Source: Betaproteobacteria bacterium
Lineage (GTDB): Bacteria; Pseudomonadota; Gammaproteobacteria; Burkholderiales; Burkholderiaceae_A
Direction of reading: 5' to 3'
Length of the DNA: 64,000 nucleotides
Assembly (NCBI GenBank): GCA_016868255.1
Contig: VGHN01000002.1
Coordinates: 87,992 to 151,991 of the forward strand
This document shows positions 1 through 64,000 of the stretch, one piece after another; positions within the stretch are counted from its first letter, which is position 1, and the number at the start of each line of letters is the position of its first letter. Below the pieces are notes generated by a model. It saw only the letters and a list, made by a program, of their open reading frames with translations. It was not told where the DNA came from and did no database searches. Made by a program: the position numbers and the translations under genes.

Positions 1-1539
1 GAGGATGTCTCGACCGAGGAGGATGGGGAGCTGGAGTCTCGCCCACCGGTGGTGACCATCATGGGCCACGTCGATCATGGCAAGACTTCCTTGCTCGATT
101 ACATTCGTCGCTCAAAGGTTGCAGCAGGCGAGGCCGGTGGCATTACCCAACACATCGGTGCATACCACGTGAAGACCCCGCGGGGCGTCGTCACCTTTCT
201 TGATACACCGGGTCACGAGGCGTTTACGGCCATGCGTGCACGCGGTGCGAATGCCACAGACATTGTGGTCTTGGTTGTTGCGGCCGACGACGGCGTGATG
301 CCACAGACCAAAGAGGCGATCGCCCACGCGAAGGCAGCAAAGGTGCCCATCGTTGTTGCCATGAACAAGATTGACAAGCCAGAGGCCAATCCCGATCGAG
401 TTCGAGGTGAGTTGGTGGCCGAGGAAGTGGTGCCCGAGGAGTTCGGTGGCGATTCGCCGTTTGTCGCTGTCTCCGCCAAGACCGGTCAGGGGGTCGATGA
501 TCTTCTGGAGCAGGTTCTCCTGCAGGCCGAAGTCCTTGAACTCAAGGCACCGGCCAGGGCAATGGCCAAGGGTCTTGTGATCGAGGCGCGAATAGACAAG
601 GGCCGTGGCCCAGTGGCCACGATTCTTGTTCAATCAGGAACGCTTCGTCGTGGCGATGTTCTCTTGGCGGGAAGTTCGTTTGGCCGCGTGCGGGCAATGC
701 TCGATGAAGCGGGGCGCCCGATCGAGGAGGCCGGCCCATCCATCCCCGCCGAGATACTTGGTCTCACCGACGTGCCCTCGGCCGGCGATGAGGTTCTTGC
801 CTTGGGTGACGAGCGCAAAGCCAGAGAGATCGCACTCTTTCGCCAGGGCAAGTACCGCGATGTTCGGCTGGCCAAGCAGCAGGCTGCGAAGCTCGAGAAT
901 ATGTTCGAGAACATGGGAGAGGGCTTCCAGACCTTGCCACTCATTGTGAAGGCCGACGTTCAAGGCTCTCAAGAGGCACTTGCTGCCTCGATGCTCAAGC
1001 TATCCACCGATGAGGTGCGGGTCGCCGTGGTTCATGCCGCTGTTGGCGCCATTACCGAGTCGGACATCAACCTTGCCATTGCATCGAAGGCTGTGGTGAT
1101 TGGCTTTAATGTACGAGCCGACCAGGCGTCCCGAAAATTGGCCGAGGCCAATGGCATCGATCTTCGCTACTACACCATCATTTACGACGCAGTCGACGAT
1201 GTTCGCAATGCCATGCAGGGCATGCTCGCACCGGAGCGGCGTGAGAATGTCATTGGACTCGTTGAGATTCGGCAGATCTTCAAGGTGTCTCGTCTCGGGA
1301 ATATCGCAGGCTGTATGGTTCTCGAGGGCATCGTTCGTCGCAACGCACAGGTTCGTCTGTTGCGTGACAACGTGGTGGTCTGGACAGGCGAGCTCGATAC
1401 GCTCAAACGGTTCAAGGACGATGCCAAGGAGGTCAAAGAGGGCTTCGAGTGCGGCCTGACGCTCAAGGGCTTTGATGCAATCCAGGAGGGCGATCAGCTT
1501 GAAGTCTTCGAAATCCAGGAAATCGCGCGGACCCTCTAG
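1..1539 (+). CDS. infB: Translation initiation factor IF-2 (5' end outside window)
   Basis: G1 motif [25 protein letters not shown]-2 C-terminal domains; reading frame open to the window edge. Confidence 0.97.
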
Positions 1540-1546
1540 AGCCACG

Positions 1547-1894
1547 ATTGAGCGAGGTTTTCGTGTGGCCGATCAGGTCCAGCGAGACCTCGCGGAACTG
1601 CTTCGGCTCGAGGTGCGTGACCCGCGTATTGGATTTGTGACGCTGACGGAAGTAGAGATCTCCGCAGACTACGCCCACGCAAAAGTTTTCTATTCAGTGC
1701 TGCCCGACAGCGACGAGCAGCGCTCGAAGTCGGCCCAAGGCCTGGCTGCCTGCCGAGGTTTCTTGCGTGCAAGGCTCGCACAGATGCTTGGTATTCACCA
1801 GACCCCAGAACTTCATTTTGTACTCGATGACTCGGTCTCCCGAGGCGCCCATCTCAGCGCACTGATTGATGAGGCGGTGGGCCGGTCGTCCTAG
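1547..1894 (+). CDS. rbfA: Ribosome-binding factor A (start uncertain; ORF track opens at 1472 inside infB)
   Basis: RVADQVQRDLAELLRLEVRDPRIGFVTLTEVEISADYAHAKVFYSVL; between infB and truB. Confidence 0.9.
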   Translation: MERGFRVADQVQRDLAELLRLEVRDPRIGFVTLTEVEISADYAHAKVFYSVLPDSDEQRSKSAQGLAACRGFLRARLAQMLGIHQTPELHFVLDDSVSRGAHLSALIDEAVGRSS

Positions 1895-1913
1895 GACGCC
1901 GGCGCCGCATTCT

Positions 1914-2825
1914 ATGAGTTCCAGACGACGCGTGGACGGCTTGTTGGTGCTCGATAAGCCAAAGGGCCCTTCCTCGACTCAAGTGCTTGGTTACGTCAAG
2001 CGTTTGTTCCGTGCCAGCAAGGCCGGGCACGCCGGAACCCTCGATCCACTCGCCTCGGGTCTACTGCCGGTGATGTTTGGTGAGGCGACCAAGTTTGCCC
2101 AGCAGGGATTGGAGTCCGATAAGTCTTATTTGGCAGAGATTGAATTGGGCATCAGCACAGACTCCGGTGATGCCGAGGGAGAAGTACTCTCCCGCCAGAC
2201 GGTCGCTGTTTCACGTGAGCAGGTCCAGGTCGTTGTTGAGTCCATGGTGGGGCCACAACTGCAGGTTCCGCCGATGCACTCGGCACTGAAGCACCAGGGC
2301 AAGCCCCTCTACGCCTACGCGCGGGCAGGAGAGGAAGTTCATCGCGAGGGCCGCAGGATTGAGATTTACAGCATCGCCCTTGTTGGCTTGGAGGGGACTC
2401 GGATGAAGGTTCAGCTTCGATGTTCGAAAGGCACCTATGTTCGAGTCATTGCCCAGGAGATTGGAAAACGACTCGGCTGTGGCGCTCATTTGGCGGGGCT
2501 GCGACGCAATGGCTTGGGCCCGCTGGGGGATCAAGATGCGGTGACACTCGAGCAGCTCGAAGCCCTGGCCAAGGACGACCCCACGAGTATCGATGGCGTG
2601 CTGTTGCCGGTGGATCACCTCATTCGAGATTGGCCCACAGTGACGCTTGGTCATGTCCAACTCGATTCTTTTTTGCACGGCCGTGTGGTCAGCATTCCGC
2701 CAGCGCCCGGTCATTCGACCCAAGACCGGGTTCGAGTGATCGATTGCTCCGGCAGGTTTTTCGGGACAGGCAGTTGGGTGGGGGGACAGTTGTCGCCCAC
2801 CCGATTGCTGGCCCAACTTGGTTAA
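1914..2825 (+). CDS. truB: tRNA pseudouridine(55) synthase TruB
   Basis: DGLLVLDKPKGPSS, HAGTLDPLASGLLP; start chosen at MSSRRRVDG. Confidence 0.96.
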   Translation: MSSRRRVDGLLVLDKPKGPSSTQVLGYVKRLFRASKAGHAGTLDPLASGLLPVMFGEATKFAQQGLESDKSYLAEIELGISTDSGDAEGEVLSRQTVAVSREQVQVVVESMVGPQLQVPPMHSALKHQGKPLYAYARAGEEVHREGRRIEIYSIALVGLEGTRMKVQLRCSKGTYVRVIAQEIGKRLGCGAHLAGLRRNGLGPLGDQDAVTLEQLEALAKDDPTSIDGVLLPVDHLIRDWPTVTLGHVQLDSFLHGRVVSIPPAPGHSTQDRVRVIDCSGRFFGTGSWVGGQLSPTRLLAQLG

Positions 2826-2843
2826 ATTTCAAGGAGAAGTTTC

Positions 2844-4664
2844 ATGCGCCAACTGCGCAACATTGCAATCATCGCCCACGTGGACCATGGCAAGACCACC
2901 CTGGTGGACAAGCTACTTCAGCAGTCAGGCACCTTTCGATCCAACCAGGCCGTGTCCGAGCGGGTGATGGACTCCAACGACCTCGAGAAGGAGCGCGGAA
3001 TCACCATTCTTGCCAAGAATTGTGCGGTCGAATTCGAGGGCACGCATATCAATATCGTTGACACGCCGGGGCACGCGGATTTTGGCGGCGAGGTGGAGCG
3101 GGTCCTCTCGATGGTCGACAGCGTTCTTCTGCTGGTCGACGCTGTCGAGGGGCCAATGCCGCAGACGCGCTTCGTTACACGCAAGGCTCTGGCCCAGGGC
3201 CTCAAGCCCATTGTGGTGGTCAACAAGGTCGATCGTCCGGGGGCACGTCCCGACTGGGTGGTCAGCCAGACCTTCGATCTCTTTGACAAGCTCGGTGCCA
3301 CTGAAGAGCAACTTGATTTTCCGGTGGTCTACGCCTCTGCATTGCAGGGCTTTGCCACCTTGAACCATTCCCAACCCGGCACCGATATGCGCCCGCTTTT
3401 TGAGGCCATTCTTCAGTATGTGCCGATCCGCGATGACGATGAAAATGGTCCCCTTCGGCTACAGATCTGCTCCCTCGATTACTCCAGTTATGTCGGCAAG
3501 ATTGGTATTGGCCGGGTCGCCCGCGGCCGGCTCAAGCCCCTTCAGGATGTTGTAATTGTGGATGGTCCCGAGGGTGCACCTCGTAAGGCTCGAATCAATC
3601 AGGTCTTAGAGTTTCGCGGTTTGGAACGAGAGGTTGTTGAGGAAGCCTTGGCGGGGGATATCGTGCTCATCAATGGCATTGAGGATCTCAATATTGGCAC
3701 CACGATCTGTGACCCTGCCAATGTGGATGCCTTCCCGATGCTGAAGGTAGATGAACCGACGCTGTCGATGAACTTCATGGTGAACAACTCACCATTGGCT
3801 GGCCGCGAGGGAAAATTCGTGACCAGCCGTCAGATTCGTGAGCGGCTGGAAAGAGAGCTAAAGAGCAATGTGGCCCTGCGTGTTGAGTTCGGTTCGGACA
3901 CTGACACATTCAAAGTCTCTGGCCGGGGAGAGCTTCACTTGACAATCCTCCTTGAAAATATGCGGCGCGAGGGCTATGAGTTGGCGGTCTCTCGGCCACG
4001 TGTGGTCTTCAAGGACACAGAGGGCGGCGAGCGCCTCGAGCCCTATGAGATGCTCACTGTCGATGTGGAACAGGAGCATCAGGGCCCAATCATGGAGAAT
4101 CTGGGGCTGCGCAAGGGAGACCTGCTCGACATGGTTCCGGATGACAAGGGGAGGGTCCGACTGGAGTACCGTATTCCCGCCCGAGGACTCATTGGCTTTC
4201 AAGGCGAGTTTCTCACCCTGACCCGCGGCACGGGCCTGATGAGTCATATCTTTGATGCCTACGGTCCATACAAGGGCGAGCTTGCCGAGCGTCGCAACGG
4301 CGTACTGATCTCTCAGGACGATGGCGAGGCCGTGGCCTACGCGCTCTGGAAGCTTCAAGAGCGGGGGCGTATGTTTGTATCGCCCGGCGAGAAGCTCTAT
4401 GAAGGAATGATCATCGGCATTCACAGTAGAGACAACGACTTGGTGGTTAATCCGGTAAGAGAGAAGAAGCTCACCAATGTTCGGGCCTCCGGCAAGGACG
4501 AGCATATCGATCTCACCACGCCAATTGAGCTCACTCTAGAGAAGGCAGTTGAGTTCATTGCGGAGGACGAACTTGTGGAGATCACGCCACAGAGCATTCG
4601 TCTGCGCAAGCGATACCTGGTCGAGCACGAGCGCCGCAAGGCGGCTCGTGAAGAGGCTGCTTGA
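2844..4664 (+). CDS. typA: Ribosome-associated GTPase TypA/BipA
   Basis: [45 protein letters not shown]. Confidence 0.97.
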
Positions 4665-4698
4665 TCGACCAAGGATCTTCGAACCGAGCCACCCCCGC

Positions 4699-5874
4699 AT
4701 GAGTTCCCCCTTGTCAGACCTCTCGCGCCGGGCCCTCAACACCCGGCCGTTCTATGTCATGGAGCTGATGGCCCGTGCCCATGGCTTTCGAGCGAGGGGT
4801 GGAGAGGTTGTGAGCATGGTGGTCGGCGAGCCCGACTTTCCCACCCCTGAGCCGATTCTTGTCGCTGCCCGCAAGCACCTCGAGGTGGGTCGTATTCACT
4901 ACACAGATGCGCTCGGACTCATGGCACTTCGTGAGGCGATCGCAAGAGACTATGCCCATCGAGACCAACTCGATATTGATCCTGCAAGGGTGATGGTGAC
5001 GGCCGGTGCCTCCGGTGCCTTGCTGCTTTGTTTCGCAGCAATGCTCAATCCCGGAGACGAGGTTCTCATTCTTGACCCTGGCTACCCTTGCAATCGAGAA
5101 TTTGTCTCGATGGTCAATGGCGTTCCGCGAAGCCTGCCGGTGACAGCCGAGACCAATTTTCAGCCCACATTGGAACAGGTTCAGCAGGCGTGGGGCCCCA
5201 ATACGAAGGCATTGCTGCTGGCCTCTCCCGCCAACCCCACTGGCTGCACGCTCGACCCAGTGGTGGCCGCGCAGATTCACGATTTCATTGCATCCAGGGG
5301 CGGCTGGTTTGTGGCCGATGAGATCTATCTACGTATTCAATTCAGTGGTGGCGCGCGTTCGTTCCTTGGTCTCGGGAATCGGGTCATCTCGATCAACAGC
5401 TTCTCGAAGACCTACTCCATGACGGGCTGGCGGCTGGGCTGGATGGTTGCGCCCATTGAATGGATGCCTGCATTGGAGCGGCTCTCACAGAATCTATTCA
5501 TTTCCGCATCGGGGCTTGCCCAGCATGCCGCGCTCGAGGCATTTCATTCAGACACCTATGCAATCGTCGAAGGGTATCGAGGCCGCTATGCAGAGCACGC
5601 AGAGTCCCTTCTGCCACGGCTGAAGGCGCTGGGCCTTGCAATTCCTGCCCAGCCCTCCGGGGCCTTCTATGCGTACTGCGATGTGTCGCCTCTGGTCGCC
5701 GACAGCTATGCATTCTGCCTGGAACTCTGCGACAAGATGGGTGTCTTGATTGCTCCCGGGCGTGACTTCAGCGACTTCGATGCCCATAAGTTTGTGCGGG
5801 TCTCATTCCCCAAACCAATCGCGGTGTTGGAAGAGGGCCTCGATCGAATGGAGCGCTACTTCTTAGGCCGATAG
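4699..5874 (+). CDS. PLP-dependent class I/II aminotransferase
   Basis: SPANPTGCTL, FSKTYSMTGWRLGW (PLP-lysine motif); start ATG at 4699. Confidence 0.9.
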   Translation: MSSPLSDLSRRALNTRPFYVMELMARAHGFRARGGEVVSMVVGEPDFPTPEPILVAARKHLEVGRIHYTDALGLMALREAIARDYAHRDQLDIDPARVMVTAGASGALLLCFAAMLNPGDEVLILDPGYPCNREFVSMVNGVPRSLPVTAETNFQPTLEQVQQAWGPNTKALLLASPANPTGCTLDPVVAAQIHDFIASRGGWFVADEIYLRIQFSGGARSFLGLGNRVISINSFSKTYSMTGWRLGWMVAPIEWMPALERLSQNLFISASGLAQHAALEAFHSDTYAIVEGYRGRYAEHAESLLPRLKALGLAIPAQPSGAFYAYCDVSPLVADSYAFCLELCDKMGVLIAPGRDFSDFDAHKFVRVSFPKPIAVLEEGLDRMERYFLGR

Positions 5875-6437
5875 GCCTTGCAGATCGACTCATCGACGTG
5901 AAGGCTCGGGCCGCCAATGAGTTCCATTCCATAGGGCACCGCCGCAAAGATGCCCGGCACCCGAATCTCGCCCGTCTCGGTGCGAAGACCCTCGAGGGTC
6001 TCCTGAATGGCACGCGGCCGGCCAGGCAGATTAATGATGAGGCAATTCCCCCGAATGACAGCCACCTGACGCGAGAGGATCGCAGTGGGGACGAATTGCA
6101 GCGATATCTGCCTCATCTGTTCACCAAATCCCGGCAAGTCTCTGTCGGCAACGGCCAGTGTGGCCTCTGGAGTGACATCCCGCTTGGCGGGTCCCGTGCC
6201 CCCCGTGGTCAGCAACAGGTCACATTTCTGTTGGTCGACGAGATCAATGAGCGTTGCGGAGATGACCGACTCTTCATCGGGGATCAGCCTCTCGATCGCC
6301 GTCCAGGGACTGGTGAGTGCTCTGGAGAGCCATTGCTTCAGACTGGGCAAGCCTTCGTCGGGGTAGACCCCGGCGCTGGCCCGGTCGCTGATGGATACCA
6401 GACCAATCCTGGCCACTCGAGTGTCGTCATGCTTCAT
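5856..6437 (-). CDS. mog: Molybdopterin adenylyltransferase (Mog/MoaB family)
   Basis: IGLVSISDRASAGVYPDEGLPSL, LLTTGGTGPAKRDVTPEAT, NLPGRPRAI. Confidence 0.93.
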   Translation of the reverse strand: MKHDDTRVARIGLVSISDRASAGVYPDEGLPSLKQWLSRALTSPWTAIERLIPDEESVISATLIDLVDQQKCDLLLTTGGTGPAKRDVTPEATLAVADRDLPGFGEQMRQISLQFVPTAILSRQVAVIRGNCLIINLPGRPRAIQETLEGLRTETGEIRVPGIFAAVPYGMELIGGPSLHVDESICKAYRPKK

Positions 6438-6453
6438 GGCACTATTGTGACCC

Positions 6454-7818
6454 ATGCAATCCAAAGACTCCCAAACCTTCTTTTATAGCCCCGAATCGCT
6501 TTGGGACATGTCTCACCAACTCCTGGATATTGCCAGCGAGCTAGGCGCCTCGGATGCAAGTGCCGAGGTCTCAGAGCAGTCCGGATTGAGCGTCTCAGTG
6601 CGAATGGGACAGCTCGAGACGATTGAGCGAACCCGCGACCGCGGCGCGGCCGTGACGGTCTACAAAGGCCATCGTCGTGGCCATGCATCGACCTCCGACC
6701 TCTCGGAACCTGCGCTGCGCGCAACTGTGCAACGCGCTCTTGATATTGCACATTACACGGCAGAGGACCCACATTCCGGACTTCCCGAGGATGCGGACAT
6801 TGCCCGAGAGATGCGGGATTTGTCGCTGTTTCATCCTTGGTCGATCACCGCCGATGCAGCGGCCCGACTCGCCCTGGAGGCCGAGGCCGCCGCGCTGTCG
6901 GTCAGTCCCCTCATTCAAAACAGCGAGGGCGCCTCGGTGGCGGCCAGCCATGGGCAGTTTCATTCTGCGAATTCCCGCGGTTTTTCAGGGGGCTACCCAT
7001 ACAGCCGCCATTGGCTCAATGTGGCCCCCATCGCCGGATCGGGCGAGGCCATGCAACGCGATGACTGGCACACCACGAGCCGGGTCGCCACGGAGTTGTT
7101 GCCTCCCAAGGCAGTGGGTCGCTATGCCGCCGAGCGTGCGCTCTCGCGGCTTGGTGCCCGGCGTATTCCCACTGGCGAGTATCCAGTGATTTTCGAGGCC
7201 CCATTGGCCGTTGGCCTGATGGGCTCTCTGGTTCATGCCCTTTCGGGAAGCGCCCTCTATCGAAAGGCGAGCTTTCTCAATGACAGCATGGGCCAGTCCA
7301 TCTTCCCCGACGGGCTTGAGCTCACAGAGGATCCCTTCGTTTTGGGCGCTGCGGGGAGCGCACCCTTCGACGATGAAGGTGTTCGAGTGCAAGCCAGACG
7401 CGTCATTGCCAATGGGTGTGTCGAGGGCTACTTTCTCTCCACCTACACCGCGCGCAAGCTGGGTATGCGGACCACTGGTAACTCGGGGGGGGCGCACAAT
7501 CTGCGTTGGACCTTGAATCAGTCCCGAGGCGCTGCTGGCTCGCTCGCCGAACTAATTCGGATGATGCGGCGCGGCCTCTTGGTCACGGAGCTCATGGGAC
7601 AGGGCGTCAACGGACTCACTGGTGACTACTCTCGAGGCGCGTTTGGCTACTGGGTTGAGAATGGAGAGATTCAGTACCCGGTCGAAGAGATTACGATTGC
7701 CGGTAACCTCAAGCAGATGTTCAAGGGCATTGTTGCCATCGGGGGTGACGAGATCAATCGTGGAACCAAAACCTCTGGGTCGGTGCTGATCGACCGCATG
7801 ATGATCGCAGGCAGCTAG
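6454..7818 (+). CDS. pmbA: Metalloprotease PmbA (TldD/PmbA family)
   Basis: GASDASAEVSEQSGLSVSVRMGQLETIE, YFLSTYTARKLGMRTTGNSGGAHNL, C-terminal NRGTKTSGSVLIDRMMIAGS. Confidence 0.95.
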   Translation: MQSKDSQTFFYSPESLWDMSHQLLDIASELGASDASAEVSEQSGLSVSVRMGQLETIERTRDRGAAVTVYKGHRRGHASTSDLSEPALRATVQRALDIAHYTAEDPHSGLPEDADIAREMRDLSLFHPWSITADAAARLALEAEAAALSVSPLIQNSEGASVAASHGQFHSANSRGFSGGYPYSRHWLNVAPIAGSGEAMQRDDWHTTSRVATELLPPKAVGRYAAERALSRLGARRIPTGEYPVIFEAPLAVGLMGSLVHALSGSALYRKASFLNDSMGQSIFPDGLELTEDPFVLGAAGSAPFDDEGVRVQARRVIANGCVEGYFLSTYTARKLGMRTTGNSGGAHNLRWTLNQSRGAAGSLAELIRMMRRGLLVTELMGQGVNGLTGDYSRGAFGYWVENGEIQYPVEEITIAGNLKQMFKGIVAIGGDEINRGTKTSGSVLIDRMMIAGS

Positions 7819-7824
7819 CGCCAG

Positions 7825-10044
7825 TTACATCCCTGGGCTTGCCCCTGCATTCTTGGTTCGGCGCGTGGCTCGGTGCACTGTTTTGTTCCTGCGAACGCGT
7901 CGTAGCACGTCTGCCAGGTGGAGCCTGTTTTTTACCTCAATGGCCACTGCCAGGGTGGCGAGCCCCCCCGCATGGGGTTCGATTGAAATATCAACGATAT
8001 TGGCCTGGCATGCGGATATAGCGGCAGCGACCTTGGCCAGTACTCCGGGCTCGTCGTTGACCTCAATATCGAGTTGGGTCTGAAAGACCCGAAAGAGTGG
8101 GTCGCCCCAAACAACATCTGCCCAGCGCGCCGCATCTTTGCTGCGTTGCCTGCGTGCCATGGGGCAACTGGCACGGTGAACAAGCAGGCCAGCGCCGCCA
8201 CGCATGAATCCCCAGGCGTTGTCACCAGCGATCGGAAAGCAACAACTTGCATATTGGACCGCGGTGCCCTCCGACCCGTTGATGCTGATTCCAATATCGG
8301 CCTGGGTGAGATGCTCGATCGAGAGACGCAGGGCCGCCTGTGCGTATGGATTGAGTTGCTTCGCAAGCAGGGCACTGCCATCAATTGGGGCCAGTCGCCT
8401 TGCGGCGACATTGGCCAGCATATGCCCCAGGCCGATGGCCTCGAAGACGCCCTCGCGATCGTTGGCTGTGGCCTCGGCAAAGAGTTGCGACCAATTCAGT
8501 GTTGGGTCATCGATCCCCACAAGTCCCACGCCCTTGAGGGCAGAATCGAGCAGACGCCGCCCAAATGAGATGGCCCTCTCACGGGTGTGATTCTTAAGGC
8601 TGTGCCGTATCTCGGCCCGGGCTTTGGCTGTTTTAACAAAACCGAGCCAGCCCGGATGCGGATTTGCTTCCGCACGTGTTTCAATCCGCACCACATCACC
8701 GTTTCGCAACTCGGTATCGAGCGGCTTGCTTTGGCCATTCACCAAGGCAGCCACGCAACGGTTGCCGACGTCGGTATGGACCATATACGCGAAGTCAACC
8801 GGGGTGGCGCCTCGGGGTAACTCTCGAATTTCACCCTTCGGAGTGAAGATGTAGACGACATCAGGAAAGAGATCGATCTTGACGTGGTCAATGAGCTCAT
8901 TGGCCTCGCCACCGCGTGTTTGCAGCAGAGATTGCATCCATTCATGGGCCTTTTGCTGCAGGGGTGTCACCGCACTGTCGTTCTCTTTGTAGAGCCAGTG
9001 GGCGGCGACACCGGCCTCGGCCACACGGTGCATTTCGTGGGTTCGAATCTGAAATTCGATGGGCGTCCCATAGGGCCCGATAACAACGGTGTGCAGTGAT
9101 TGATACCCGTTGGACTTCGGCAGGGCGATGTAGTCTTTGAAGCGTCCTGGAGAAGGCTTAAAGAGTGCGTGAAGTGCACCGAGCGCCAAGTAACAATCCG
9201 ATAGCCTCGGCACCAAGATGCGAAAGCCATAAATATCCAATACTTCGGCAAAGCTCAGTCGCTTCTCTCGCATCTTTCGGTAGATCGAGAAGAGGCTCTT
9301 CTCCCGGCCCGAGACATGGGCCTCGATGCCGAAACGAGGCAGTTGCTCGGTTACAGATTGTTCGAGGCGCCCGATGATCTCCTTGCGGTTGCCTCTTGCG
9401 GCCATAAGCGACTGGGAGAGCACCCGGTAACGCTTGGGGAAGAGACCCTCGAAGCAGAGGTCCTCGAACTCTCGAAAGACTTCGTTAAGACCGAGTCGAT
9501 GGGCAATGGGGGCATAGATATCGAGGGTCTCTTTGGCGACCCGCTCGCGCTTCTCGCAACTGACCCCTACGAGGGTTCGCATATTGTGCAGGCGATCGGC
9601 GAGCTTAATGAGTATGACCCGGACATCGTCGGCCATGGCCATAAACATCTTGCGAAAGTTCTCGGCCTGCGCCTCTTCGCGACTCTGAAACTGGAGCTTA
9701 TCGAGTTTGGTGAGACCGCTGACAAGCGAGGCCACGCTGGGCCCAAATCGCTCCGCTATCTCTTGGGTGCTAACTCCACAGTCTTCCACCGTATCATGAA
9801 GCAAGGCCGCCATGAGTGCCTCGGCATCGAGCTTCCAGTTGCTACAGACTTCGGCAACAGCCAGGGGGTGGGTAATGTAAGGGTCGCCCGACTGGCGGGA
9901 CTGGCCCAGGTGGGCCTGATCGGCGAAGCGAAAGGCTTCGGTTAGCTTAGTCGCATCGGGGGCGGGCAGATAGGCGACCCGCTCGAGGAGTTGCCCAACA
10001 GAGACAACCGCGTTTGGGCCAGAGGCAACGGCGTCGCGATGCAT
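7825..10044 (-). CDS. spoT: Bifunctional (p)ppGpp synthetase/hydrolase, SpoT/Rel type
   Basis: intact HD motif (ALLHDTVEDC), synthetase domain (YGFRILVPR, GYQSLHTVV), TGS domain (FTPKGEIRELPRGATPVDFAYMVHTDVG), C-terminal ACT. Confidence 0.95.
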   Translation of the reverse strand: MHRDAVASGPNAVVSVGQLLERVAYLPAPDATKLTEAFRFADQAHLGQSRQSGDPYITHPLAVAEVCSNWKLDAEALMAALLHDTVEDCGVSTQEIAERFGPSVASLVSGLTKLDKLQFQSREEAQAENFRKMFMAMADDVRVILIKLADRLHNMRTLVGVSCEKRERVAKETLDIYAPIAHRLGLNEVFREFEDLCFEGLFPKRYRVLSQSLMAARGNRKEIIGRLEQSVTEQLPRFGIEAHVSGREKSLFSIYRKMREKRLSFAEVLDIYGFRILVPRLSDCYLALGALHALFKPSPGRFKDYIALPKSNGYQSLHTVVIGPYGTPIEFQIRTHEMHRVAEAGVAAHWLYKENDSAVTPLQQKAHEWMQSLLQTRGGEANELIDHVKIDLFPDVVYIFTPKGEIRELPRGATPVDFAYMVHTDVGNRCVAALVNGQSKPLDTELRNGDVVRIETRAEANPHPGWLGFVKTAKARAEIRHSLKNHTRERAISFGRRLLDSALKGVGLVGIDDPTLNWSQLFAEATANDREGVFEAIGLGHMLANVAARRLAPIDGSALLAKQLNPYAQAALRLSIEHLTQADIGISINGSEGTAVQYASCCFPIAGDNAWGFMRGGAGLLVHRASCPMARRQRSKDAARWADVVWGDPLFRVFQTQLDIEVNDEPGVLAKVAAAISACQANIVDISIEPHAGGLATLAVAIEVKNRLHLADVLRRVRRNKTVHRATRRTKNAGASPGM

Positions 10045-10065
10045 GGCCGTTGGCTCAACTGTTTG

Positions 10066-10269
10066 TTAGATCGGCACCTTGCGAAGCATTTCGCGGCCGG
10101 TGGCTCCAGCGGCGATTTCCCGCAAGGCTGTGACGGTGGGCTTGTCTCGTGAGTCGACCTTGGGTGTGGAGCCCTGGGCCAGCTGGCGAGCTCGGTAGGC
10201 GGCAGCCAAGGCCAGTTCGAATCGGTTGGGGATTCTGTCGAGACAATCTTCTACAGTAATTCTTGCCAT
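10066..10269 (-). CDS. rpoZ: DNA-directed RNA polymerase omega subunit
   Basis: [33 protein letters not shown]; between gmk and spoT. Confidence 0.95.
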
Positions 10270-10282
10270 GGATTTTTGATTC

Positions 10283-10879
10283 TCAAACGGATTGAATGGA
10301 CCGGGATATGCGTTGGCGAATGACGTCTGACAGATCGCGCAACGCAACGCTAAACTCTTGATTCATAATAACATGATCAAACTCACTGGAATGCGATAGC
10401 TCCTCTTCGGCTGCCAAAAGCCGGGCTGAAATCACCGCTTCCGAGTCCTGGCCCCTCGATCGCAGTCGACGCTCCAACTCCGAGAGCGAGGGGGGCTCAA
10501 TAAAGATACTAAGAATCTGCTGAGGCGGGAATTTTGACCGGACCTGCCGAGCGCCCTGCCAATCAATCTCGAGAATGACTTTTTCTCCCTTTGCGAGGCC
10601 TCGGGAGATGGCCTCAGAGGATGTGCCGTAGAAGTTTCCGTGGACTTCGGCCCACTCGAGAAATGTCCCTTTCGCCACCTCCTGCTTGAATTCAGCCTCT
10701 GAACAAAAAAAGTATTCGCGGCCATTGACCTCGCCCGGCCGTGGGGCACGCGTGGTGGTGGAGACTGAGAGGGTGAGGCCCAGCGCAGAGTCCTGGAGGA
10801 GTGCGCGAACCAGGCTGGTCTTTCCGGCCCCAGAGGGGGCGGAGACAATAATCAGAAGGCCTTGAGAGACATCGGGCAT
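10283..10879 (-). CDS. gmk: Guanylate kinase
   Basis: [40 protein letters not shown]. Confidence 0.97.
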
Positions 10880-10885
10880 GTTGGT

Positions 10886-11788
10886 CTACTGAATGTTTTG
10901 AACCTGCTCGCGAATCTGCTCAATGAGCAGTTTCATCTCCATGGTGATCTGGGTCAGCTCCAGACCAGCGGATTTGCTTCCAATGGTGTTTGCCTCGCGG
11001 TGCATCTCTTGGGTGAGAAAGTCGAGCCGCTTGCCAAAGGCGTCGCCATCAGAGGCGCGCAGACAGCGGGCCATTTCTTGTACATGCACCTGGAGCCGGT
11101 CGATCTCCTCGGCCACGTCCGATCGAATCGAGGCGGCGTGGGCCTCCTGTCGGATTCGCTCCGCTAGCATCTCTTCTCGTTCTGTTGCGCCAATCCCGTC
11201 GAAAGCCTCGGTGAGGCGGGCGCGCATGCGCTCGGTCAGTTGTCGAATCGATTCCGGCACGAGCCCGCCGGCTCGGGTGGCGAGGCCTTGGAGTTGATCG
11301 AGTCGATCGAGGATCTGCGCCTTGAGTTTCTCGCCCTCGCGCTGTCTCGATTCAATGAGTAAGGCAATCGCCTTTTTGCAGAGTCGGTCGATGAGTGCCA
11401 GGGTGGCCTCGGGATCGGATTCATTCTCGATGAGCACGCCCGGCCATCGAAGAAGCTCGGCTGTGGTCCAGGGTCCAGGGGGTTGGCTGCTCAGGCCACG
11501 AAGCTGATCGCCCGCAGTCATTAATTGAGCAGCAAGCTCACGATTGATTTTGAGTTCCGAGTTCGTTGCGTGGCTTCGGCTGAGTTGCAGTCGGCACTCC
11601 ACCTTTCCTCGACGCAGGGCCTGCGCGCAATGCTCCCTGAGTTGGGCCTCAAAGCCTCGCAGCTCTTCGGCCATTCGAGACGAATACTCGAAAAAGCGGC
11701 TATTGACGCTTCGAATTTCAATCTGCACAAGTCCCATTGGCGCCTGTTCCGAGGCGGCTCCGAAGCCAGTCATGCTCTGTATGCTCAT
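10886..11788 (-). CDS. YicC family endoribonuclease-like protein
   Basis: [14 protein letters not shown]-terminal [19 protein letters not shown]; next to gmk. Confidence 0.93.
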
Positions 11789-11842
11789 AGCCCATGTATT
11801 GTACGGACTCCGAATAAACAGATCTCAAAAGAGGAGGCCCGA

Positions 11843-12607
11843 ATGCGCCCAAGTGGAAGAGCCAATGGAGCGATGCGCAAGATCGAGTTGCACCGACACT
11901 TCACCAAGCACGCAGAAGGTTCCGTCTTGGTGTCCTTCGGAGACACTCGTGTTCTCTGCACGGCCAGTGTCGAGGCCAAGGTGCCTGGGTTCATGAGAGG
12001 ACAGGGCAGGGGTTGGGTTACCGCGGAATACGGGATGCTGCCGCGCTCCACCCACACTCGCAGTGACCGAGAAGCGGCCCGGGGCAAGCAGGGCGGTCGA
12101 ACCCTTGAGATTCAGCGCCTGATTGGACGCTGCCTTCGATCGGTGGTGGACCTAGAGCGTCTCGGCGAGATCACCGTGACCTTGGACTGCGATGTCTTGC
12201 AGGCCGATGGTGGCACCCGCACTGCGAGCGTGACCGGCGCCTGGCTGGCCTTGCATGACGCATTAAAAGCCGCGGGTCAAAAGAAGGAGTTCTCAGTGCT
12301 GGCCTCGAACTGGGAGACGGCCATTCGGGATCAGGTCGCTGCTATCTCGGTGGGTGTGGTTCAGGGTGAGGTGGTCATCGATCTCGATTACTTGGAGGAT
12401 TCTGGATGCGACACCGATATGAACATTGCCATGACCGGCTCGGGTGGACTTGTTGAAATTCAGGGCACCGCCGAGGGCACCCCGTTTTCCCGCGAGGATC
12501 TCAACGGCATGATGGGGTTGGCGGCCGCTGGGCTCTCACGAATCCACGGTCTCCAACGTCGACTGGCCGATGATTCCTCAATTCACACCGCGGTGATTGA
12601 GGGCTAG
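11843..12607 (+). CDS. rph: Ribonuclease PH
   Basis: [58 protein letters not shown] region; divergent from yicC. Confidence 0.96.
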
Positions 12608-12609
12608 GC

Positions 12610-13275
12610 TTGCAGCATTGGGTGCTTGCCAGCTCGAACTCGGGGAAGCTACTTGAGCTCTCTCGGGCCACGGCCGATTGGGGCGTGGAGTGGGAGAGTA
12701 GTGGTGCGCTGGGTCTTGCCGCCCCGGAGGAAATCCACGGCACGTTTCTTGAGAACGCCTTGCTCAAGGCTCGTGTGGCCAGTCAGGCCAGTGGGCGTCC
12801 AGCGTTGGCCGATGATTCGGGGCTGCTGGTCGATGCGCTCTGCGGCGCACCCGGAGTCTGGTCGGCCGACTTCTTCGAGCGACGCGAGTCGATCGCCGAG
12901 CACTTTGGTCTGGCCCTGCCGACATTGGATCCAGAGGCCGTCCAGGGCGTGGCCCGACTGGACCGAGACGCAGCCAATCGCGCCTGGCTCTTGTCTATGC
13001 TCAGCGATGTGGATATTGATGGGCGGGGTGCGGAGTTTGTCTGTGTATTGGTTGGCGTTCGTTCCCACAATGACCCCCTTCCGATGGTGAGCATGGGGCG
13101 TTGGCGGGGATCGATTGCGATGCGTGAGCGAGGCGATGCCGGGTTTGGGTATGACCGCCTCTTCGTTGACCCCGCTTCGGGGATGCATGCAGCCGAGATG
13201 AGTCTGACCGAGAAGCACGATCGAGGGCATCGGGGTCAGGCGCTGCGCGGGCTTTCTCAATGGTTTTGTCCCTGA
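12610..13275 (+). CDS. rdgB: XTP/dITP pyrophosphatase RdgB/HAM1 family (TTG start)
   Basis: WVLASSNSGKLLEL, ENALLKARVAS, ALADDSGLLVDAL. Confidence 0.94.
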   Translation: MQHWVLASSNSGKLLELSRATADWGVEWESSGALGLAAPEEIHGTFLENALLKARVASQASGRPALADDSGLLVDALCGAPGVWSADFFERRESIAEHFGLALPTLDPEAVQGVARLDRDAANRAWLLSMLSDVDIDGRGAEFVCVLVGVRSHNDPLPMVSMGRWRGSIAMRERGDAGFGYDRLFVDPASGMHAAEMSLTEKHDRGHRGQALRGLSQWFCP

Positions 13276-14453
13276 GGCCTAATCAGTCTGGTTTGAGAGC
13301 GGTCGGCCCCACCGATGTTCCGCTGGGGCTTTATATTCACCTGCCGTGGTGTGTCAAGAAGTGCCCGTATTGCGACTTCAATTCCCACGAGGCGCGCGGC
13401 CAGGCACCAATCGATGCCTACATTGATTCAGTGGTGTTGGACCTTGAGCAGGCGCTGCCCATGGTCTGGGGTCGGGCGGTGCAGTTTGTCTTTATCGGAG
13501 GTGGAACCCCCAACCTTCTCGCACCGACCCAACTCGACCGCCTCCTCAATTCGGTGAGAGCGCGCTTGCCCATCGAACCAGGGGCAGAGATCACTATGGA
13601 GGCCAATCCCGGCGCGACCGAGCCACTTGCTTTCCAAGGCTACCGTGATTCCGGCGTCAATCGACTCTCAATTGGGGTTCAGAGCTTTGATTCTGAGGCC
13701 TTGCATCGCATCGGTCGGGTTCATGATTCTCGCGAGGCCGAAGCCGCTGTGGAGTCGGCGGTGTCCGTATTCGAGCGTGTAAATGTCGATCTGATGTACG
13801 GGCTTCCCAATCAAACCCCGCAGGCAGCGCTCTACGACCTTGGCCGAGCCATTCATTTCGGCGTTGGCCATATTTCACATTATCAACTGACCATGGAACC
13901 CAATACGGTCTTCGCCAATCGGCCACCGAGTGGATTGCCCGATGAAGAGACTGTCGAGGCCATCGAGTCCGAGGGTCGCAGCGTGCTGGCCGATGCAGGA
14001 TTCACCCGCTATGAGGTCTCTGCCTTTGCCCGCGCAGGGCAGCCATGCCAACACAACCTGAATTACTGGCAATTTGGAGACTACCTGGGCTTGGGGGCAG
14101 GGGCCCATTCAAAACTCAGCCTTCCCCTCGAGGGAATCTTTCGGCACAACAACACCCGGCGTCCGGAGGACTACATGAAACTCGTTGGCGAGGGCAAAGG
14201 CTTGCACCGACGGATTGAGCCGGTGGCCGCGGAGCGGCTTGGGTTTGAGTTTATGCTCAATGCCTTGAGACTCACGGCGGGGTTTGACGCGAAGTTATTC
14301 GAAGCCCGAACCGGTCGGCCATTGGCCGAGGTGCTGGAGCGAATCTCCGTGGGCGAGCGCCGAGGTCTCCTGCAGCGGGATCGGGGCGGTTGGCTGCCCA
14401 CGGCCCTCGGTCAGCGTTTTCTCAATGATCTGCAGATGCTCTTTATGCACTAG
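13260..14453 (+). CDS. hemW: Radical SAM heme chaperone HemW (coproporphyrinogen III oxidase-like)
   Basis: LYIHLPWCVKKCPYCDFNSH (CxxxCxxC), GGGTPNLL. Confidence 0.95.
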   Translation: MVLSLRPNQSGLRAVGPTDVPLGLYIHLPWCVKKCPYCDFNSHEARGQAPIDAYIDSVVLDLEQALPMVWGRAVQFVFIGGGTPNLLAPTQLDRLLNSVRARLPIEPGAEITMEANPGATEPLAFQGYRDSGVNRLSIGVQSFDSEALHRIGRVHDSREAEAAVESAVSVFERVNVDLMYGLPNQTPQAALYDLGRAIHFGVGHISHYQLTMEPNTVFANRPPSGLPDEETVEAIESEGRSVLADAGFTRYEVSAFARAGQPCQHNLNYWQFGDYLGLGAGAHSKLSLPLEGIFRHNNTRRPEDYMKLVGEGKGLHRRIEPVAAERLGFEFMLNALRLTAGFDAKLFEARTGRPLAEVLERISVGERRGLLQRDRGGWLPTALGQRFLNDLQMLFMH

Positions 14454-14465
14454 AGAAGTGCTTTT

Positions 14466-14482
14466 TGCATTATATTTGTGCA
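14466..14482. promoter_or_regulatory. Candidate NtrC-binding palindrome 1
   Basis: TGCATTATATTTGTGCA; 17-bp TGCA-N9-TGCA architecture. Confidence 0.6.
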
Positions 14483-14487
14483 TATAT

Positions 14488-14504
14488 TGCATTTAATTGG
14501 CGCA
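14488..14504. promoter_or_regulatory. Candidate NtrC-binding palindrome 2
   Basis: TGCATTTAATTGGCGCA; same 17-bp architecture, centred 22 bp (about two helical turns) from site 1. Confidence 0.6.
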
Positions 14505-14587
14505 GGCGGGTCTTTCATAATTCGCAAAATTGATTTAAATAATTGTTTTTATTGTGCATTTTTAGACAAGAGGTTTTGAGCCTCCGG

Positions 14588-14603
14588 TGGCACGGAATCT
14601 GCA
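14588..14603 (+). promoter_or_regulatory. Sigma54 (-24/-12) promoter for glnA
   Basis: TGGCACGGAATCTGCA matches TGGCACG-N4-TTGCA with one mismatch; GG and GC separated by 10 nt. Confidence 0.85.
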
Positions 14604-14674
14604 CTCTAATGTCGCAGGGCAGCGGACCAACGATCCGTTCCTTTTCTAGTTAACCCCCCATGGAGACGTGTTCG

Positions 14675-16087
14675 ATGGCCAGTTCAAAAGATGTCTTGAA
14701 AATGATTAAGGACAACGACGTTAAGTTCGTTGATTTTCGTTTCACCGATACGCGTGGAAAGGAGCAGCACGTATCCGTTCCCACCAAGGTGGTCGATGAG
14801 GACAAATTTGAGTTTGGTCACGCATTCGATGGGTCTTCGATCGCGGGTTGGAAGGGCATTGAAGCCTCCGACATGCTGCTAATGCCCGATGCGGGCACCG
14901 CTGTCATGGATCCCTTCCGCGAGGAAGCCACCTTGAACATCACTTGCGATGTCGTGGAGCCTTCAGATGGCAAGGGCTACGATCTGGATCCACGCTCGAT
15001 CGCGAAGCGCGCAGAAGCCTTCCTCAAGGCCTCGGGCGTGGGTGACGCCGCTTATTTTGGTCCGGAGCCCGAGTTCTTCATTTTCGATGGCGTTACCTGG
15101 AGCGTGGACATGTCCGGCTCTTCCGTGAAGATCAAGTCGGAAGAGGCTTCCTGGTCGAGTGGAATCGAGTACGAGGGTGGCAACCTGGCCCACCGTCCAG
15201 CGGTCAAGGGCGGCTATTTCCCAGTGCCACCGGTCGACTCATTCCAAGACATTCGTTCCGAGATGTGCCTGATTCTCGAGCAGATGGGCGTTCCCGTCGA
15301 GGTTCATCACCATGAGGTTGCAGGCCCCGGACAGTGCGAGATCGGCACCAAGTTTTCAACCCTCACTCAACGTGCCGACTGGACGCAGATCCTGAAGTAT
15401 GTGGTGCACAACGTGGCCGCCAGTTATGGCAAGACCGCTACATTCATGCCCAAGCCTGTCGTTGGCGACAACGGATCGGGCATGCACTGCCACCAGTCCA
15501 TCTGGAAAGACGGGCAGAACCTGTTTGCAGGAAACGGTTATGCAGGCCTCTCCGAGTTCGCCCTTCACTACATCGGCGGCATCATCAAGCATGCCCGCGC
15601 GCTCAATGCCATTACCAATCCTGGAACCAACAGCTACAAGCGGTTGGTGCCCGGATTTGAGGCGCCAGTGAAGCTGGCCTACTCGGCTCGTAACCGCTCC
15701 GCATCGATTCGTATTCCCTATGTCTCGAATCCAAAGGGCCGCCGAATCGAGGTTCGTTTCCCAGATCCCACGGCCAATCCATATCTTGCCTTCGCCGCCA
15801 TGATGATGGCGGGCCTCGATGGGGTAATGAATAAGATTCATCCCGGAGAGCCTGCAGACAAGAACCTCTATGACCTTTCCCCCGAGGAAGACAAGAAGAT
15901 CCCCACGGTCTGCTCCTCCCTTGACATGGCACTTGAGGCGCTCGACAAGGATCGTGAGTTCCTGACCCGTGGCGGTGTATTCAGCGACGGCATGATTGAT
16001 GCGTACATCAACCTCAAGATGGACGAGGTCACTCGTTTCCGTATGACCACCCACCCGGTGGAATTCGACATGTACTACTCGCTGTAA
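14675..16087 (+). CDS. glnA: Type I glutamine synthetase (ORF track opens at 14660; ATG 14675 has GGAG 9 nt upstream)
   Basis: [60 protein letters not shown]. Confidence 0.97.
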
Positions 16088-16133
16088 GGATGCTGGATCA
16101 GGCCCGCCTCGACATGCAGGTGATGGCAAGAGA

Positions 16134-16162
16134 GGGGGCGGTCAATCGCCCCCTTTTCTTTT
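16134..16162 (+). terminator. Intrinsic terminator/attenuator between glnA and ntrB
   Basis: GGGGGCG-gtcaat-CGCCCCC followed by TTTTCTTTT. Confidence 0.85.
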
Positions 16163-16170
16163 CAAAGTCC

Positions 16171-17271
16171 ATGTTGAATCAACCCATCAACCCGCTCGAT
16201 CTTCTGAGCACGGCAGTATTGCTCGTCGATACGCGGGGTGAGGTGATTCAGGCGAACCTGGCTGCAGAGAGCCTTCTGGGACAACCCGCTCATCAGTTGA
16301 TCGGGCAGCCGCTCGAGGGTCTCTTGGTTCATCCCAGCGAGGTCATGACCGGCTGGATCCAGGGCGAGGAAATGGGTGTGGTGGTTCGGCGTCTGCAGAC
16401 CCGCTGGTTCGTCTCTTCTCCAGCCGAGGGGCGAATGGATCGAGTCCTCGACACCTCCATTAATGTGCTCGATGAGCCGGGCTTCTCGGTTGCGGTTGAG
16501 ATACGTGAGCCCGATGCTGCCCAGAAGGTGGACCGCGAGGAGCGCCAGGCCGTCTTCATGCAGATGAATCAGTCTCTACTGAGAAATCTTGGGCACGAGG
16601 TCAAGAACCCACTGGGAGGAATTCGGGGCGCCGCGCAACTTCTCGATGCAGAACTGCCGACAAAGGAGCTCAAGGAGTACACCCAGGTCATTATTAAAGA
16701 GTCCGATCGATTGCAGGCACTGGTCGACCGCATGCTCGCGCCGGTTCGGCGAAGCCGATCACCGCAGTCGGTGAATCTTCATGAGGTTCTCGAGCGGGTT
16801 CGCACGCTGGTCTTGTCGGAATTTTCCGATGCCTTGGTGATCCAGCGGGACTACGACACAAGCCTTCCTGAGATTGAAGGCGACTTGGAGCGACTGATTC
16901 AGGCTGTGCTCAATATTGTGCGCAACGCGGCCCAGGCGATCGCCTCCCAATCAGACCGCACCGAAGCGGGGCGCATTCTGCTCCGAACGAGGGCGGTCCG
17001 TCAGGTCACACTTCATCGACAGCGATATCGGTTGGGCCTGCATCTCACCGTTCACGACAACGGCCCTGGCATTCCAGAAGCGATTCGAGATGAAATTTTC
17101 TATCCTTTGGTCTCGGGCAATCCGCAGGGCCATGGGCTTGGCTTAACTCTTGCTCAGAGCATCGTGCACCAGCATGGCGGCACGATTGAGTGCTCGAGCG
17201 CCTCGGCGGGAACGGCCTTCGATATCGTGCTCCCTGTAGGCCTGCCTGTTCAGAAGGAGTGGATTCGATGA
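16171..17271 (+). CDS. ntrB: Nitrogen regulation sensor histidine kinase NtrB/GlnL (start after the terminator; ORF track opens at 16090)
   Basis: N-terminal PAS, LGHEVKNPLGGIRGAAQLL H-box, NIVRNAAQAI N-box, DNGPGIP. Confidence 0.94.
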   Translation: MLNQPINPLDLLSTAVLLVDTRGEVIQANLAAESLLGQPAHQLIGQPLEGLLVHPSEVMTGWIQGEEMGVVVRRLQTRWFVSSPAEGRMDRVLDTSINVLDEPGFSVAVEIREPDAAQKVDREERQAVFMQMNQSLLRNLGHEVKNPLGGIRGAAQLLDAELPTKELKEYTQVIIKESDRLQALVDRMLAPVRRSRSPQSVNLHEVLERVRTLVLSEFSDALVIQRDYDTSLPEIEGDLERLIQAVLNIVRNAAQAIASQSDRTEAGRILLRTRAVRQVTLHRQRYRLGLHLTVHDNGPGIPEAIRDEIFYPLVSGNPQGHGLGLTLAQSIVHQHGGTIECSSASAGTAFDIVLPVGLPVQKEWIR

Positions 17272-18854
17272 AACCGGTTTGGATTGTTGATGACGACGCG
17301 TCTATTCGATGGGTGCTCGAGAAGGCCCTTCGCAAGGCGGAGATTGATTGTCGATTGTTCGAGTCGGCCAACGAGGCCATGCGTGCACTGCAGTCTGACA
17401 CCCCACAGGTCCTGGTCTCCGACATTCGCATGCCCGGCCAGAGTGGACTGGAGTTGCTTGAGCAGGTCAAGGCAAGGCTGCCTGAGTTGCCGGTCATCAT
17501 CATGACTGGATTCTCCGATCTCGACAGTGCGGTCTCTGCCTTCCAAGGAGGGGCCTTCGAGTATCTCCCCAAGCCATTCGATGTCGATGAGGCCACTGCG
17601 TTAATTCGACGGGCTGTGCGAGAGTCGCATCCAATCAGTGGGTCGTCGTCGTTGGCCATGGGCCAGTCGCTCGAAATGTTGGGCCATGCGCCGGCCATGC
17701 AAGAAGTCTTCAGGGCGATTGGCCGTTTGTCCCAGTCGTCGGCCACGGTACTCATCACAGGTGAGTCGGGCACAGGGAAGGAACTTGTTGCGACGGCACT
17801 TCATAAGCACAGCCCCCGGGCGGAGATGCCCTTCGTCGCTCTAAATACCGCCGCCATTCCACACGACTTGCTGGAGTCGGAGTTGTTTGGACATGAACGG
17901 GGTTCGTTTACTGGCGCGCAGGCAAGGCGTCGTGGCCGATTTGAGCAGGCCGAAGGGGGCACACTATTTCTGGATGAGATCGGCGACATGCCGCTTGATC
18001 TTCAGACTCGGCTGCTGCGTGTCTTGTCCGATGGGCACTTCTATCGCGTTGGCGGACATCAGCCATTGAAGGCGAATGTTCGAGTGATTGCAGCCACCCA
18101 TCAGAACCTCGAGCAGCGAGTGGCCGAGGGCCGCTTCAGAGAAGACCTCTTTCATCGTCTCAATGTGATTCGGCTTCGACTACCGGCACTCCGTGAACGG
18201 CGCGTGGACATTCCCGATTTGGTGCGATTCTTCCTTTCGCGCTCGGCCAAAACATTGGGTGTCGAGATGAAGCATCTGTCGGAGGCGGCCCTTTCATTGG
18301 TCTGTATGCAGCCCTTCCCAGGGAATGTGCGTCAACTCGAGAACCTATGCCATTGGATTTCTGTCATGGCCCCAAGCAATCTTGTGGAGCCCAATGACTT
18401 GCCTCCAGAGATGCAGTCGATTTTCAATGGCCAGTCAAAGGATGCAATTCATCCGCCTTCGGCATCAATTGGCACAGCGTTCAATGCGTTGGGCCTCCAA
18501 GGCCAAGCCCAGCCCGCGGTTGGCTTGGGTCAAACAGGGCAGTCGCAGCAATCCGATTCGGCTCTCTTAGAGCCATCACCTGCTTGGCTCAGCGAGCTGG
18601 AGCGTATGGTGGAGAGCGCATTGCGCGGTCCTCTCAGCGAGGAGGCCCAGCGTTTTGGAGGTCGAATGGGATGGTGGTCCCGAGAATTTGAATCGGTGAT
18701 TTATCGCGCGGCACTCAAACACACGCGGGGACGGCGAATAGAAGCCTCTCAGCTGCTCGGCGTGGGTCGAAACACCATCACGCGAAAGATTCAGGAGCTC
18801 TCGTTGGAGTCGAGTTCGTCAGGCGATGAGACGGGTGGGCGGGCCAGCACGTAA
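17268..18854 (+). CDS. ntrC: Nitrogen regulation response regulator NtrC/GlnG
   Basis: receiver domain (WIVDDDASIRWVLEKAL), AAA+ GESGTGKELVA and ELFGHERGSFTGA (GAFTGA-type), C-terminal HTH; ATGA overlap with ntrB. Confidence 0.96.
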   Translation: MKPVWIVDDDASIRWVLEKALRKAEIDCRLFESANEAMRALQSDTPQVLVSDIRMPGQSGLELLEQVKARLPELPVIIMTGFSDLDSAVSAFQGGAFEYLPKPFDVDEATALIRRAVRESHPISGSSSLAMGQSLEMLGHAPAMQEVFRAIGRLSQSSATVLITGESGTGKELVATALHKHSPRAEMPFVALNTAAIPHDLLESELFGHERGSFTGAQARRRGRFEQAEGGTLFLDEIGDMPLDLQTRLLRVLSDGHFYRVGGHQPLKANVRVIAATHQNLEQRVAEGRFREDLFHRLNVIRLRLPALRERRVDIPDLVRFFLSRSAKTLGVEMKHLSEAALSLVCMQPFPGNVRQLENLCHWISVMAPSNLVEPNDLPPEMQSIFNGQSKDAIHPPSASIGTAFNALGLQGQAQPAVGLGQTGQSQQSDSALLEPSPAWLSELERMVESALRGPLSEEAQRFGGRMGWWSREFESVIYRAALKHTRGRRIEASQLLGVGRNTITRKIQELSLESSSSGDETGGRAST

Positions 18855-19035
18855 GTCACGGCACTCGATAGAGCGCTGAAGGCTGCCAGTCGTGTAAGGG
18901 TGCGCTGCGCGAGTGGGGCCACCCATCGCCAGATCGGTTGGCCGAGGGCCTCCAGCCATAGGATCCAACTCGACCATCTCGTGAGATGCAATCCAAGGCC
19001 GATGAGAAGCAGGTTGGCCACGACCCAGTGTGCCC
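18791..19035 (-). pseudogene. Probable relic of a SafE/UreH-like (sulfite exporter/heavy-metal transport) membrane protein
   Basis: Frame encodes EWAHWVVANLLLIGLGLHLTRWSSWILWLEALGQPIWRWVAPLAQRTLTRLAAF, resembling the internal LLLGLYL..W...LERLG..LWRR.QPL.RRLLP segment of the family; N-terminal part absent, no WGWLPCGLVY motif. Confidence 0.5.
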
Positions 19036-19037
19036 AT

Positions 19038-19841
19038 TCAGACCCTGGCGATCACCGGTGCGTGGTCCGACGGCTTCTCGAGGGCCCGCGGGGCCGTGTC
19101 GACGTCGGCCGAATCCAGGGAGGCCGCGAGATTTGGAGTAACAAGGAGGTGGTCAATTCGCAGGCCGTGGTTGCGTCGAAATCCCGCGGCCCGATAGTCC
19201 CACCATGTAAAGAGTTTCTCAGTGTGTGGCTGGGCCGCCCGCAAGGCATCAACGAGCCCGAGCGCAATCAGGCGGTTAAGCGCCGCCCGCTCCTGACTTG
19301 AGCAGAGGATCTTCTCGTGCCAAGCCAAAGGGTTGTAGACATCTGCATCGGCGGGTGCAATGTTGAAGTCGCCCACCAATACAAGGCGCGGGTGCTGCTC
19401 GAGTTCTTCTTGTAAACGTGCCTCGAGTACCTCGAGCCACTTGAGTTTGTAGGCGAACTTCTCCGATCCCACCTCGGAACCATTGGGTACATAGACGCAA
19501 ACGAACCGCAGAGGCTCCCCATCGAAGGGATGTGCGGTGACAGCGAGAAAACGCTTTTGATCATCGGGAAAGCGGGGGTCGCCGTGGCTGGGGTCTGCAA
19601 TGGATTGGAAACGGTCACGTCGCGCAAGAATGGCGACCCCGTTGTAAGTGGGTTGTCCGGTGAAATAGGGCTCGTACCCGGCGCTGCGTATGGCCTCGAT
19701 CGGAAAGAGGTCGTCGTTGACTTTGGTTTCCTGCAGGCCAACGAGATCGGGCTGCGCGGAGGACAACCATTCCAGAAGGTGTGGAAGTCGAACGCGCAAC
19801 GAGTTGACGTTCCAACTTGCAATGCCCAATCGATTGCTCAT
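19038..19841 (-). CDS. xth: Exodeoxyribonuclease III
   Basis: GIASWNVNSLRVRLPHLLEWL, LVGLQETKV, VLVGDFNIAP, HGLRIDHLL, SDHAPV. Confidence 0.95.
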   Translation of the reverse strand: MSNRLGIASWNVNSLRVRLPHLLEWLSSAQPDLVGLQETKVNDDLFPIEAIRSAGYEPYFTGQPTYNGVAILARRDRFQSIADPSHGDPRFPDDQKRFLAVTAHPFDGEPLRFVCVYVPNGSEVGSEKFAYKLKWLEVLEARLQEELEQHPRLVLVGDFNIAPADADVYNPLAWHEKILCSSQERAALNRLIALGLVDALRAAQPHTEKLFTWWDYRAAGFRRNHGLRIDHLLVTPNLAASLDSADVDTAPRALEKPSDHAPVIARV

Positions 19842-20497
19842 GCCTCTTCGAGTCCCTTCGCCCGCAGAAGACAGGCATCGCATTGGCCGCAGGGCTCGCC
19901 GGATTCGGATGGGTCGTAGCAGCTGAATGTGAGTTCGATCGGGACACCGAGAGAGCGAGCAAGACGGACGATCTCCGCCTTGGTCATGGCAATCAGGGGC
20001 GTGAGTATCTGAAGGCGGGCTTCCGGTGTTTGAACAAATCGAGAGCCGAGATTGGCCATGGACTCAAAGGCGGCGATGAATTCGGGACGGCAGTCGGGGT
20101 AACCGCTGTAATCAAGTGCGTTGACACCAATGAGCAGGCGGTCGGCCCCGATCACCTCAGCCAGGGCGAGCGCATAGCTAAGAAAGATTGTGTTTCGGGC
20201 GGGCACGTAGGTAATCGGGATTCCTTGCCCAATCTCTCCGATGGTGCGGTGCTTGGGCACTTCGATGTCGTCGGTCAGGGCCGAGCCGCCAATGGCTCGC
20301 AAGTCGAAACGAAGGACCCGGTGGCTACTGGCGCCGAGCGCTTTCGCAATGGCTCGCGCCGCATTGAGCTCCTGGAGTTGCCGCTGTCCGTAGTCGAATG
20401 AGAGGGCGTGGCACTCAAGGCCCTCGCGGATCCCCCAGGCAAGACAGGTGGATGAATCAAGCCCCCCACTGAGCAGCACGACTGCCCGGTGGGTCAT
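19838..20497 (-). CDS. queC: 7-cyano-7-deazaguanine synthase QueC
   Basis: VVLLSGGLDSSTCLAW, YVPARNTIFLSYA, CGQCDACLLRAKGL. Confidence 0.96.
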   Translation of the reverse strand: MTHRAVVLLSGGLDSSTCLAWGIREGLECHALSFDYGQRQLQELNAARAIAKALGASSHRVLRFDLRAIGGSALTDDIEVPKHRTIGEIGQGIPITYVPARNTIFLSYALALAEVIGADRLLIGVNALDYSGYPDCRPEFIAAFESMANLGSRFVQTPEARLQILTPLIAMTKAEIVRLARSLGVPIELTFSCYDPSESGEPCGQCDACLLRAKGLEEA

Positions 20498-22557
20498 GCG
20501 GCCTCGAGAAGTCCGCTGTGTCGAAGCAGGGGTTCGATGGAGGGGGCCCGTCCACGGAAAGCGATGAAGTTCTCGATCGCAGTGCGCGAGCCGCCGCGGG
20601 AGAGGATCTCGTCGAGGAAGCGGCTTCCTACTTGGGAATAGCCGCTCGCGCCCGCCTCTTCAAAGGCCGCGTATGCGTCGGCCGAGAGAACCTCGGCCCA
20701 CTTGTAACTGTAATAACCGGCCGCATAACCGCCCGCAAAAATATGGCCAAAGCTCTGTGCAAAACGATTGAAACTCGGAGGGCGAATCACAGCGATCTCG
20801 CTACGAACTTCCTCGAGAATTGCGGCGATTTGCTTGCCGATCGATTCCGCAGTCTGGCCGACGCCATTGATTTCGTGGTGAATGCGGATATCGAAGAGGG
20901 CAAACTCGATCTGTCGCAGCGTGAAAAGACCGCTTTGGAAATTCTTGGCAGCGGTCATCTTGTCGAAGAGAGGACGTGGCAGTGGCTGGCCAGTCTTGAT
21001 GTGAGAAGTCATTCCAGTGAGGGTTTCCCACTCCCAGCAGAAGTTCTCCATGAACTGGCTGGGCAGCTCAACGGCATCCCACTCCACGCCGTTAATCCCA
21101 GAGACCTCTAACTCATCAACGCGTGTCAACAAGTGATGAAGGCCGTGGCCAAACTCGTGGAAGAGTGTAATGACATCGTCGTGTGTGAGGGTGGTGGGGC
21201 CGTCGACTGGCGGGGCAAAGTTGCAGGTGAGTAGGGCGACCGGCGTCTGGATGCTCCCCCCGATGCGGCGGCGGCCCCGGCTGTCGTCCATCCAGGCGCC
21301 ACCGCGCTTGGTCGAGCGCGCGTAGAGATCGAGGTAGAGGTGGCCGATGGTTTTCTCTTGAGAGACCACGGCGAAGGCCTGCACGTCGGCGTGCCAAGCG
21401 GGAGAGGGAGATTGAAGTGGCATGGGCCGAATGTCGACACCAAAGAGACGTTTCACAACACCGAAGAGACCCTTGAGAACATTCGGCAGCGGGAAATACT
21501 CTCGCACCTCGTCCTCGGAGAAGTGGTAGCGGCGTTGCCTGAGTTGCTCGCTCGCAAAGGCGATGTCCCAGGCCTCTAGTGAGTCGATGCCAAGCTCCGT
21601 CTTGGCAAAGATCTGGAGATCTGCCAGGTCCCGCTCCGCACTCGTCCGTGCTTTGGCGGCCAAGTCTCGAAGGAATGCCGCCACCGCCTGGGGTGTGTCG
21701 GCCATCTTGGAGGCCAGTGAACGCTCGGCCGCGGAAGAAAAACCCAACAGGCGGGCCTGCTGCTGCCGCAGTTGAAGGATCTCACCCATCACCGCAGTGT
21801 TGTCGTGACTGGGGCCCTCTTCAGCGATCTCTGAGGCACGGGAGGCGTTCTTTCGGTAGATGGCTTCACGGAGTGGGCGGTTCTTTGCGAACTGCAACAC
21901 AGGAAGAAGACTTGGCTGTTGAAGTGTGAAAACCCATCCGGGCAGTGACCGTGACTCCGCCTGCGCCTTTGCGGCTGCGATGGCATGTTGGGGAAGTCCG
22001 TCAAGCTCGGACTCGACGGTAATGTGGACAATGCTCGCATTGGTGCTGTCGAGCAGGTTTTCCGAAAACCGCTGGGAGAGTTGTGCAAGCGCGGCCGACC
22101 ACTCTGCAAATTGTTTTTGCTGGTCTGCGGGCAATTCCGCGCCCCCGAGTCGAAAGTCTCTGAGGCTGTGTGCGATGGCCTGCTCTCGGGCTGGATTCCC
22201 CCGCACATCGGCGGCGGACTCAAGTTGCTTGACCTTCGCGTAGAGCCGCTCGTCCTGAGAGATCAGCGACCAGAGCGCGGTGACGGATTCCAAGCGACTG
22301 TTGGTCAGCTCGCGCCACTCGGGGCTGTCCATCACGCCACCCATGTGATGAACGGCCGACCAAGCTCGGCTCAGGCGCTCGGTGGCATTTCCCAGGGGTT
22401 CCATGACGGCTGCCCAGTTTGCGGGCGCCTCTGGCCGGACAACCTGCTCGAGGGCATCCTTGGTCTGTTCAATGAGTCGGTCAATCTCTGGGCCCAGTGC
22501 CTCGGCCTTGAGCAGGTCATAGCGGGGCAACCCTTCGCGTGCCAGAAGTTCGTTCAT
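20494..22557 (-). CDS. prlC: Oligopeptidase A (M3 family metallopeptidase)
   Basis: [11 protein letters not shown] zinc motif; [32 protein letters not shown]. Confidence 0.96.
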
Positions 22558-23408
22558 CTCAGTTTCCTCTCTGCAGATTCCATGGTGTTGACCAGCAGCA
22601 TGGCGATGGTCATTGGCCCAACCCCGCCAGGGACGGGGCTCACGGCAGCGGCCACCTGGGCCACGCCATCGGTGTCTACGTCTCCCACCAGTCGACCATC
22701 GGCGAGTCGATTAATTCCAACATCAATGACGATGGCACCCGGCTTGACCATCTCGGCTGTGATCATCTGCGGGCGTCCCACAGCGGCAATTAGGATGTCA
22801 GCGCGTCGAGTATGGGCGCCCAGGTCTCGGGTCTTGCTGTTGCAGAGCGTCACGGTGGCGCCGGCCCGAAGAAGGAGCATGGCCATGGGCTTTCCAACGA
22901 TATTGCTCGCACCCACCACCACAGCCTCGGCGCCTCGAAGGCTGGCACCCATGTGCTCGAGCATCTTCATGACGCCATAGGGGGTGCAAGGGCGAAAGAC
23001 AGGCGCGCCGGTCATTAGGGCGCCGGCATTTTCGATGTGAAAACCGTCGACATCCTTCTCGGCCGAGATGGCCTCGATCACTCTCTGATCGTCGATCTGA
23101 TCCGGCAATGGGAGCTGGACCAGTATTCCATCGATGGCCGGGTCGGCGTTGAGACGGTCAACGACGGAGAGAAGCTCTGCCTCACTGCATTCTTGGGGAA
23201 GGGCGATGAGCTCGGAATGAAAGCCAGCGGCCTCGCATGCCTTGACCTTATTGCGCACGTAGACGGCCGAGGCGGGGTTGTTGCCCACTACAACGACGGT
23301 CAACCCCGGTGGACGGCCCATGCGATCAGAGAAGCGGGACGCACGGGTGGAAATCTCGCTGCGGATGCTTGCAGCGAGAGCGGTGCCATCGATTTTTTGA
23401 GCGCTCAT
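22554..23408 (-). CDS. folD: Bifunctional methylenetetrahydrofolate dehydrogenase/cyclohydrolase FolD
   Basis: [56 protein letters not shown]. Confidence 0.97.
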
Positions 23409-23499
23409 GATGCGGTTGATCCTAGCATGAGGCCCCAAGCGCTCTGGGCGGTTGGACAAAGGGACTTCTATCGACTAGACTGCCCGTTTTGCCGGCCAA

Positions 23500-23575
<76 letters not shown>

Positions 23576-23614
23576 AAATCGGTAGAAAAGTTCGTGTAGT
23601 TTGTTTTAAGTCCT

Positions 23615-23690
23615 GTCCCCTTCGTCTAGAGGCCTAGGACATCACCCTTTCACGGTGAGTACAGGGGTTCGAATCCCCTAGGGGACGCCA
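23615..23690 (+). tRNA. tRNA-Glu(TTC)
   Basis: 76 nt; acceptor GTCCCCT/AGGGGAC, anticodon loop CTTTCAC, GGTTCGAATCC T-arm, encoded CCA. Confidence 0.96.
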
Positions 23691-23715
23691 TCTCTTCTTT
23701 GCCAATCCGTCTCCC

Positions 23716-24273
23716 ATGCCCATGGCTGCATCACACAAGCGACTTGTTCGGATGATGTTGGGGGGATGCCTTCTGGCAGCGCTCAATGGATGCAGCACCA
23801 TGAGTCCAAGAGATGCGCTCGCAACGCTCGACCCACGCAACCCACTCTATGACACCGAAGACTGTCGGCAGGCGCGTCGGATTGCAGAGCGCTTCGAGGG
23901 TCGGGATCTCGCCCGAGGCGGCGCCGGAGTTGCGGCCGGCGTGGTGGTCGGTGTGGTGGCGGCGCCCATCGTGGGTGCCATTGAGGCCGATGCGGTGGCC
24001 AAAAAAGAAGCGGTGATTTCTCGGCTTAAGCAGGCCTGTGAGGGCCCAATCATTATCGATTCTCGCGACCCGAACAGAAAGCCCAGATTGCCGGAGAGGC
24101 AGCGCCAGTCCCTGGAAGACGCCCGCCAACGCGATGCCGAACGCGACCTTCAAGAGAGCCGAGGGCTGCCGATCGAGGAGCGTCTGCGCCGACTCGAGGC
24201 ACTGCGCACCCAAGGATTAATCAGCCAGGCGGAGTTCGAGGGCCGACGCCGACAAATCCTCAGCGGCCTATGA
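23716..24273 (+). CDS. Putative lipoprotein with glycine-rich hydrophobic segment and SHOCT-like C-terminus
   Basis: lipobox-like LLAALNGC; GGAGVAAGVVVGVVAAPIVGA; C-terminal RLRRLEALRTQGLISQAEFEGRRRQIL. Confidence 0.7.
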   Translation: MPMAASHKRLVRMMLGGCLLAALNGCSTMSPRDALATLDPRNPLYDTEDCRQARRIAERFEGRDLARGGAGVAAGVVVGVVAAPIVGAIEADAVAKKEAVISRLKQACEGPIIIDSRDPNRKPRLPERQRQSLEDARQRDAERDLQESRGLPIEERLRRLEALRTQGLISQAEFEGRRRQILSGL

Positions 24274-24286
24274 GGCTGGGGAGTGT

Positions 24287-25939
24287 CTAGAGGGATTCGC
24301 TGGCGAAGTCGGCCAGGCGCGATCGCTCGCCACGTTGTAAGGTCACGTGACCACCATGCCCCCATCCCTTGAACCGGTCGACCACATAGCTCAGCCCAGA
24401 CGAGCCCTCGGTCAGGTAGGGAGAATCGATCTGGGCAATATTCCCCATGCAGACCACCTTGGTGCCTGGGCCCGCTCGCGTAATTAACGCCTTCATCTGC
24501 TTGGGCGTGAGGTTCTGTGCCTCATCGATGATTAAAAACTTGCTGATGAAGGTGCGTCCGCGCATAAAGTTCATCGACTTCACCTTGATGCGGCTTCGAA
24601 TCAAGTCTGAGGCAGCCGCACGCCCCCAGTCGCCGCCCGACTCCATGCCTCGATTGAGCACCTCGAGGTTGTCCTCGAGCGCCCCCATCCAAGGCTGCAT
24701 CTTCTCCTCTTCCGTTCCAGGAAGGAACCCAATGTCGTCGCCAATGGGCACCGTGGCCCTGGTAACGATGATCTCGTTGTAGATCTTGCTCTCGAGGGTC
24801 TGGGCCAGGCCCGCTGCCAAAGCCAATAGGGTTTTGCCTGTGCCAGCCTGACCCAGTATCGAGACGAAATCAATCTCGGGGTTCATGAGGAGGCTGAGCG
24901 CGAAGTTCTGTTCGCGATTGCGGGCGGTGATGCCCCAGACGGCATTCTTGGCGTGGGTGAAGTCCCTGAGAACGCGGAGCACTGCGGTTCGGCCACGAAC
25001 CTCTTGCACCGTGGCATAGAGAGGCTTGGGGCCCTCATCGAAGACAAATTGGTTGATGTGAAAGGCTGCGCAGAGCGGGCCGGTGACTCGGTAGTAGCTC
25101 AGTCCCCCTTGCTGCCAAGATCCCATGTTTTTGCCATGGGACTCCCAGAAATCGGTCGGCAGGGCGAGGCTGCCGGTATAGAGAAGGTCCGCGTCATCGA
25201 TGACCTGGTCGTTGAAATAGTCCTCGGCGGCCAACCCCAGGGCGTGGGCCTTGATCCGGATATTGATGTCCTTCGAGACCAGCACAACCTCTCGCTCAGG
25301 AAACCGAGTGCGAAGGGCTCGCACCACCGAGAGAATCTGGTTGTCGGCTTTCCCCTCTGTAAGCCCAACAACTGGCCCCACCTGAAAGCCCTCGGTCTGA
25401 AAAAACAGCTTGCCCGTGGCGTCGGAATGGCCGATTGAGCTCAGCGGGAGACCCTCATCGAGTCTTGGTCGACGATCATCGGGTAGCGCCTCAATCAGCG
25501 CGTCGAGGCTGCGGGAGACTTGTCGGACATTGCGCGCGACCTCCGAGAGCCCCTTCTTGTGGCCATCGAGCTCCTCGAGAGTGGTCATGGGCAGGTAGAC
25601 GTCGTGCTCTTCAAAGCGAAATAGGCTGCTGGGGTCGTGCATAAGCACGTTCGTATCGAGTACGAAAATCTTTGCCACCCCGCTGGCGCGTCGGGCCGAT
25701 CGAGCAGCGCCCACTTGGGGCTTGCGAATGGCGACGACGCGCTCATCTCGGCCCGGTGCTTTGGTTGCGTCCGCGACTCGGTCGGGCATTCGGGCGCTGA
25801 AATTGCCGGGCTCGACCACTGAATCGTCGTCGAGGGCGCTACTGCGCCGGCGACTTGCCGGCAAGGTTGCCTTGGCAAGGATCGAATCGTCCTTCTTGAG
25901 CAAGGTGGCGGGCTTGGTAGGGGCCTTCGGTAGGGGCAT
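24287..25939 (-). CDS. PIN domain-PhoH family ATPase
   Basis: N-terminal PIN (FVLDTNVLMHDPSSLFRFEEHDVYLPMTTLEELDGHKKG) and PhoH domain (GQAGTGKTLLALAAGL, FLIIDEAQNLTPKQMKALITRAGPGTKVVCMGN). Confidence 0.93.
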   Translation of the reverse strand: MPLPKAPTKPATLLKKDDSILAKATLPASRRRSSALDDDSVVEPGNFSARMPDRVADATKAPGRDERVVAIRKPQVGAARSARRASGVAKIFVLDTNVLMHDPSSLFRFEEHDVYLPMTTLEELDGHKKGLSEVARNVRQVSRSLDALIEALPDDRRPRLDEGLPLSSIGHSDATGKLFFQTEGFQVGPVVGLTEGKADNQILSVVRALRTRFPEREVVLVSKDINIRIKAHALGLAAEDYFNDQVIDDADLLYTGSLALPTDFWESHGKNMGSWQQGGLSYYRVTGPLCAAFHINQFVFDEGPKPLYATVQEVRGRTAVLRVLRDFTHAKNAVWGITARNREQNFALSLLMNPEIDFVSILGQAGTGKTLLALAAGLAQTLESKIYNEIIVTRATVPIGDDIGFLPGTEEEKMQPWMGALEDNLEVLNRGMESGGDWGRAAASDLIRSRIKVKSMNFMRGRTFISKFLIIDEAQNLTPKQMKALITRAGPGTKVVCMGNIAQIDSPYLTEGSSGLSYVVDRFKGWGHGGHVTLQRGERSRLADFASESL

Positions 25940-25993
25940 TCGAGCGTCTTCTTTCTTGGAATTATTGGATGAGAACTGGCCGCAATCTGGTGC

Positions 25994-26467
25994 TTACGGC
26001 AGCGACCGAGCGGCCTCTAAAGCCTCCTGTGCGTGGCCATTGACCGAGACCCCTCGCCAGACCCTGCGAAGGATTCCTGCTCGGTCAAAAAGAAAACTGC
26101 TTCGTTCGATTCCCTGAACGGTCTTGCCATACATATTCTTTTCCTTGATCACCCCAAATCGGTTGCAGAGCGCGCTTTGGGTGTCTGCCACGAGTGTCAC
26201 GCTGAGCGTGTATTTATCGATGAACCGCTGGTGTGAGGAGAGGCCATCTCGGCTGACACCCACGACTTGGGTGTCTGCGAGGAGAAACTCACCATGAAGG
26301 CGGCTGAAGTCTTGGCTTTCAATGGTGCAGCCGGGCGTGTCGTCCTTTGGATAGAAGTACACCAGGAGCTGGTGGCCCTTGTAATGATTCAGAGAGATCG
26401 CTCCAAGGTCGGTCTGGACCTCTAGATTGGGGAGTGAATCCCCGATGGCGATGGTTTGAACGGTCAT
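25994..26467 (-). CDS. bcp: Thioredoxin-dependent peroxiredoxin (BCP/PrxQ family)
   Basis: VYFYPKDDTPGCTIESQDF, GVSRDGLSSHQRF. Confidence 0.93.
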   Translation of the reverse strand: MTVQTIAIGDSLPNLEVQTDLGAISLNHYKGHQLLVYFYPKDDTPGCTIESQDFSRLHGEFLLADTQVVGVSRDGLSSHQRFIDKYTLSVTLVADTQSALCNRFGVIKEKNMYGKTVQGIERSSFLFDRAGILRRVWRGVSVNGHAQEALEAARSLP

Positions 26468-26919
26468 TCGGACAGGCTCCTTTCTGCGAGTTGAGGCGGG
26501 GATCTCTGGGAATCGCTGGGGTTGGACTCGATGATCAGTGCGGCAAGCACCCGTCTTCCTTCGGCTGCCAGCAGATTGAACGTCCGGCAGGCGGCAGGGG
26601 TGTCCATGCACTCCACGCCGATCGGCGCTTCGCCGGCGGGTCCTCGCGACATTAGGCAGGAGAGGACTTTGGGTGGGGGAAACCGTTGCTTCTGCCCCGT
26701 CCCGAGCAGAAGGAGTTCAACATCTTGGCCTCGAAGGGCCGAGAGGGCGCCGTTATCAAGGTCTTCGAAGGATCGAACGGGCCATTCGGCAGGTGCTTTG
26801 AAGGGGGAGACGACAGTTGAGCCGAGGATTCTCGACCCATTGATTTCCACGAAGCCAGGTCCATGGGCAGTGATGGTGAACTGGCTGGCAGGAAGGTCCG
26901 GCTGCAGTTTTGAAGGCAT
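26464..26919 (-). CDS. Mth938/DUF498-domain protein
   Basis: LLLLGTGQKQRFPPPKVLSCLMSRGPAGEAPIGVECMDTPAACRTFNLLAAEGRRVLAALI. Confidence 0.82.
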   Translation of the reverse strand: MPSKLQPDLPASQFTITAHGPGFVEINGSRILGSTVVSPFKAPAEWPVRSFEDLDNGALSALRGQDVELLLLGTGQKQRFPPPKVLSCLMSRGPAGEAPIGVECMDTPAACRTFNLLAAEGRRVLAALIIESNPSDSQRSPPQLAERSLSE

Positions 26920-26997
26920 TGGGGATGAGACTAGCAGAGTTTCTTTAAGTTTTCGCCCACGCCGACACAGGTTACAGTTAGCACTTCTCCCAATTCC

Positions 26998-28242
26998 ATG
27001 AAGCCCTTTCCCAGAATCCAACGACTGCCCCCCTACGTCTTCAACATCACGGGGGAGCTAAAAATGTCCGAACGCCGGCGTGGCGAGGACATTGTCGACA
27101 TGAGCATGGGCAATCCGGATGGTGCGACCCCTCCCCACATCGTGGAGAAGCTCGTGGAGGCGGCGCAAAAAGACCACACCCACGGTTATTCAGTCTCAAA
27201 GGGCATCCCCCGCCTGCGCAAGGCCATCGCCACTTGGTACCAGAGGCGGTATCAAGTGGACCTCGATCCAGACCACGAGGCCATTGTCACTATTGGGTCT
27301 AAAGAAGGTCTGGCGCATCTAATGCTGGCAACGCTCGACCGTGGCGATACCGTGCTGGTTCCCAACCCCTCTTATCCCATCCACATTTACGGGGCGATCA
27401 TTGCGGGCGCCGATATCCGCTCTGTCCGCATGACGAGCAACGTCGACTTCTTCGAGGAGCTCGAGCGGGCCATTCGTGAGTCCATCCCGAAGCCCAAGAT
27501 GATGATTCTGGGGTTTCCAAGCAACCCCACCGCGCAGTGCGTTGACCTCTCGTTCTTCGAGCGCGTGGTGGCCCTGGCCAAAGAGCACGACATTTTGGTG
27601 GTCCATGACTTGGCCTATGCAGACATCTGTTTCGATGGCTACGAGGCGCCCTCGATCATGCAGGTGCCGGGTGCGCGCGATGTTGCGGTTGAATTCTTCA
27701 CACTGAGCAAGTCATACAACATGGCCGGCTGGCGGGTCGGCTTCATGGTGGGCAATCGCGAATTGGTCTCGGCCCTGGCTCGAATCAAGAGCTACCACGA
27801 CTATGGCACCTTCACCCCGATTCAGGTCGCTTCCGTGATTGCGTTGGAGGGGCCTCAGGATTGCGTGGAAGAGGTTCGCCGAAAGTACCAGGCCCGACGC
27901 GATGTCTTGGCCCGGGGCCTGATCGATGCCGGTTGGCCGGTTGAGATTCCCAAGGCATCGATGTACATCTGGGCGAAGATCCCGGAGGCTTACCAGGCCA
28001 TGGGCTCGCTCGAGTTCGCCAAGAAGCTGCTTCTCGAGGCCAAGGTCGCGGTATCACCCGGGGTTGGATTTGGTGACTACGGAGACACCCACGTTCGCTT
28101 CGCGCTCATTGAGAATGAGCATCGAATTCGTCAGGCCGTGCGAGGCATCAAGGAAATGTTCCGTCGCGACGGGCTGATACGAATGCCTCAGGATTCGTCG
28201 GCCGATCTGGCGGCCTCGGTGGGTGACGGCAATGGCCGCTAA
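26998..28242 (+). CDS. alaC: Alanine transaminase AlaC-like aminotransferase
   Basis: [47 protein letters not shown]; precedes hom-thrC. Confidence 0.9.
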
Positions 28243-29566
28243 GCCTCTCAATCAAAGCGCCGCACTTCGAGTGGGCCTGGCCGGTCTTGGCACCGTTGGG
28301 GGTGGGGTGATGTCTGTGCTCTCTCGCAACGCCGAGGAGATCGGCCGCCGCGCCGGCCGCCCGATCCAGATTGTCGCTGTGGCCGATCTTGATTCTGCAA
28401 AGCGAAAAGAAGCGCAGTCCAATGGTGTTGCTGCTTTCGAGAATGCCCTCGAGATGTTGGAGAAGGCCGAGCTCGATGTCCTTATCGAATTAATTGGTGG
28501 CTACGGATTCGCCAAGGACTTGGTTTTGGCAGCGGTGGGCCGTGGACTCAACGTGGTCACGGCGAACAAGGCTTTGCTTGCCGTGCACGGCAATGAGATT
28601 TTTGCCAAGGCCGAAGCAAAAGGTGCCACCGTGGCATTCGAGGCGGCGGTGGCCGGTGGAATCCCCATTATCAAGGCCCTTCGAGAGGGCCTGGTTGCCA
28701 ATCAAATCCTCTCGGTGGCCGGAATTATCAACGGCACCACCAACTTTATTCTCAGCGAAATGCGCGAGAAGGGCCTGTCCTTCGCGGAGGTTCTTGCGGA
28801 GGCACAGCGTCTTGGTTATGCCGAGGCCGATCCCACCTTTGACGTAGAGGGTGTGGATGCAGCCCATAAGATCACGCTGCTCTCGGCCATGGCCTTCGGC
28901 ATGTCGGTGCGTTTTGAGCAGGCCCACATCGAGGGCATCTCAAGGCTCGACTCCCAGGACATCGCCTATGCCGATCGACTCGGCTATCGAATCAAGCTCC
29001 TCGGTATCACGCGCCGCCGTCCTCAGGGAATTGAGTTGCGTGTCCATCCCACACTGATCCCCGCCAAGCGACTCATCGCCAATGTGGAAGGTGCGATGAA
29101 CGCGGTGGTGGTTCGCGGCGATGCGGTCGGAGAAACGCTTTATTACGGCAAGGGCGCGGGCGCGGAGCCCACGGCCAGCGCCGTGATCGCCGATCTTGTT
29201 GACCTGGCCCGCTCGGCGGATGTGCCAGCCAGTTCGCGCGTTCCGCATCTGGGTTTTCAGCCCAAGCATCGCGAGGAGCTCCAGGTTCTGCCGATCGACT
29301 CGATTGAGTCGGGCTACTACCTTCGTCTGCGCGTCTCGGATGAGTCCGGCGTGCTGGCCGACATTACGAAGGTGCTCGCCGATTCCAAGATTTCTATCGA
29401 TGCGTTCTTTCAACGCGAGGCCGATGACGGCCAGAAACAGACCGATGTCATCTTGCTCACGCACACCTGCAAAGAGTCTCAGATTCTCTCGGCCTTGAAG
29501 ACCATCTCTTCGCTCAAGACAGTCCTCGCGGCACCAGTGATGTTGCGGGTTGAGAGTTTTGAATAA
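28232..29566 (+). CDS. hom: Homoserine dehydrogenase with ACT domain (ORF track opens at 28223)
   Basis: [45 protein letters not shown]-terminal ACT. Confidence 0.97.
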
Positions 29567-31014
29567 TGCCGCTTAAATATCGGTCGACCCGCTCTACCCA
29601 GGGGTTGGGCAGTTTTCAAGACATTCTTCTCGAGGGGCTGGCTCCAGATGGCGGCCTCGCGGTTCCAGAGCAGATTCCTTTGGTGCCCCCGCAGACCATC
29701 GAGTCCTGGCTTGAGAAGGGCTATGCGGGCCTTGCGTGTTCGGTTCTTTCTTGCTTTGCCGACGATATTCCCACCGAGGACCTAGATCGATTGACTCGCT
29801 CGGCTTATCAGGCCGAGAAGTTTGGTGGCCACACGGAGATCGCTCCGCTTCGCCACCTTGGCGAGGAGGGCCAGACCAACATCGCCTTGCTCGAGCTATC
29901 GAATGGGCCCACCCTGGCATTCAAAGACATGGCCATGCAGATGCTTGGGGAGTTGTTTGAGTATGTCTTGTCGAAAGAGGGCTCCCGACTCAATATTCTT
30001 GGGGCCACCTCGGGAGACACGGGAAGTGCTGCCGAGTACGCCATGCGGGGTCGGTCTCGTGTTGCGGTAGTGATGCTCTCGCCCGAGGGACGAATGAGTG
30101 CTTTTCAGCGTGCCCAGATGTACTCCTTGCAAGACGCCAACATTCACAACCTCTCTGTGCCGGGCAGTTTCGATGACTGCCAAGACCTCGTCAAGGCCGT
30201 CTCGGCCGATTTGCCTTTCAAGCAGCGCCATTGCATTGGGTCGGTCAACTCCATCAACTGGGCACGCATTGCATCTCAGGTGGTTTACTACTTTGCTGCC
30301 TACGGACAGGCCATGCGGCTCTATGGGCTGCGTTTTGGCGCACCCATCTCGGTTAGTGTCCCGTCTGGCAACTTTGGCAACGTCTTGTCGGGTTATGTCG
30401 CCAAGCGCATGGGCCTGCCAATCGGGCGGCTCGTGGTGGCCACCAACGAGAACAATGTTCTCGATGAATTCTTCAAGACCGGACGCTATCGACCCCGAAG
30501 CAGTGCCGCGACCCATATCACTTCGAGCCCTTCCATGGACATTTCGAAGGCATCCAATTTCGAGCGCTATGTCTTTGACGTTCTTGGATGCGATGCGGAG
30601 CGGCTTGCCCGACTCTGGGAGGAGTTGCGTGCAAATGGTGAGTTCGATCTCTCCGATGCAGCGACGCAGTCGGCCATTGCGCAATCGGGCCTGGTTTCGG
30701 GAGCCAGTCACCATGCGGCAAGGCTGGAGACGATTCGGGACTGCCACCAGCGGTACCAGCGCGTTATCGACCCGCATACAGCCGATGGCCTCTATGTCGC
30801 GCGTCGGTACCTGGAGCGGGGCGTGCCGATGATTTGCCTCGAGACAGCGCTGCCCTCCAAGTTTGAAGAGACCATCGTTGAGGCGCTTGGTCATGGCATT
30901 GCGCGTCCCGTCGGTCTTGAGTCGATTGAATCATTGCCTCAGCGGGTGAAGCCGATTCAGAACGACGTCGAGCTGCTCAAGCGCTACATTGCTGAGAACA
31001 CCCCCAACGCCTAG
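29566..31014 (+). CDS. thrC: Threonine synthase
   Basis: LAFKDMAMQMLGEL, GATSGDTGSAAEYAMRG, VPSGNFGNVLSGYVAKRMGLP. Confidence 0.97.
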   Translation: MPLKYRSTRSTQGLGSFQDILLEGLAPDGGLAVPEQIPLVPPQTIESWLEKGYAGLACSVLSCFADDIPTEDLDRLTRSAYQAEKFGGHTEIAPLRHLGEEGQTNIALLELSNGPTLAFKDMAMQMLGELFEYVLSKEGSRLNILGATSGDTGSAAEYAMRGRSRVAVVMLSPEGRMSAFQRAQMYSLQDANIHNLSVPGSFDDCQDLVKAVSADLPFKQRHCIGSVNSINWARIASQVVYYFAAYGQAMRLYGLRFGAPISVSVPSGNFGNVLSGYVAKRMGLPIGRLVVATNENNVLDEFFKTGRYRPRSSAATHITSSPSMDISKASNFERYVFDVLGCDAERLARLWEELRANGEFDLSDAATQSAIAQSGLVSGASHHAARLETIRDCHQRYQRVIDPHTADGLYVARRYLERGVPMICLETALPSKFEETIVEALGHGIARPVGLESIESLPQRVKPIQNDVELLKRYIAENTPNA

Positions 31015-31017
31015 CGC

Positions 31018-32211
31018 ATGAAGACGCTCGAGCAGGCGACTGAGCAACTTCTTGACCGGGCCGCGGCGCTGGTCGAGAGAGAGTCCGTCCCACTCGACGC
31101 TTTATTGGGTCGTGTCTTGGCCGATCCGATCGTCTCGGCGGTCGATGTTCCCAGTTTCGAGAACAGCCAGGTGGATGGCTATGCGTTGCGACTGAGCGAT
31201 CTCCCAGATTCAGGTGGGTTGCCGGTCTCTCAGCGAATTGCAGCGGGCGCCCCTGCAGGCCCCCTTGAGCCAAACACGGTGGCAAGGATATTCACTGGTG
31301 CGCCGGTGCCCGCGGGTGCCGATGCAGTGGCGATGCAGGAGGACTGTGAAATCGACCCCGATGGTCAAGTTCTTGTTCGCGCACCACTGAAGCAGGGGGA
31401 AAACATTCGCCCGAGGGGCGGGGACCTTCGAGCGGGACAGACTGCGCTGCCACCTGGGCGTCGACTTTCGGCAGCCGACATTGGTTTAATTGCCTCTCTG
31501 GGCCATGGTCATGCAACTGTGGTGAGAAGGCTCAGAGTGGCGGTGTTCTCGAGCGGCAATGAATTGCGCCAGCCGGGATCGCCACTCGATGCGGGTCAAA
31601 TTTATGACAGCAACCGACCGATGGTGATGTCACTCGTGAGAGGCTTGGGTGCGGAAGTGATTGACATGGGCTGCCTGCCCGATCGGCTCGACGTTACAGC
31701 AGGGGCGCTTGCCGAGGCCTCAGAGCGGGCCGACGTTATTCTGACTTGTGGTGGTGTCTCCGTTGGTGAAGAGGACCACATTAAGGCAGCGGTGCAGCAA
31801 GAGGGTGCTTTGGCGCTCTGGAAGATTGCCATCAAACCCGGCAAGCCATTCGCGTTTGGGAAAGTGGGTGGGGCCGATTTTCTTGGAATGCCGGGCAATC
31901 CCGTGTCTGCCTGGGTCACTTTCGTGTTTCTGGTGCGACCCTTCCTGCTCAAGCGCTCGGGAGTCTTGTTGGTTGACCCACGGTTCCATGTCTGCCGGGC
32001 CGCTTTCGAGCGATCTCAGCCCGACCCACGACAGGAGTTCCTTCGTGCCAGCCTCGATGCGCAGGGACAGGTCGTTCCCCATGCACGGCAGAACTCCCAG
32101 ATTCTCTCCTCGATTGCTGAATCCGAGGGGCTGGTTGAGGTCCCGATGGAGACCCCCGTGCGGCGAGGTGATTTGCTCCGCTTCTACCCATTCGGGTCAT
32201 TGCTGTCCTAG
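31018..32211 (+). CDS. moeA: Molybdopterin molybdenumtransferase MoeA
   Basis: SQVDGYALR, IFTGAPVPAGADAVAMQED, VFSSGNEL, DVILTCGGVSVGEEDH, GMPGNPVSAWVTF. Confidence 0.95.
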   Translation: MKTLEQATEQLLDRAAALVERESVPLDALLGRVLADPIVSAVDVPSFENSQVDGYALRLSDLPDSGGLPVSQRIAAGAPAGPLEPNTVARIFTGAPVPAGADAVAMQEDCEIDPDGQVLVRAPLKQGENIRPRGGDLRAGQTALPPGRRLSAADIGLIASLGHGHATVVRRLRVAVFSSGNELRQPGSPLDAGQIYDSNRPMVMSLVRGLGAEVIDMGCLPDRLDVTAGALAEASERADVILTCGGVSVGEEDHIKAAVQQEGALALWKIAIKPGKPFAFGKVGGADFLGMPGNPVSAWVTFVFLVRPFLLKRSGVLLVDPRFHVCRAAFERSQPDPRQEFLRASLDAQGQVVPHARQNSQILSSIAESEGLVEVPMETPVRRGDLLRFYPFGSLLS

Positions 32212-32220
32212 CATAGCCAT

Positions 32221-32502
32221 ATGGGCATTCAAACTGAGACCACCACAATCCAGATCCGATTGATGCTGTTCGCATCGCTGCGGGAACTTGCTGGCCATTC
32301 CGAGGAGCGACTCTCACTGTCCGGACCTCAGTCGGTCGGCTCGGTTCGTGCGCTGCTTGCCGCGAGGGGCGATCGATGGAACAACGCATTGCTGGACTCG
32401 ACTCGGGTGCGGGCCGCCCTGAATCAGCAATTGGCCAACGAGCAGACAACCCTCTCTGATGGGGACGAGTTGGCCTTCTTCCCTCCAGTGACAGGGGGTT
32501 GA
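32221..32502 (+). CDS. moaD: Molybdopterin synthase sulfur carrier subunit MoaD
   Basis: LFASLRELAG; C-terminal LAFFPPVTGG (diglycine end). Confidence 0.93.
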   Translation: MGIQTETTTIQIRLMLFASLRELAGHSEERLSLSGPQSVGSVRALLAARGDRWNNALLDSTRVRAALNQQLANEQTTLSDGDELAFFPPVTGG

Positions 32503-32508
32503 GTCTCA

Positions 32509-32976
32509 ATGCCTCGGGTTCGTGTTCAAACCGAAGACTTCAATGTCGGTGAGGAGCTCGAACATCTTCGCCGAGACGCATCCGGTGCCTGGGATACCCG
32601 CGTTGGTGCGGTGGCCAGCTTCATTGGAACCGTGCGAGACATGAACGAGGGCTCCTCTGTGTCCGGCCTGACCTTGGAGCACTATCCGGGAATGACTGAG
32701 TCGAGCATCGAGGCGATCATCGATCAGGCGGAGTCTCGTTGGCCCTTGTATTCCGTTCGGGTCTTGCACCGAGTGGGCCCAATGTTGCCGGCGGACCAAA
32801 TCGTTTTCGTGGGCGTTAGCAGTGCCCACCGCGAGGCCGCCCTTGAGGCCTGTGCGTTCATCATGGATTACTTGAAGACTCAGGCGCCTTTCTGGAAGAA
32901 GGAGGCCACGCCCGAGGGCCATCGTTGGGTTGATGCCCGCGTCAGCGATGAGCAGGCACTGCAGAAGTGGACTTGA
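32509..32976 (+). CDS. moaE: Molybdopterin synthase catalytic subunit MoaE
   Basis: VGAVASFIGTVRD, LEHYPGMTE, RVGPMLPADQIVFVGVSSAHREAALEACAFIMDYLKTQAPFWKKE. Confidence 0.95.
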   Translation: MPRVRVQTEDFNVGEELEHLRRDASGAWDTRVGAVASFIGTVRDMNEGSSVSGLTLEHYPGMTESSIEAIIDQAESRWPLYSVRVLHRVGPMLPADQIVFVGVSSAHREAALEACAFIMDYLKTQAPFWKKEATPEGHRWVDARVSDEQALQKWT

Positions 32977-33000
32977 AAAACCACGGAGTCATCTCCATCT
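32972..33000 (+). promoter_or_regulatory. Candidate sigma32 (heat-shock) promoter of clpB
   Basis: CTTGAAA - 14 nt - CTCCATCT; close to CTTGAAA-N12-16-CCCCATNT; -35 overlaps moaE stop. Confidence 0.75.
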
Positions 33001-33053
33001 AATGGTTAATCCCGGTCTTTTCGTGAGACCGAACACCATTGAAGGAATGAGAG

Positions 33054-35654
33054 ATGCGCCTCGATAAAATGACCACGGCCTTTCAACAGGCCATTTCGGA
33101 AGCCCAGAGCCTTGCGTTGGGCAACGACAACCCGGCCATCGAGCCGGCCCATCTGCTTCTTGCTCTTCTTGAGCAGGCCGAGGGGTCGAGTCGATCCCTG
33201 CTCTCCCGCGCGGGTGGCAATGTCTCGAAGCTCCAGGCAGAGGCGCGGCAGGCGCTTGATCGTCTGCCCAGGGTCTCGAGCCCCAATGGGCAGATCACTC
33301 TCGGCTCTGAGCTGAGTCGGCTACTCAACCTCACCGACCGGGAGGGGCAGAAGCGTGGCGATCAGTTCATTGCCAGCGAGCTTTTTCTTTTGGTCTTGAG
33401 TGACGACAAGTCGGATGCAGGCCGCCTGCTCAGAGAGTCCGGCGTGAGCCGCCGCAATCTCGAGTTGGCGATTGATGCGGTCAGAGGCGGTGCATCGGTG
33501 GACACGGCCGAGGCCGAGGGACAGCGGGAGTCGCTCAAGAAATTCACGGTCGATCTCACAGAGCGAGCCTCAAAGGGTCGACTTGATCCGGTGATCGGTC
33601 GCGATGACGAGATTCGCCGATGCATACAGATTCTTCAGCGCCGAACCAAGAACAATCCTGTGCTCATTGGTGAACCCGGTGTTGGCAAAACAGCCATCGT
33701 CGAAGGGCTGGCCCAGCGAATCGTGAATGGTGAAGTCCCCGAGGGCCTTAAAGGCAAACGCGTTCTGACCCTTGATATGGCTGCACTTCTTGCCGGTGCG
33801 AAGTTTCGCGGTGAGTTCGAGGAGCGGCTCAAGGCGGTTCTTAAGGACATTGCGGCCATGGCCGAGCAAGACAGCGCCGGCCACCCCATTGTCTTCATCG
33901 ATGAGATTCACACCATGGTGGGGGCGGGCAAGGCCGAGGGTGCCATGGATGCGGGCAATATGCTCAAGCCGGCACTGTCTCGTGGCGAGCTCCATTGCAT
34001 TGGGGCGACCACGCTGGATGAATACCGCAAGTACATCGAGAAAGACGCGGCACTCGAGCGCCGCTTTCAAAAGGTTCTGGTGGGCGAGCCCAGCGTGGAG
34101 GCAACCATAGCAATACTGCGCGGGCTGCAGGAGCGCTACGAGCTCCATCACGGGGTCGACATCACCGACCCGGCCATTGTTGCGGCGGCCGAGCTCTCCC
34201 ATCGCTACATCACCGACCGATTCCTGCCGGACAAGGCCATCGATCTAATCGATGAGGCGGCGAGTCGCATCAAGATGGAGATCGATTCGAAGCCCGAGGC
34301 GATGGACAAGCTCGATCGACGTCTGATCCAACTAAAAATCGAGCGTGAGGCCGTGCGCAAGGAGAAGGATGAGGCCTCGAAGAAGCGGTTTGATCTCATT
34401 GAGCAAGAGATCGATCGGCTCGAACGTGAACTCGCCGATCTCGAAGAGATCTGGCGATCCGAGAAGGCGGCCGTTCAGGGGTCACAACACATCAAAGAGG
34501 AGATCGAGCGCCTTCGGCTCGAAATCGAGCAGCACACAAGAAAGGGCGATTGGCAGAAGGTCTCGGAGCTTCAGTACGGCCGACTGCCTGGGCTCGAGGC
34601 TCGGCTGAAGGCGGCCGACTCCGGTGCGTCCGATCAGGGGCGGCCACGACTCCTCAGAACCCAGGTGGGAGCGGAGGAGATTGCAGAGGTGGTCTCCCGT
34701 GCAACCGGTATTCCGGTCTCCAAAATGATGCAGGGTGAGCGGGAGAAATTGTTGCAGATGGAGGCCCATCTGCATGGACGCGTCGTGGGGCAAGACGAGG
34801 CCGTGACACTCGTGGCAGATGCCATTCGGCGTTCGCGGGCCGGACTCTCAGACCCGAACCGTCCCTATGGCTCCTTTCTTTTCCTTGGGCCCACGGGGGT
34901 TGGCAAGACCGAGCTCTGTAAGGCCCTGGCCCAGTTTCTCTTTGACTCCGAGGAGCAGTTGGTGCGCATCGACATGAGTGAGTTCATGGAGAAGCACTCG
35001 GTCTCGAGGCTCATTGGTGCGCCTCCGGGCTACGTGGGCTACGAAGAGGGCGGCACACTGACCGAGGCGGTTCGTCGCAAGCCCTACAGCGTTATCCTTC
35101 TCGACGAGGTGGAGAAGGCCCACCCCGATGTCTTCAACGTCCTCCTCCAGGTCTTGGATGATGGGCGCCTCACCGACGGGCAGGGCAGGACAGTCGACTT
35201 TAGAAACACAGTGGTGGTGATGACCTCCAACCTCGGATCGCCCGAAATCCAGCGCTTGAGCGGAGAGCCCACAGAAGTCGTCAAGGCCGCCGTCATGGCC
35301 GAGGTCAAGCAGCATTTCCGGCCGGAGTTCATTAATCGAATCGATGAGATCGTTGTTTTCCATGGCCTTGATCAGGCCCACGTCCGAAGCATCGCGCGGA
35401 TCCAGCTCGAGCGATTGGGTGCCCGATTGGCCGAACGAGACCTTCGTCTGGTCGTGTCCGAAGAGGCCCTCGATGAGGTGGCCAAGGTCGGCTTTGATCC
35501 ACTCTACGGCGCGCGGCCACTCAAGCGGGCGATTCAATCTCAGATTGAGAATCCTGTGGCTCGCTTGATACTCGAGGGTCGCTTTGCGCCGAACGACGTG
35601 GTGCCGGTCGACCTGAAGGACGGTCAACTGTCCTTCGAACGGGTGGTCCACTAG
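33054..35654 (+). CDS. clpB: ATP-dependent chaperone ClpB
   Basis: Two AAA+ modules ([33 protein letters not shown]), Clp N-domain, middle coiled coil. Confidence 0.98.
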
Positions 35655-35667
35655 TGGCGGCAAGGCA

Positions 35668-36135
35668 GTGAGCGGCGCCTCGCATGGGGCGGTGGCAGCG
35701 CCCCCGTTGGCCGATGCGACTGTCTGGCGCCGGTTCATGGGGATGGTCTATGAGTCCATCCTTCTGGTCGGACCCGTGCTGGTCTATGGGTTTGTTTACG
35801 CCGTGCTGACGGGTCAGACCGACGATTCGCCCGAGGAGGCGAGCGCCAAGCGCCTCGGACTTCAGTTGTCTGTTTACGCGCTCTGCCTCTTCTATTTTGC
35901 CTGGGGATGGAGCCGAGGCCGAGTCACGCTCCCCATGCAGACGCTCGCGCTTCGCGTGGTCGACGCCCAGACGGGTGGCGGCCTGAGCCGCTCTCAAGCC
36001 TTGCTGCGGGCCGCCGTTGGAAGCCTCTCCCTCGTCACCGGCCTCTGGCTAATTTTTGGCCTACTGCGATCCGATCGTCAGAGTTTCCACGACTGGATTG
36101 CGGGAACGCGACTGGTGCACACTCCCCGAAGCTGA
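35668..36135 (+). CDS. RDD family membrane protein
   Basis: WRRFMGMVYESILL, C-terminal RQSFHDWIAGTRLVHTPRS. Confidence 0.85.
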   Translation: MSGASHGAVAAPPLADATVWRRFMGMVYESILLVGPVLVYGFVYAVLTGQTDDSPEEASAKRLGLQLSVYALCLFYFAWGWSRGRVTLPMQTLALRVVDAQTGGGLSRSQALLRAAVGSLSLVTGLWLIFGLLRSDRQSFHDWIAGTRLVHTPRS

Positions 36136-36154
36136 GCAAAAACTCAGGCGAGAT

Positions 36155-36184
36155 TTGACCACTCAGGTCTAAGACCTCTATCAT
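36155..36184 (+). promoter_or_regulatory. Candidate sigma70 promoter for the ilvBHC operon
   Basis: TTGACC - 18 nt - TATCAT; spacer contains AGGTCT-A-AGACCT. Confidence 0.6.
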
Positions 36185-36338
36185 TCTCTGCTTGCCGATT
36201 GAAGCGTCGAGGAAGGGCCCACAAGGCTTGCTTGCTCGCCGATCCATCAGCTCCAAGGCCCTGCTTAATGTCTGCGTCTTCCGCGCTCGGAGGGCGCCGG
36301 CGGGTGGGGATCGCTAGAACTGTTTAGGACCGAACAAC

Positions 36339-38054
36339 ATGGAAATGACTGGCGCAGAGATACTCGTGCGCTGCCTTCAGGAAGAGAAGGTGGAGCACCT
36401 ATTTGGCTACCCTGGTGGGGCCGTTCTCTATATCTACGACGAGATATTCAAGCAGGACAAGGTCAAGCACATCCTTGTGCGACATGAGCAGGCGGCTGTT
36501 CATGCGGCCGATGCCTATTCCCGAAGCAGCCTCAAGACCGGGGTCTGCATTGTCACCAGTGGTCCGGGACTCACCAATGCCGTCACAGGCATCGCGACTG
36601 CCTATATGGACTCAATCCCAATGGTGATTGTCTCCGGGCAGGTGCCCACCCACGCCATTGGTTTGGACGCCTTTCAAGAGTGCGACACGGTGGGCATCAC
36701 GCGCCCTTGTGTGAAACACAACTTCCTGGTGAAAGATGTGAAGGACTTGGCTGCAACCATGAAGAAGGCCTTTCACATTGCCCAGACCGGTCGTCCCGGC
36801 CCGGTGTTGGTCGATGTCCCCAAGGACGTGACGCGCGACCGGTGCAAGTTTGAGTACCCCAAAGAGATTGCCTTGCGCTCATACAACCCTGTTGTGAAGG
36901 GGCACCTGGGACAAATTAAGAAGGCGGCCCAGATGATCTTGGCCGCCGAGCGCCCCATGGTCTACGCCGGCGGCGGAGTGATTCTCTCGAATGCGTCTGC
37001 CGAGCTGACGGAGTTGGTGGACATGCTGGGCGCACCTTGCACCAACACCTTGATGGGCCTGGGCGCTTACAAGGCATCGGACAAGAAATTTTTGGGCATG
37101 CCGGGTATGCACGGCACCTATGAGTGCAACATGGCCATGCAGCACTGCGACGTGCTCATTGCCGTTGGGGCGCGATTCGATGATCGCGTGATTGGCAATC
37201 CCAAGCACTTTGCCCAGAACCCCCGAAAGATTGTTCACATTGACATCGATCCATCGGTGATCTCAAAGCGCGTGAAGGTCGACCTACCGATCGTGGGCGA
37301 TGTCAGAGAGGTGCTGCGGGATTTGATCGGGCAGCTCAAGGAGCTTCGGTCAGGAAAGGGCGCCGATCCGGCGGCTTACAAGCCGTGGTGGGAGCAGGTT
37401 GAGCAGTGGCGAAGCCTCAACTGCCTGGACTATACAACCAGCAACGAGCTGATCAAGCCTCAGTCTGTTGTCGAAGCCCTCTGGCGCATTACCAAGGGAG
37501 CTGCGTTTGTCACCTCCGACGTGGGACAACACCAGATGTGGGCGGCCCAGTATTACCGGTTCGATAAGCCGCGCCGCTGGATTAATTCCGGTGGCCTGGG
37601 CACCATGGGTGTGGGGCTGCCCTATGCGATGGGGGTCAAGTTTGCGCACCCCGATGCCGAGGTGGTCTGTATCACGGGCGAGGCCTCGATTCAGATGAAT
37701 ATTCAGGAGCTCTCTACCTGCCAGCAATACCGACTCCCCGTGAAGATAGTCAACCTCAACAACCGCTATTTGGGGATGGTTCGCCAGTGGCAGGAGATTG
37801 AGTACGGCAGCCGCTACTCTGAGTCGTACATGGATTCCCTTCCCGATTTCGTCAAGCTCGCCGAGTCCTATGGGCACGTCGGGATGCGAATCGACAAGCC
37901 CGCCGATGTCGAGCCAGCGCTTAAAGAGGCCCTGGCCATGAAAGACCGGCTGGTGTTTCTCGATTTCATTACCGACCAGACAGAGAATGTCTGGCCCATG
38001 GTGCAGACGGGCAAGGGCCTCACCGAGATGTTGCTCGGTGCCGAGGACCTCTAA
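36339..38054 (+). CDS. ilvB: Acetolactate synthase large subunit
   Basis: TGAEILVRCLQEEKVEHLFGYPGGAVLYIYD, TPD-dependent enzyme motifs, GLGTMGVGLPYAMG. Confidence 0.97.
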   Translation: MEMTGAEILVRCLQEEKVEHLFGYPGGAVLYIYDEIFKQDKVKHILVRHEQAAVHAADAYSRSSLKTGVCIVTSGPGLTNAVTGIATAYMDSIPMVIVSGQVPTHAIGLDAFQECDTVGITRPCVKHNFLVKDVKDLAATMKKAFHIAQTGRPGPVLVDVPKDVTRDRCKFEYPKEIALRSYNPVVKGHLGQIKKAAQMILAAERPMVYAGGGVILSNASAELTELVDMLGAPCTNTLMGLGAYKASDKKFLGMPGMHGTYECNMAMQHCDVLIAVGARFDDRVIGNPKHFAQNPRKIVHIDIDPSVISKRVKVDLPIVGDVREVLRDLIGQLKELRSGKGADPAAYKPWWEQVEQWRSLNCLDYTTSNELIKPQSVVEALWRITKGAAFVTSDVGQHQMWAAQYYRFDKPRRWINSGGLGTMGVGLPYAMGVKFAHPDAEVVCITGEASIQMNIQELSTCQQYRLPVKIVNLNNRYLGMVRQWQEIEYGSRYSESYMDSLPDFVKLAESYGHVGMRIDKPADVEPALKEALAMKDRLVFLDFITDQTENVWPMVQTGKGLTEMLLGAEDL

Positions 38055-38059
38055 GGGGA

Positions 38060-39612
<1,553 letters not shown>

Positions 39613-39634
39613 GCTGGATCATCCCTTTAGTGAC

Positions 39635-40339
39635 ATGACCGCCATGCATTCTGCGCAGACCTCCGCTAGACCCGATGTAGATCGCTATCCCCATCCCATC
39701 CTCGCCAGGGAGGGGTGGTTCTACTCCGGTCTCGCCTTGGCCGCCGCAGTGGGTGCAACCCTCTGGGTTGGGGGGCTGGTGGCGGTTGTTTTCTGGCTGC
39801 TGGCTATTTTTGTTCTGCAGTTCTTTCGGGACCCCCCTCGGCAGGGGCCCGTCAACCCCTTGGCGATCGCCAGCCCAGCCGATGGTCGAATTGTCTTTGT
39901 TGGCACCGCTCCCGAACCTCTCTCTGGGGAACCGAGCCTAAAGATCAGTGTCTTTATGAATGTGTTCAACGTTCACTCGAATCGCGCTCCGATTGCTGGC
40001 CGGGTTCTCCAGGTGTCGTATTTCCCTGGCCAGTTCTTCAACGCGGCGATTGACAAGGCATCCCTTGAGAATGAGAGAAACGCAATCGTCTTGGAAGACG
40101 ACCACGGTCGACGAACCACCGTGGTCCAGATCGCGGGTCTCATTGCCCGACGCATTCTCTGCTACGTTCAGGCGGGTGACCTGCTCCGCCGCGGCTCTCG
40201 CTACGGATTCATCCGGTTCGGTTCCCGCGTCGATGTTCATCTACCCATTGGCAGCACCCCCAGCGTGGCCATTGGTGAGAAGGTCAGTGCGCACAGCACG
40301 GCCTTGGCCGTGTGGCCCGATGACCCAAGCCGCACATAA
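39635..40339 (+). CDS. psd: Phosphatidylserine decarboxylase proenzyme
   Basis: [43 protein letters not shown] (autocleavage GS). Confidence 0.95.
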
Positions 40340-40356
40340 GGTCCTACACTAGGCAA

Positions 40357-41139
40357 ATGCCAGGCCCCTCGACGCCCCGTCGTCGCAACACCATTTATCT
40401 GCTGCCGAATCTATTTACGACGGCCTGCTTGTTCAGTGGGTTCTACGCCATTGTCATGGCCATGAACAACCAGTTCACCCAGGCGGCGGTGGCCATCTTT
40501 GTGGCCATGGTCCTCGACAGCCTCGATGGCCGAGTCGCCCGTCTGACAAACACCACGTCCGATTTCGGGGCCAACTACGACAGCCTCGCGGATATGGTGT
40601 CCTTTGGGGTTGCCCCCGCCTTGGTGGCCTACGTATGGGCGCTTCAGGGCATGGGCAAACTGGGGTGGTTGGCCGCCTTCATCTACGTCGCGGGCGCGGC
40701 ACTCCGACTCGCCCGTTTTAATACCAACATCCAGGTCGTCGACAAGCGTTTCTTTCAAGGACTTCCGAGTCCCGCCGCAGCAGCAGTGGTTGCGGGCCTG
40801 ATATGGCTCATGACAGACCTGCGGGAGACGCGCCTCATCGATTACAGCGGAAATGACGTGCGCTGGCTGGTGTGGGGAGTGACGGTTTACGCTGGGACGA
40901 CCATGGTGAGCAGCGTGCCTTTCTATAGCTTCAAGGACATCAACCTGCGCCGAAGTGTGCCGTTCATCTTCATCGCGATTGGCGCGCTGGTGCTCGTTCT
41001 GATCTCCCAAGATCCGCCGTCCATGCTTTTTCTGATCGTTGCGGCCTATGCGATTTCAGGCTACGTGTTGTTTTTTTGGCAAAGAGCCAAGGGCAAATCG
41101 GTGGCCTTATTTGTCGAATCGGACAAGAAAGAGCTATAA
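40357..41139 (+). CDS. pssA: CDP-diacylglycerol-serine O-phosphatidyltransferase
   Basis: LPNLFTTACLFSGFYAI; CDP-alcohol phosphotransferase motif DSLDGRVARLTNTTSDFGANYDSLADMVSFG. Confidence 0.95.
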   Translation: MPGPSTPRRRNTIYLLPNLFTTACLFSGFYAIVMAMNNQFTQAAVAIFVAMVLDSLDGRVARLTNTTSDFGANYDSLADMVSFGVAPALVAYVWALQGMGKLGWLAAFIYVAGAALRLARFNTNIQVVDKRFFQGLPSPAAAAVVAGLIWLMTDLRETRLIDYSGNDVRWLVWGVTVYAGTTMVSSVPFYSFKDINLRRSVPFIFIAIGALVLVLISQDPPSMLFLIVAAYAISGYVLFFWQRAKGKSVALFVESDKKEL

Positions 41140-41140
41140 T
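41135..41140 (+). promoter_or_regulatory. Candidate -10 box for the leuA leader transcript
   Basis: TATAAT 8 nt before the leader ATG; weak -35 TTGTCG 18 nt upstream; overlaps pssA TAA stop. Confidence 0.55.
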
Positions 41141-41148
41141 TCCGATCT

Positions 41149-41220
41149 ATGAAGGTTCGTTGCCTCGAGCACCTCTCGCTTCTACTCTCCCTTGGTCGAC
41201 TGCGCCCCGGGCGCTACTGA
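41149..41220 (+). CDS. Candidate leuA leader peptide (23 aa, 7 Leu)
   Basis: ATG AAG GTT CGT TGC CTC GAG CAC CTC TCG CTT CTA CTC TCC CTT GGT CGA CTG CGC CCC GGG CGC TAC TGA = [23 protein letters not shown]. Confidence 0.65.
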
Positions 41221-41302
41221 TCGACCACTTGCCGGCCCTCCGCTCCGGCCAAAGTCCAGCGGAAATACAATCTCAGATAAATCAGCGCATAGGAGGCTTC
41301 CC

Positions 41303-42835
41303 ATGGCCGACCGATTAATTGTTTTCGACACGACGCTTCGCGATGGCGAACAGAGCCCCGGGGCGTCTATGACCAGAGATGAGAAGGTTCGCATCGCGCG
41401 CCAGCTCGAACGCCTCCGAGTGGATGTCATCGAGGCCGGCTTCGCTGCGGCGAGCCCTGGAGACTTTGAAGCCGTTCGGGCGGTGGCCGAGTCGATCAAG
41501 GAGAGCACGGTTTGTTCCCTGGCCCGCGCCACCGAGCAGGACATTCGTCGGGCGGGGGAGGCTGTCGCCCCGGCCAGTCGCAAGCGCATTCACACCTTCA
41601 TTGCGACCAGTCCCATTCACATGGAAAAGAAGCTGCGCATGAATCCCGACCAGGTCGTGGAGGCTGCGATTGCCGCTGTAAAGATGGCCCTCGCCCACAC
41701 CGACGACGTGGAATTCTCCGCGGAGGATGCCGTTCGCTCCGACATTGATTTCCTGGTTCGTGTTTTTGGCGAGGTGATCCGAGCCGGTGCCAAAACGATT
41801 AACGTGCCAGACACCGTTGGCTACAGTGTCCCCGGTCAGTGGGGCGATCGGATGCGGCAGCTCATCGAACGCACTCCAGGCGCCGACCGGGTGGTCTGGT
41901 CCACCCATTGTCACAACGACCTGGGCATGGCCGTGGCCAATTCGCTCTCGGCCGTGCTCGCCGGGGCCCGACAGGTGGAATGCACGATCAATGGCTTGGG
42001 CGAGCGTGCGGGCAATGCCAGCCTTGAAGAGATTGTCATGGCGGTCAAGACCCGAAAAGACGTCTTCGGCTGCGATTCCAACATTGATGCGGCTCAGATC
42101 GTGCCCGCCTCCCGGCTGGTTTCGCAGATCACGGGCTACCCGGTGCAGCCGAACAAGGCCATTGTGGGTGCGAACGCCTTTGCGCACGAGTCTGGCATCC
42201 ACCAAGACGGGGTGCTTAAGCATCGCGAGACCTACGAGATCATGCGGGCCGAAGATGTGGGCTGGACGGCCAATCGAATTGTGCTGGGCAAGCTCTCGGG
42301 TCGAAATGCCTTCCGACAGCGCCTTCAGGCCATTGGTATTGAATTGGAGTCGGAGCAGGCCCTCAACGATGCATTTGCCCGATTCAAGGTGCTGGCAGAT
42401 AAAAAGACCGAGATTTTCGACGAGGACCTCCAGGCGTTGGTCTCCGGGGAGCCCGAGGCCGAGATGGATCGCTTCAGGCTCATCGACCTTGCCCAGTCGT
42501 CGGAAATGGGGGAGAAGCCCGTCTCCAAGGTGGTTTTCTCTGTCCAGGGCCGAGAGGTGACCTCCGAGGCCCAGGGCAATGGCCCTGTTGATGCAACGGT
42601 TCGGGCCATTGAGCAAGAGGTCAAGAGCGGTGCGGAGTTGTTGCTGTTCTCGGTCAACGCGATTACCACCGGAACAGAGTCGCAGGGGGAGGTGACCATG
42701 CGACTCTCGAAGGGGGGGCGTGTGGTCAATGGTGTTGGTGCCGACCCCGATATCGTGGTGGCATCGGCCAAGGCCTATCTGAACGCCTTGAATCGGCTCT
42801 CGACCCAGCCGAGGGTTAACCCGCAACAACCCTAA
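41303..42835 (+). CDS. leuA: 2-isopropylmalate synthase (ORF track opens at 41192, overlapping the leader)
   Basis: [29 protein letters not shown] Shine-Dalgarno upstream; [15 protein letters not shown]-terminal LeuA dimer domain. Confidence 0.97.
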
Positions 42836-42859
42836 ATCTGATAGACTTAATGTTTCGCA

Positions 42860-42883
42860 CGACCCGCTCGGCAGGCGGAGTCG
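42860..42883 (+). promoter_or_regulatory. rpsO 5'UTR hairpin (candidate S15 autoregulatory element)
   Basis: CGACCCGC-TCGGCAG-GCGG(A)GTCG; 8 bp with one bulged A, 34 nt before rpsO ATG. Confidence 0.45.
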
Positions 42884-42917
42884 CAAGTTCAATCCGTTAC
42901 TTCAAAGGATTTGTGCC

Positions 42918-43187
42918 ATGACGGTTGCTCAATTGTCGAAGTCCGACATCGTTTCCCAATTCCAGCGCTCGCAAGGAGACACTGGTTCGCCCGAGGTTCA
43001 GGTGGCCCTGTTGACTGCTCGCATCAATGAACTCACTGCCCACTTTAAGCTGCATGCCAAAGACTACCATTCGCGTCGCGGCCTGCTCAAAATGGTGAGT
43101 CGTCGCCGAAAGCTTCTTGATTATTTAAAGAACACCGACCTGCCTGCTTACAGAACGCTGATTGAGCGTCTGGGGCTGCGCAAGTAG
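42918..43187 (+). CDS. rpsO: 30S ribosomal protein S15
   Basis: [51 protein letters not shown]. Confidence 0.98.
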
Positions 43188-43194
43188 GCATGAC

Positions 43195-43237
43195 GGGCCA
43201 ATTCTTGCGAAAGCAGCAAGATTGGCCCTTTTCTTTT
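43195..43237 (+). terminator. Intrinsic terminator/attenuator between rpsO and pnp
   Basis: GGGCCAATTCTTGC-GAAAGCA-GCAAGATTGGCCC (13 bp, one bulge) followed by TTTTCTTTT. Confidence 0.88.
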
Positions 43238-43307
43238 GGAGGACGCCCCTCCCCAATGAATGCCCCGCGGCGCTGAATTTCATGCCCGCACCACCCAAGG
43301 AGTAACA

Positions 43308-45431
43308 GTGTTCAATATTGCCAAAGAGTCTTTTAAGTACGGTTCCAACACGGTCACTCTGGAAACGGGAGAAGTGGCCCGTCAGGCCTCGGGGGCCGTG
43401 ATGGTCAATATGGACGACACCGTTGTGTTGGCCACGGTGGTCGCAGCGAAGTCGGCCAAAGCCGGACAAGATTTCTTCCCCCTCACTGTGGATTACATGG
43501 AGAAGACCTACGCGGCAGGGAAGATTCCCGGCGGCTTCTTCAAACGCGAAGGTCGTCCAAGCGAGAAAGAGACGCTCACGAGCCGGCTCATCGACCGCCC
43601 CATTCGTCCGCTCTTTCCAGAAGGCTTCTACAACGAGGTTCAGGTCGTCTGCACCGTCGTCTCTTTGAATCCCGAGGTGGATCCCGACATTCCGGCCATG
43701 ATTGGCGCCTCTGCTGCGCTTGCCATCTCAGGGGTGCCCTTCAGTGGCCCCATTGGAGCGGCTCGCGTTGGTTACATCAACGGCGCCTATGTCCTTAACC
43801 CAAGCGCCACAGAGTTGAAGTCCTCCCGTCTCGATCTCGTGGTGGCTGGAACGGAATCTGCGGTGCTAATGGTGGAGTCCGAGGCCGATCAACTCCCCGA
43901 GGATGTCATGCTGGGTGCCGTGGTCTATGGCCACGATCAAATGCGCCAGGCGATTGACGCCATTCATCGATTGGTGGAAAAGGCAGGCAAGCCCGAGTGG
44001 GAGTGGAAGCCCGCTGCCCAGAACGAGTCTCTGGTCTCTCGAATCAAGGCCATTGCAGAGTCTGACCTGCAGGCCGCTTACTTGCTGCGTAACAAGCAAG
44101 AGCGTTCGCAGAAGCTCAAAGAAATTTACGCCAAGGTCGATGACACACTGGCCGCCGAGGGACTCAACCCCGAGGGCAATATCGTCAACGACACCCTCTT
44201 CGCACTCGAGGCCGCAACAGTGCGGGGTCAAATTCTTGCGGGGCAGCCTCGCATCGATGGCCGTGATACCCGCACCGTTCGCCCCATCGAGATTCGCACC
44301 GGCGTGTTGCCCCGAACCCATGGCTCGGCGCTCTTTACACGCGGCGAGACCCAGGCACTCGTGGTCGCCACTCTTGGAACCAATCGGGATGAGCAGATCA
44401 TCGATGCCCTTGGTGGCGAGTACCGGGATCGCTTCATGCTCCACTACAACATGCCCCCATATGCCACCGGTGAGACCGGTCGCGTTGGAACGCCCAAGCG
44501 CCGTGAGATTGGCCATGGCCGCTTGGCCAAGCGCGCGCTCGTCGCTGTTCTTCCCAGTCCCGAGGATTTCGCCTACTCCATGCGGGTCGTGAGTGAGATC
44601 ACCGAGTCCAATGGATCCTCCTCCATGGCGTCGGTCTGTGGCGGTTGTCTCTCTCTGATGGATGCAGGCGTTCCGTTGAAGGCCCATGTGGCGGGGATTG
44701 CCATGGGCCTCATTAAAGAGGGCGCCCGATTTGCTGTTTTGACCGACATCCTCGGTGACGAGGACCACCTCGGAGACATGGATTTCAAGGTGGCCGGATC
44801 CGAGATTGGTGTCACCGCCTTGCAGATGGACATCAAGATTCAGGGCATTACCAAAGAGATCATGCAGGTGGCCTTGGCCCAGGCGCTCGAGGCCCGTTTG
44901 CACATCCTCGGAAAGATGAAGGCCGCCATGGGTTCGGCCCGCACCGAACTCTCCGAGTTTGCACCGCGCCTCTACACCATGAAGATCAACCCCGAGCGGA
45001 TTCGCGATGTCATTGGAAAGGGTGGTGCGACCATTCGTGCCATCACCGAGGAAACCGGCACCACCATCGACATCCAAGAAGACGGCTCTATCACCATTGC
45101 AGCCACCACGGGAGACGCTGCGCGGCAAGCCATGAAGCGCATCGAGGAACTGACGGCCGAAGTGGAAGTTGGACGTGTCTACGATGGCACGGTGCTTCGC
45201 CTGTTGGAATTCGGTGCCATCGTCTCCGTCCTTCCGGGCAAAGATGGTCTTCTGCACATTTCGCAGATTGCCAATGAGCGGGTCAACCAGGTTTCCGACT
45301 ACCTTAAAGAAGGCCAGTCGTTGCGGGTCAAGGTGATCGAGGCCGATGAGAAGGGGCGTCTGCGCCTCTCGATGAAGGCCTTGCTTGAGGCCCAGGATTC
45401 CTCGGGAGACGCTCCCGCCACTGGAAACTAA
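43308..45431 (+). CDS. pnp: Polyribonucleotide nucleotidyltransferase (GTG start; ORF track opens at 43260)
   Basis: [33 protein letters not shown]; RNase PH repeats, KH ([17 protein letters not shown]) and S1 domains; AGGAG before GTG. Confidence 0.96.
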
Positions 45432-45461
45432 TCAACGCGAGACACTGACGGGCCATCCCAG

Positions 45462-46259
45462 ATGCGCACCCCCCTCGTGATCGGCAATTGGAAGATGAAC
45501 GGTGACATGGTCTCCAACGAGAAGTGCTTGTCGGACCTCCTCGAGAGGGTGGGGCCCACGCTCGAGACTGGCGGTATTGAAATGGGCATTGCTGCGCCTG
45601 CCCCTTATCTCTTTCAGGTCGCCGTGCGCTTGAAGGGCAGAGCCGCCTGTGTCTGGGGTTCCCAAGACGTCTCCGACGAGGGCTCCGGTGCTTTCACCGG
45701 GGAAATTTCTGCATTCATGCTGAAAGACTTTGAATGTGGCTTCAGCCTCGTCGGGCACTCGGAGCGGCGTGCTCGGCACGCCGAGACCAACTCGGTTGCC
45801 TCGAGAAAAATCCAGCGCCTGATCGAGGCGGGACTCATTCCCGTCTTGTGTGTTGGCGAGTCTCTGGAAGACCGGCAGGCGGGTCGTGCCGAGGTGGTGG
45901 TTTGCGAACAGCTCAGAGAGGCGCTGGTCTCTATGAGTGACGACTCAGCTTCTCCCATCGTGCTTGCCTACGAGCCTGTTTGGGCCATCGGCACAGGCAA
46001 ACAGGCCTCCCCCTCAGACGCGCAGCAGATGCATGCAGCGCTGCGCGAAACGCTGTCTCAACGGTCCGACGCTTTGGCATCCAACACTCGCATCATCTAC
46101 GGTGGAAGTCTCACCGCCTCAAATGCGGCGGTCTTGTTTGAGCAACCCGATATCGATGGTGGCTTGGTGGGTGGCGCCTCGCTCGACCCCGTCTCTTTTG
46201 CGAGCATCGTTGCGCTCTCCCAACTCTCATCGGTCTCGGCCGCCTCAACCTCCCATTAA
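45462..46259 (+). CDS. tpiA: Triosephosphate isomerase
   Basis: VIGNWKMNG, VGHSERR, AYEPVWAIGTGKQAS, IIYGGSL. Confidence 0.97.
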   Translation: MRTPLVIGNWKMNGDMVSNEKCLSDLLERVGPTLETGGIEMGIAAPAPYLFQVAVRLKGRAACVWGSQDVSDEGSGAFTGEISAFMLKDFECGFSLVGHSERRARHAETNSVASRKIQRLIEAGLIPVLCVGESLEDRQAGRAEVVVCEQLREALVSMSDDSASPIVLAYEPVWAIGTGKQASPSDAQQMHAALRETLSQRSDALASNTRIIYGGSLTASNAAVLFEQPDIDGGLVGGASLDPVSFASIVALSQLSSVSAASTSH

Positions 46260-46279
46260 TCCTTACTGATCGGTTCCCT

Positions 46280-46669
46280 ATGTCTTGGCTCTCTGGTTTG
46301 CTCAATGTTCTGCAAGTGGTCTCGGCCCTGGGCATTATTATTTTGGTCCTGCTCCAACAGGGCAAAGGTGCCGACATGGGTGCGGCATTTGGTTCGGGTT
46401 CGTCCGGGTCGGTCTTCGGCGCCAGCGGCTCCGCCAACTTTCTCTCGCGCAGCACAGCTGTTCTTGCTGTGGTCTTCTTCACCTCTACGCTGGGGCTGAG
46501 CTTTCTCGCGAACAAGGGCAATGAGCGGGCGTCCCCCGGTGGCGGTATTATGGAGAGCATTCCGGCGTCCACAATTCCTGCGCAGCAGGGTGCCACAGGC
46601 GAAGCCGGTGCGAGTTCCGTGCCCGTGCCGTCGACACTTCCTAGCGGTGGAGTGCCCGGGAAGCAGTAA
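46280..46669 (+). CDS. secG: Preprotein translocase subunit SecG
   Basis: ILVLLQQGKGADMGAAFGSGSSGSVFGASGSANFLSRSTAVLA. Confidence 0.96.
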   Translation: MSWLSGLLNVLQVVSALGIIILVLLQQGKGADMGAAFGSGSSGSVFGASGSANFLSRSTAVLAVVFFTSTLGLSFLANKGNERASPGGGIMESIPASTIPAQQGATGEAGASSVPVPSTLPSGGVPGKQ

Positions 46670-46725
46670 GAAAAATCATCTATAAGTTGTTCAGGTTGTT
46701 GATGTTGGTCAACGCAGTTGGTAAT

Positions 46726-46810
46726 GCCGACGTGGTGGAATTGGTAGACACGCTATCTTGAGGGGGTAGTGGCGAAAGCTGTGCGAGTTCGAGTCTCGCC
46801 GTCGGCACCA
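46726..46810 (+). tRNA. tRNA-Leu(GAG)
   Basis: 85 nt with long variable arm; acceptor GCCGACG/CGTCGGC, anticodon loop CTTGAGG, encoded CCA. Confidence 0.95.
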
Positions 46811-46844
46811 CAAATAGCTCGCATCGGTCTCACAAGGGGGATTT

Positions 46845-47204
46845 ATGGATCTGGAGCAGTACCTGCCTGTGCTGCTATTTATTTTGGTGGGCGCGGCCGT
46901 TGGAATTGGCCCCATGCTCATTGGAAAGCTACTGGGTCCCAGTCGTCCCGACACCGAAAAGCTCTCCCCCTATGAATGCGGATTCGAGGCCTTTGAAGAT
47001 TCTCGAATGCAGTTCGATATCCGCTATTACCTCGTTGCGATTCTTTTCATCCTCTTTGACCTCGAGATCGCCTTCCTTTTTCCCTGGGCAGTAAGCCTCA
47101 GTGAGATCGGATTCTTCGGATTTATGTCGATGATGGTCTTCCTTGGAATTCTGGTGCTGGGCTTCATCTATGAGTGGATGAAGGGCGCCCTCGACTGGGA
47201 ATAG
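46845..47204 (+). CDS. nuoA: NADH-quinone oxidoreductase subunit A
   Basis: [40 protein letters not shown]. Confidence 0.97.
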
Positions 47205-47208
47205 CGCC

Positions 47209-47688
47209 ATGGCGATTGACGGCATCCTCAAGCAAGGGTTTATCACCACGACTGCCGACGAGGTTCTGAATTGGACCCGCACCGGGTCGCTATGGCCTAT
47301 GACATTCGGATTGGCTTGCTGCGCGGTCGAAATGATGCACGCAGGTGCGTCGCGTTATGACCTCGACCGATTCGGTGTTGTGTTTCGTCCGAGTCCAAGG
47401 CAATCCGATCTCATGATTGTTGCTGGCACACTCTGCAACAAGATGGCCCCCGCGCTTCGCAAGGTCTATGACCAGATGCCGGAGCCTCGCTGGGTCCTCT
47501 CCATGGGTTCTTGCGCCAATGGCGGTGGCTACTACCACTATTCCTACTCCGTGGTTCGGGGCTGCGATCGAATCGTTCCCGTCGATGTCTATGTGCCGGG
47601 CTGCCCGCCCACTGCTGAAGCACTTCTTTATGGAATTATTCAGTTGCAGCAAAAAATTAAACGCACGCATACGATCGCGCGGGACTAG
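47209..47688 (+). CDS. nuoB: NADH-quinone oxidoreductase subunit B
   Basis: [45 protein letters not shown]. Confidence 0.98.
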
Positions 47689-47690
47689 CA

Positions 47691-48341
47691 ATGGCTGAGA
47701 ATCTTACTGCTCCCTCGGATTCGTCTCCCATTGAGCCGGAGGCGGTCGTCACACCGCTTTCGTCGCTCAAGGTGGCACTCGAGGCGGCACTGTCCGGTAT
47801 GTCTTGTCAGGTCGTTGAAGCCCTCGATGAGCTCACCGTAACTGTCGCTGCCACACTCTACAAAGATGTTGCACAGCGGCTTCGGGACACCCGAGGCCTT
47901 GAGTTTGACACCCTCATCGACCTGTGCGGAATGGATTACCAGGCCTACAAAGACCTTCCTCGATCAGGGCCAAGGTTTGCGGTGGTATGTCATCTCTTGT
48001 CTGTCACCCAAAACCATCGGCTGAGGCTCAGGGTGTTTTGCGCCACCGATGATTTTCCCAGTCTAGAGAGCCTCACCGATGTCTGGCCCGCTGCCAACTG
48101 GTATGAGCGTGAGGCCTTCGACCTATTCGGAATTATGTTCGAGGGCCACAAGGATCTTCGCCGAATCCTTACCGACTACGGATTCATTGGGCATCCTTTC
48201 CGCAAAGACTTTCCTGTCTCGGGCCATGTTGAGATGCGCTACGACCCAGAGCAGCGACGCGTGATTTACCAGCCGGTCACCATCGACCCCAGAGAGATCA
48301 CACCGCGTGTTGTCCGGGAGGATAACTATGGCCGAGCTTAA
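47691..48341 (+). CDS. nuoC: NADH-quinone oxidoreductase subunit C
   Basis: [44 protein letters not shown]. Confidence 0.97.
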
Positions 48342-49581
48342 GAACTACACCCTCAACTTCGGGCCCCAACATCCCGCCGCCCACGGCGTGCTTCGGCTTG
48401 TGCTGGAGCTCGACGGCGAGGTGGTTCAGCGCGCAGATCCCCATATTGGGTTGCTGCATCGAGGGACCGAGAAGCTCGCGGAATCAAAGACATTCCTTCA
48501 GTCCGTCCCCTACATGGACCGACTCGATTACGTCTCGATGATGTGCAACGAGCATGCCTATGTCATGGCCATCGAGAAGCTGCTGGGTGTGGCTCCGCCG
48601 GAGCGCGCCCAGTACATCCGTGTGATGTTCGATGAGATCACCCGCATCCTGAACCATTTGTTGTGGATCGGTGCCCACGGCCTGGATGTGGGGGCCATGG
48701 CGGTCTTCCTCTACGCATTCAGGGAGCGGGAAGACCTCATGGATTGCTATGAGGCTGTCTCGGGTGCCCGTATGCATGCGGCCTACTATCGGCCTGGCGG
48801 CGTCTATCGAGACCTGCCGGACCGAATGCCGCAGTATGAAGAGAGCCGGCTTCGCAGCAAGTCGCAGGTTAGGCGCCTGAACGAGAACCGTGAGGGAAGT
48901 CTGCTCGACTTCATCGACGATTTCACCAAGCGTTTCCCATCCTGTGTGGACGAGTACGAGACGCTTCTCACGGACAACCGGATTTGGAAGCAACGCTTGG
49001 TGGGTATTGGGGTGGTGACCCCCGAGCGAGCCAAGGCACTTGGCTTCACCGGCCCAATGCTTCGTGGCTCTGGCATCGCCTGGGATCTTCGCAAGACCCA
49101 ACCCTATGAGGTCTACGACAAGATGGAATTTGATATTCCCATCGGGCGAGAGGGCGACAGTTACGACCGGTATCTTGTGCGTGTTGCGGAGATGCGAGAG
49201 AGCAATCGCATTATTGAGCAGTGCGTTCGCTGGCTTCGTGCAAACCCCGGCCCGGTCATGTCAGACAATCACAAGGTTGCGCCGCCCAGTCGCACCCAGA
49301 TGAAGTCCAATATGGAAGAGCTCATACACCACTTCAAGCTCTTCACCGAGGGCTTCCACGTTCCAGAGGGCGAGTGTTATGCGGCCGTTGAGCATCCGAA
49401 GGGTGAGTTCGGCATCTACTTGGTCTCCGATGGGGCCAATATGCCCTACCGTGTAAAGATAAGGGCGCCTGGGTTTGCACACCTCCAGGCCCTCGATGAG
49501 ATGGCGCGCGGACACATGATCGCCGATGTCGTTACGATCATTGGAACCCAAGACATTGTTTTTGGGGAGATCGATCGATGA
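48328..49581 (+). CDS. nuoD: NADH-quinone oxidoreductase subunit D
   Basis: [40 protein letters not shown]. Confidence 0.97.
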
Positions 49582-50114
49582 CCGTTCAGCTCCAAATCAG
49601 CGAGAGCCCCATTAAGCGTCTCTCCCCCGAGGCTTATCAAAAGATCGATCGGGAGCTTGCGAAGTACCCTCCGGATCAGAAGCAGTCGGCGGTGATGTCT
49701 GCACTTCGGATTGCCCAAGTCGAGCATGGCATGGTGACCCCCGAGCTCGAGGAGGAAATCGCCGATTATCTTGGCATGGCCCCCATGGCCGTCCATGAGG
49801 TTTCGACTTTCTACAACATGTACAACCTGCGCCCGATGGGGCGCTTCAAGTTGACCGTCTGCACGAATCTGCCCTGTGCGTTGCGTTCATCCAATCAGGC
49901 GGCCGAGTACCTCAAGCACCAGTTGGGGATTGGCTTCGGGGAGACCACAGCCGATGGCGTCTTTACGCTTCAAGAAGGCGAGTGCTTTGGGGCCTGCGGT
50001 GACGCGCCGGTGGTACTGGTGAACGACCACCGCATGTGCAGTTGGCTGTCCAACGAGCGGATCGATGCATTGTTGTCCGAGTTGCGTGAACAAGCGAACG
50101 AGGGAGAGGCGTAA
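49578..50114 (+). CDS. nuoE: NADH-quinone oxidoreductase subunit E
   Basis: [46 protein letters not shown]. Confidence 0.96.
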
Positions 50115-51449
50115 ATGGGTGCACCCGACATTCCCCTGATTGATACCTGCTTCCATGGCCGTCACCTGCAGCCACAGATTCTGGCCGATTTGGCTCCCGA
50201 CGCCTGGGATTTGAAGTCTTATGAGTCACGCGGGGGTTACAAGGCGCTCAAGAAGATACTCGGCCTTGATGGTGGCCCTGGGATGACTCAAGAGGAAGTC
50301 ATCGCTGAGGTCAAAGCCTCGGGGCTTCGGGGCCGTGGTGGGGCTGGCTTCCCCACCGGTCTGAAGTGGAGTTTCATGCCCGCCAAGCTCCCGGTGCAGA
50401 AGTACCTCGTCTGCAACTCCGACGAGGGAGAGCCAGGCACCTTCAAAGACCGAGACATCATTCGATACAACCCCCACATTCTCATCGAAGGCATGGCGAT
50501 TGCTGCTTATGCGATGGGCATCAATGTGGGTTACAACTATATTCACGGCGAAATCTGGCAGGCCTACGAGCGGTTCGAGGAGGCCCTTGATGAGGCAAGG
50601 GCGGCAGGTTACCTAGGGAAAAACATTCTCAAGAGCAATTTTAGTTTTGAACTCCATGCCCACCATGGCTATGGCGCTTATATTTGCGGCGAGGAAACCG
50701 CCTTGCTTGAGTCTCTGGAAGGAAAGAAGGGCCAACCAAGGTTCAAGCCGCCGTTTCCTGCAAGTTACGGCCTCTATGGCAAGCCGACAACCATTAACAA
50801 CACCGAAACATTTTCAGCAGTTCCTTGGATCATTCGCAACGGTGGCCAAGCCTACCTGGAGGTGGGGCGGCCCAACAATGGCGGCACCAAGATCTTCTCT
50901 GTGTCCGGTGATGTCGAGCGACCGGGCAACTATGAGATTCCCCTTGGAACTTCCTTTGCAAAACTCCTTGAGTTGGCGGGCGGCATGCGCGAAGGACGCA
51001 AGCTCAAGGCCGTCATCCCGGGCGGATCCTCCATGCCGGTGCTGCCCGCTGACATCATGATGGCCACCGATATGGACTACGACTCCATCTCGAAGGCAGG
51101 GTCCATGCTTGGATCGGGTGCGGTCATTGTCATGAATGAGACACGCTGCATGGTGCGATCTCTGCTGCGCCTCTCGTATTTCTACCACGAGGAATCCTGT
51201 GGTCAATGCACGCCGTGTCGCGAAGGAACCGGTTGGCTCTGGCGCATGGTCAAGCGAATCGAAGAGGGGAAGGGCACCTCAGAAGACCTTGAGCAGCTCA
51301 ACCGAATTGCTGACAACATCCAGGGCCGCACCATTTGTGCCCTTGGAGACGCTGCGGCGATGCCGGTGCGTGCTTTCATCAAGCATTTCCGTCACGAGTT
51401 CGAACACCACATTACGCACGGCCGTTGCATGGTCCCAGACTACCTCTAG
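50115..51449 (+). CDS. nuoF: NADH-quinone oxidoreductase subunit F
   Basis: [50 protein letters not shown]. Confidence 0.97.
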
Positions 51450-51457
51450 AGATAAGC

Positions 51458-53827
51458 ATGAGCATGATTGAACTCGAGATCGATGGCCGGAAGATAGAGG
51501 TTCCCGCTGGAAGCATGGTCATGGATGCGGCCACGAAGTTGGGCCTCTATGTGCCGCACTTTTGTTATCACAAGAAGTTGTCCATCGCCGCCAACTGCAG
51601 AATGTGTCTAGTGGAGGTTGAGAAGGCGCCCAAGGCTCTACCAGCCTGTGCCACGCCCGTTACTGCCGGCATGAAGGTTTTTACTGCGAGCGACAAGGCG
51701 CGTCAGGCGCAGAAGAGTGTGATGGAGTTTTTGCTCATTAATCACCCGCTCGATTGCCCCATTTGCGACCAGGGGGGTGAGTGTCAGTTGCAGGATCTTG
51801 CGGTTGGGTATGGTCCTTCTTCGTCCCAATTCAGCGAGACCAAGCGAGTGGTCTTCCACAAGCCGATGGGGCCGCTCATCTCCGCCCAAGAGATGTCGCG
51901 TTGTATTCACTGCACCCGTTGCGTTCGTTTTGGGCAAGAGATCGCCGGCCTCATGGAGTTGGGAATGGCGGGTCGGGGCGAGCACTCAGAGATCATGAGT
52001 TTTGTTGGCCAGGCGGTGGAGCACGAGCTCTCTGGGAACATGATCGATGTCTGCCCCGTTGGGGCTCTCACCAGCAAGCCCTTTCGGTACCAGGCCCGCA
52101 CATGGGAGCTGGCGCGACGCCGATCCGTTAGTCCCCATGATTCAGTCGGAGCCAACGTCACTCTTCAGGTGAAGTCCGGTCGTGTGCTCCGGGTGGTGCC
52201 CTTCGAGAATGAGTCGGTTAATGAGTGCTGGATCTCCGATCGAGACCGCTTCGCCTACGAGGGACTCTCGTCCCCCGATCGCCTGCGCGTGCCCATGCTG
52301 CGCAACCCCGATGGAAGTTGGCGTGAGGTCGAATGGGGCGAGGCGCTTTCCGAAGCCGCCCGCGTTCTCAAGAGTGCATCGGGTCGAGGAGCAAATCGCA
52401 TTCGCTCGCTGGCCTCCCCCATCTCAACCCTGGAAGAGCTTGCGCTTCTGTCGCGTCTGACTCGCGGCATGCAAAGCGATGCGGTTGATTGTCGCCCCCA
52501 TCTCTCGGAGTCTGGCTTTGATGCCCGAGTAAGTGGTGTTCCCACACTGGGTCGTTCACTCGAGTCCTTTAGTTCGATTCAGCGCTTGTTTGTTGTTGGC
52601 GCATCGCTTCGATCGGAGTCTCCGCTGCTGGCCCAACGCATCCGGCAGGCCACTAAGCGTGGTGCAGAGGTTCATCGCCTGCACGCCTATGCCGAGCGCC
52701 TGCTCATGCCAGTCAAGGAGACACTCGTGGCTGCGCCCTCCCAGTGGTTGGAAGAGTTGCGCGCCATGGTTGCAATCGCGCAGTCGGGGGACTCCGCCAA
52801 GAAGACCGGTGCCGATGCAGAGAGGGCCCGTATCGTATCCTCTCTTGCCTCTGCGCCCTCGGGAAGTGAGAAAGCGCATATCTTGGCCGGCGCGGCGGTT
52901 CTATCTCATCCGAATGCGTCCCTGATTCTTGCCGAATTGAAGTCTCTCGCAGATGTGCTTGGCATCGGTTATGGTGTCATTCCCATCGGAGCAAACGGCG
53001 CTGGCGGGCCCCTGGCCGGCGCGATTCCACAGCTCGGCGGCCCCAATGCCCACGACTTCTTTCTGGATGGGGCGGCGGCATTCCTTACGCTTCACCTCGA
53101 GCCCGCATTGGATCTCTCGGATGCGCCGCGAGCCGTCTCTGCTCTGAAGGTTGCACAGACCGGATTGGGTGTTGTTGCTCTGACGTCTTATCGTTCGGCG
53201 GTCGAATCGGTTGCGAGCATCATGCTGCCAGTCGCGCCCTTCAGCGAGACCTCCGGAAGTTTTGTTAATGCAGAAGGGCGGTTGCAGTCATTTCAGGGTG
53301 CGGTGCCGCCATTGGGCCAGGCCCGTCCGGCTTGGAAGGTCCTAAGGGTTCTTGGAAACCTGTTGGATCTCTCGGACTTTGACTACGAATCATCGGAGGC
53401 CGTGCTCCAGAGTTTGGTCGGAGACTTGGCCTCTGGCCAGTGCATCGATGGATTGGGGTTGCGTCCCACCGGTGGGAGCGCCTCACCGGTCGTGCACGAT
53501 CCCCGTCTCTTTGAGCGACTTGGTGAAACCCCCATTTTCATGTCCGATCCAATCCTTCGCCGATCCGATTGCCTTCTGCAGACCCGTCAGTCTGCGGACC
53601 CCGAGGTGGTTCTCCACCCCGATGACCTCGAGGCACTCGGTGGTTCGGTCTCGACCCCCATTGAGCTTCGGTCTGGAGGGAATCGGCTTGTGTTGATGCC
53701 TCGCTGTGATCCCACTCAGGCCAGGGGTGTGGTTCGTGTTGCGGTGGGCCACCCGTCAAGTGCATCCCTCAATAATCGGTTCGGATGGGTGGAGGTTTCT
53801 TTGGCCACTGCGAGCATGGCGGCCTAG
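51458..53827 (+). CDS. nuoG: NADH-quinone oxidoreductase subunit G (ORF track opens at 51335)
   Basis: [25 protein letters not shown], 2Fe-2S and 4Fe-4S motifs ([20 protein letters not shown]), [12 protein letters not shown]. Confidence 0.96.
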
Positions 53828-53835
53828 GCGATTCG

Positions 53836-54903
53836 ATGAACGATTTCATTCTCTCCTTCACGCAGTTCGGCAATGGGCTTTTTGGTCCCGCTTGGCCTGT
53901 TGTTTATAGCCTAGTGAAGATTGTGCTGATTGTCCTGCCGTTGCTGGGTGCGGTGGCCTACCTCACGCTTTGGGAACGCAAGCTGATTGGCTGGATGCAT
54001 GTTCGCCTTGGGCCAAACCGAGTGGGACCAATGGGTCTGCTCCAGCCAATTGCAGATGCCCTAAAGCTCATGACAAAGGAAATCATTGTTCCAAGTCAGG
54101 CCAATAAGGGTCTCTACATCTTGGCACCCATCATGACCATCATGCCCGCTATGGCTGCTTGGGCCGTGATGCCATTTGGCCCAGAGGCGGTTCTTGCCAA
54201 CATCAATGCGGGTCTTTTGTTGCTTCTAGCGATTACCTCGCTTGAGGTCTACGGGGTGATCTTGGCCGGTTGGGCCTCCAACTCAAAGTATGCATTCCTT
54301 GCGGCTATGCGTGCATCTGCGCAGATGGTCTCTTACGAGCTTGCGATTGGTTTTGCCTTGGTTGTGGTGTTGATGGTCTCGGGCAGCCTCAATCTCATTG
54401 ATATTGTTCAGGGTCAGCAGAAGGGGCAGTTCACTGAAATTGGTTTGAATTTCCTCTCCTGGAATTGGTTGCCCTTGCTTCCCATCTTCGTTGTCTACTT
54501 TGTCTCGGGCGTGGCTGAAACGAATCGACATCCCTTCGACGTGGTCGAGGGTGAATCAGAGATCGTTGCCGGGCACATGGTGGAGTACTCCGGAATGGCC
54601 TTTGCGGTCTTCTTTCTGGCCGAGTACGCCAACATGATCCTCATCTCCGCCCTGGCGGCTCTTATGTTTCTGGGAGGTTGGGATGCACCGGTGGCGGCAC
54701 TCGACTTCATACCGGGCTGGATTTGGCTGGGAATCAAGACATTTTTGGTGGTGAGTATGTTCATTTGGTTGCGGGCCTCTTACCCCCGCTACCGCTACGA
54801 CCAGATCATGCGTCTCGGCTGGAAGATCTTCATTCCTGTCACGTTGGTCTGGTTGGTCGTTGTGGGCATCTGGATTCAAACTCCCTTCAACATTTGGAAG
54901 TAG
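53836..54903 (+). CDS. nuoH: NADH-quinone oxidoreductase subunit H
   Basis: [51 protein letters not shown]. Confidence 0.97.
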
Positions 54904-54913
54904 GAGGGCATCC

Positions 54914-55420
54914 ATGAACACCTCCAGCAAACGCAGCCCCATCGCACATTTCCTGAAGTCGTTTCTCTTACTCGAGATGCTTCAGGGTCTCGGGGTAACC
55001 CTTCGCAATCTCTTCTCTCGCAAGATCACGATTCAGTATCCTGAGGAGAAGACGCCGATGTCGCCGCGCTTTCGCGGTCTGCATGCCCTGCGGCGTTATC
55101 CGAATGGGGAAGAGCGCTGCATTGCCTGCAAGCTATGCGAAGCCGTGTGTCCAGCAAAGGCGATTACGATCGAGTCCGAGGTGAGAGACGATGGCTCAAG
55201 GCGGACCACCCGTTACGACATTGATCTCACCAAGTGCATTTTCTGCGGCTTCTGCGAGGAGAGTTGCCCGGTTGACTCTATCGTAGAGACCAATATTCAC
55301 GAGTACCACGGAGAGAAGCGTGGTGATCTCTACTTCACAAAGGAAATGTTGTTGGCAGTGGGTGATCGATACGAAAAACAAATTGCGCAGGCCCGTGAGT
55401 CTGATGCGCCCTATCGGTAA
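54914..55420 (+). CDS. nuoI: NADH-quinone oxidoreductase subunit I
   Basis: Two 4Fe-4S clusters: [32 protein letters not shown]. Confidence 0.97.
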
Positions 55421-55426
55421 GGCAAT

Positions 55427-56026
55427 ATGTTCGATTCCTCTGCGGCTTTCTTTTACCTGTTTGCTGCAATACTAATTTTCGCCTCGCTTAATGTGATCAC
55501 GGCGAGGAATCCTGTGCATGCGGCGCTCTATTTGGTGCTCTCTTTTTTCTCAGCCGCAGCGCTTTGGCTCCTGTTGCAGGCGGAGTTTCTTGCCATCACC
55601 CTGGTGCTCGTCTATGTCGGTGCGGTAATGGTCTTGTTTCTCTTCGTAGTGATGATGGTCGACTTCGATCTTGACAAGCTTCGGCAAGGTTTTTGGTCAA
55701 ACCTTCGGGTGGCCCTGCCAGTCGGCGCCCTTATCGTCTTCGAGATGGGTGCCATCGTTCTGCGAAGTTTTCAGGTTCCCGAGGCCACTGCACCCAAGGT
55801 CACTGATCCGAGCAATACCAAGGCGCTGGGCAAGGTCCTCTACACCCAGTATGTCTATGCGTTTGAGATCGCGGCCGTCATTCTGCTTGTGGCCATTGTG
55901 GCTGCGATCGCCTTAACGCTTCGTCGACGGAAGGACAGCCGAAGCCAGAATCCCGGCGAGCAGGTGAAGGTTCGTGCAGAAGATCGCCTGACCATGGTCT
56001 CATTCAAGGACGGGCGGCCCGAATGA
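55427..56026 (+). CDS. nuoJ: NADH-quinone oxidoreductase subunit J
   Basis: [50 protein letters not shown]. Confidence 0.97.
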
Positions 56027-56328
56027 TCACGCTTGCCCACTACCTCATTCTTGGTGCCATTCTTTTCGCGCTCAGCGTCATCGGCATCTTCATGAACCGC
56101 AAAAATCTGATTGTGCTGCTCATGGCCATTGAGCTCATGCTTCTGGCAGTGAATCTGAACTTCATCGCCTTTTCACATTTCTTGGGTGATTTGGCGGGTC
56201 AGGTATTTGTGTTTTTCATTCTTACCGTTGCGGCCGCCGAGTCTGCAATTGGTCTTGCGATCCTGGTGGTGTTGTTTCGAAACCTCAAGACCATTGAGGT
56301 GGAGAAGCTCGACGAGTTGAAGGGTTAG
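56023..56328 (+). CDS. nuoK: NADH-quinone oxidoreductase subunit K
   Basis: [44 protein letters not shown]. Confidence 0.97.
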
Positions 56329-56336
56329 GTGCAAGC

Positions 56337-58334
56337 ATGATGTCTGTCTATCTTATTGCTGCGCTGGCCCCACTCATTGGTTCTATCGCCGCTGGTTTTT
56401 TTGGCCGTCAATTGGGTCGGGAAAATAGCCACCGAGTTGCGATTGCTGGTGTTGCAGTCTCAATGCTTGCGTCCATCCTGACCTTGACCGATGTTCTCTC
56501 CGGTAATATCTTCAACGGCACCGTTTACACATGGGCGGTTGTGGGTGGCCTACGTATGGAGATTGGCTTTTTAATCGACAGCCTCACCGCGATCATGATG
56601 GTTGTGGTGACCTCGGTGTCGTTAATGGTGCACATCTACACCATTGGATACATGGAGGATGACGACGGTTATCAGCGTTTCTTTAGCTACATCTCGCTCT
56701 TCACCTTCAGCATGATGATGCTCGTGATGAGCAACAACTTCTTGCAGCTCTTCTTTGGATGGGAGGCCGTGGGGTTGGTCTCTTATCTGCTCATTGGATT
56801 TTGGTACAAGAAGCCCACTGCAATACACGCCAATATGAAGGCCTTCCTGGTCAATCGCGTTGGAGACTTCGGTTTTATTCTAGGCATTGGCCTGATCGTT
56901 GCGCAGACGGGTAGCTTGGCGTATGCCGATGCCTTTGGCGCAGCGGCGACAATGAGTGGTCAGACCATTGAACTCATTCCCGGTGAGGTTTGGCCTCTGC
57001 TTGCTGTGGCGTGTATCTGTCTCTTTATTGGGGCCATGGGCAAGTCTGCGCAGGTTCCGCTGCATGTCTGGCTGCCCGACTCAATGGAGGGTCCCACCCC
57101 CATCTCTGCGCTGATTCACGCCGCCACCATGGTCACCGCTGGTATTTTCATGGTTTCTCGCATGTCCCCGCTCTTTGAGCTCTCTGATGCTGCGCTCTCC
57201 TTTGTAATGGCCATCGGAGCCATTACTGCACTGTTCATGGGCTTTCTTGGCGTGGTTCAGAATGACATCAAACGGGTGGTGGCCTACTCAACGTTGTCTC
57301 AGCTTGGCTACATGACAGTCGCCCTGGGTGCCTCGGCCTATTCCATCGCGATCTTTCACCTTGTTACGCATGCCTTCTTCAAGGCCTTGCTCTTTCTGGC
57401 TGCTGGTTCGGTCATTATTGGTATGCACCATGAGCAAGATATGCGGCGAATGGGTGGACTCTGGCGCAAGATGCCCATCACCTATGCCGTGTCTCTCATT
57501 GGTTCGTTGGCCCTTATTGGTACACCGCTTTTCTCAGGCTTCTACTCGAAGGACATGATCATCGAAGCGGTTCATGCCTCGAATCTAGCGCTGGCCGAAA
57601 CGGCATATTGGATGCTTCTCTTGGGGGTTTTTGTGACCGCGTTCTATAGCTTCCGAATGTTTTTCATGGTTTTTCATGGCACCGCCCGTTGGGGTTCGCA
57701 TGACCAATCCCACAGCCACGGGGGCGATGCGCACCACACGCCACATGAGTCACCTTGGGTGGTCACGGGCCCGCTGATTGCGCTTGCAGTTCCGTCCGTT
57801 TTGTTGGGGCTCTTTCTTATTGAGCCGCTCCTTTTCGGTTCGTTCTTCAAGGGTGTCATTTTTGTCGATGCATCTGCCCATCCCGCCATGGCAACACTCT
57901 CACAGTCATTCCACGGCGCGTTGGCCTTGGCTGTTCATGCCCTCTATACGCCTGCGTTCTGGTTGGCATTGTCAGGGGTGGTTGTTGCTGCGGTCTTTTA
58001 CCTTTGGGTGCCTAGCATTCCAGCCAGTCTGGCCAAAGCCTTCTCGCCCCTGCACAAACTCCTAGAGGAAAAGTACTTTTTCGATGCTTTCAATCAACGG
58101 GTTTTTGCCGGAGGCTCACGTTTGTTGGGTGCGGGACTCTGGCGCCGTGCCGACCAGGGGCTTATTGATGGATTTCTTGTCAATGGATCGGCCCGACTCG
58201 TTGGTGTGCTCGCCTCGGTGTTGCGACTGGGCCAGACTGGTTTCCTCTACCACTATGCCATCACCATGATTCTCGGCGTAGCGCTTCTTCTCTGGTGGTT
58301 TGCTCCGCTGGCTTCAACCGGGCTGACCAAATGA
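56337..58334 (+). CDS. nuoL: NADH-quinone oxidoreductase subunit L
   Basis: FGWEAVGLVSYLLIGFWY, VPLHVWLPDSMEGPTPISALIHAATMVTAGIFMV. Confidence 0.97.
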   Translation: MMSVYLIAALAPLIGSIAAGFFGRQLGRENSHRVAIAGVAVSMLASILTLTDVLSGNIFNGTVYTWAVVGGLRMEIGFLIDSLTAIMMVVVTSVSLMVHIYTIGYMEDDDGYQRFFSYISLFTFSMMMLVMSNNFLQLFFGWEAVGLVSYLLIGFWYKKPTAIHANMKAFLVNRVGDFGFILGIGLIVAQTGSLAYADAFGAAATMSGQTIELIPGEVWPLLAVACICLFIGAMGKSAQVPLHVWLPDSMEGPTPISALIHAATMVTAGIFMVSRMSPLFELSDAALSFVMAIGAITALFMGFLGVVQNDIKRVVAYSTLSQLGYMTVALGASAYSIAIFHLVTHAFFKALLFLAAGSVIIGMHHEQDMRRMGGLWRKMPITYAVSLIGSLALIGTPLFSGFYSKDMIIEAVHASNLALAETAYWMLLLGVFVTAFYSFRMFFMVFHGTARWGSHDQSHSHGGDAHHTPHESPWVVTGPLIALAVPSVLLGLFLIEPLLFGSFFKGVIFVDASAHPAMATLSQSFHGALALAVHALYTPAFWLALSGVVVAAVFYLWVPSIPASLAKAFSPLHKLLEEKYFFDAFNQRVFAGGSRLLGAGLWRRADQGLIDGFLVNGSARLVGVLASVLRLGQTGFLYHYAITMILGVALLLWWFAPLASTGLTK

Positions 58335-59878
58335 CAGGCACATCGGTTCTCACCATACCCGCTGGCATGCCTTGGCTATCCCTTTCCATTTGGTTGCCCA
58401 TCCTTTCTGGGTTGGCCATCCTCTCCTTAGCAAGGCTTGAGGGCTCGGCAATTGGCACTCTGCGTATTCGCTATGCCGCCTTGGGTGCATCGGTTGTTGG
58501 TTTTCTTGTCACGATGCCCCTTGTATTTGGTTTTGACTCGAGCTTTGTCGGCTTTCAGTTTGTTGAGAGAACCGCCTGGATTTCCCGATTCTCGATCGAT
58601 TATTTCCTTGGGGTGGATGGCATCTCTTTGTGGTTTATTCCCTTAACAGCACTGATCACAATTTTTGTTGTCGTTGCCGCTTGGGAGGTCATTGAGGACC
58701 GGGTTGCCCAGTACATGGGCGCCTTCTTGATTCTGTCGGGCCTAATGGTCGGTGTGTTTTCCGCTCTCGATGGGCTTTTGTTCTACGTGTTTTTCGAGGC
58801 AACGCTCATCCCGATGTATCTCATCATTGGTATCTGGGGTGGGCCACGTCGGGTCTACGCCGCATTTAAGTTTTTCCTCTACACCTTACTGGGTTCGCTT
58901 CTTACCCTGGTTGCCATTCTCTACCTGTATGTGCAGAGCGGCAGCTTTGAGATCCCAACCTGGCATCGACTTCCCATCGATTTGCCCACTCAGATTGCCT
59001 TGTTTACAGCCTTCCTTGTGGCGTTTGCCGTGAAGGTGCCAATGTGGCCGGTGCATACCTGGCTGCCAGATGCCCACGTGGAGGCGCCCACTGGGGGCTC
59101 GGTGGTTCTTGCTGCGATCATGCTCAAGCTCGGTGCCTATAGCTTTCTGCGCTTCTCCTTGCCCATTGCGCCAGATGCCTCGCAGGAACTCGCGTCTTTC
59201 ATGATTACCCTCTCGCTTGTTGCGGTGGTTTATATCGGCCTGGTCGCGCTGGTTCAGGAGGACATGAAGAAGCTTGTCGCTTATTCCTCTATCGCCCACA
59301 TGGGCTTCGTCACGCTTGGGTTTTTCATCTTCTCTCCGCTCGGCGTCGAGGGCGGAATCGTCCAGATGATCTCGCACGGTTTTGTATCAGGCGCGATGTT
59401 CCTCTGTATCGGAGTGCTCTACGACAGAATGCACTCGAGGCAGATTGCCGATTACGGTGGGGTGGTCAATACGATGCCCAAGTTTGCTGCGCTCTTTGTT
59501 TTTTTTGGTATGGCCAACGTAGGTCTACCCGCCACCAGTGGCTTTATTGGCGAGTTCATGGTCATTCTGGGTGCGGTTCAGTTTAATTTCTGGGTCGGAC
59601 TTCTCGCAGCCACCGCACTCATTCTGGGTGCTGCCTACACGCTTTGGATGGTGAAGCGCGTCATTTTCGGAGAGACTGCCAATGCCAACGTGGCCGCGCT
59701 CACCGATTTGAGCCGACGGGAGTTTGGCATGCTCATGGCCATGGCCGCCCTTGTGCTGTTCATGGGGGTTTGGCCAAAGCCTTTTACCGATCCAATGAGC
59801 CGCTCGGTCGATGCGCTCCTCAAGCACGTGTCGGTCTCTAAGTTAACCCAGCCGGTGATCAAGGCGGAGTCACGATGA
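58331..59878 (+). CDS. nuoM: NADH-quinone oxidoreductase subunit M
   Basis: VPMWPVHTWLPDAHVEAPTGGSVVLAAIMLKLGAYSFLRFSLP; ATGA overlap with nuoL. Confidence 0.97.
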   Translation: MTGTSVLTIPAGMPWLSLSIWLPILSGLAILSLARLEGSAIGTLRIRYAALGASVVGFLVTMPLVFGFDSSFVGFQFVERTAWISRFSIDYFLGVDGISLWFIPLTALITIFVVVAAWEVIEDRVAQYMGAFLILSGLMVGVFSALDGLLFYVFFEATLIPMYLIIGIWGGPRRVYAAFKFFLYTLLGSLLTLVAILYLYVQSGSFEIPTWHRLPIDLPTQIALFTAFLVAFAVKVPMWPVHTWLPDAHVEAPTGGSVVLAAIMLKLGAYSFLRFSLPIAPDASQELASFMITLSLVAVVYIGLVALVQEDMKKLVAYSSIAHMGFVTLGFFIFSPLGVEGGIVQMISHGFVSGAMFLCIGVLYDRMHSRQIADYGGVVNTMPKFAALFVFFGMANVGLPATSGFIGEFMVILGAVQFNFWVGLLAATALILGAAYTLWMVKRVIFGETANANVAALTDLSRREFGMLMAMAALVLFMGVWPKPFTDPMSRSVDALLKHVSVSKLTQPVIKAESR

Positions 59879-61359
59879 TGACAGTCTCACAACTGAATCT
59901 GCAGACCGTCGCGCCGGAGATCGCCCTATTGGTGCTGCTCTCAGTGGTGATGTTGGTCGATCTCTTCGGCCGAGAGCGCTCCCGGCCGGTGGCCCATCTC
60001 TTGAGTGTGGGCGGTCTCATTCTCATTGCTGCTTGGCAGCTATCAGAGGCCTTCCTCATCGTCCCCACCATTGGCATGAACGGACTGGTTGTTGCCGACC
60101 CCATGGGTGCCGCCCTCAAGGGAGGTGCCAGTTTAGCCACTGCCATCACTCTCATCTACGCGCGCGAGACGCTCGTCAACCAGCCCATGGGCTTTGGTGA
60201 GTTTCACTTATTCGCGCTTTTCGCCCTGCTGGGTGGATTCGTCATGATTTCCGCCAACCACCTATTAACCATCTATCTCGGCATTGAGTTGCTGTCGCTG
60301 TCGCTATACGCGGCCGTCGCCCTTCGTCGTGACAGCGGGGTGTCCACAGAAGCCGCGATGAAGTACTTTGTTCTCGGCGCGCTTGCCTCTGGCTTTTTGC
60401 TCTATGGCATGTCGATGCTATACGGTGCAACAGGCAGTCTTGAGATCGCCACCATTCAAGACAAGCTCGCGAGCGGTTCGGCCGACCGGCTTGTAATGGT
60501 CTTTGGCACGGTGTTTCTCGTTGCGGGGCTTGCCTTTAAGTTGGGAGTGGTTCCGTTTCACATGTGGGTGCCAGATGTCTATCAGGGTGCTCCCACGGCC
60601 ACGGTGCCTCTCATCGGTGCTGTTCCGAAATTTGCCGCCTTCGCTATCACTATTCGGCTACTGGTCTCTGGCCTGATTGGAGTGGCTGTGGATTGGCAGC
60701 AGATGCTTCTGGTGCTTTGTGTTCTCTCGCTTTTGGTTGGGAATGTCGTCGCATTGGTTCAAACGAATCTCAAGCGGGTCTTGGCCTACTCCACCATTGC
60801 CCACATGGGATTCATGCTGCTCGCAATTGCCTCGGGTGTCTTGGGAGACAAAATTGATGGCGCCGTGAATGCCTATGGTGCGTCTATGTTTTACGTAGTG
60901 ACCTACGCACTCACCACGCTGGCGAGTTTCGGCGTGATTATGCTGGCCTCATCGAAGGGGTATGAGTTCGACACTCTCGACGACTTCAAGGGCTTGGCCA
61001 AGCGACGCCCGGATTTGGCCTGGGTCATGCTCATTGTCGTTCTCTCCTTGGCTGGCATTCCGCCAACGGTTGGGTTTTACGCCAAATTCGCCGTGCTCGA
61101 GTCTGCAGTAGCGGCTGGCTATGTGGGACTCGCCATCTACGCCGTAATGATGTCGCTCATTGGCGCATTCTTCTATCTACGAATCGTGAAGGTCATGTTT
61201 TTTGACGATCCGTTGCCCATGTCGGACAAGCCATTTCATTGCCCCATTCAGCGCACGGTTCTGTCGGTGAATGGTACATCGCTCCTGGTGCTTGGCATCA
61301 TCCCCGGGCCCATGATGGCCTGGTGCCTCGACTTGATTCGCGCTTCCTTGGCTGCATGA
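59875..61359 (+). CDS. nuoN: NADH-quinone oxidoreductase subunit N
   Basis: GVVPFHMWVPDVYQGAPTATVPLIGAVPKFAAF. Confidence 0.97.
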   Translation: MMTVSQLNLQTVAPEIALLVLLSVVMLVDLFGRERSRPVAHLLSVGGLILIAAWQLSEAFLIVPTIGMNGLVVADPMGAALKGGASLATAITLIYARETLVNQPMGFGEFHLFALFALLGGFVMISANHLLTIYLGIELLSLSLYAAVALRRDSGVSTEAAMKYFVLGALASGFLLYGMSMLYGATGSLEIATIQDKLASGSADRLVMVFGTVFLVAGLAFKLGVVPFHMWVPDVYQGAPTATVPLIGAVPKFAAFAITIRLLVSGLIGVAVDWQQMLLVLCVLSLLVGNVVALVQTNLKRVLAYSTIAHMGFMLLAIASGVLGDKIDGAVNAYGASMFYVVTYALTTLASFGVIMLASSKGYEFDTLDDFKGLAKRRPDLAWVMLIVVLSLAGIPPTVGFYAKFAVLESAVAAGYVGLAIYAVMMSLIGAFFYLRIVKVMFFDDPLPMSDKPFHCPIQRTVLSVNGTSLLVLGIIPGPMMAWCLDLIRASLAA

Positions 61360-61664
61360 ATGTCACCGCGGCGGCAGTGGTATGGCTTGGCGTTGGACTG
61401 GCACTTGCAAATTGGTGCTTTCTAACAGAGCGCCGTTTTGGTCTGCTTGACCGGTCGATTAAGCCCTTCTGGTTCAGACTCATTGAGCTGCTCGTTAGTT
61501 ACCTGCTCCTGTTGGTCTTGGGTGTCTGGCTTGAGTCATCGATGGGAGCCATTCAGTCGCAGACCTGGAATTTCTACGCCATCACTTTTTTGTTGTTTCT
61601 CGTCATGGCGTATCCCGGTTACGTATGGCGGTATCTGCGTCGGCGCAACTCTGGAGCAAGTTGA
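61356..61664 (+). CDS. DUF2818 family small membrane protein
   Basis: MNVTAAAVVWLGVGLALANWCFLTERRF..., 3 TM-like segments, MAYPGYVWRYLRRR; directly after nuoN with ATGA overlap. Confidence 0.85.
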   Translation: MNVTAAAVVWLGVGLALANWCFLTERRFGLLDRSIKPFWFRLIELLVSYLLLLVLGVWLESSMGAIQSQTWNFYAITFLLFLVMAYPGYVWRYLRRRNSGAS

Positions 61665-62279
61665 GTGAGCGAAGACCGCAGGCCCAAGGGGCTTGCCTGT
61701 GACCCAGCGCCGCAACTTGCCGAGAGAAGGGTTGCGGGATCGCTCTCATTCGATGGTGTCCTGCTAAAAATTTATCGTGACGAGGCCGTGGCCGCCGACG
61801 GCCACTGCTGTGTTCGTGAGTACACCTTGCATCCGGGCGCTTCGGCCATCGTCCCCATTCTGCCCAATGGCAATCTGCTTCTCGAGCGCCAGTGGCGCTA
61901 TCCGCTCAATCGCTCGTTTATTGAGTTTCCAGCAGGGAAGCTCGACGCCGGAGAGGACCCCTTGGATTGCGCTTCTCGTGAATTGCAGGAAGAGACCGGG
62001 TACCTCGCCACTCGTTGGGCAAGGCTTGGGCCGATGCATCCAGTCATCTCTTATTCAACCGAGGTGATTCACCTCTTTCTCGCCACGGGACTGCAGCCCT
62101 CTCAGTCTTCCAGGGAGGCGGGTGAGTGCCTCGAAGTGATAGAACTGAAGCCACATGATTTTCTTGCCATGGTCGAAGCGGGGGAGGTGAGCGATGCCAA
62201 GACCTTGACGGCCGCCTTTTGGATTCAAAGGATACTGAGCCGTCAATTTCAACCCCGATGGATTGAGCGCCGAGTCTAA
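61665..62279 (+). CDS. NUDIX hydrolase, ADP-ribose pyrophosphatase-like
   Basis: Nudix box GKLDAGEDPLDCASRELQEETGY; GTG start. Confidence 0.92.
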   Translation: MSEDRRPKGLACDPAPQLAERRVAGSLSFDGVLLKIYRDEAVAADGHCCVREYTLHPGASAIVPILPNGNLLLERQWRYPLNRSFIEFPAGKLDAGEDPLDCASRELQEETGYLATRWARLGPMHPVISYSTEVIHLFLATGLQPSQSSREAGECLEVIELKPHDFLAMVEAGEVSDAKTLTAAFWIQRILSRQFQPRWIERRV

Positions 62280-62280
62280 G

Positions 62281-62811
62281 ATGATTAAACAGGCTGCGCT
62301 CTTGAGACTTGGTTGGATGTGGGTCACTGCGGTTGTGGCGCTGTGGGTCGCCGACGGGCTCTTTGACTCAATCTGGTTTGATGGTCCCTCAAGTTTGGCA
62401 ATTGGCGCGCTATTGCTGACATTGGTCAACCTCACACTCAAGCCGATGCTAATGCTTCTGAGCCTGCCCTTTATTGTGATGAGCTTGGGCCTGGCCATTC
62501 CGCTGGTCAATGGACTTGTATTGCTTGTGGTTGCCGAGATGGTGACGGGCTTTCATGTGTCGGGCTACTGGATGGCGGTATTGGCCGCATTGTTCGTTTC
62601 TTTCATGACCTTCCTCATGGCAGTGGCTTCGGGGCAGAGTCTTGTGCGAGTGCGACAAGCTTCCAATGGCGGCCCGAGTGAGCCCTCAAAGCCATCCCAC
62701 AACCCCCAGCAAGGGTCCGAGTCATCCAAGCCTGGGCGGGGCTGGTCATCCTCAAACCAGGCCGACGATGTTATCGATGTCGAAGTCAAAGAAAAGGACG
62801 ATCGTCAGTGA
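62281..62811 (+). CDS. Phage-holin family 4 superfamily (YvlD-like) membrane protein
   Basis: ALLLTLVNLTLKPMLMLLSLPFIVMSLGLAIPLVNGLVLLVVAEMVTGFHVSGY; hydrophilic C-terminal tail. Confidence 0.83.
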   Translation: MIKQAALLRLGWMWVTAVVALWVADGLFDSIWFDGPSSLAIGALLLTLVNLTLKPMLMLLSLPFIVMSLGLAIPLVNGLVLLVVAEMVTGFHVSGYWMAVLAALFVSFMTFLMAVASGQSLVRVRQASNGGPSEPSKPSHNPQQGSESSKPGRGWSSSNQADDVIDVEVKEKDDRQ

Positions 62812-63932
62812 AGGCCTCCCATCCCGCTGCCCTGGGCGAGGCCCTGCAGGATCTCGACACCCCGTGTCTGGTTCTGGATCGAGAGGCCTTTGTGCGCAAT
62901 CACGACCGGTTGATGCACTCCATGAAGGGCCTTGGGGTTGCAGTGCGCCCGCACGCAAAGAGTCATAAGTGTCCGGAGATCGCCCGTCACCAGATTCGCA
63001 ATGGGGCCGTTGGAATTTGCTGCCAGAAGGTGAGCGAGGCGGAGGCATTTGCAGACGAAGGCATTGAGAACATTCTCGTTGCCAACGAGTTTTTTGGTCA
63101 GAAGAAGGTTCATCGATACCTCGCGCTGGCGAGCCGCCTCTCGGCGATAGCCTGTTGCGTCGACCACCCCGATCAAGTCGCTGCCCTATCGATGGCGGGG
63201 GAGCAGTCCAGGATTCGCCTGAGGCTCCTGGTGGAGATTGATGTGGGCCAGGGCCGCTGCGGCGTGCAAGATCTCAGCGATGCCGTCGCGCTTGCCTCAA
63301 AGATTGCCCAGAGTCCTTGGCTTGAGCTGGCTGGTATTCAGGGCTATCACGGCTCGGCTCAGCATTTTCGCTCCTACTCAGAGCGCCTGACAGCGATTTC
63401 CAGCGCGGCCGATCGCATTCGGACACTCCATGGGGAGTTGGGCAGGCTGGGCATCGATGCGTCCTGGCGTACGGGCGGCGGCACAGGGAGCTATGCCATC
63501 GAGGCCAAGAGCGGTGCCTATACGGAAGTCCAGCCCGGGTCTTATGTGTTCATGGATGCAGACTACCAACGCAACCAGCCCGCTCCAGACGCCCAGCAGC
63601 CGGTGTTTGAGCATGCCCTGTATGTCGCTGCCACCGTAATGAGTCGTCCATCGATAGACCGGGCGGTGCTCGATGCAGGGCTTAAATCATTCAGTGTGGA
63701 CTCGGGTCTGCCTGTGCTCGATGGTCCGGCGGGCTGCACCTATGTGAAGGCCTCGGATGAGCATGGAGTGGTCTCCACTAAGCATAGTTCGAGCCTTCAA
63801 CTCGGCGATGTTCTTCGTGTGATTCCCGGGCACTGCGACCCAACTGTTAATCTCTACGATCATATTGTGGTGATGTCAGAGGGCAGGGTGGTCGATGTGT
63901 GGCCCATATCGGCCCGTGGTCGGTCTTGCTAG
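62808..63932 (+). CDS. DSD1/D-threonine aldolase-like family PLP-dependent enzyme (alanine racemase N-terminal fold)
   Basis: LDTPCLVLDREAFVRNHDRL, VRPHAKSHKCPEIARHQI, C-terminal VIPGHCDPTVNLYDHIVV; GTG start. Confidence 0.88.
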   Translation: MKASHPAALGEALQDLDTPCLVLDREAFVRNHDRLMHSMKGLGVAVRPHAKSHKCPEIARHQIRNGAVGICCQKVSEAEAFADEGIENILVANEFFGQKKVHRYLALASRLSAIACCVDHPDQVAALSMAGEQSRIRLRLLVEIDVGQGRCGVQDLSDAVALASKIAQSPWLELAGIQGYHGSAQHFRSYSERLTAISSAADRIRTLHGELGRLGIDASWRTGGGTGSYAIEAKSGAYTEVQPGSYVFMDADYQRNQPAPDAQQPVFEHALYVAATVMSRPSIDRAVLDAGLKSFSVDSGLPVLDGPAGCTYVKASDEHGVVSTKHSSSLQLGDVLRVIPGHCDPTVNLYDHIVVMSEGRVVDVWPISARGRSC

Positions 63933-63944
63933 AATTCGTCTGAA

Positions 63945-64000
63945 GGAAGCGTGGCAGAGCGGTTGAATGCACCGGTCTTGAAAACCGGCGAGGGGGCAAC
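63945..64000 (+). tRNA. tRNA-Ser(TGA), 3' end truncated by window edge
   Basis: GGAAGCGTGGCAGAGCGGTTGAATGCACCGGTCTTGAAAACCGGCG; anticodon loop CTTGAAA. Confidence 0.9.

Follow-up and report, generated by a model that had tools for sequence, protein, structure and literature searches.

Most of what is known about leader-peptide control in Proteobacteria comes from the gamma and alpha groups, where it works with intrinsic terminators; the enteric leuL leader has both a Shine-Dalgarno sequence and a U-run terminator. In Actinobacteria, the LEU element combines a Leu leader and a pseudoknot, with no clear terminator before leuA (PMC1262725), and the S. lividans leader LeuL1, MRFGLLLLSCRGEGL, is leaderless (PMC8079986). 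A similar-looking leuA leader of Streptomyces coelicolor has been mutated; as reported in PMC1262725, its behavior was not that of a classical attenuator. The trpL attenuator of Sinorhizobium meliloti is also leaderless, its RNA starting with the AUG of the leader (PMC7298713). The cysteine leaders of Mycobacterium carry their regulatory codons near the stop and have no terminator and a C/Y-rich RNA downstream; Rho has been proposed to act there (PMC1262725). As for Betaproteobacteria, start points mapped in Burkholderia cenocepacia document leaderless genes whose −10 box lies immediately before them (PMC4603805), and leaderless mRNAs are documented in Cupriavidus metallidurans (PMC7563307). 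We found no description of a betaproteobacterial leuA leader in the open-access literature; priority is not certain.

The window analyzed here is a stretch of 64,000 nucleotides from a betaproteobacterial genome. Around leuA it carries what we take, naming the genes by product recognition, to be the order ilvB-ilvH-ilvC-psd-pssA-leuA-rpsO-pnp; promoter, leader, RNA helices and leuA all lie on the forward strand. An earlier note on this DNA had proposed a Leu-rich leader between pssA and leuA, and its description is correct to the base: the ORF runs from ATG 41149 to TGA 41220, has seven Leu among 23 residues with CTT CTA CTC in its core, and ends 82 nt before the leuA ATG. The presumed leucine-sensing codons, marked by the in-frame Leu enrichment, form the cluster TCG CTT CTA CTC TCC CTT (41176–41193). 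The leuA gene itself (2-isopropylmalate synthase, 41303–42835) starts at ATG 41303 behind the Shine-Dalgarno sequence AGGAGG (41292–41297). The longer leuA version in the ORF list, starting at TTG 41192, had been suspected of being wrong and finds no support: nearly all relatives align from residues 1–3 of the protein that starts at 41303.

The TATAAT that the note placed over the end of pssA is also where it was said to be, at 41135–41140, overlapping the pssA stop codon (41137–41139) and leaving 8 nt to the leader ATG. Together with TTGTCG (41111–41116), from which it is separated by 18 nt, it forms a predicted sigma-70-type promoter (41111–41140) whose position is conserved; within the larger branched-chain block it would give leuA its own control. 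The approximately 180 nt of intergenic DNA upstream of ilvB (36158–36339) contain a TATCAT box and an inverted stretch rich in GC; inspection by eye revealed no convincing leader there.

The likeness to enteric leuL drawn in the note stands in part. Both have, in front of leuA, a short ORF in which Leu codons cluster, followed by RNA hairpins, but the comparison is too close: unlike enteric leuL, the window has no Shine-Dalgarno sequence for the leader, no U-run terminator, no detected antiterminator pairing and no Rfam match. An Rfam search with the window and 20 relatives returned no relevant family.

We compared leuA upstream regions from relatives in the same order and from 80 other genomes. 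Leaders were defined with their promoter, as an ATG-initiated ORF of 15–50 codons with at least four Leu and a −10 hexamer ending 5–9 nt before the ATG. Such leaders are present in 84 of 166 upstream regions, against 0.95 expected from dinucleotide shuffles. Curation removed six doubtful picks, leaving 80 leaders that span 23 families of the order. In these 80, Leu accounts for 25.2% of codons in frame versus 8.0% and 6.9% in the other two frames, and upstream of the stop-codon hairpin P1 (see below) there is a mild synonymous excess in a small sample (pS 0.30, pN 0.17). Close relatives of the window encode peptides such as MSSSFFIGSPTPLLLPLGRLRLGR and MNVLPLASLLLLLSSLGRLRHGR; in distant relatives the C-terminus reads GLLLRPAR or GLLLRLAR. 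Aromatoleum and Undibacterium are examples of culturable relatives that carry the leader. The general signature of an amino-acid leader is found here: a short ORF, enriched in Leu codons before a leucine-synthesis gene and kept in relatives. One locus of the window's own genus (L005, genome G004) is without a leader; its pssA frame appears to stop only 12 nt before leuA, so the element has probably been lost there. Another locus (L019, G026) has an intrinsic-terminator-like hairpin and T-run between pssA and leuA in place of the Leu leader. In leaders from outside the window's family, for example L030, L057, L144 and L164, an AATTCG(N)GCAGT-type motif recurs after a C-rich stretch behind the leader stop.

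To avoid circularity, we left the promoter out of a second definition, selecting 97 leaders for their Leu content and for a hairpin that covers the stop codon. In this promoter-blind set a −10 hexamer lies 6–9 nt before the ATG in 73 of 97 cases, with other distances represented about once each. A Shine-Dalgarno-like motif precedes one of the 97 leader ATGs versus 81 of the 97 leuA starts. Some members of the set, L019 among them, are pssA tails; these can weaken the peak of −10 distances but not create it, and because of them family counts rest on the promoter-defined 80. A −35 element with at least four of six matches accompanies 35 of those 80 (about 14 expected). Given the spacing and the near-absence of Shine-Dalgarno motifs, leaderless initiation is probably a conserved trait. 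The window follows it: the predicted start point is at the AUG or a few nucleotides from it, with no Shine-Dalgarno sequence, and the leader's start codon is probably also the 5′ end of its message. This is the arrangement of S. meliloti trpL, likewise proteobacterial and with its RNA start, here predicted, at the leader AUG; trpL differs in sensing Trp rather than Leu, in belonging to an alphaproteobacterium and in generating an sRNA by attenuation.

The inverted repeat GCGCC/GGCGC noticed earlier at 41202–41214 is the inner part of a larger hairpin, P1 (41193–41227), whose outer arms UGGUCGA/UCGACCA (41193–41199 and 41221–41227) enclose it, so that P1 covers the 3′ end of the leader together with its stop codon. 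In the window P1 has a predicted energy of −16.6 kcal/mol (z −3.1). A hairpin of at least five pairs over the last codons or the stop is found in 78 of the 80 leaders; shuffling of the last ten codons gives an expectation of 36.8. The peptide ends in LLLRxAR, or LGRLRLGR in the window's family; where the end has changed to ALPAQK, the arms of P1 become UUGCGC/GCGCAA, elsewhere they are GCCC/GGGC, and in L096, L099 and L166 the hairpin has moved across the stop codon. The end of the leader peptide thus appears to be dictated by the RNA of P1. Consensus folding of an overlong MAFFT alignment recovered the P1 core only.

The second repeat of the note, GCCGG-N9-CCGGC at 41231–41249, proved to be half of an interleaved pair. 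We call it helix A (41231–41235 with 41245–41249); helix B (41239–41263) pairs UCCGCU 41239–41244 with AGCGGA 41258–41263, and as a lone hairpin has −9.5 kcal/mol in the window. The window's genus and one sister genus share the order A1-B1-A2-B2 directly behind P1. Loops 1, 2 and 3 measure 3, 0 and 8 nt in the window and mostly 1–4, 0–1 and 6–12 nt, respectively, across both genera. The note had suggested searching related pssA-leuA regions for covarying stems, and in these two genera helices A and B do covary: an alignment of 15 sequences has 91.7% of its cells paired, versus 25–43% when the partners are slid, and 16 cells in four pairs have changed on both sides. None of 500 shuffles reached the covariation score of helices A and B, which were also analyzed with P1 included. 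In geometry the two helices match an H-type pseudoknot, with two competing interleaved hairpins as a possible alternative; for brevity we write pseudoknot. Its distance from the leader stop is 10–14 nt in all sequences while its distance to leuA varies from 39 to 120 nt, which places it relative to the ribosome on the leader rather than to the ribosome site of leuA. One locus (L013, G011) has an extra hairpin, GGGTTTTAGAAACCC, inserted in pseudoknot loop 1 and a T-run after helix B.

We built a covariance model (R1) from P1 and helix A and ran it on 26 genomes of the family and on 300 genomes of the order. It matched in 17 of the 26, always beside leuA except for one weak second match in G010; in the 300 it matched only the window's genus and the sister genus, plus two marginal cases. 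Behind the leaders of other families a pseudoknot is on average no better than in shuffles (−9.5 vs −7.8). The minimum free energy fold of the whole 174-nt region in the window is no more stable than shuffles (z +0.96), so single-sequence folding would miss the element. This pseudoknot, predicted from covariation in the window's genus and its sister genus, is newly described here. The comparison among relatives that the note had proposed as a test supports the Leu-rich leader reading well and shows, at the level of sequence, a conserved Leu-rich frame, tight −10/ATG spacing without a Shine-Dalgarno sequence, the stop-codon hairpin and, in the two genera, interleaved helices A and B.

The nearest described system is the LEU element, with no common descent indicated by a model that was applied to one order. 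Both have a Leu-rich ORF before leuA, leaderless in S. lividans as well; in both, a conserved pseudoknot lies behind the Leu codons and a typical terminator is lacking. Unlike the LEU element, the present one belongs to a different phylum, shows no sequence similarity that we could see, has a hairpin over the leader stop codon, and has its pseudoknot limited to two genera; the stem formed at the base of the LEU element by Leu codons and Shine-Dalgarno sequence is found in a few close relatives, is weak in the window and is not conserved elsewhere. The Mycobacterium cysteine leaders share regulatory codons near the stop, the lack of a terminator and C-rich RNA downstream, and differ in amino acid, phylum and in having no pseudoknot reported.

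We consider it likely that the leader is a leucine-sensing leader peptide that controls leuA, which would probably be switched on at leucine shortage by a non-textbook route. Transcription from the promoter at the end of pssA would start on the leader AUG or no more than about 2 nt from it, and ribosomes would load on the leaderless message. With leucine plentiful, the ribosome would pass the Leu cluster and terminate at the UGA inside P1; with charged tRNA-Leu short, it would stall on CUU CUA CUC, as the codons most naturally suggest. Its position would set whether P1 and the pseudoknot downstream form, and thereby how much transcription or translation reaches leuA, with leuA expected to rise on leucine shortage. 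Four points speak against this reading: P1 and the pseudoknot are able to coexist, and the sequence gives no sign of a switch; no conserved alternative pairing turned up between the leader and the RNA behind it (see below); the S. coelicolor leader, as reported, failed to act as a classical attenuator (PMC1262725); and G004, of the window's genus, lacks the leader. The output step is the least certain. Our first choice is premature termination dependent on Rho or assisted by another factor, and our second translational control. Three features favor the first: the U-run is missing, C is abundant and G scarce in the RNA behind the stop, and the spacing of the pseudoknot is held to the leader stop rather than to the ribosome site of leuA. 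In the promoter-blind set, C makes up 48% and G 8% of the first 10 nt behind the leader stop, as would suit the loading of Rho, and the window's genome has rho. A more specific reading, put forward tentatively and given rather less than an even chance, is that of an independently arisen betaproteobacterial counterpart of the LEU element, in which the ribosome on a leaderless Leu leader would work against the stop-codon hairpin and, 10–14 nt downstream, an H-type pseudoknot, and would control leuA with neither an intrinsic terminator nor a classical antiterminator.

The strongest competitor, though an unlikely one, is translational attenuation like that of the LEU element, where the same logic applies (PMC1262725): the Leu-codon region would pair with the leuA Shine-Dalgarno sequence around P1 and the pseudoknot, and a stalled ribosome would free it. 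In the window's two genera such duplexes are stronger within than between species (p 0.0015, by a permutation that ignores relatedness), and four close relatives have 5–9 contiguous pairs, such as CUUCCCCU:AGGGGAAG. However, the pairing is absent from the other 63 leaders (p 0.60), the duplex in the window (−12.0 kcal/mol) is weaker than average, and the distance to leuA is not conserved.

We give a still smaller chance to classical attenuation by an intrinsic terminator, with helix B as terminator and helix A or an arm of P1 as antiterminator. The two helices interleave, and a T-run follows helix B in two relatives (L010 and L013), but A and B use different bases, so that neither excludes the other. 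The note's observation that there is no U-run holds in the window, and U-runs are missing from most relatives as well: terminator-like structures occur at 15 of 101 loci versus 5.3 expected, and clear intrinsic terminators between leader and leuA are confined to family f31 (L171/L172; G055, G099). There, a canonical CCCCAGC..GCTGGGG stem followed by a T-run stands between a leaderless Leu leader and leuA, and the output mechanism therefore differs between families of one order. Among 48 duplex tests for a conserved alternative pairing between leader and downstream RNA none was convincing; the best z of −3.2 is uncorrected and confounded by relatedness, and for this reason we claim no antiterminator. 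A classical attenuator should show such a pairing, and its absence from these tests counts against one. The note's suspicion that the mechanism departs from intrinsic-terminator attenuation is in line with the missing U-run and the missing conserved antiterminator pairing.

It is improbable that the RNA structures act alone, through protein or metabolite binding or mRNA stability, with the short ORF incidental. P1 is kept even where the peptide end changes, and the mutation results for the S. coelicolor leader are ambiguous (PMC1262725); nonetheless, Leu enrichment is limited to one frame, and across 23 families an ATG is retained at constant spacing from the −10 box. Finally, the idea that the ORF arose by chance in intergenic DNA has its short length in its favor and nothing else, and is refuted by conservation, with 84 leaders where 0.95 are expected, and by the covariation of the downstream helices, so that we give it practically no weight.

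We return to the preferred reading, a leucine-sensing leader that probably acts by a non-textbook route. The present analysis contributes two things: it shows how widely the leaderless leader occurs in the order, and it predicts a pseudoknot specific to one clade. At least 23 betaproteobacterial families have such a Leu leader, which belongs to no Rfam family and in most cases lacks a terminator; a message predicted to start at its AUG suggests selection for leaderless initiation in leader peptides. The parallel in Actinobacteria suggests that the same solution has evolved twice. With a pseudoknot in one clade and true terminators in another family of the order, the way in which a terminator-less Leu leader acts would be testable in culturable hosts.
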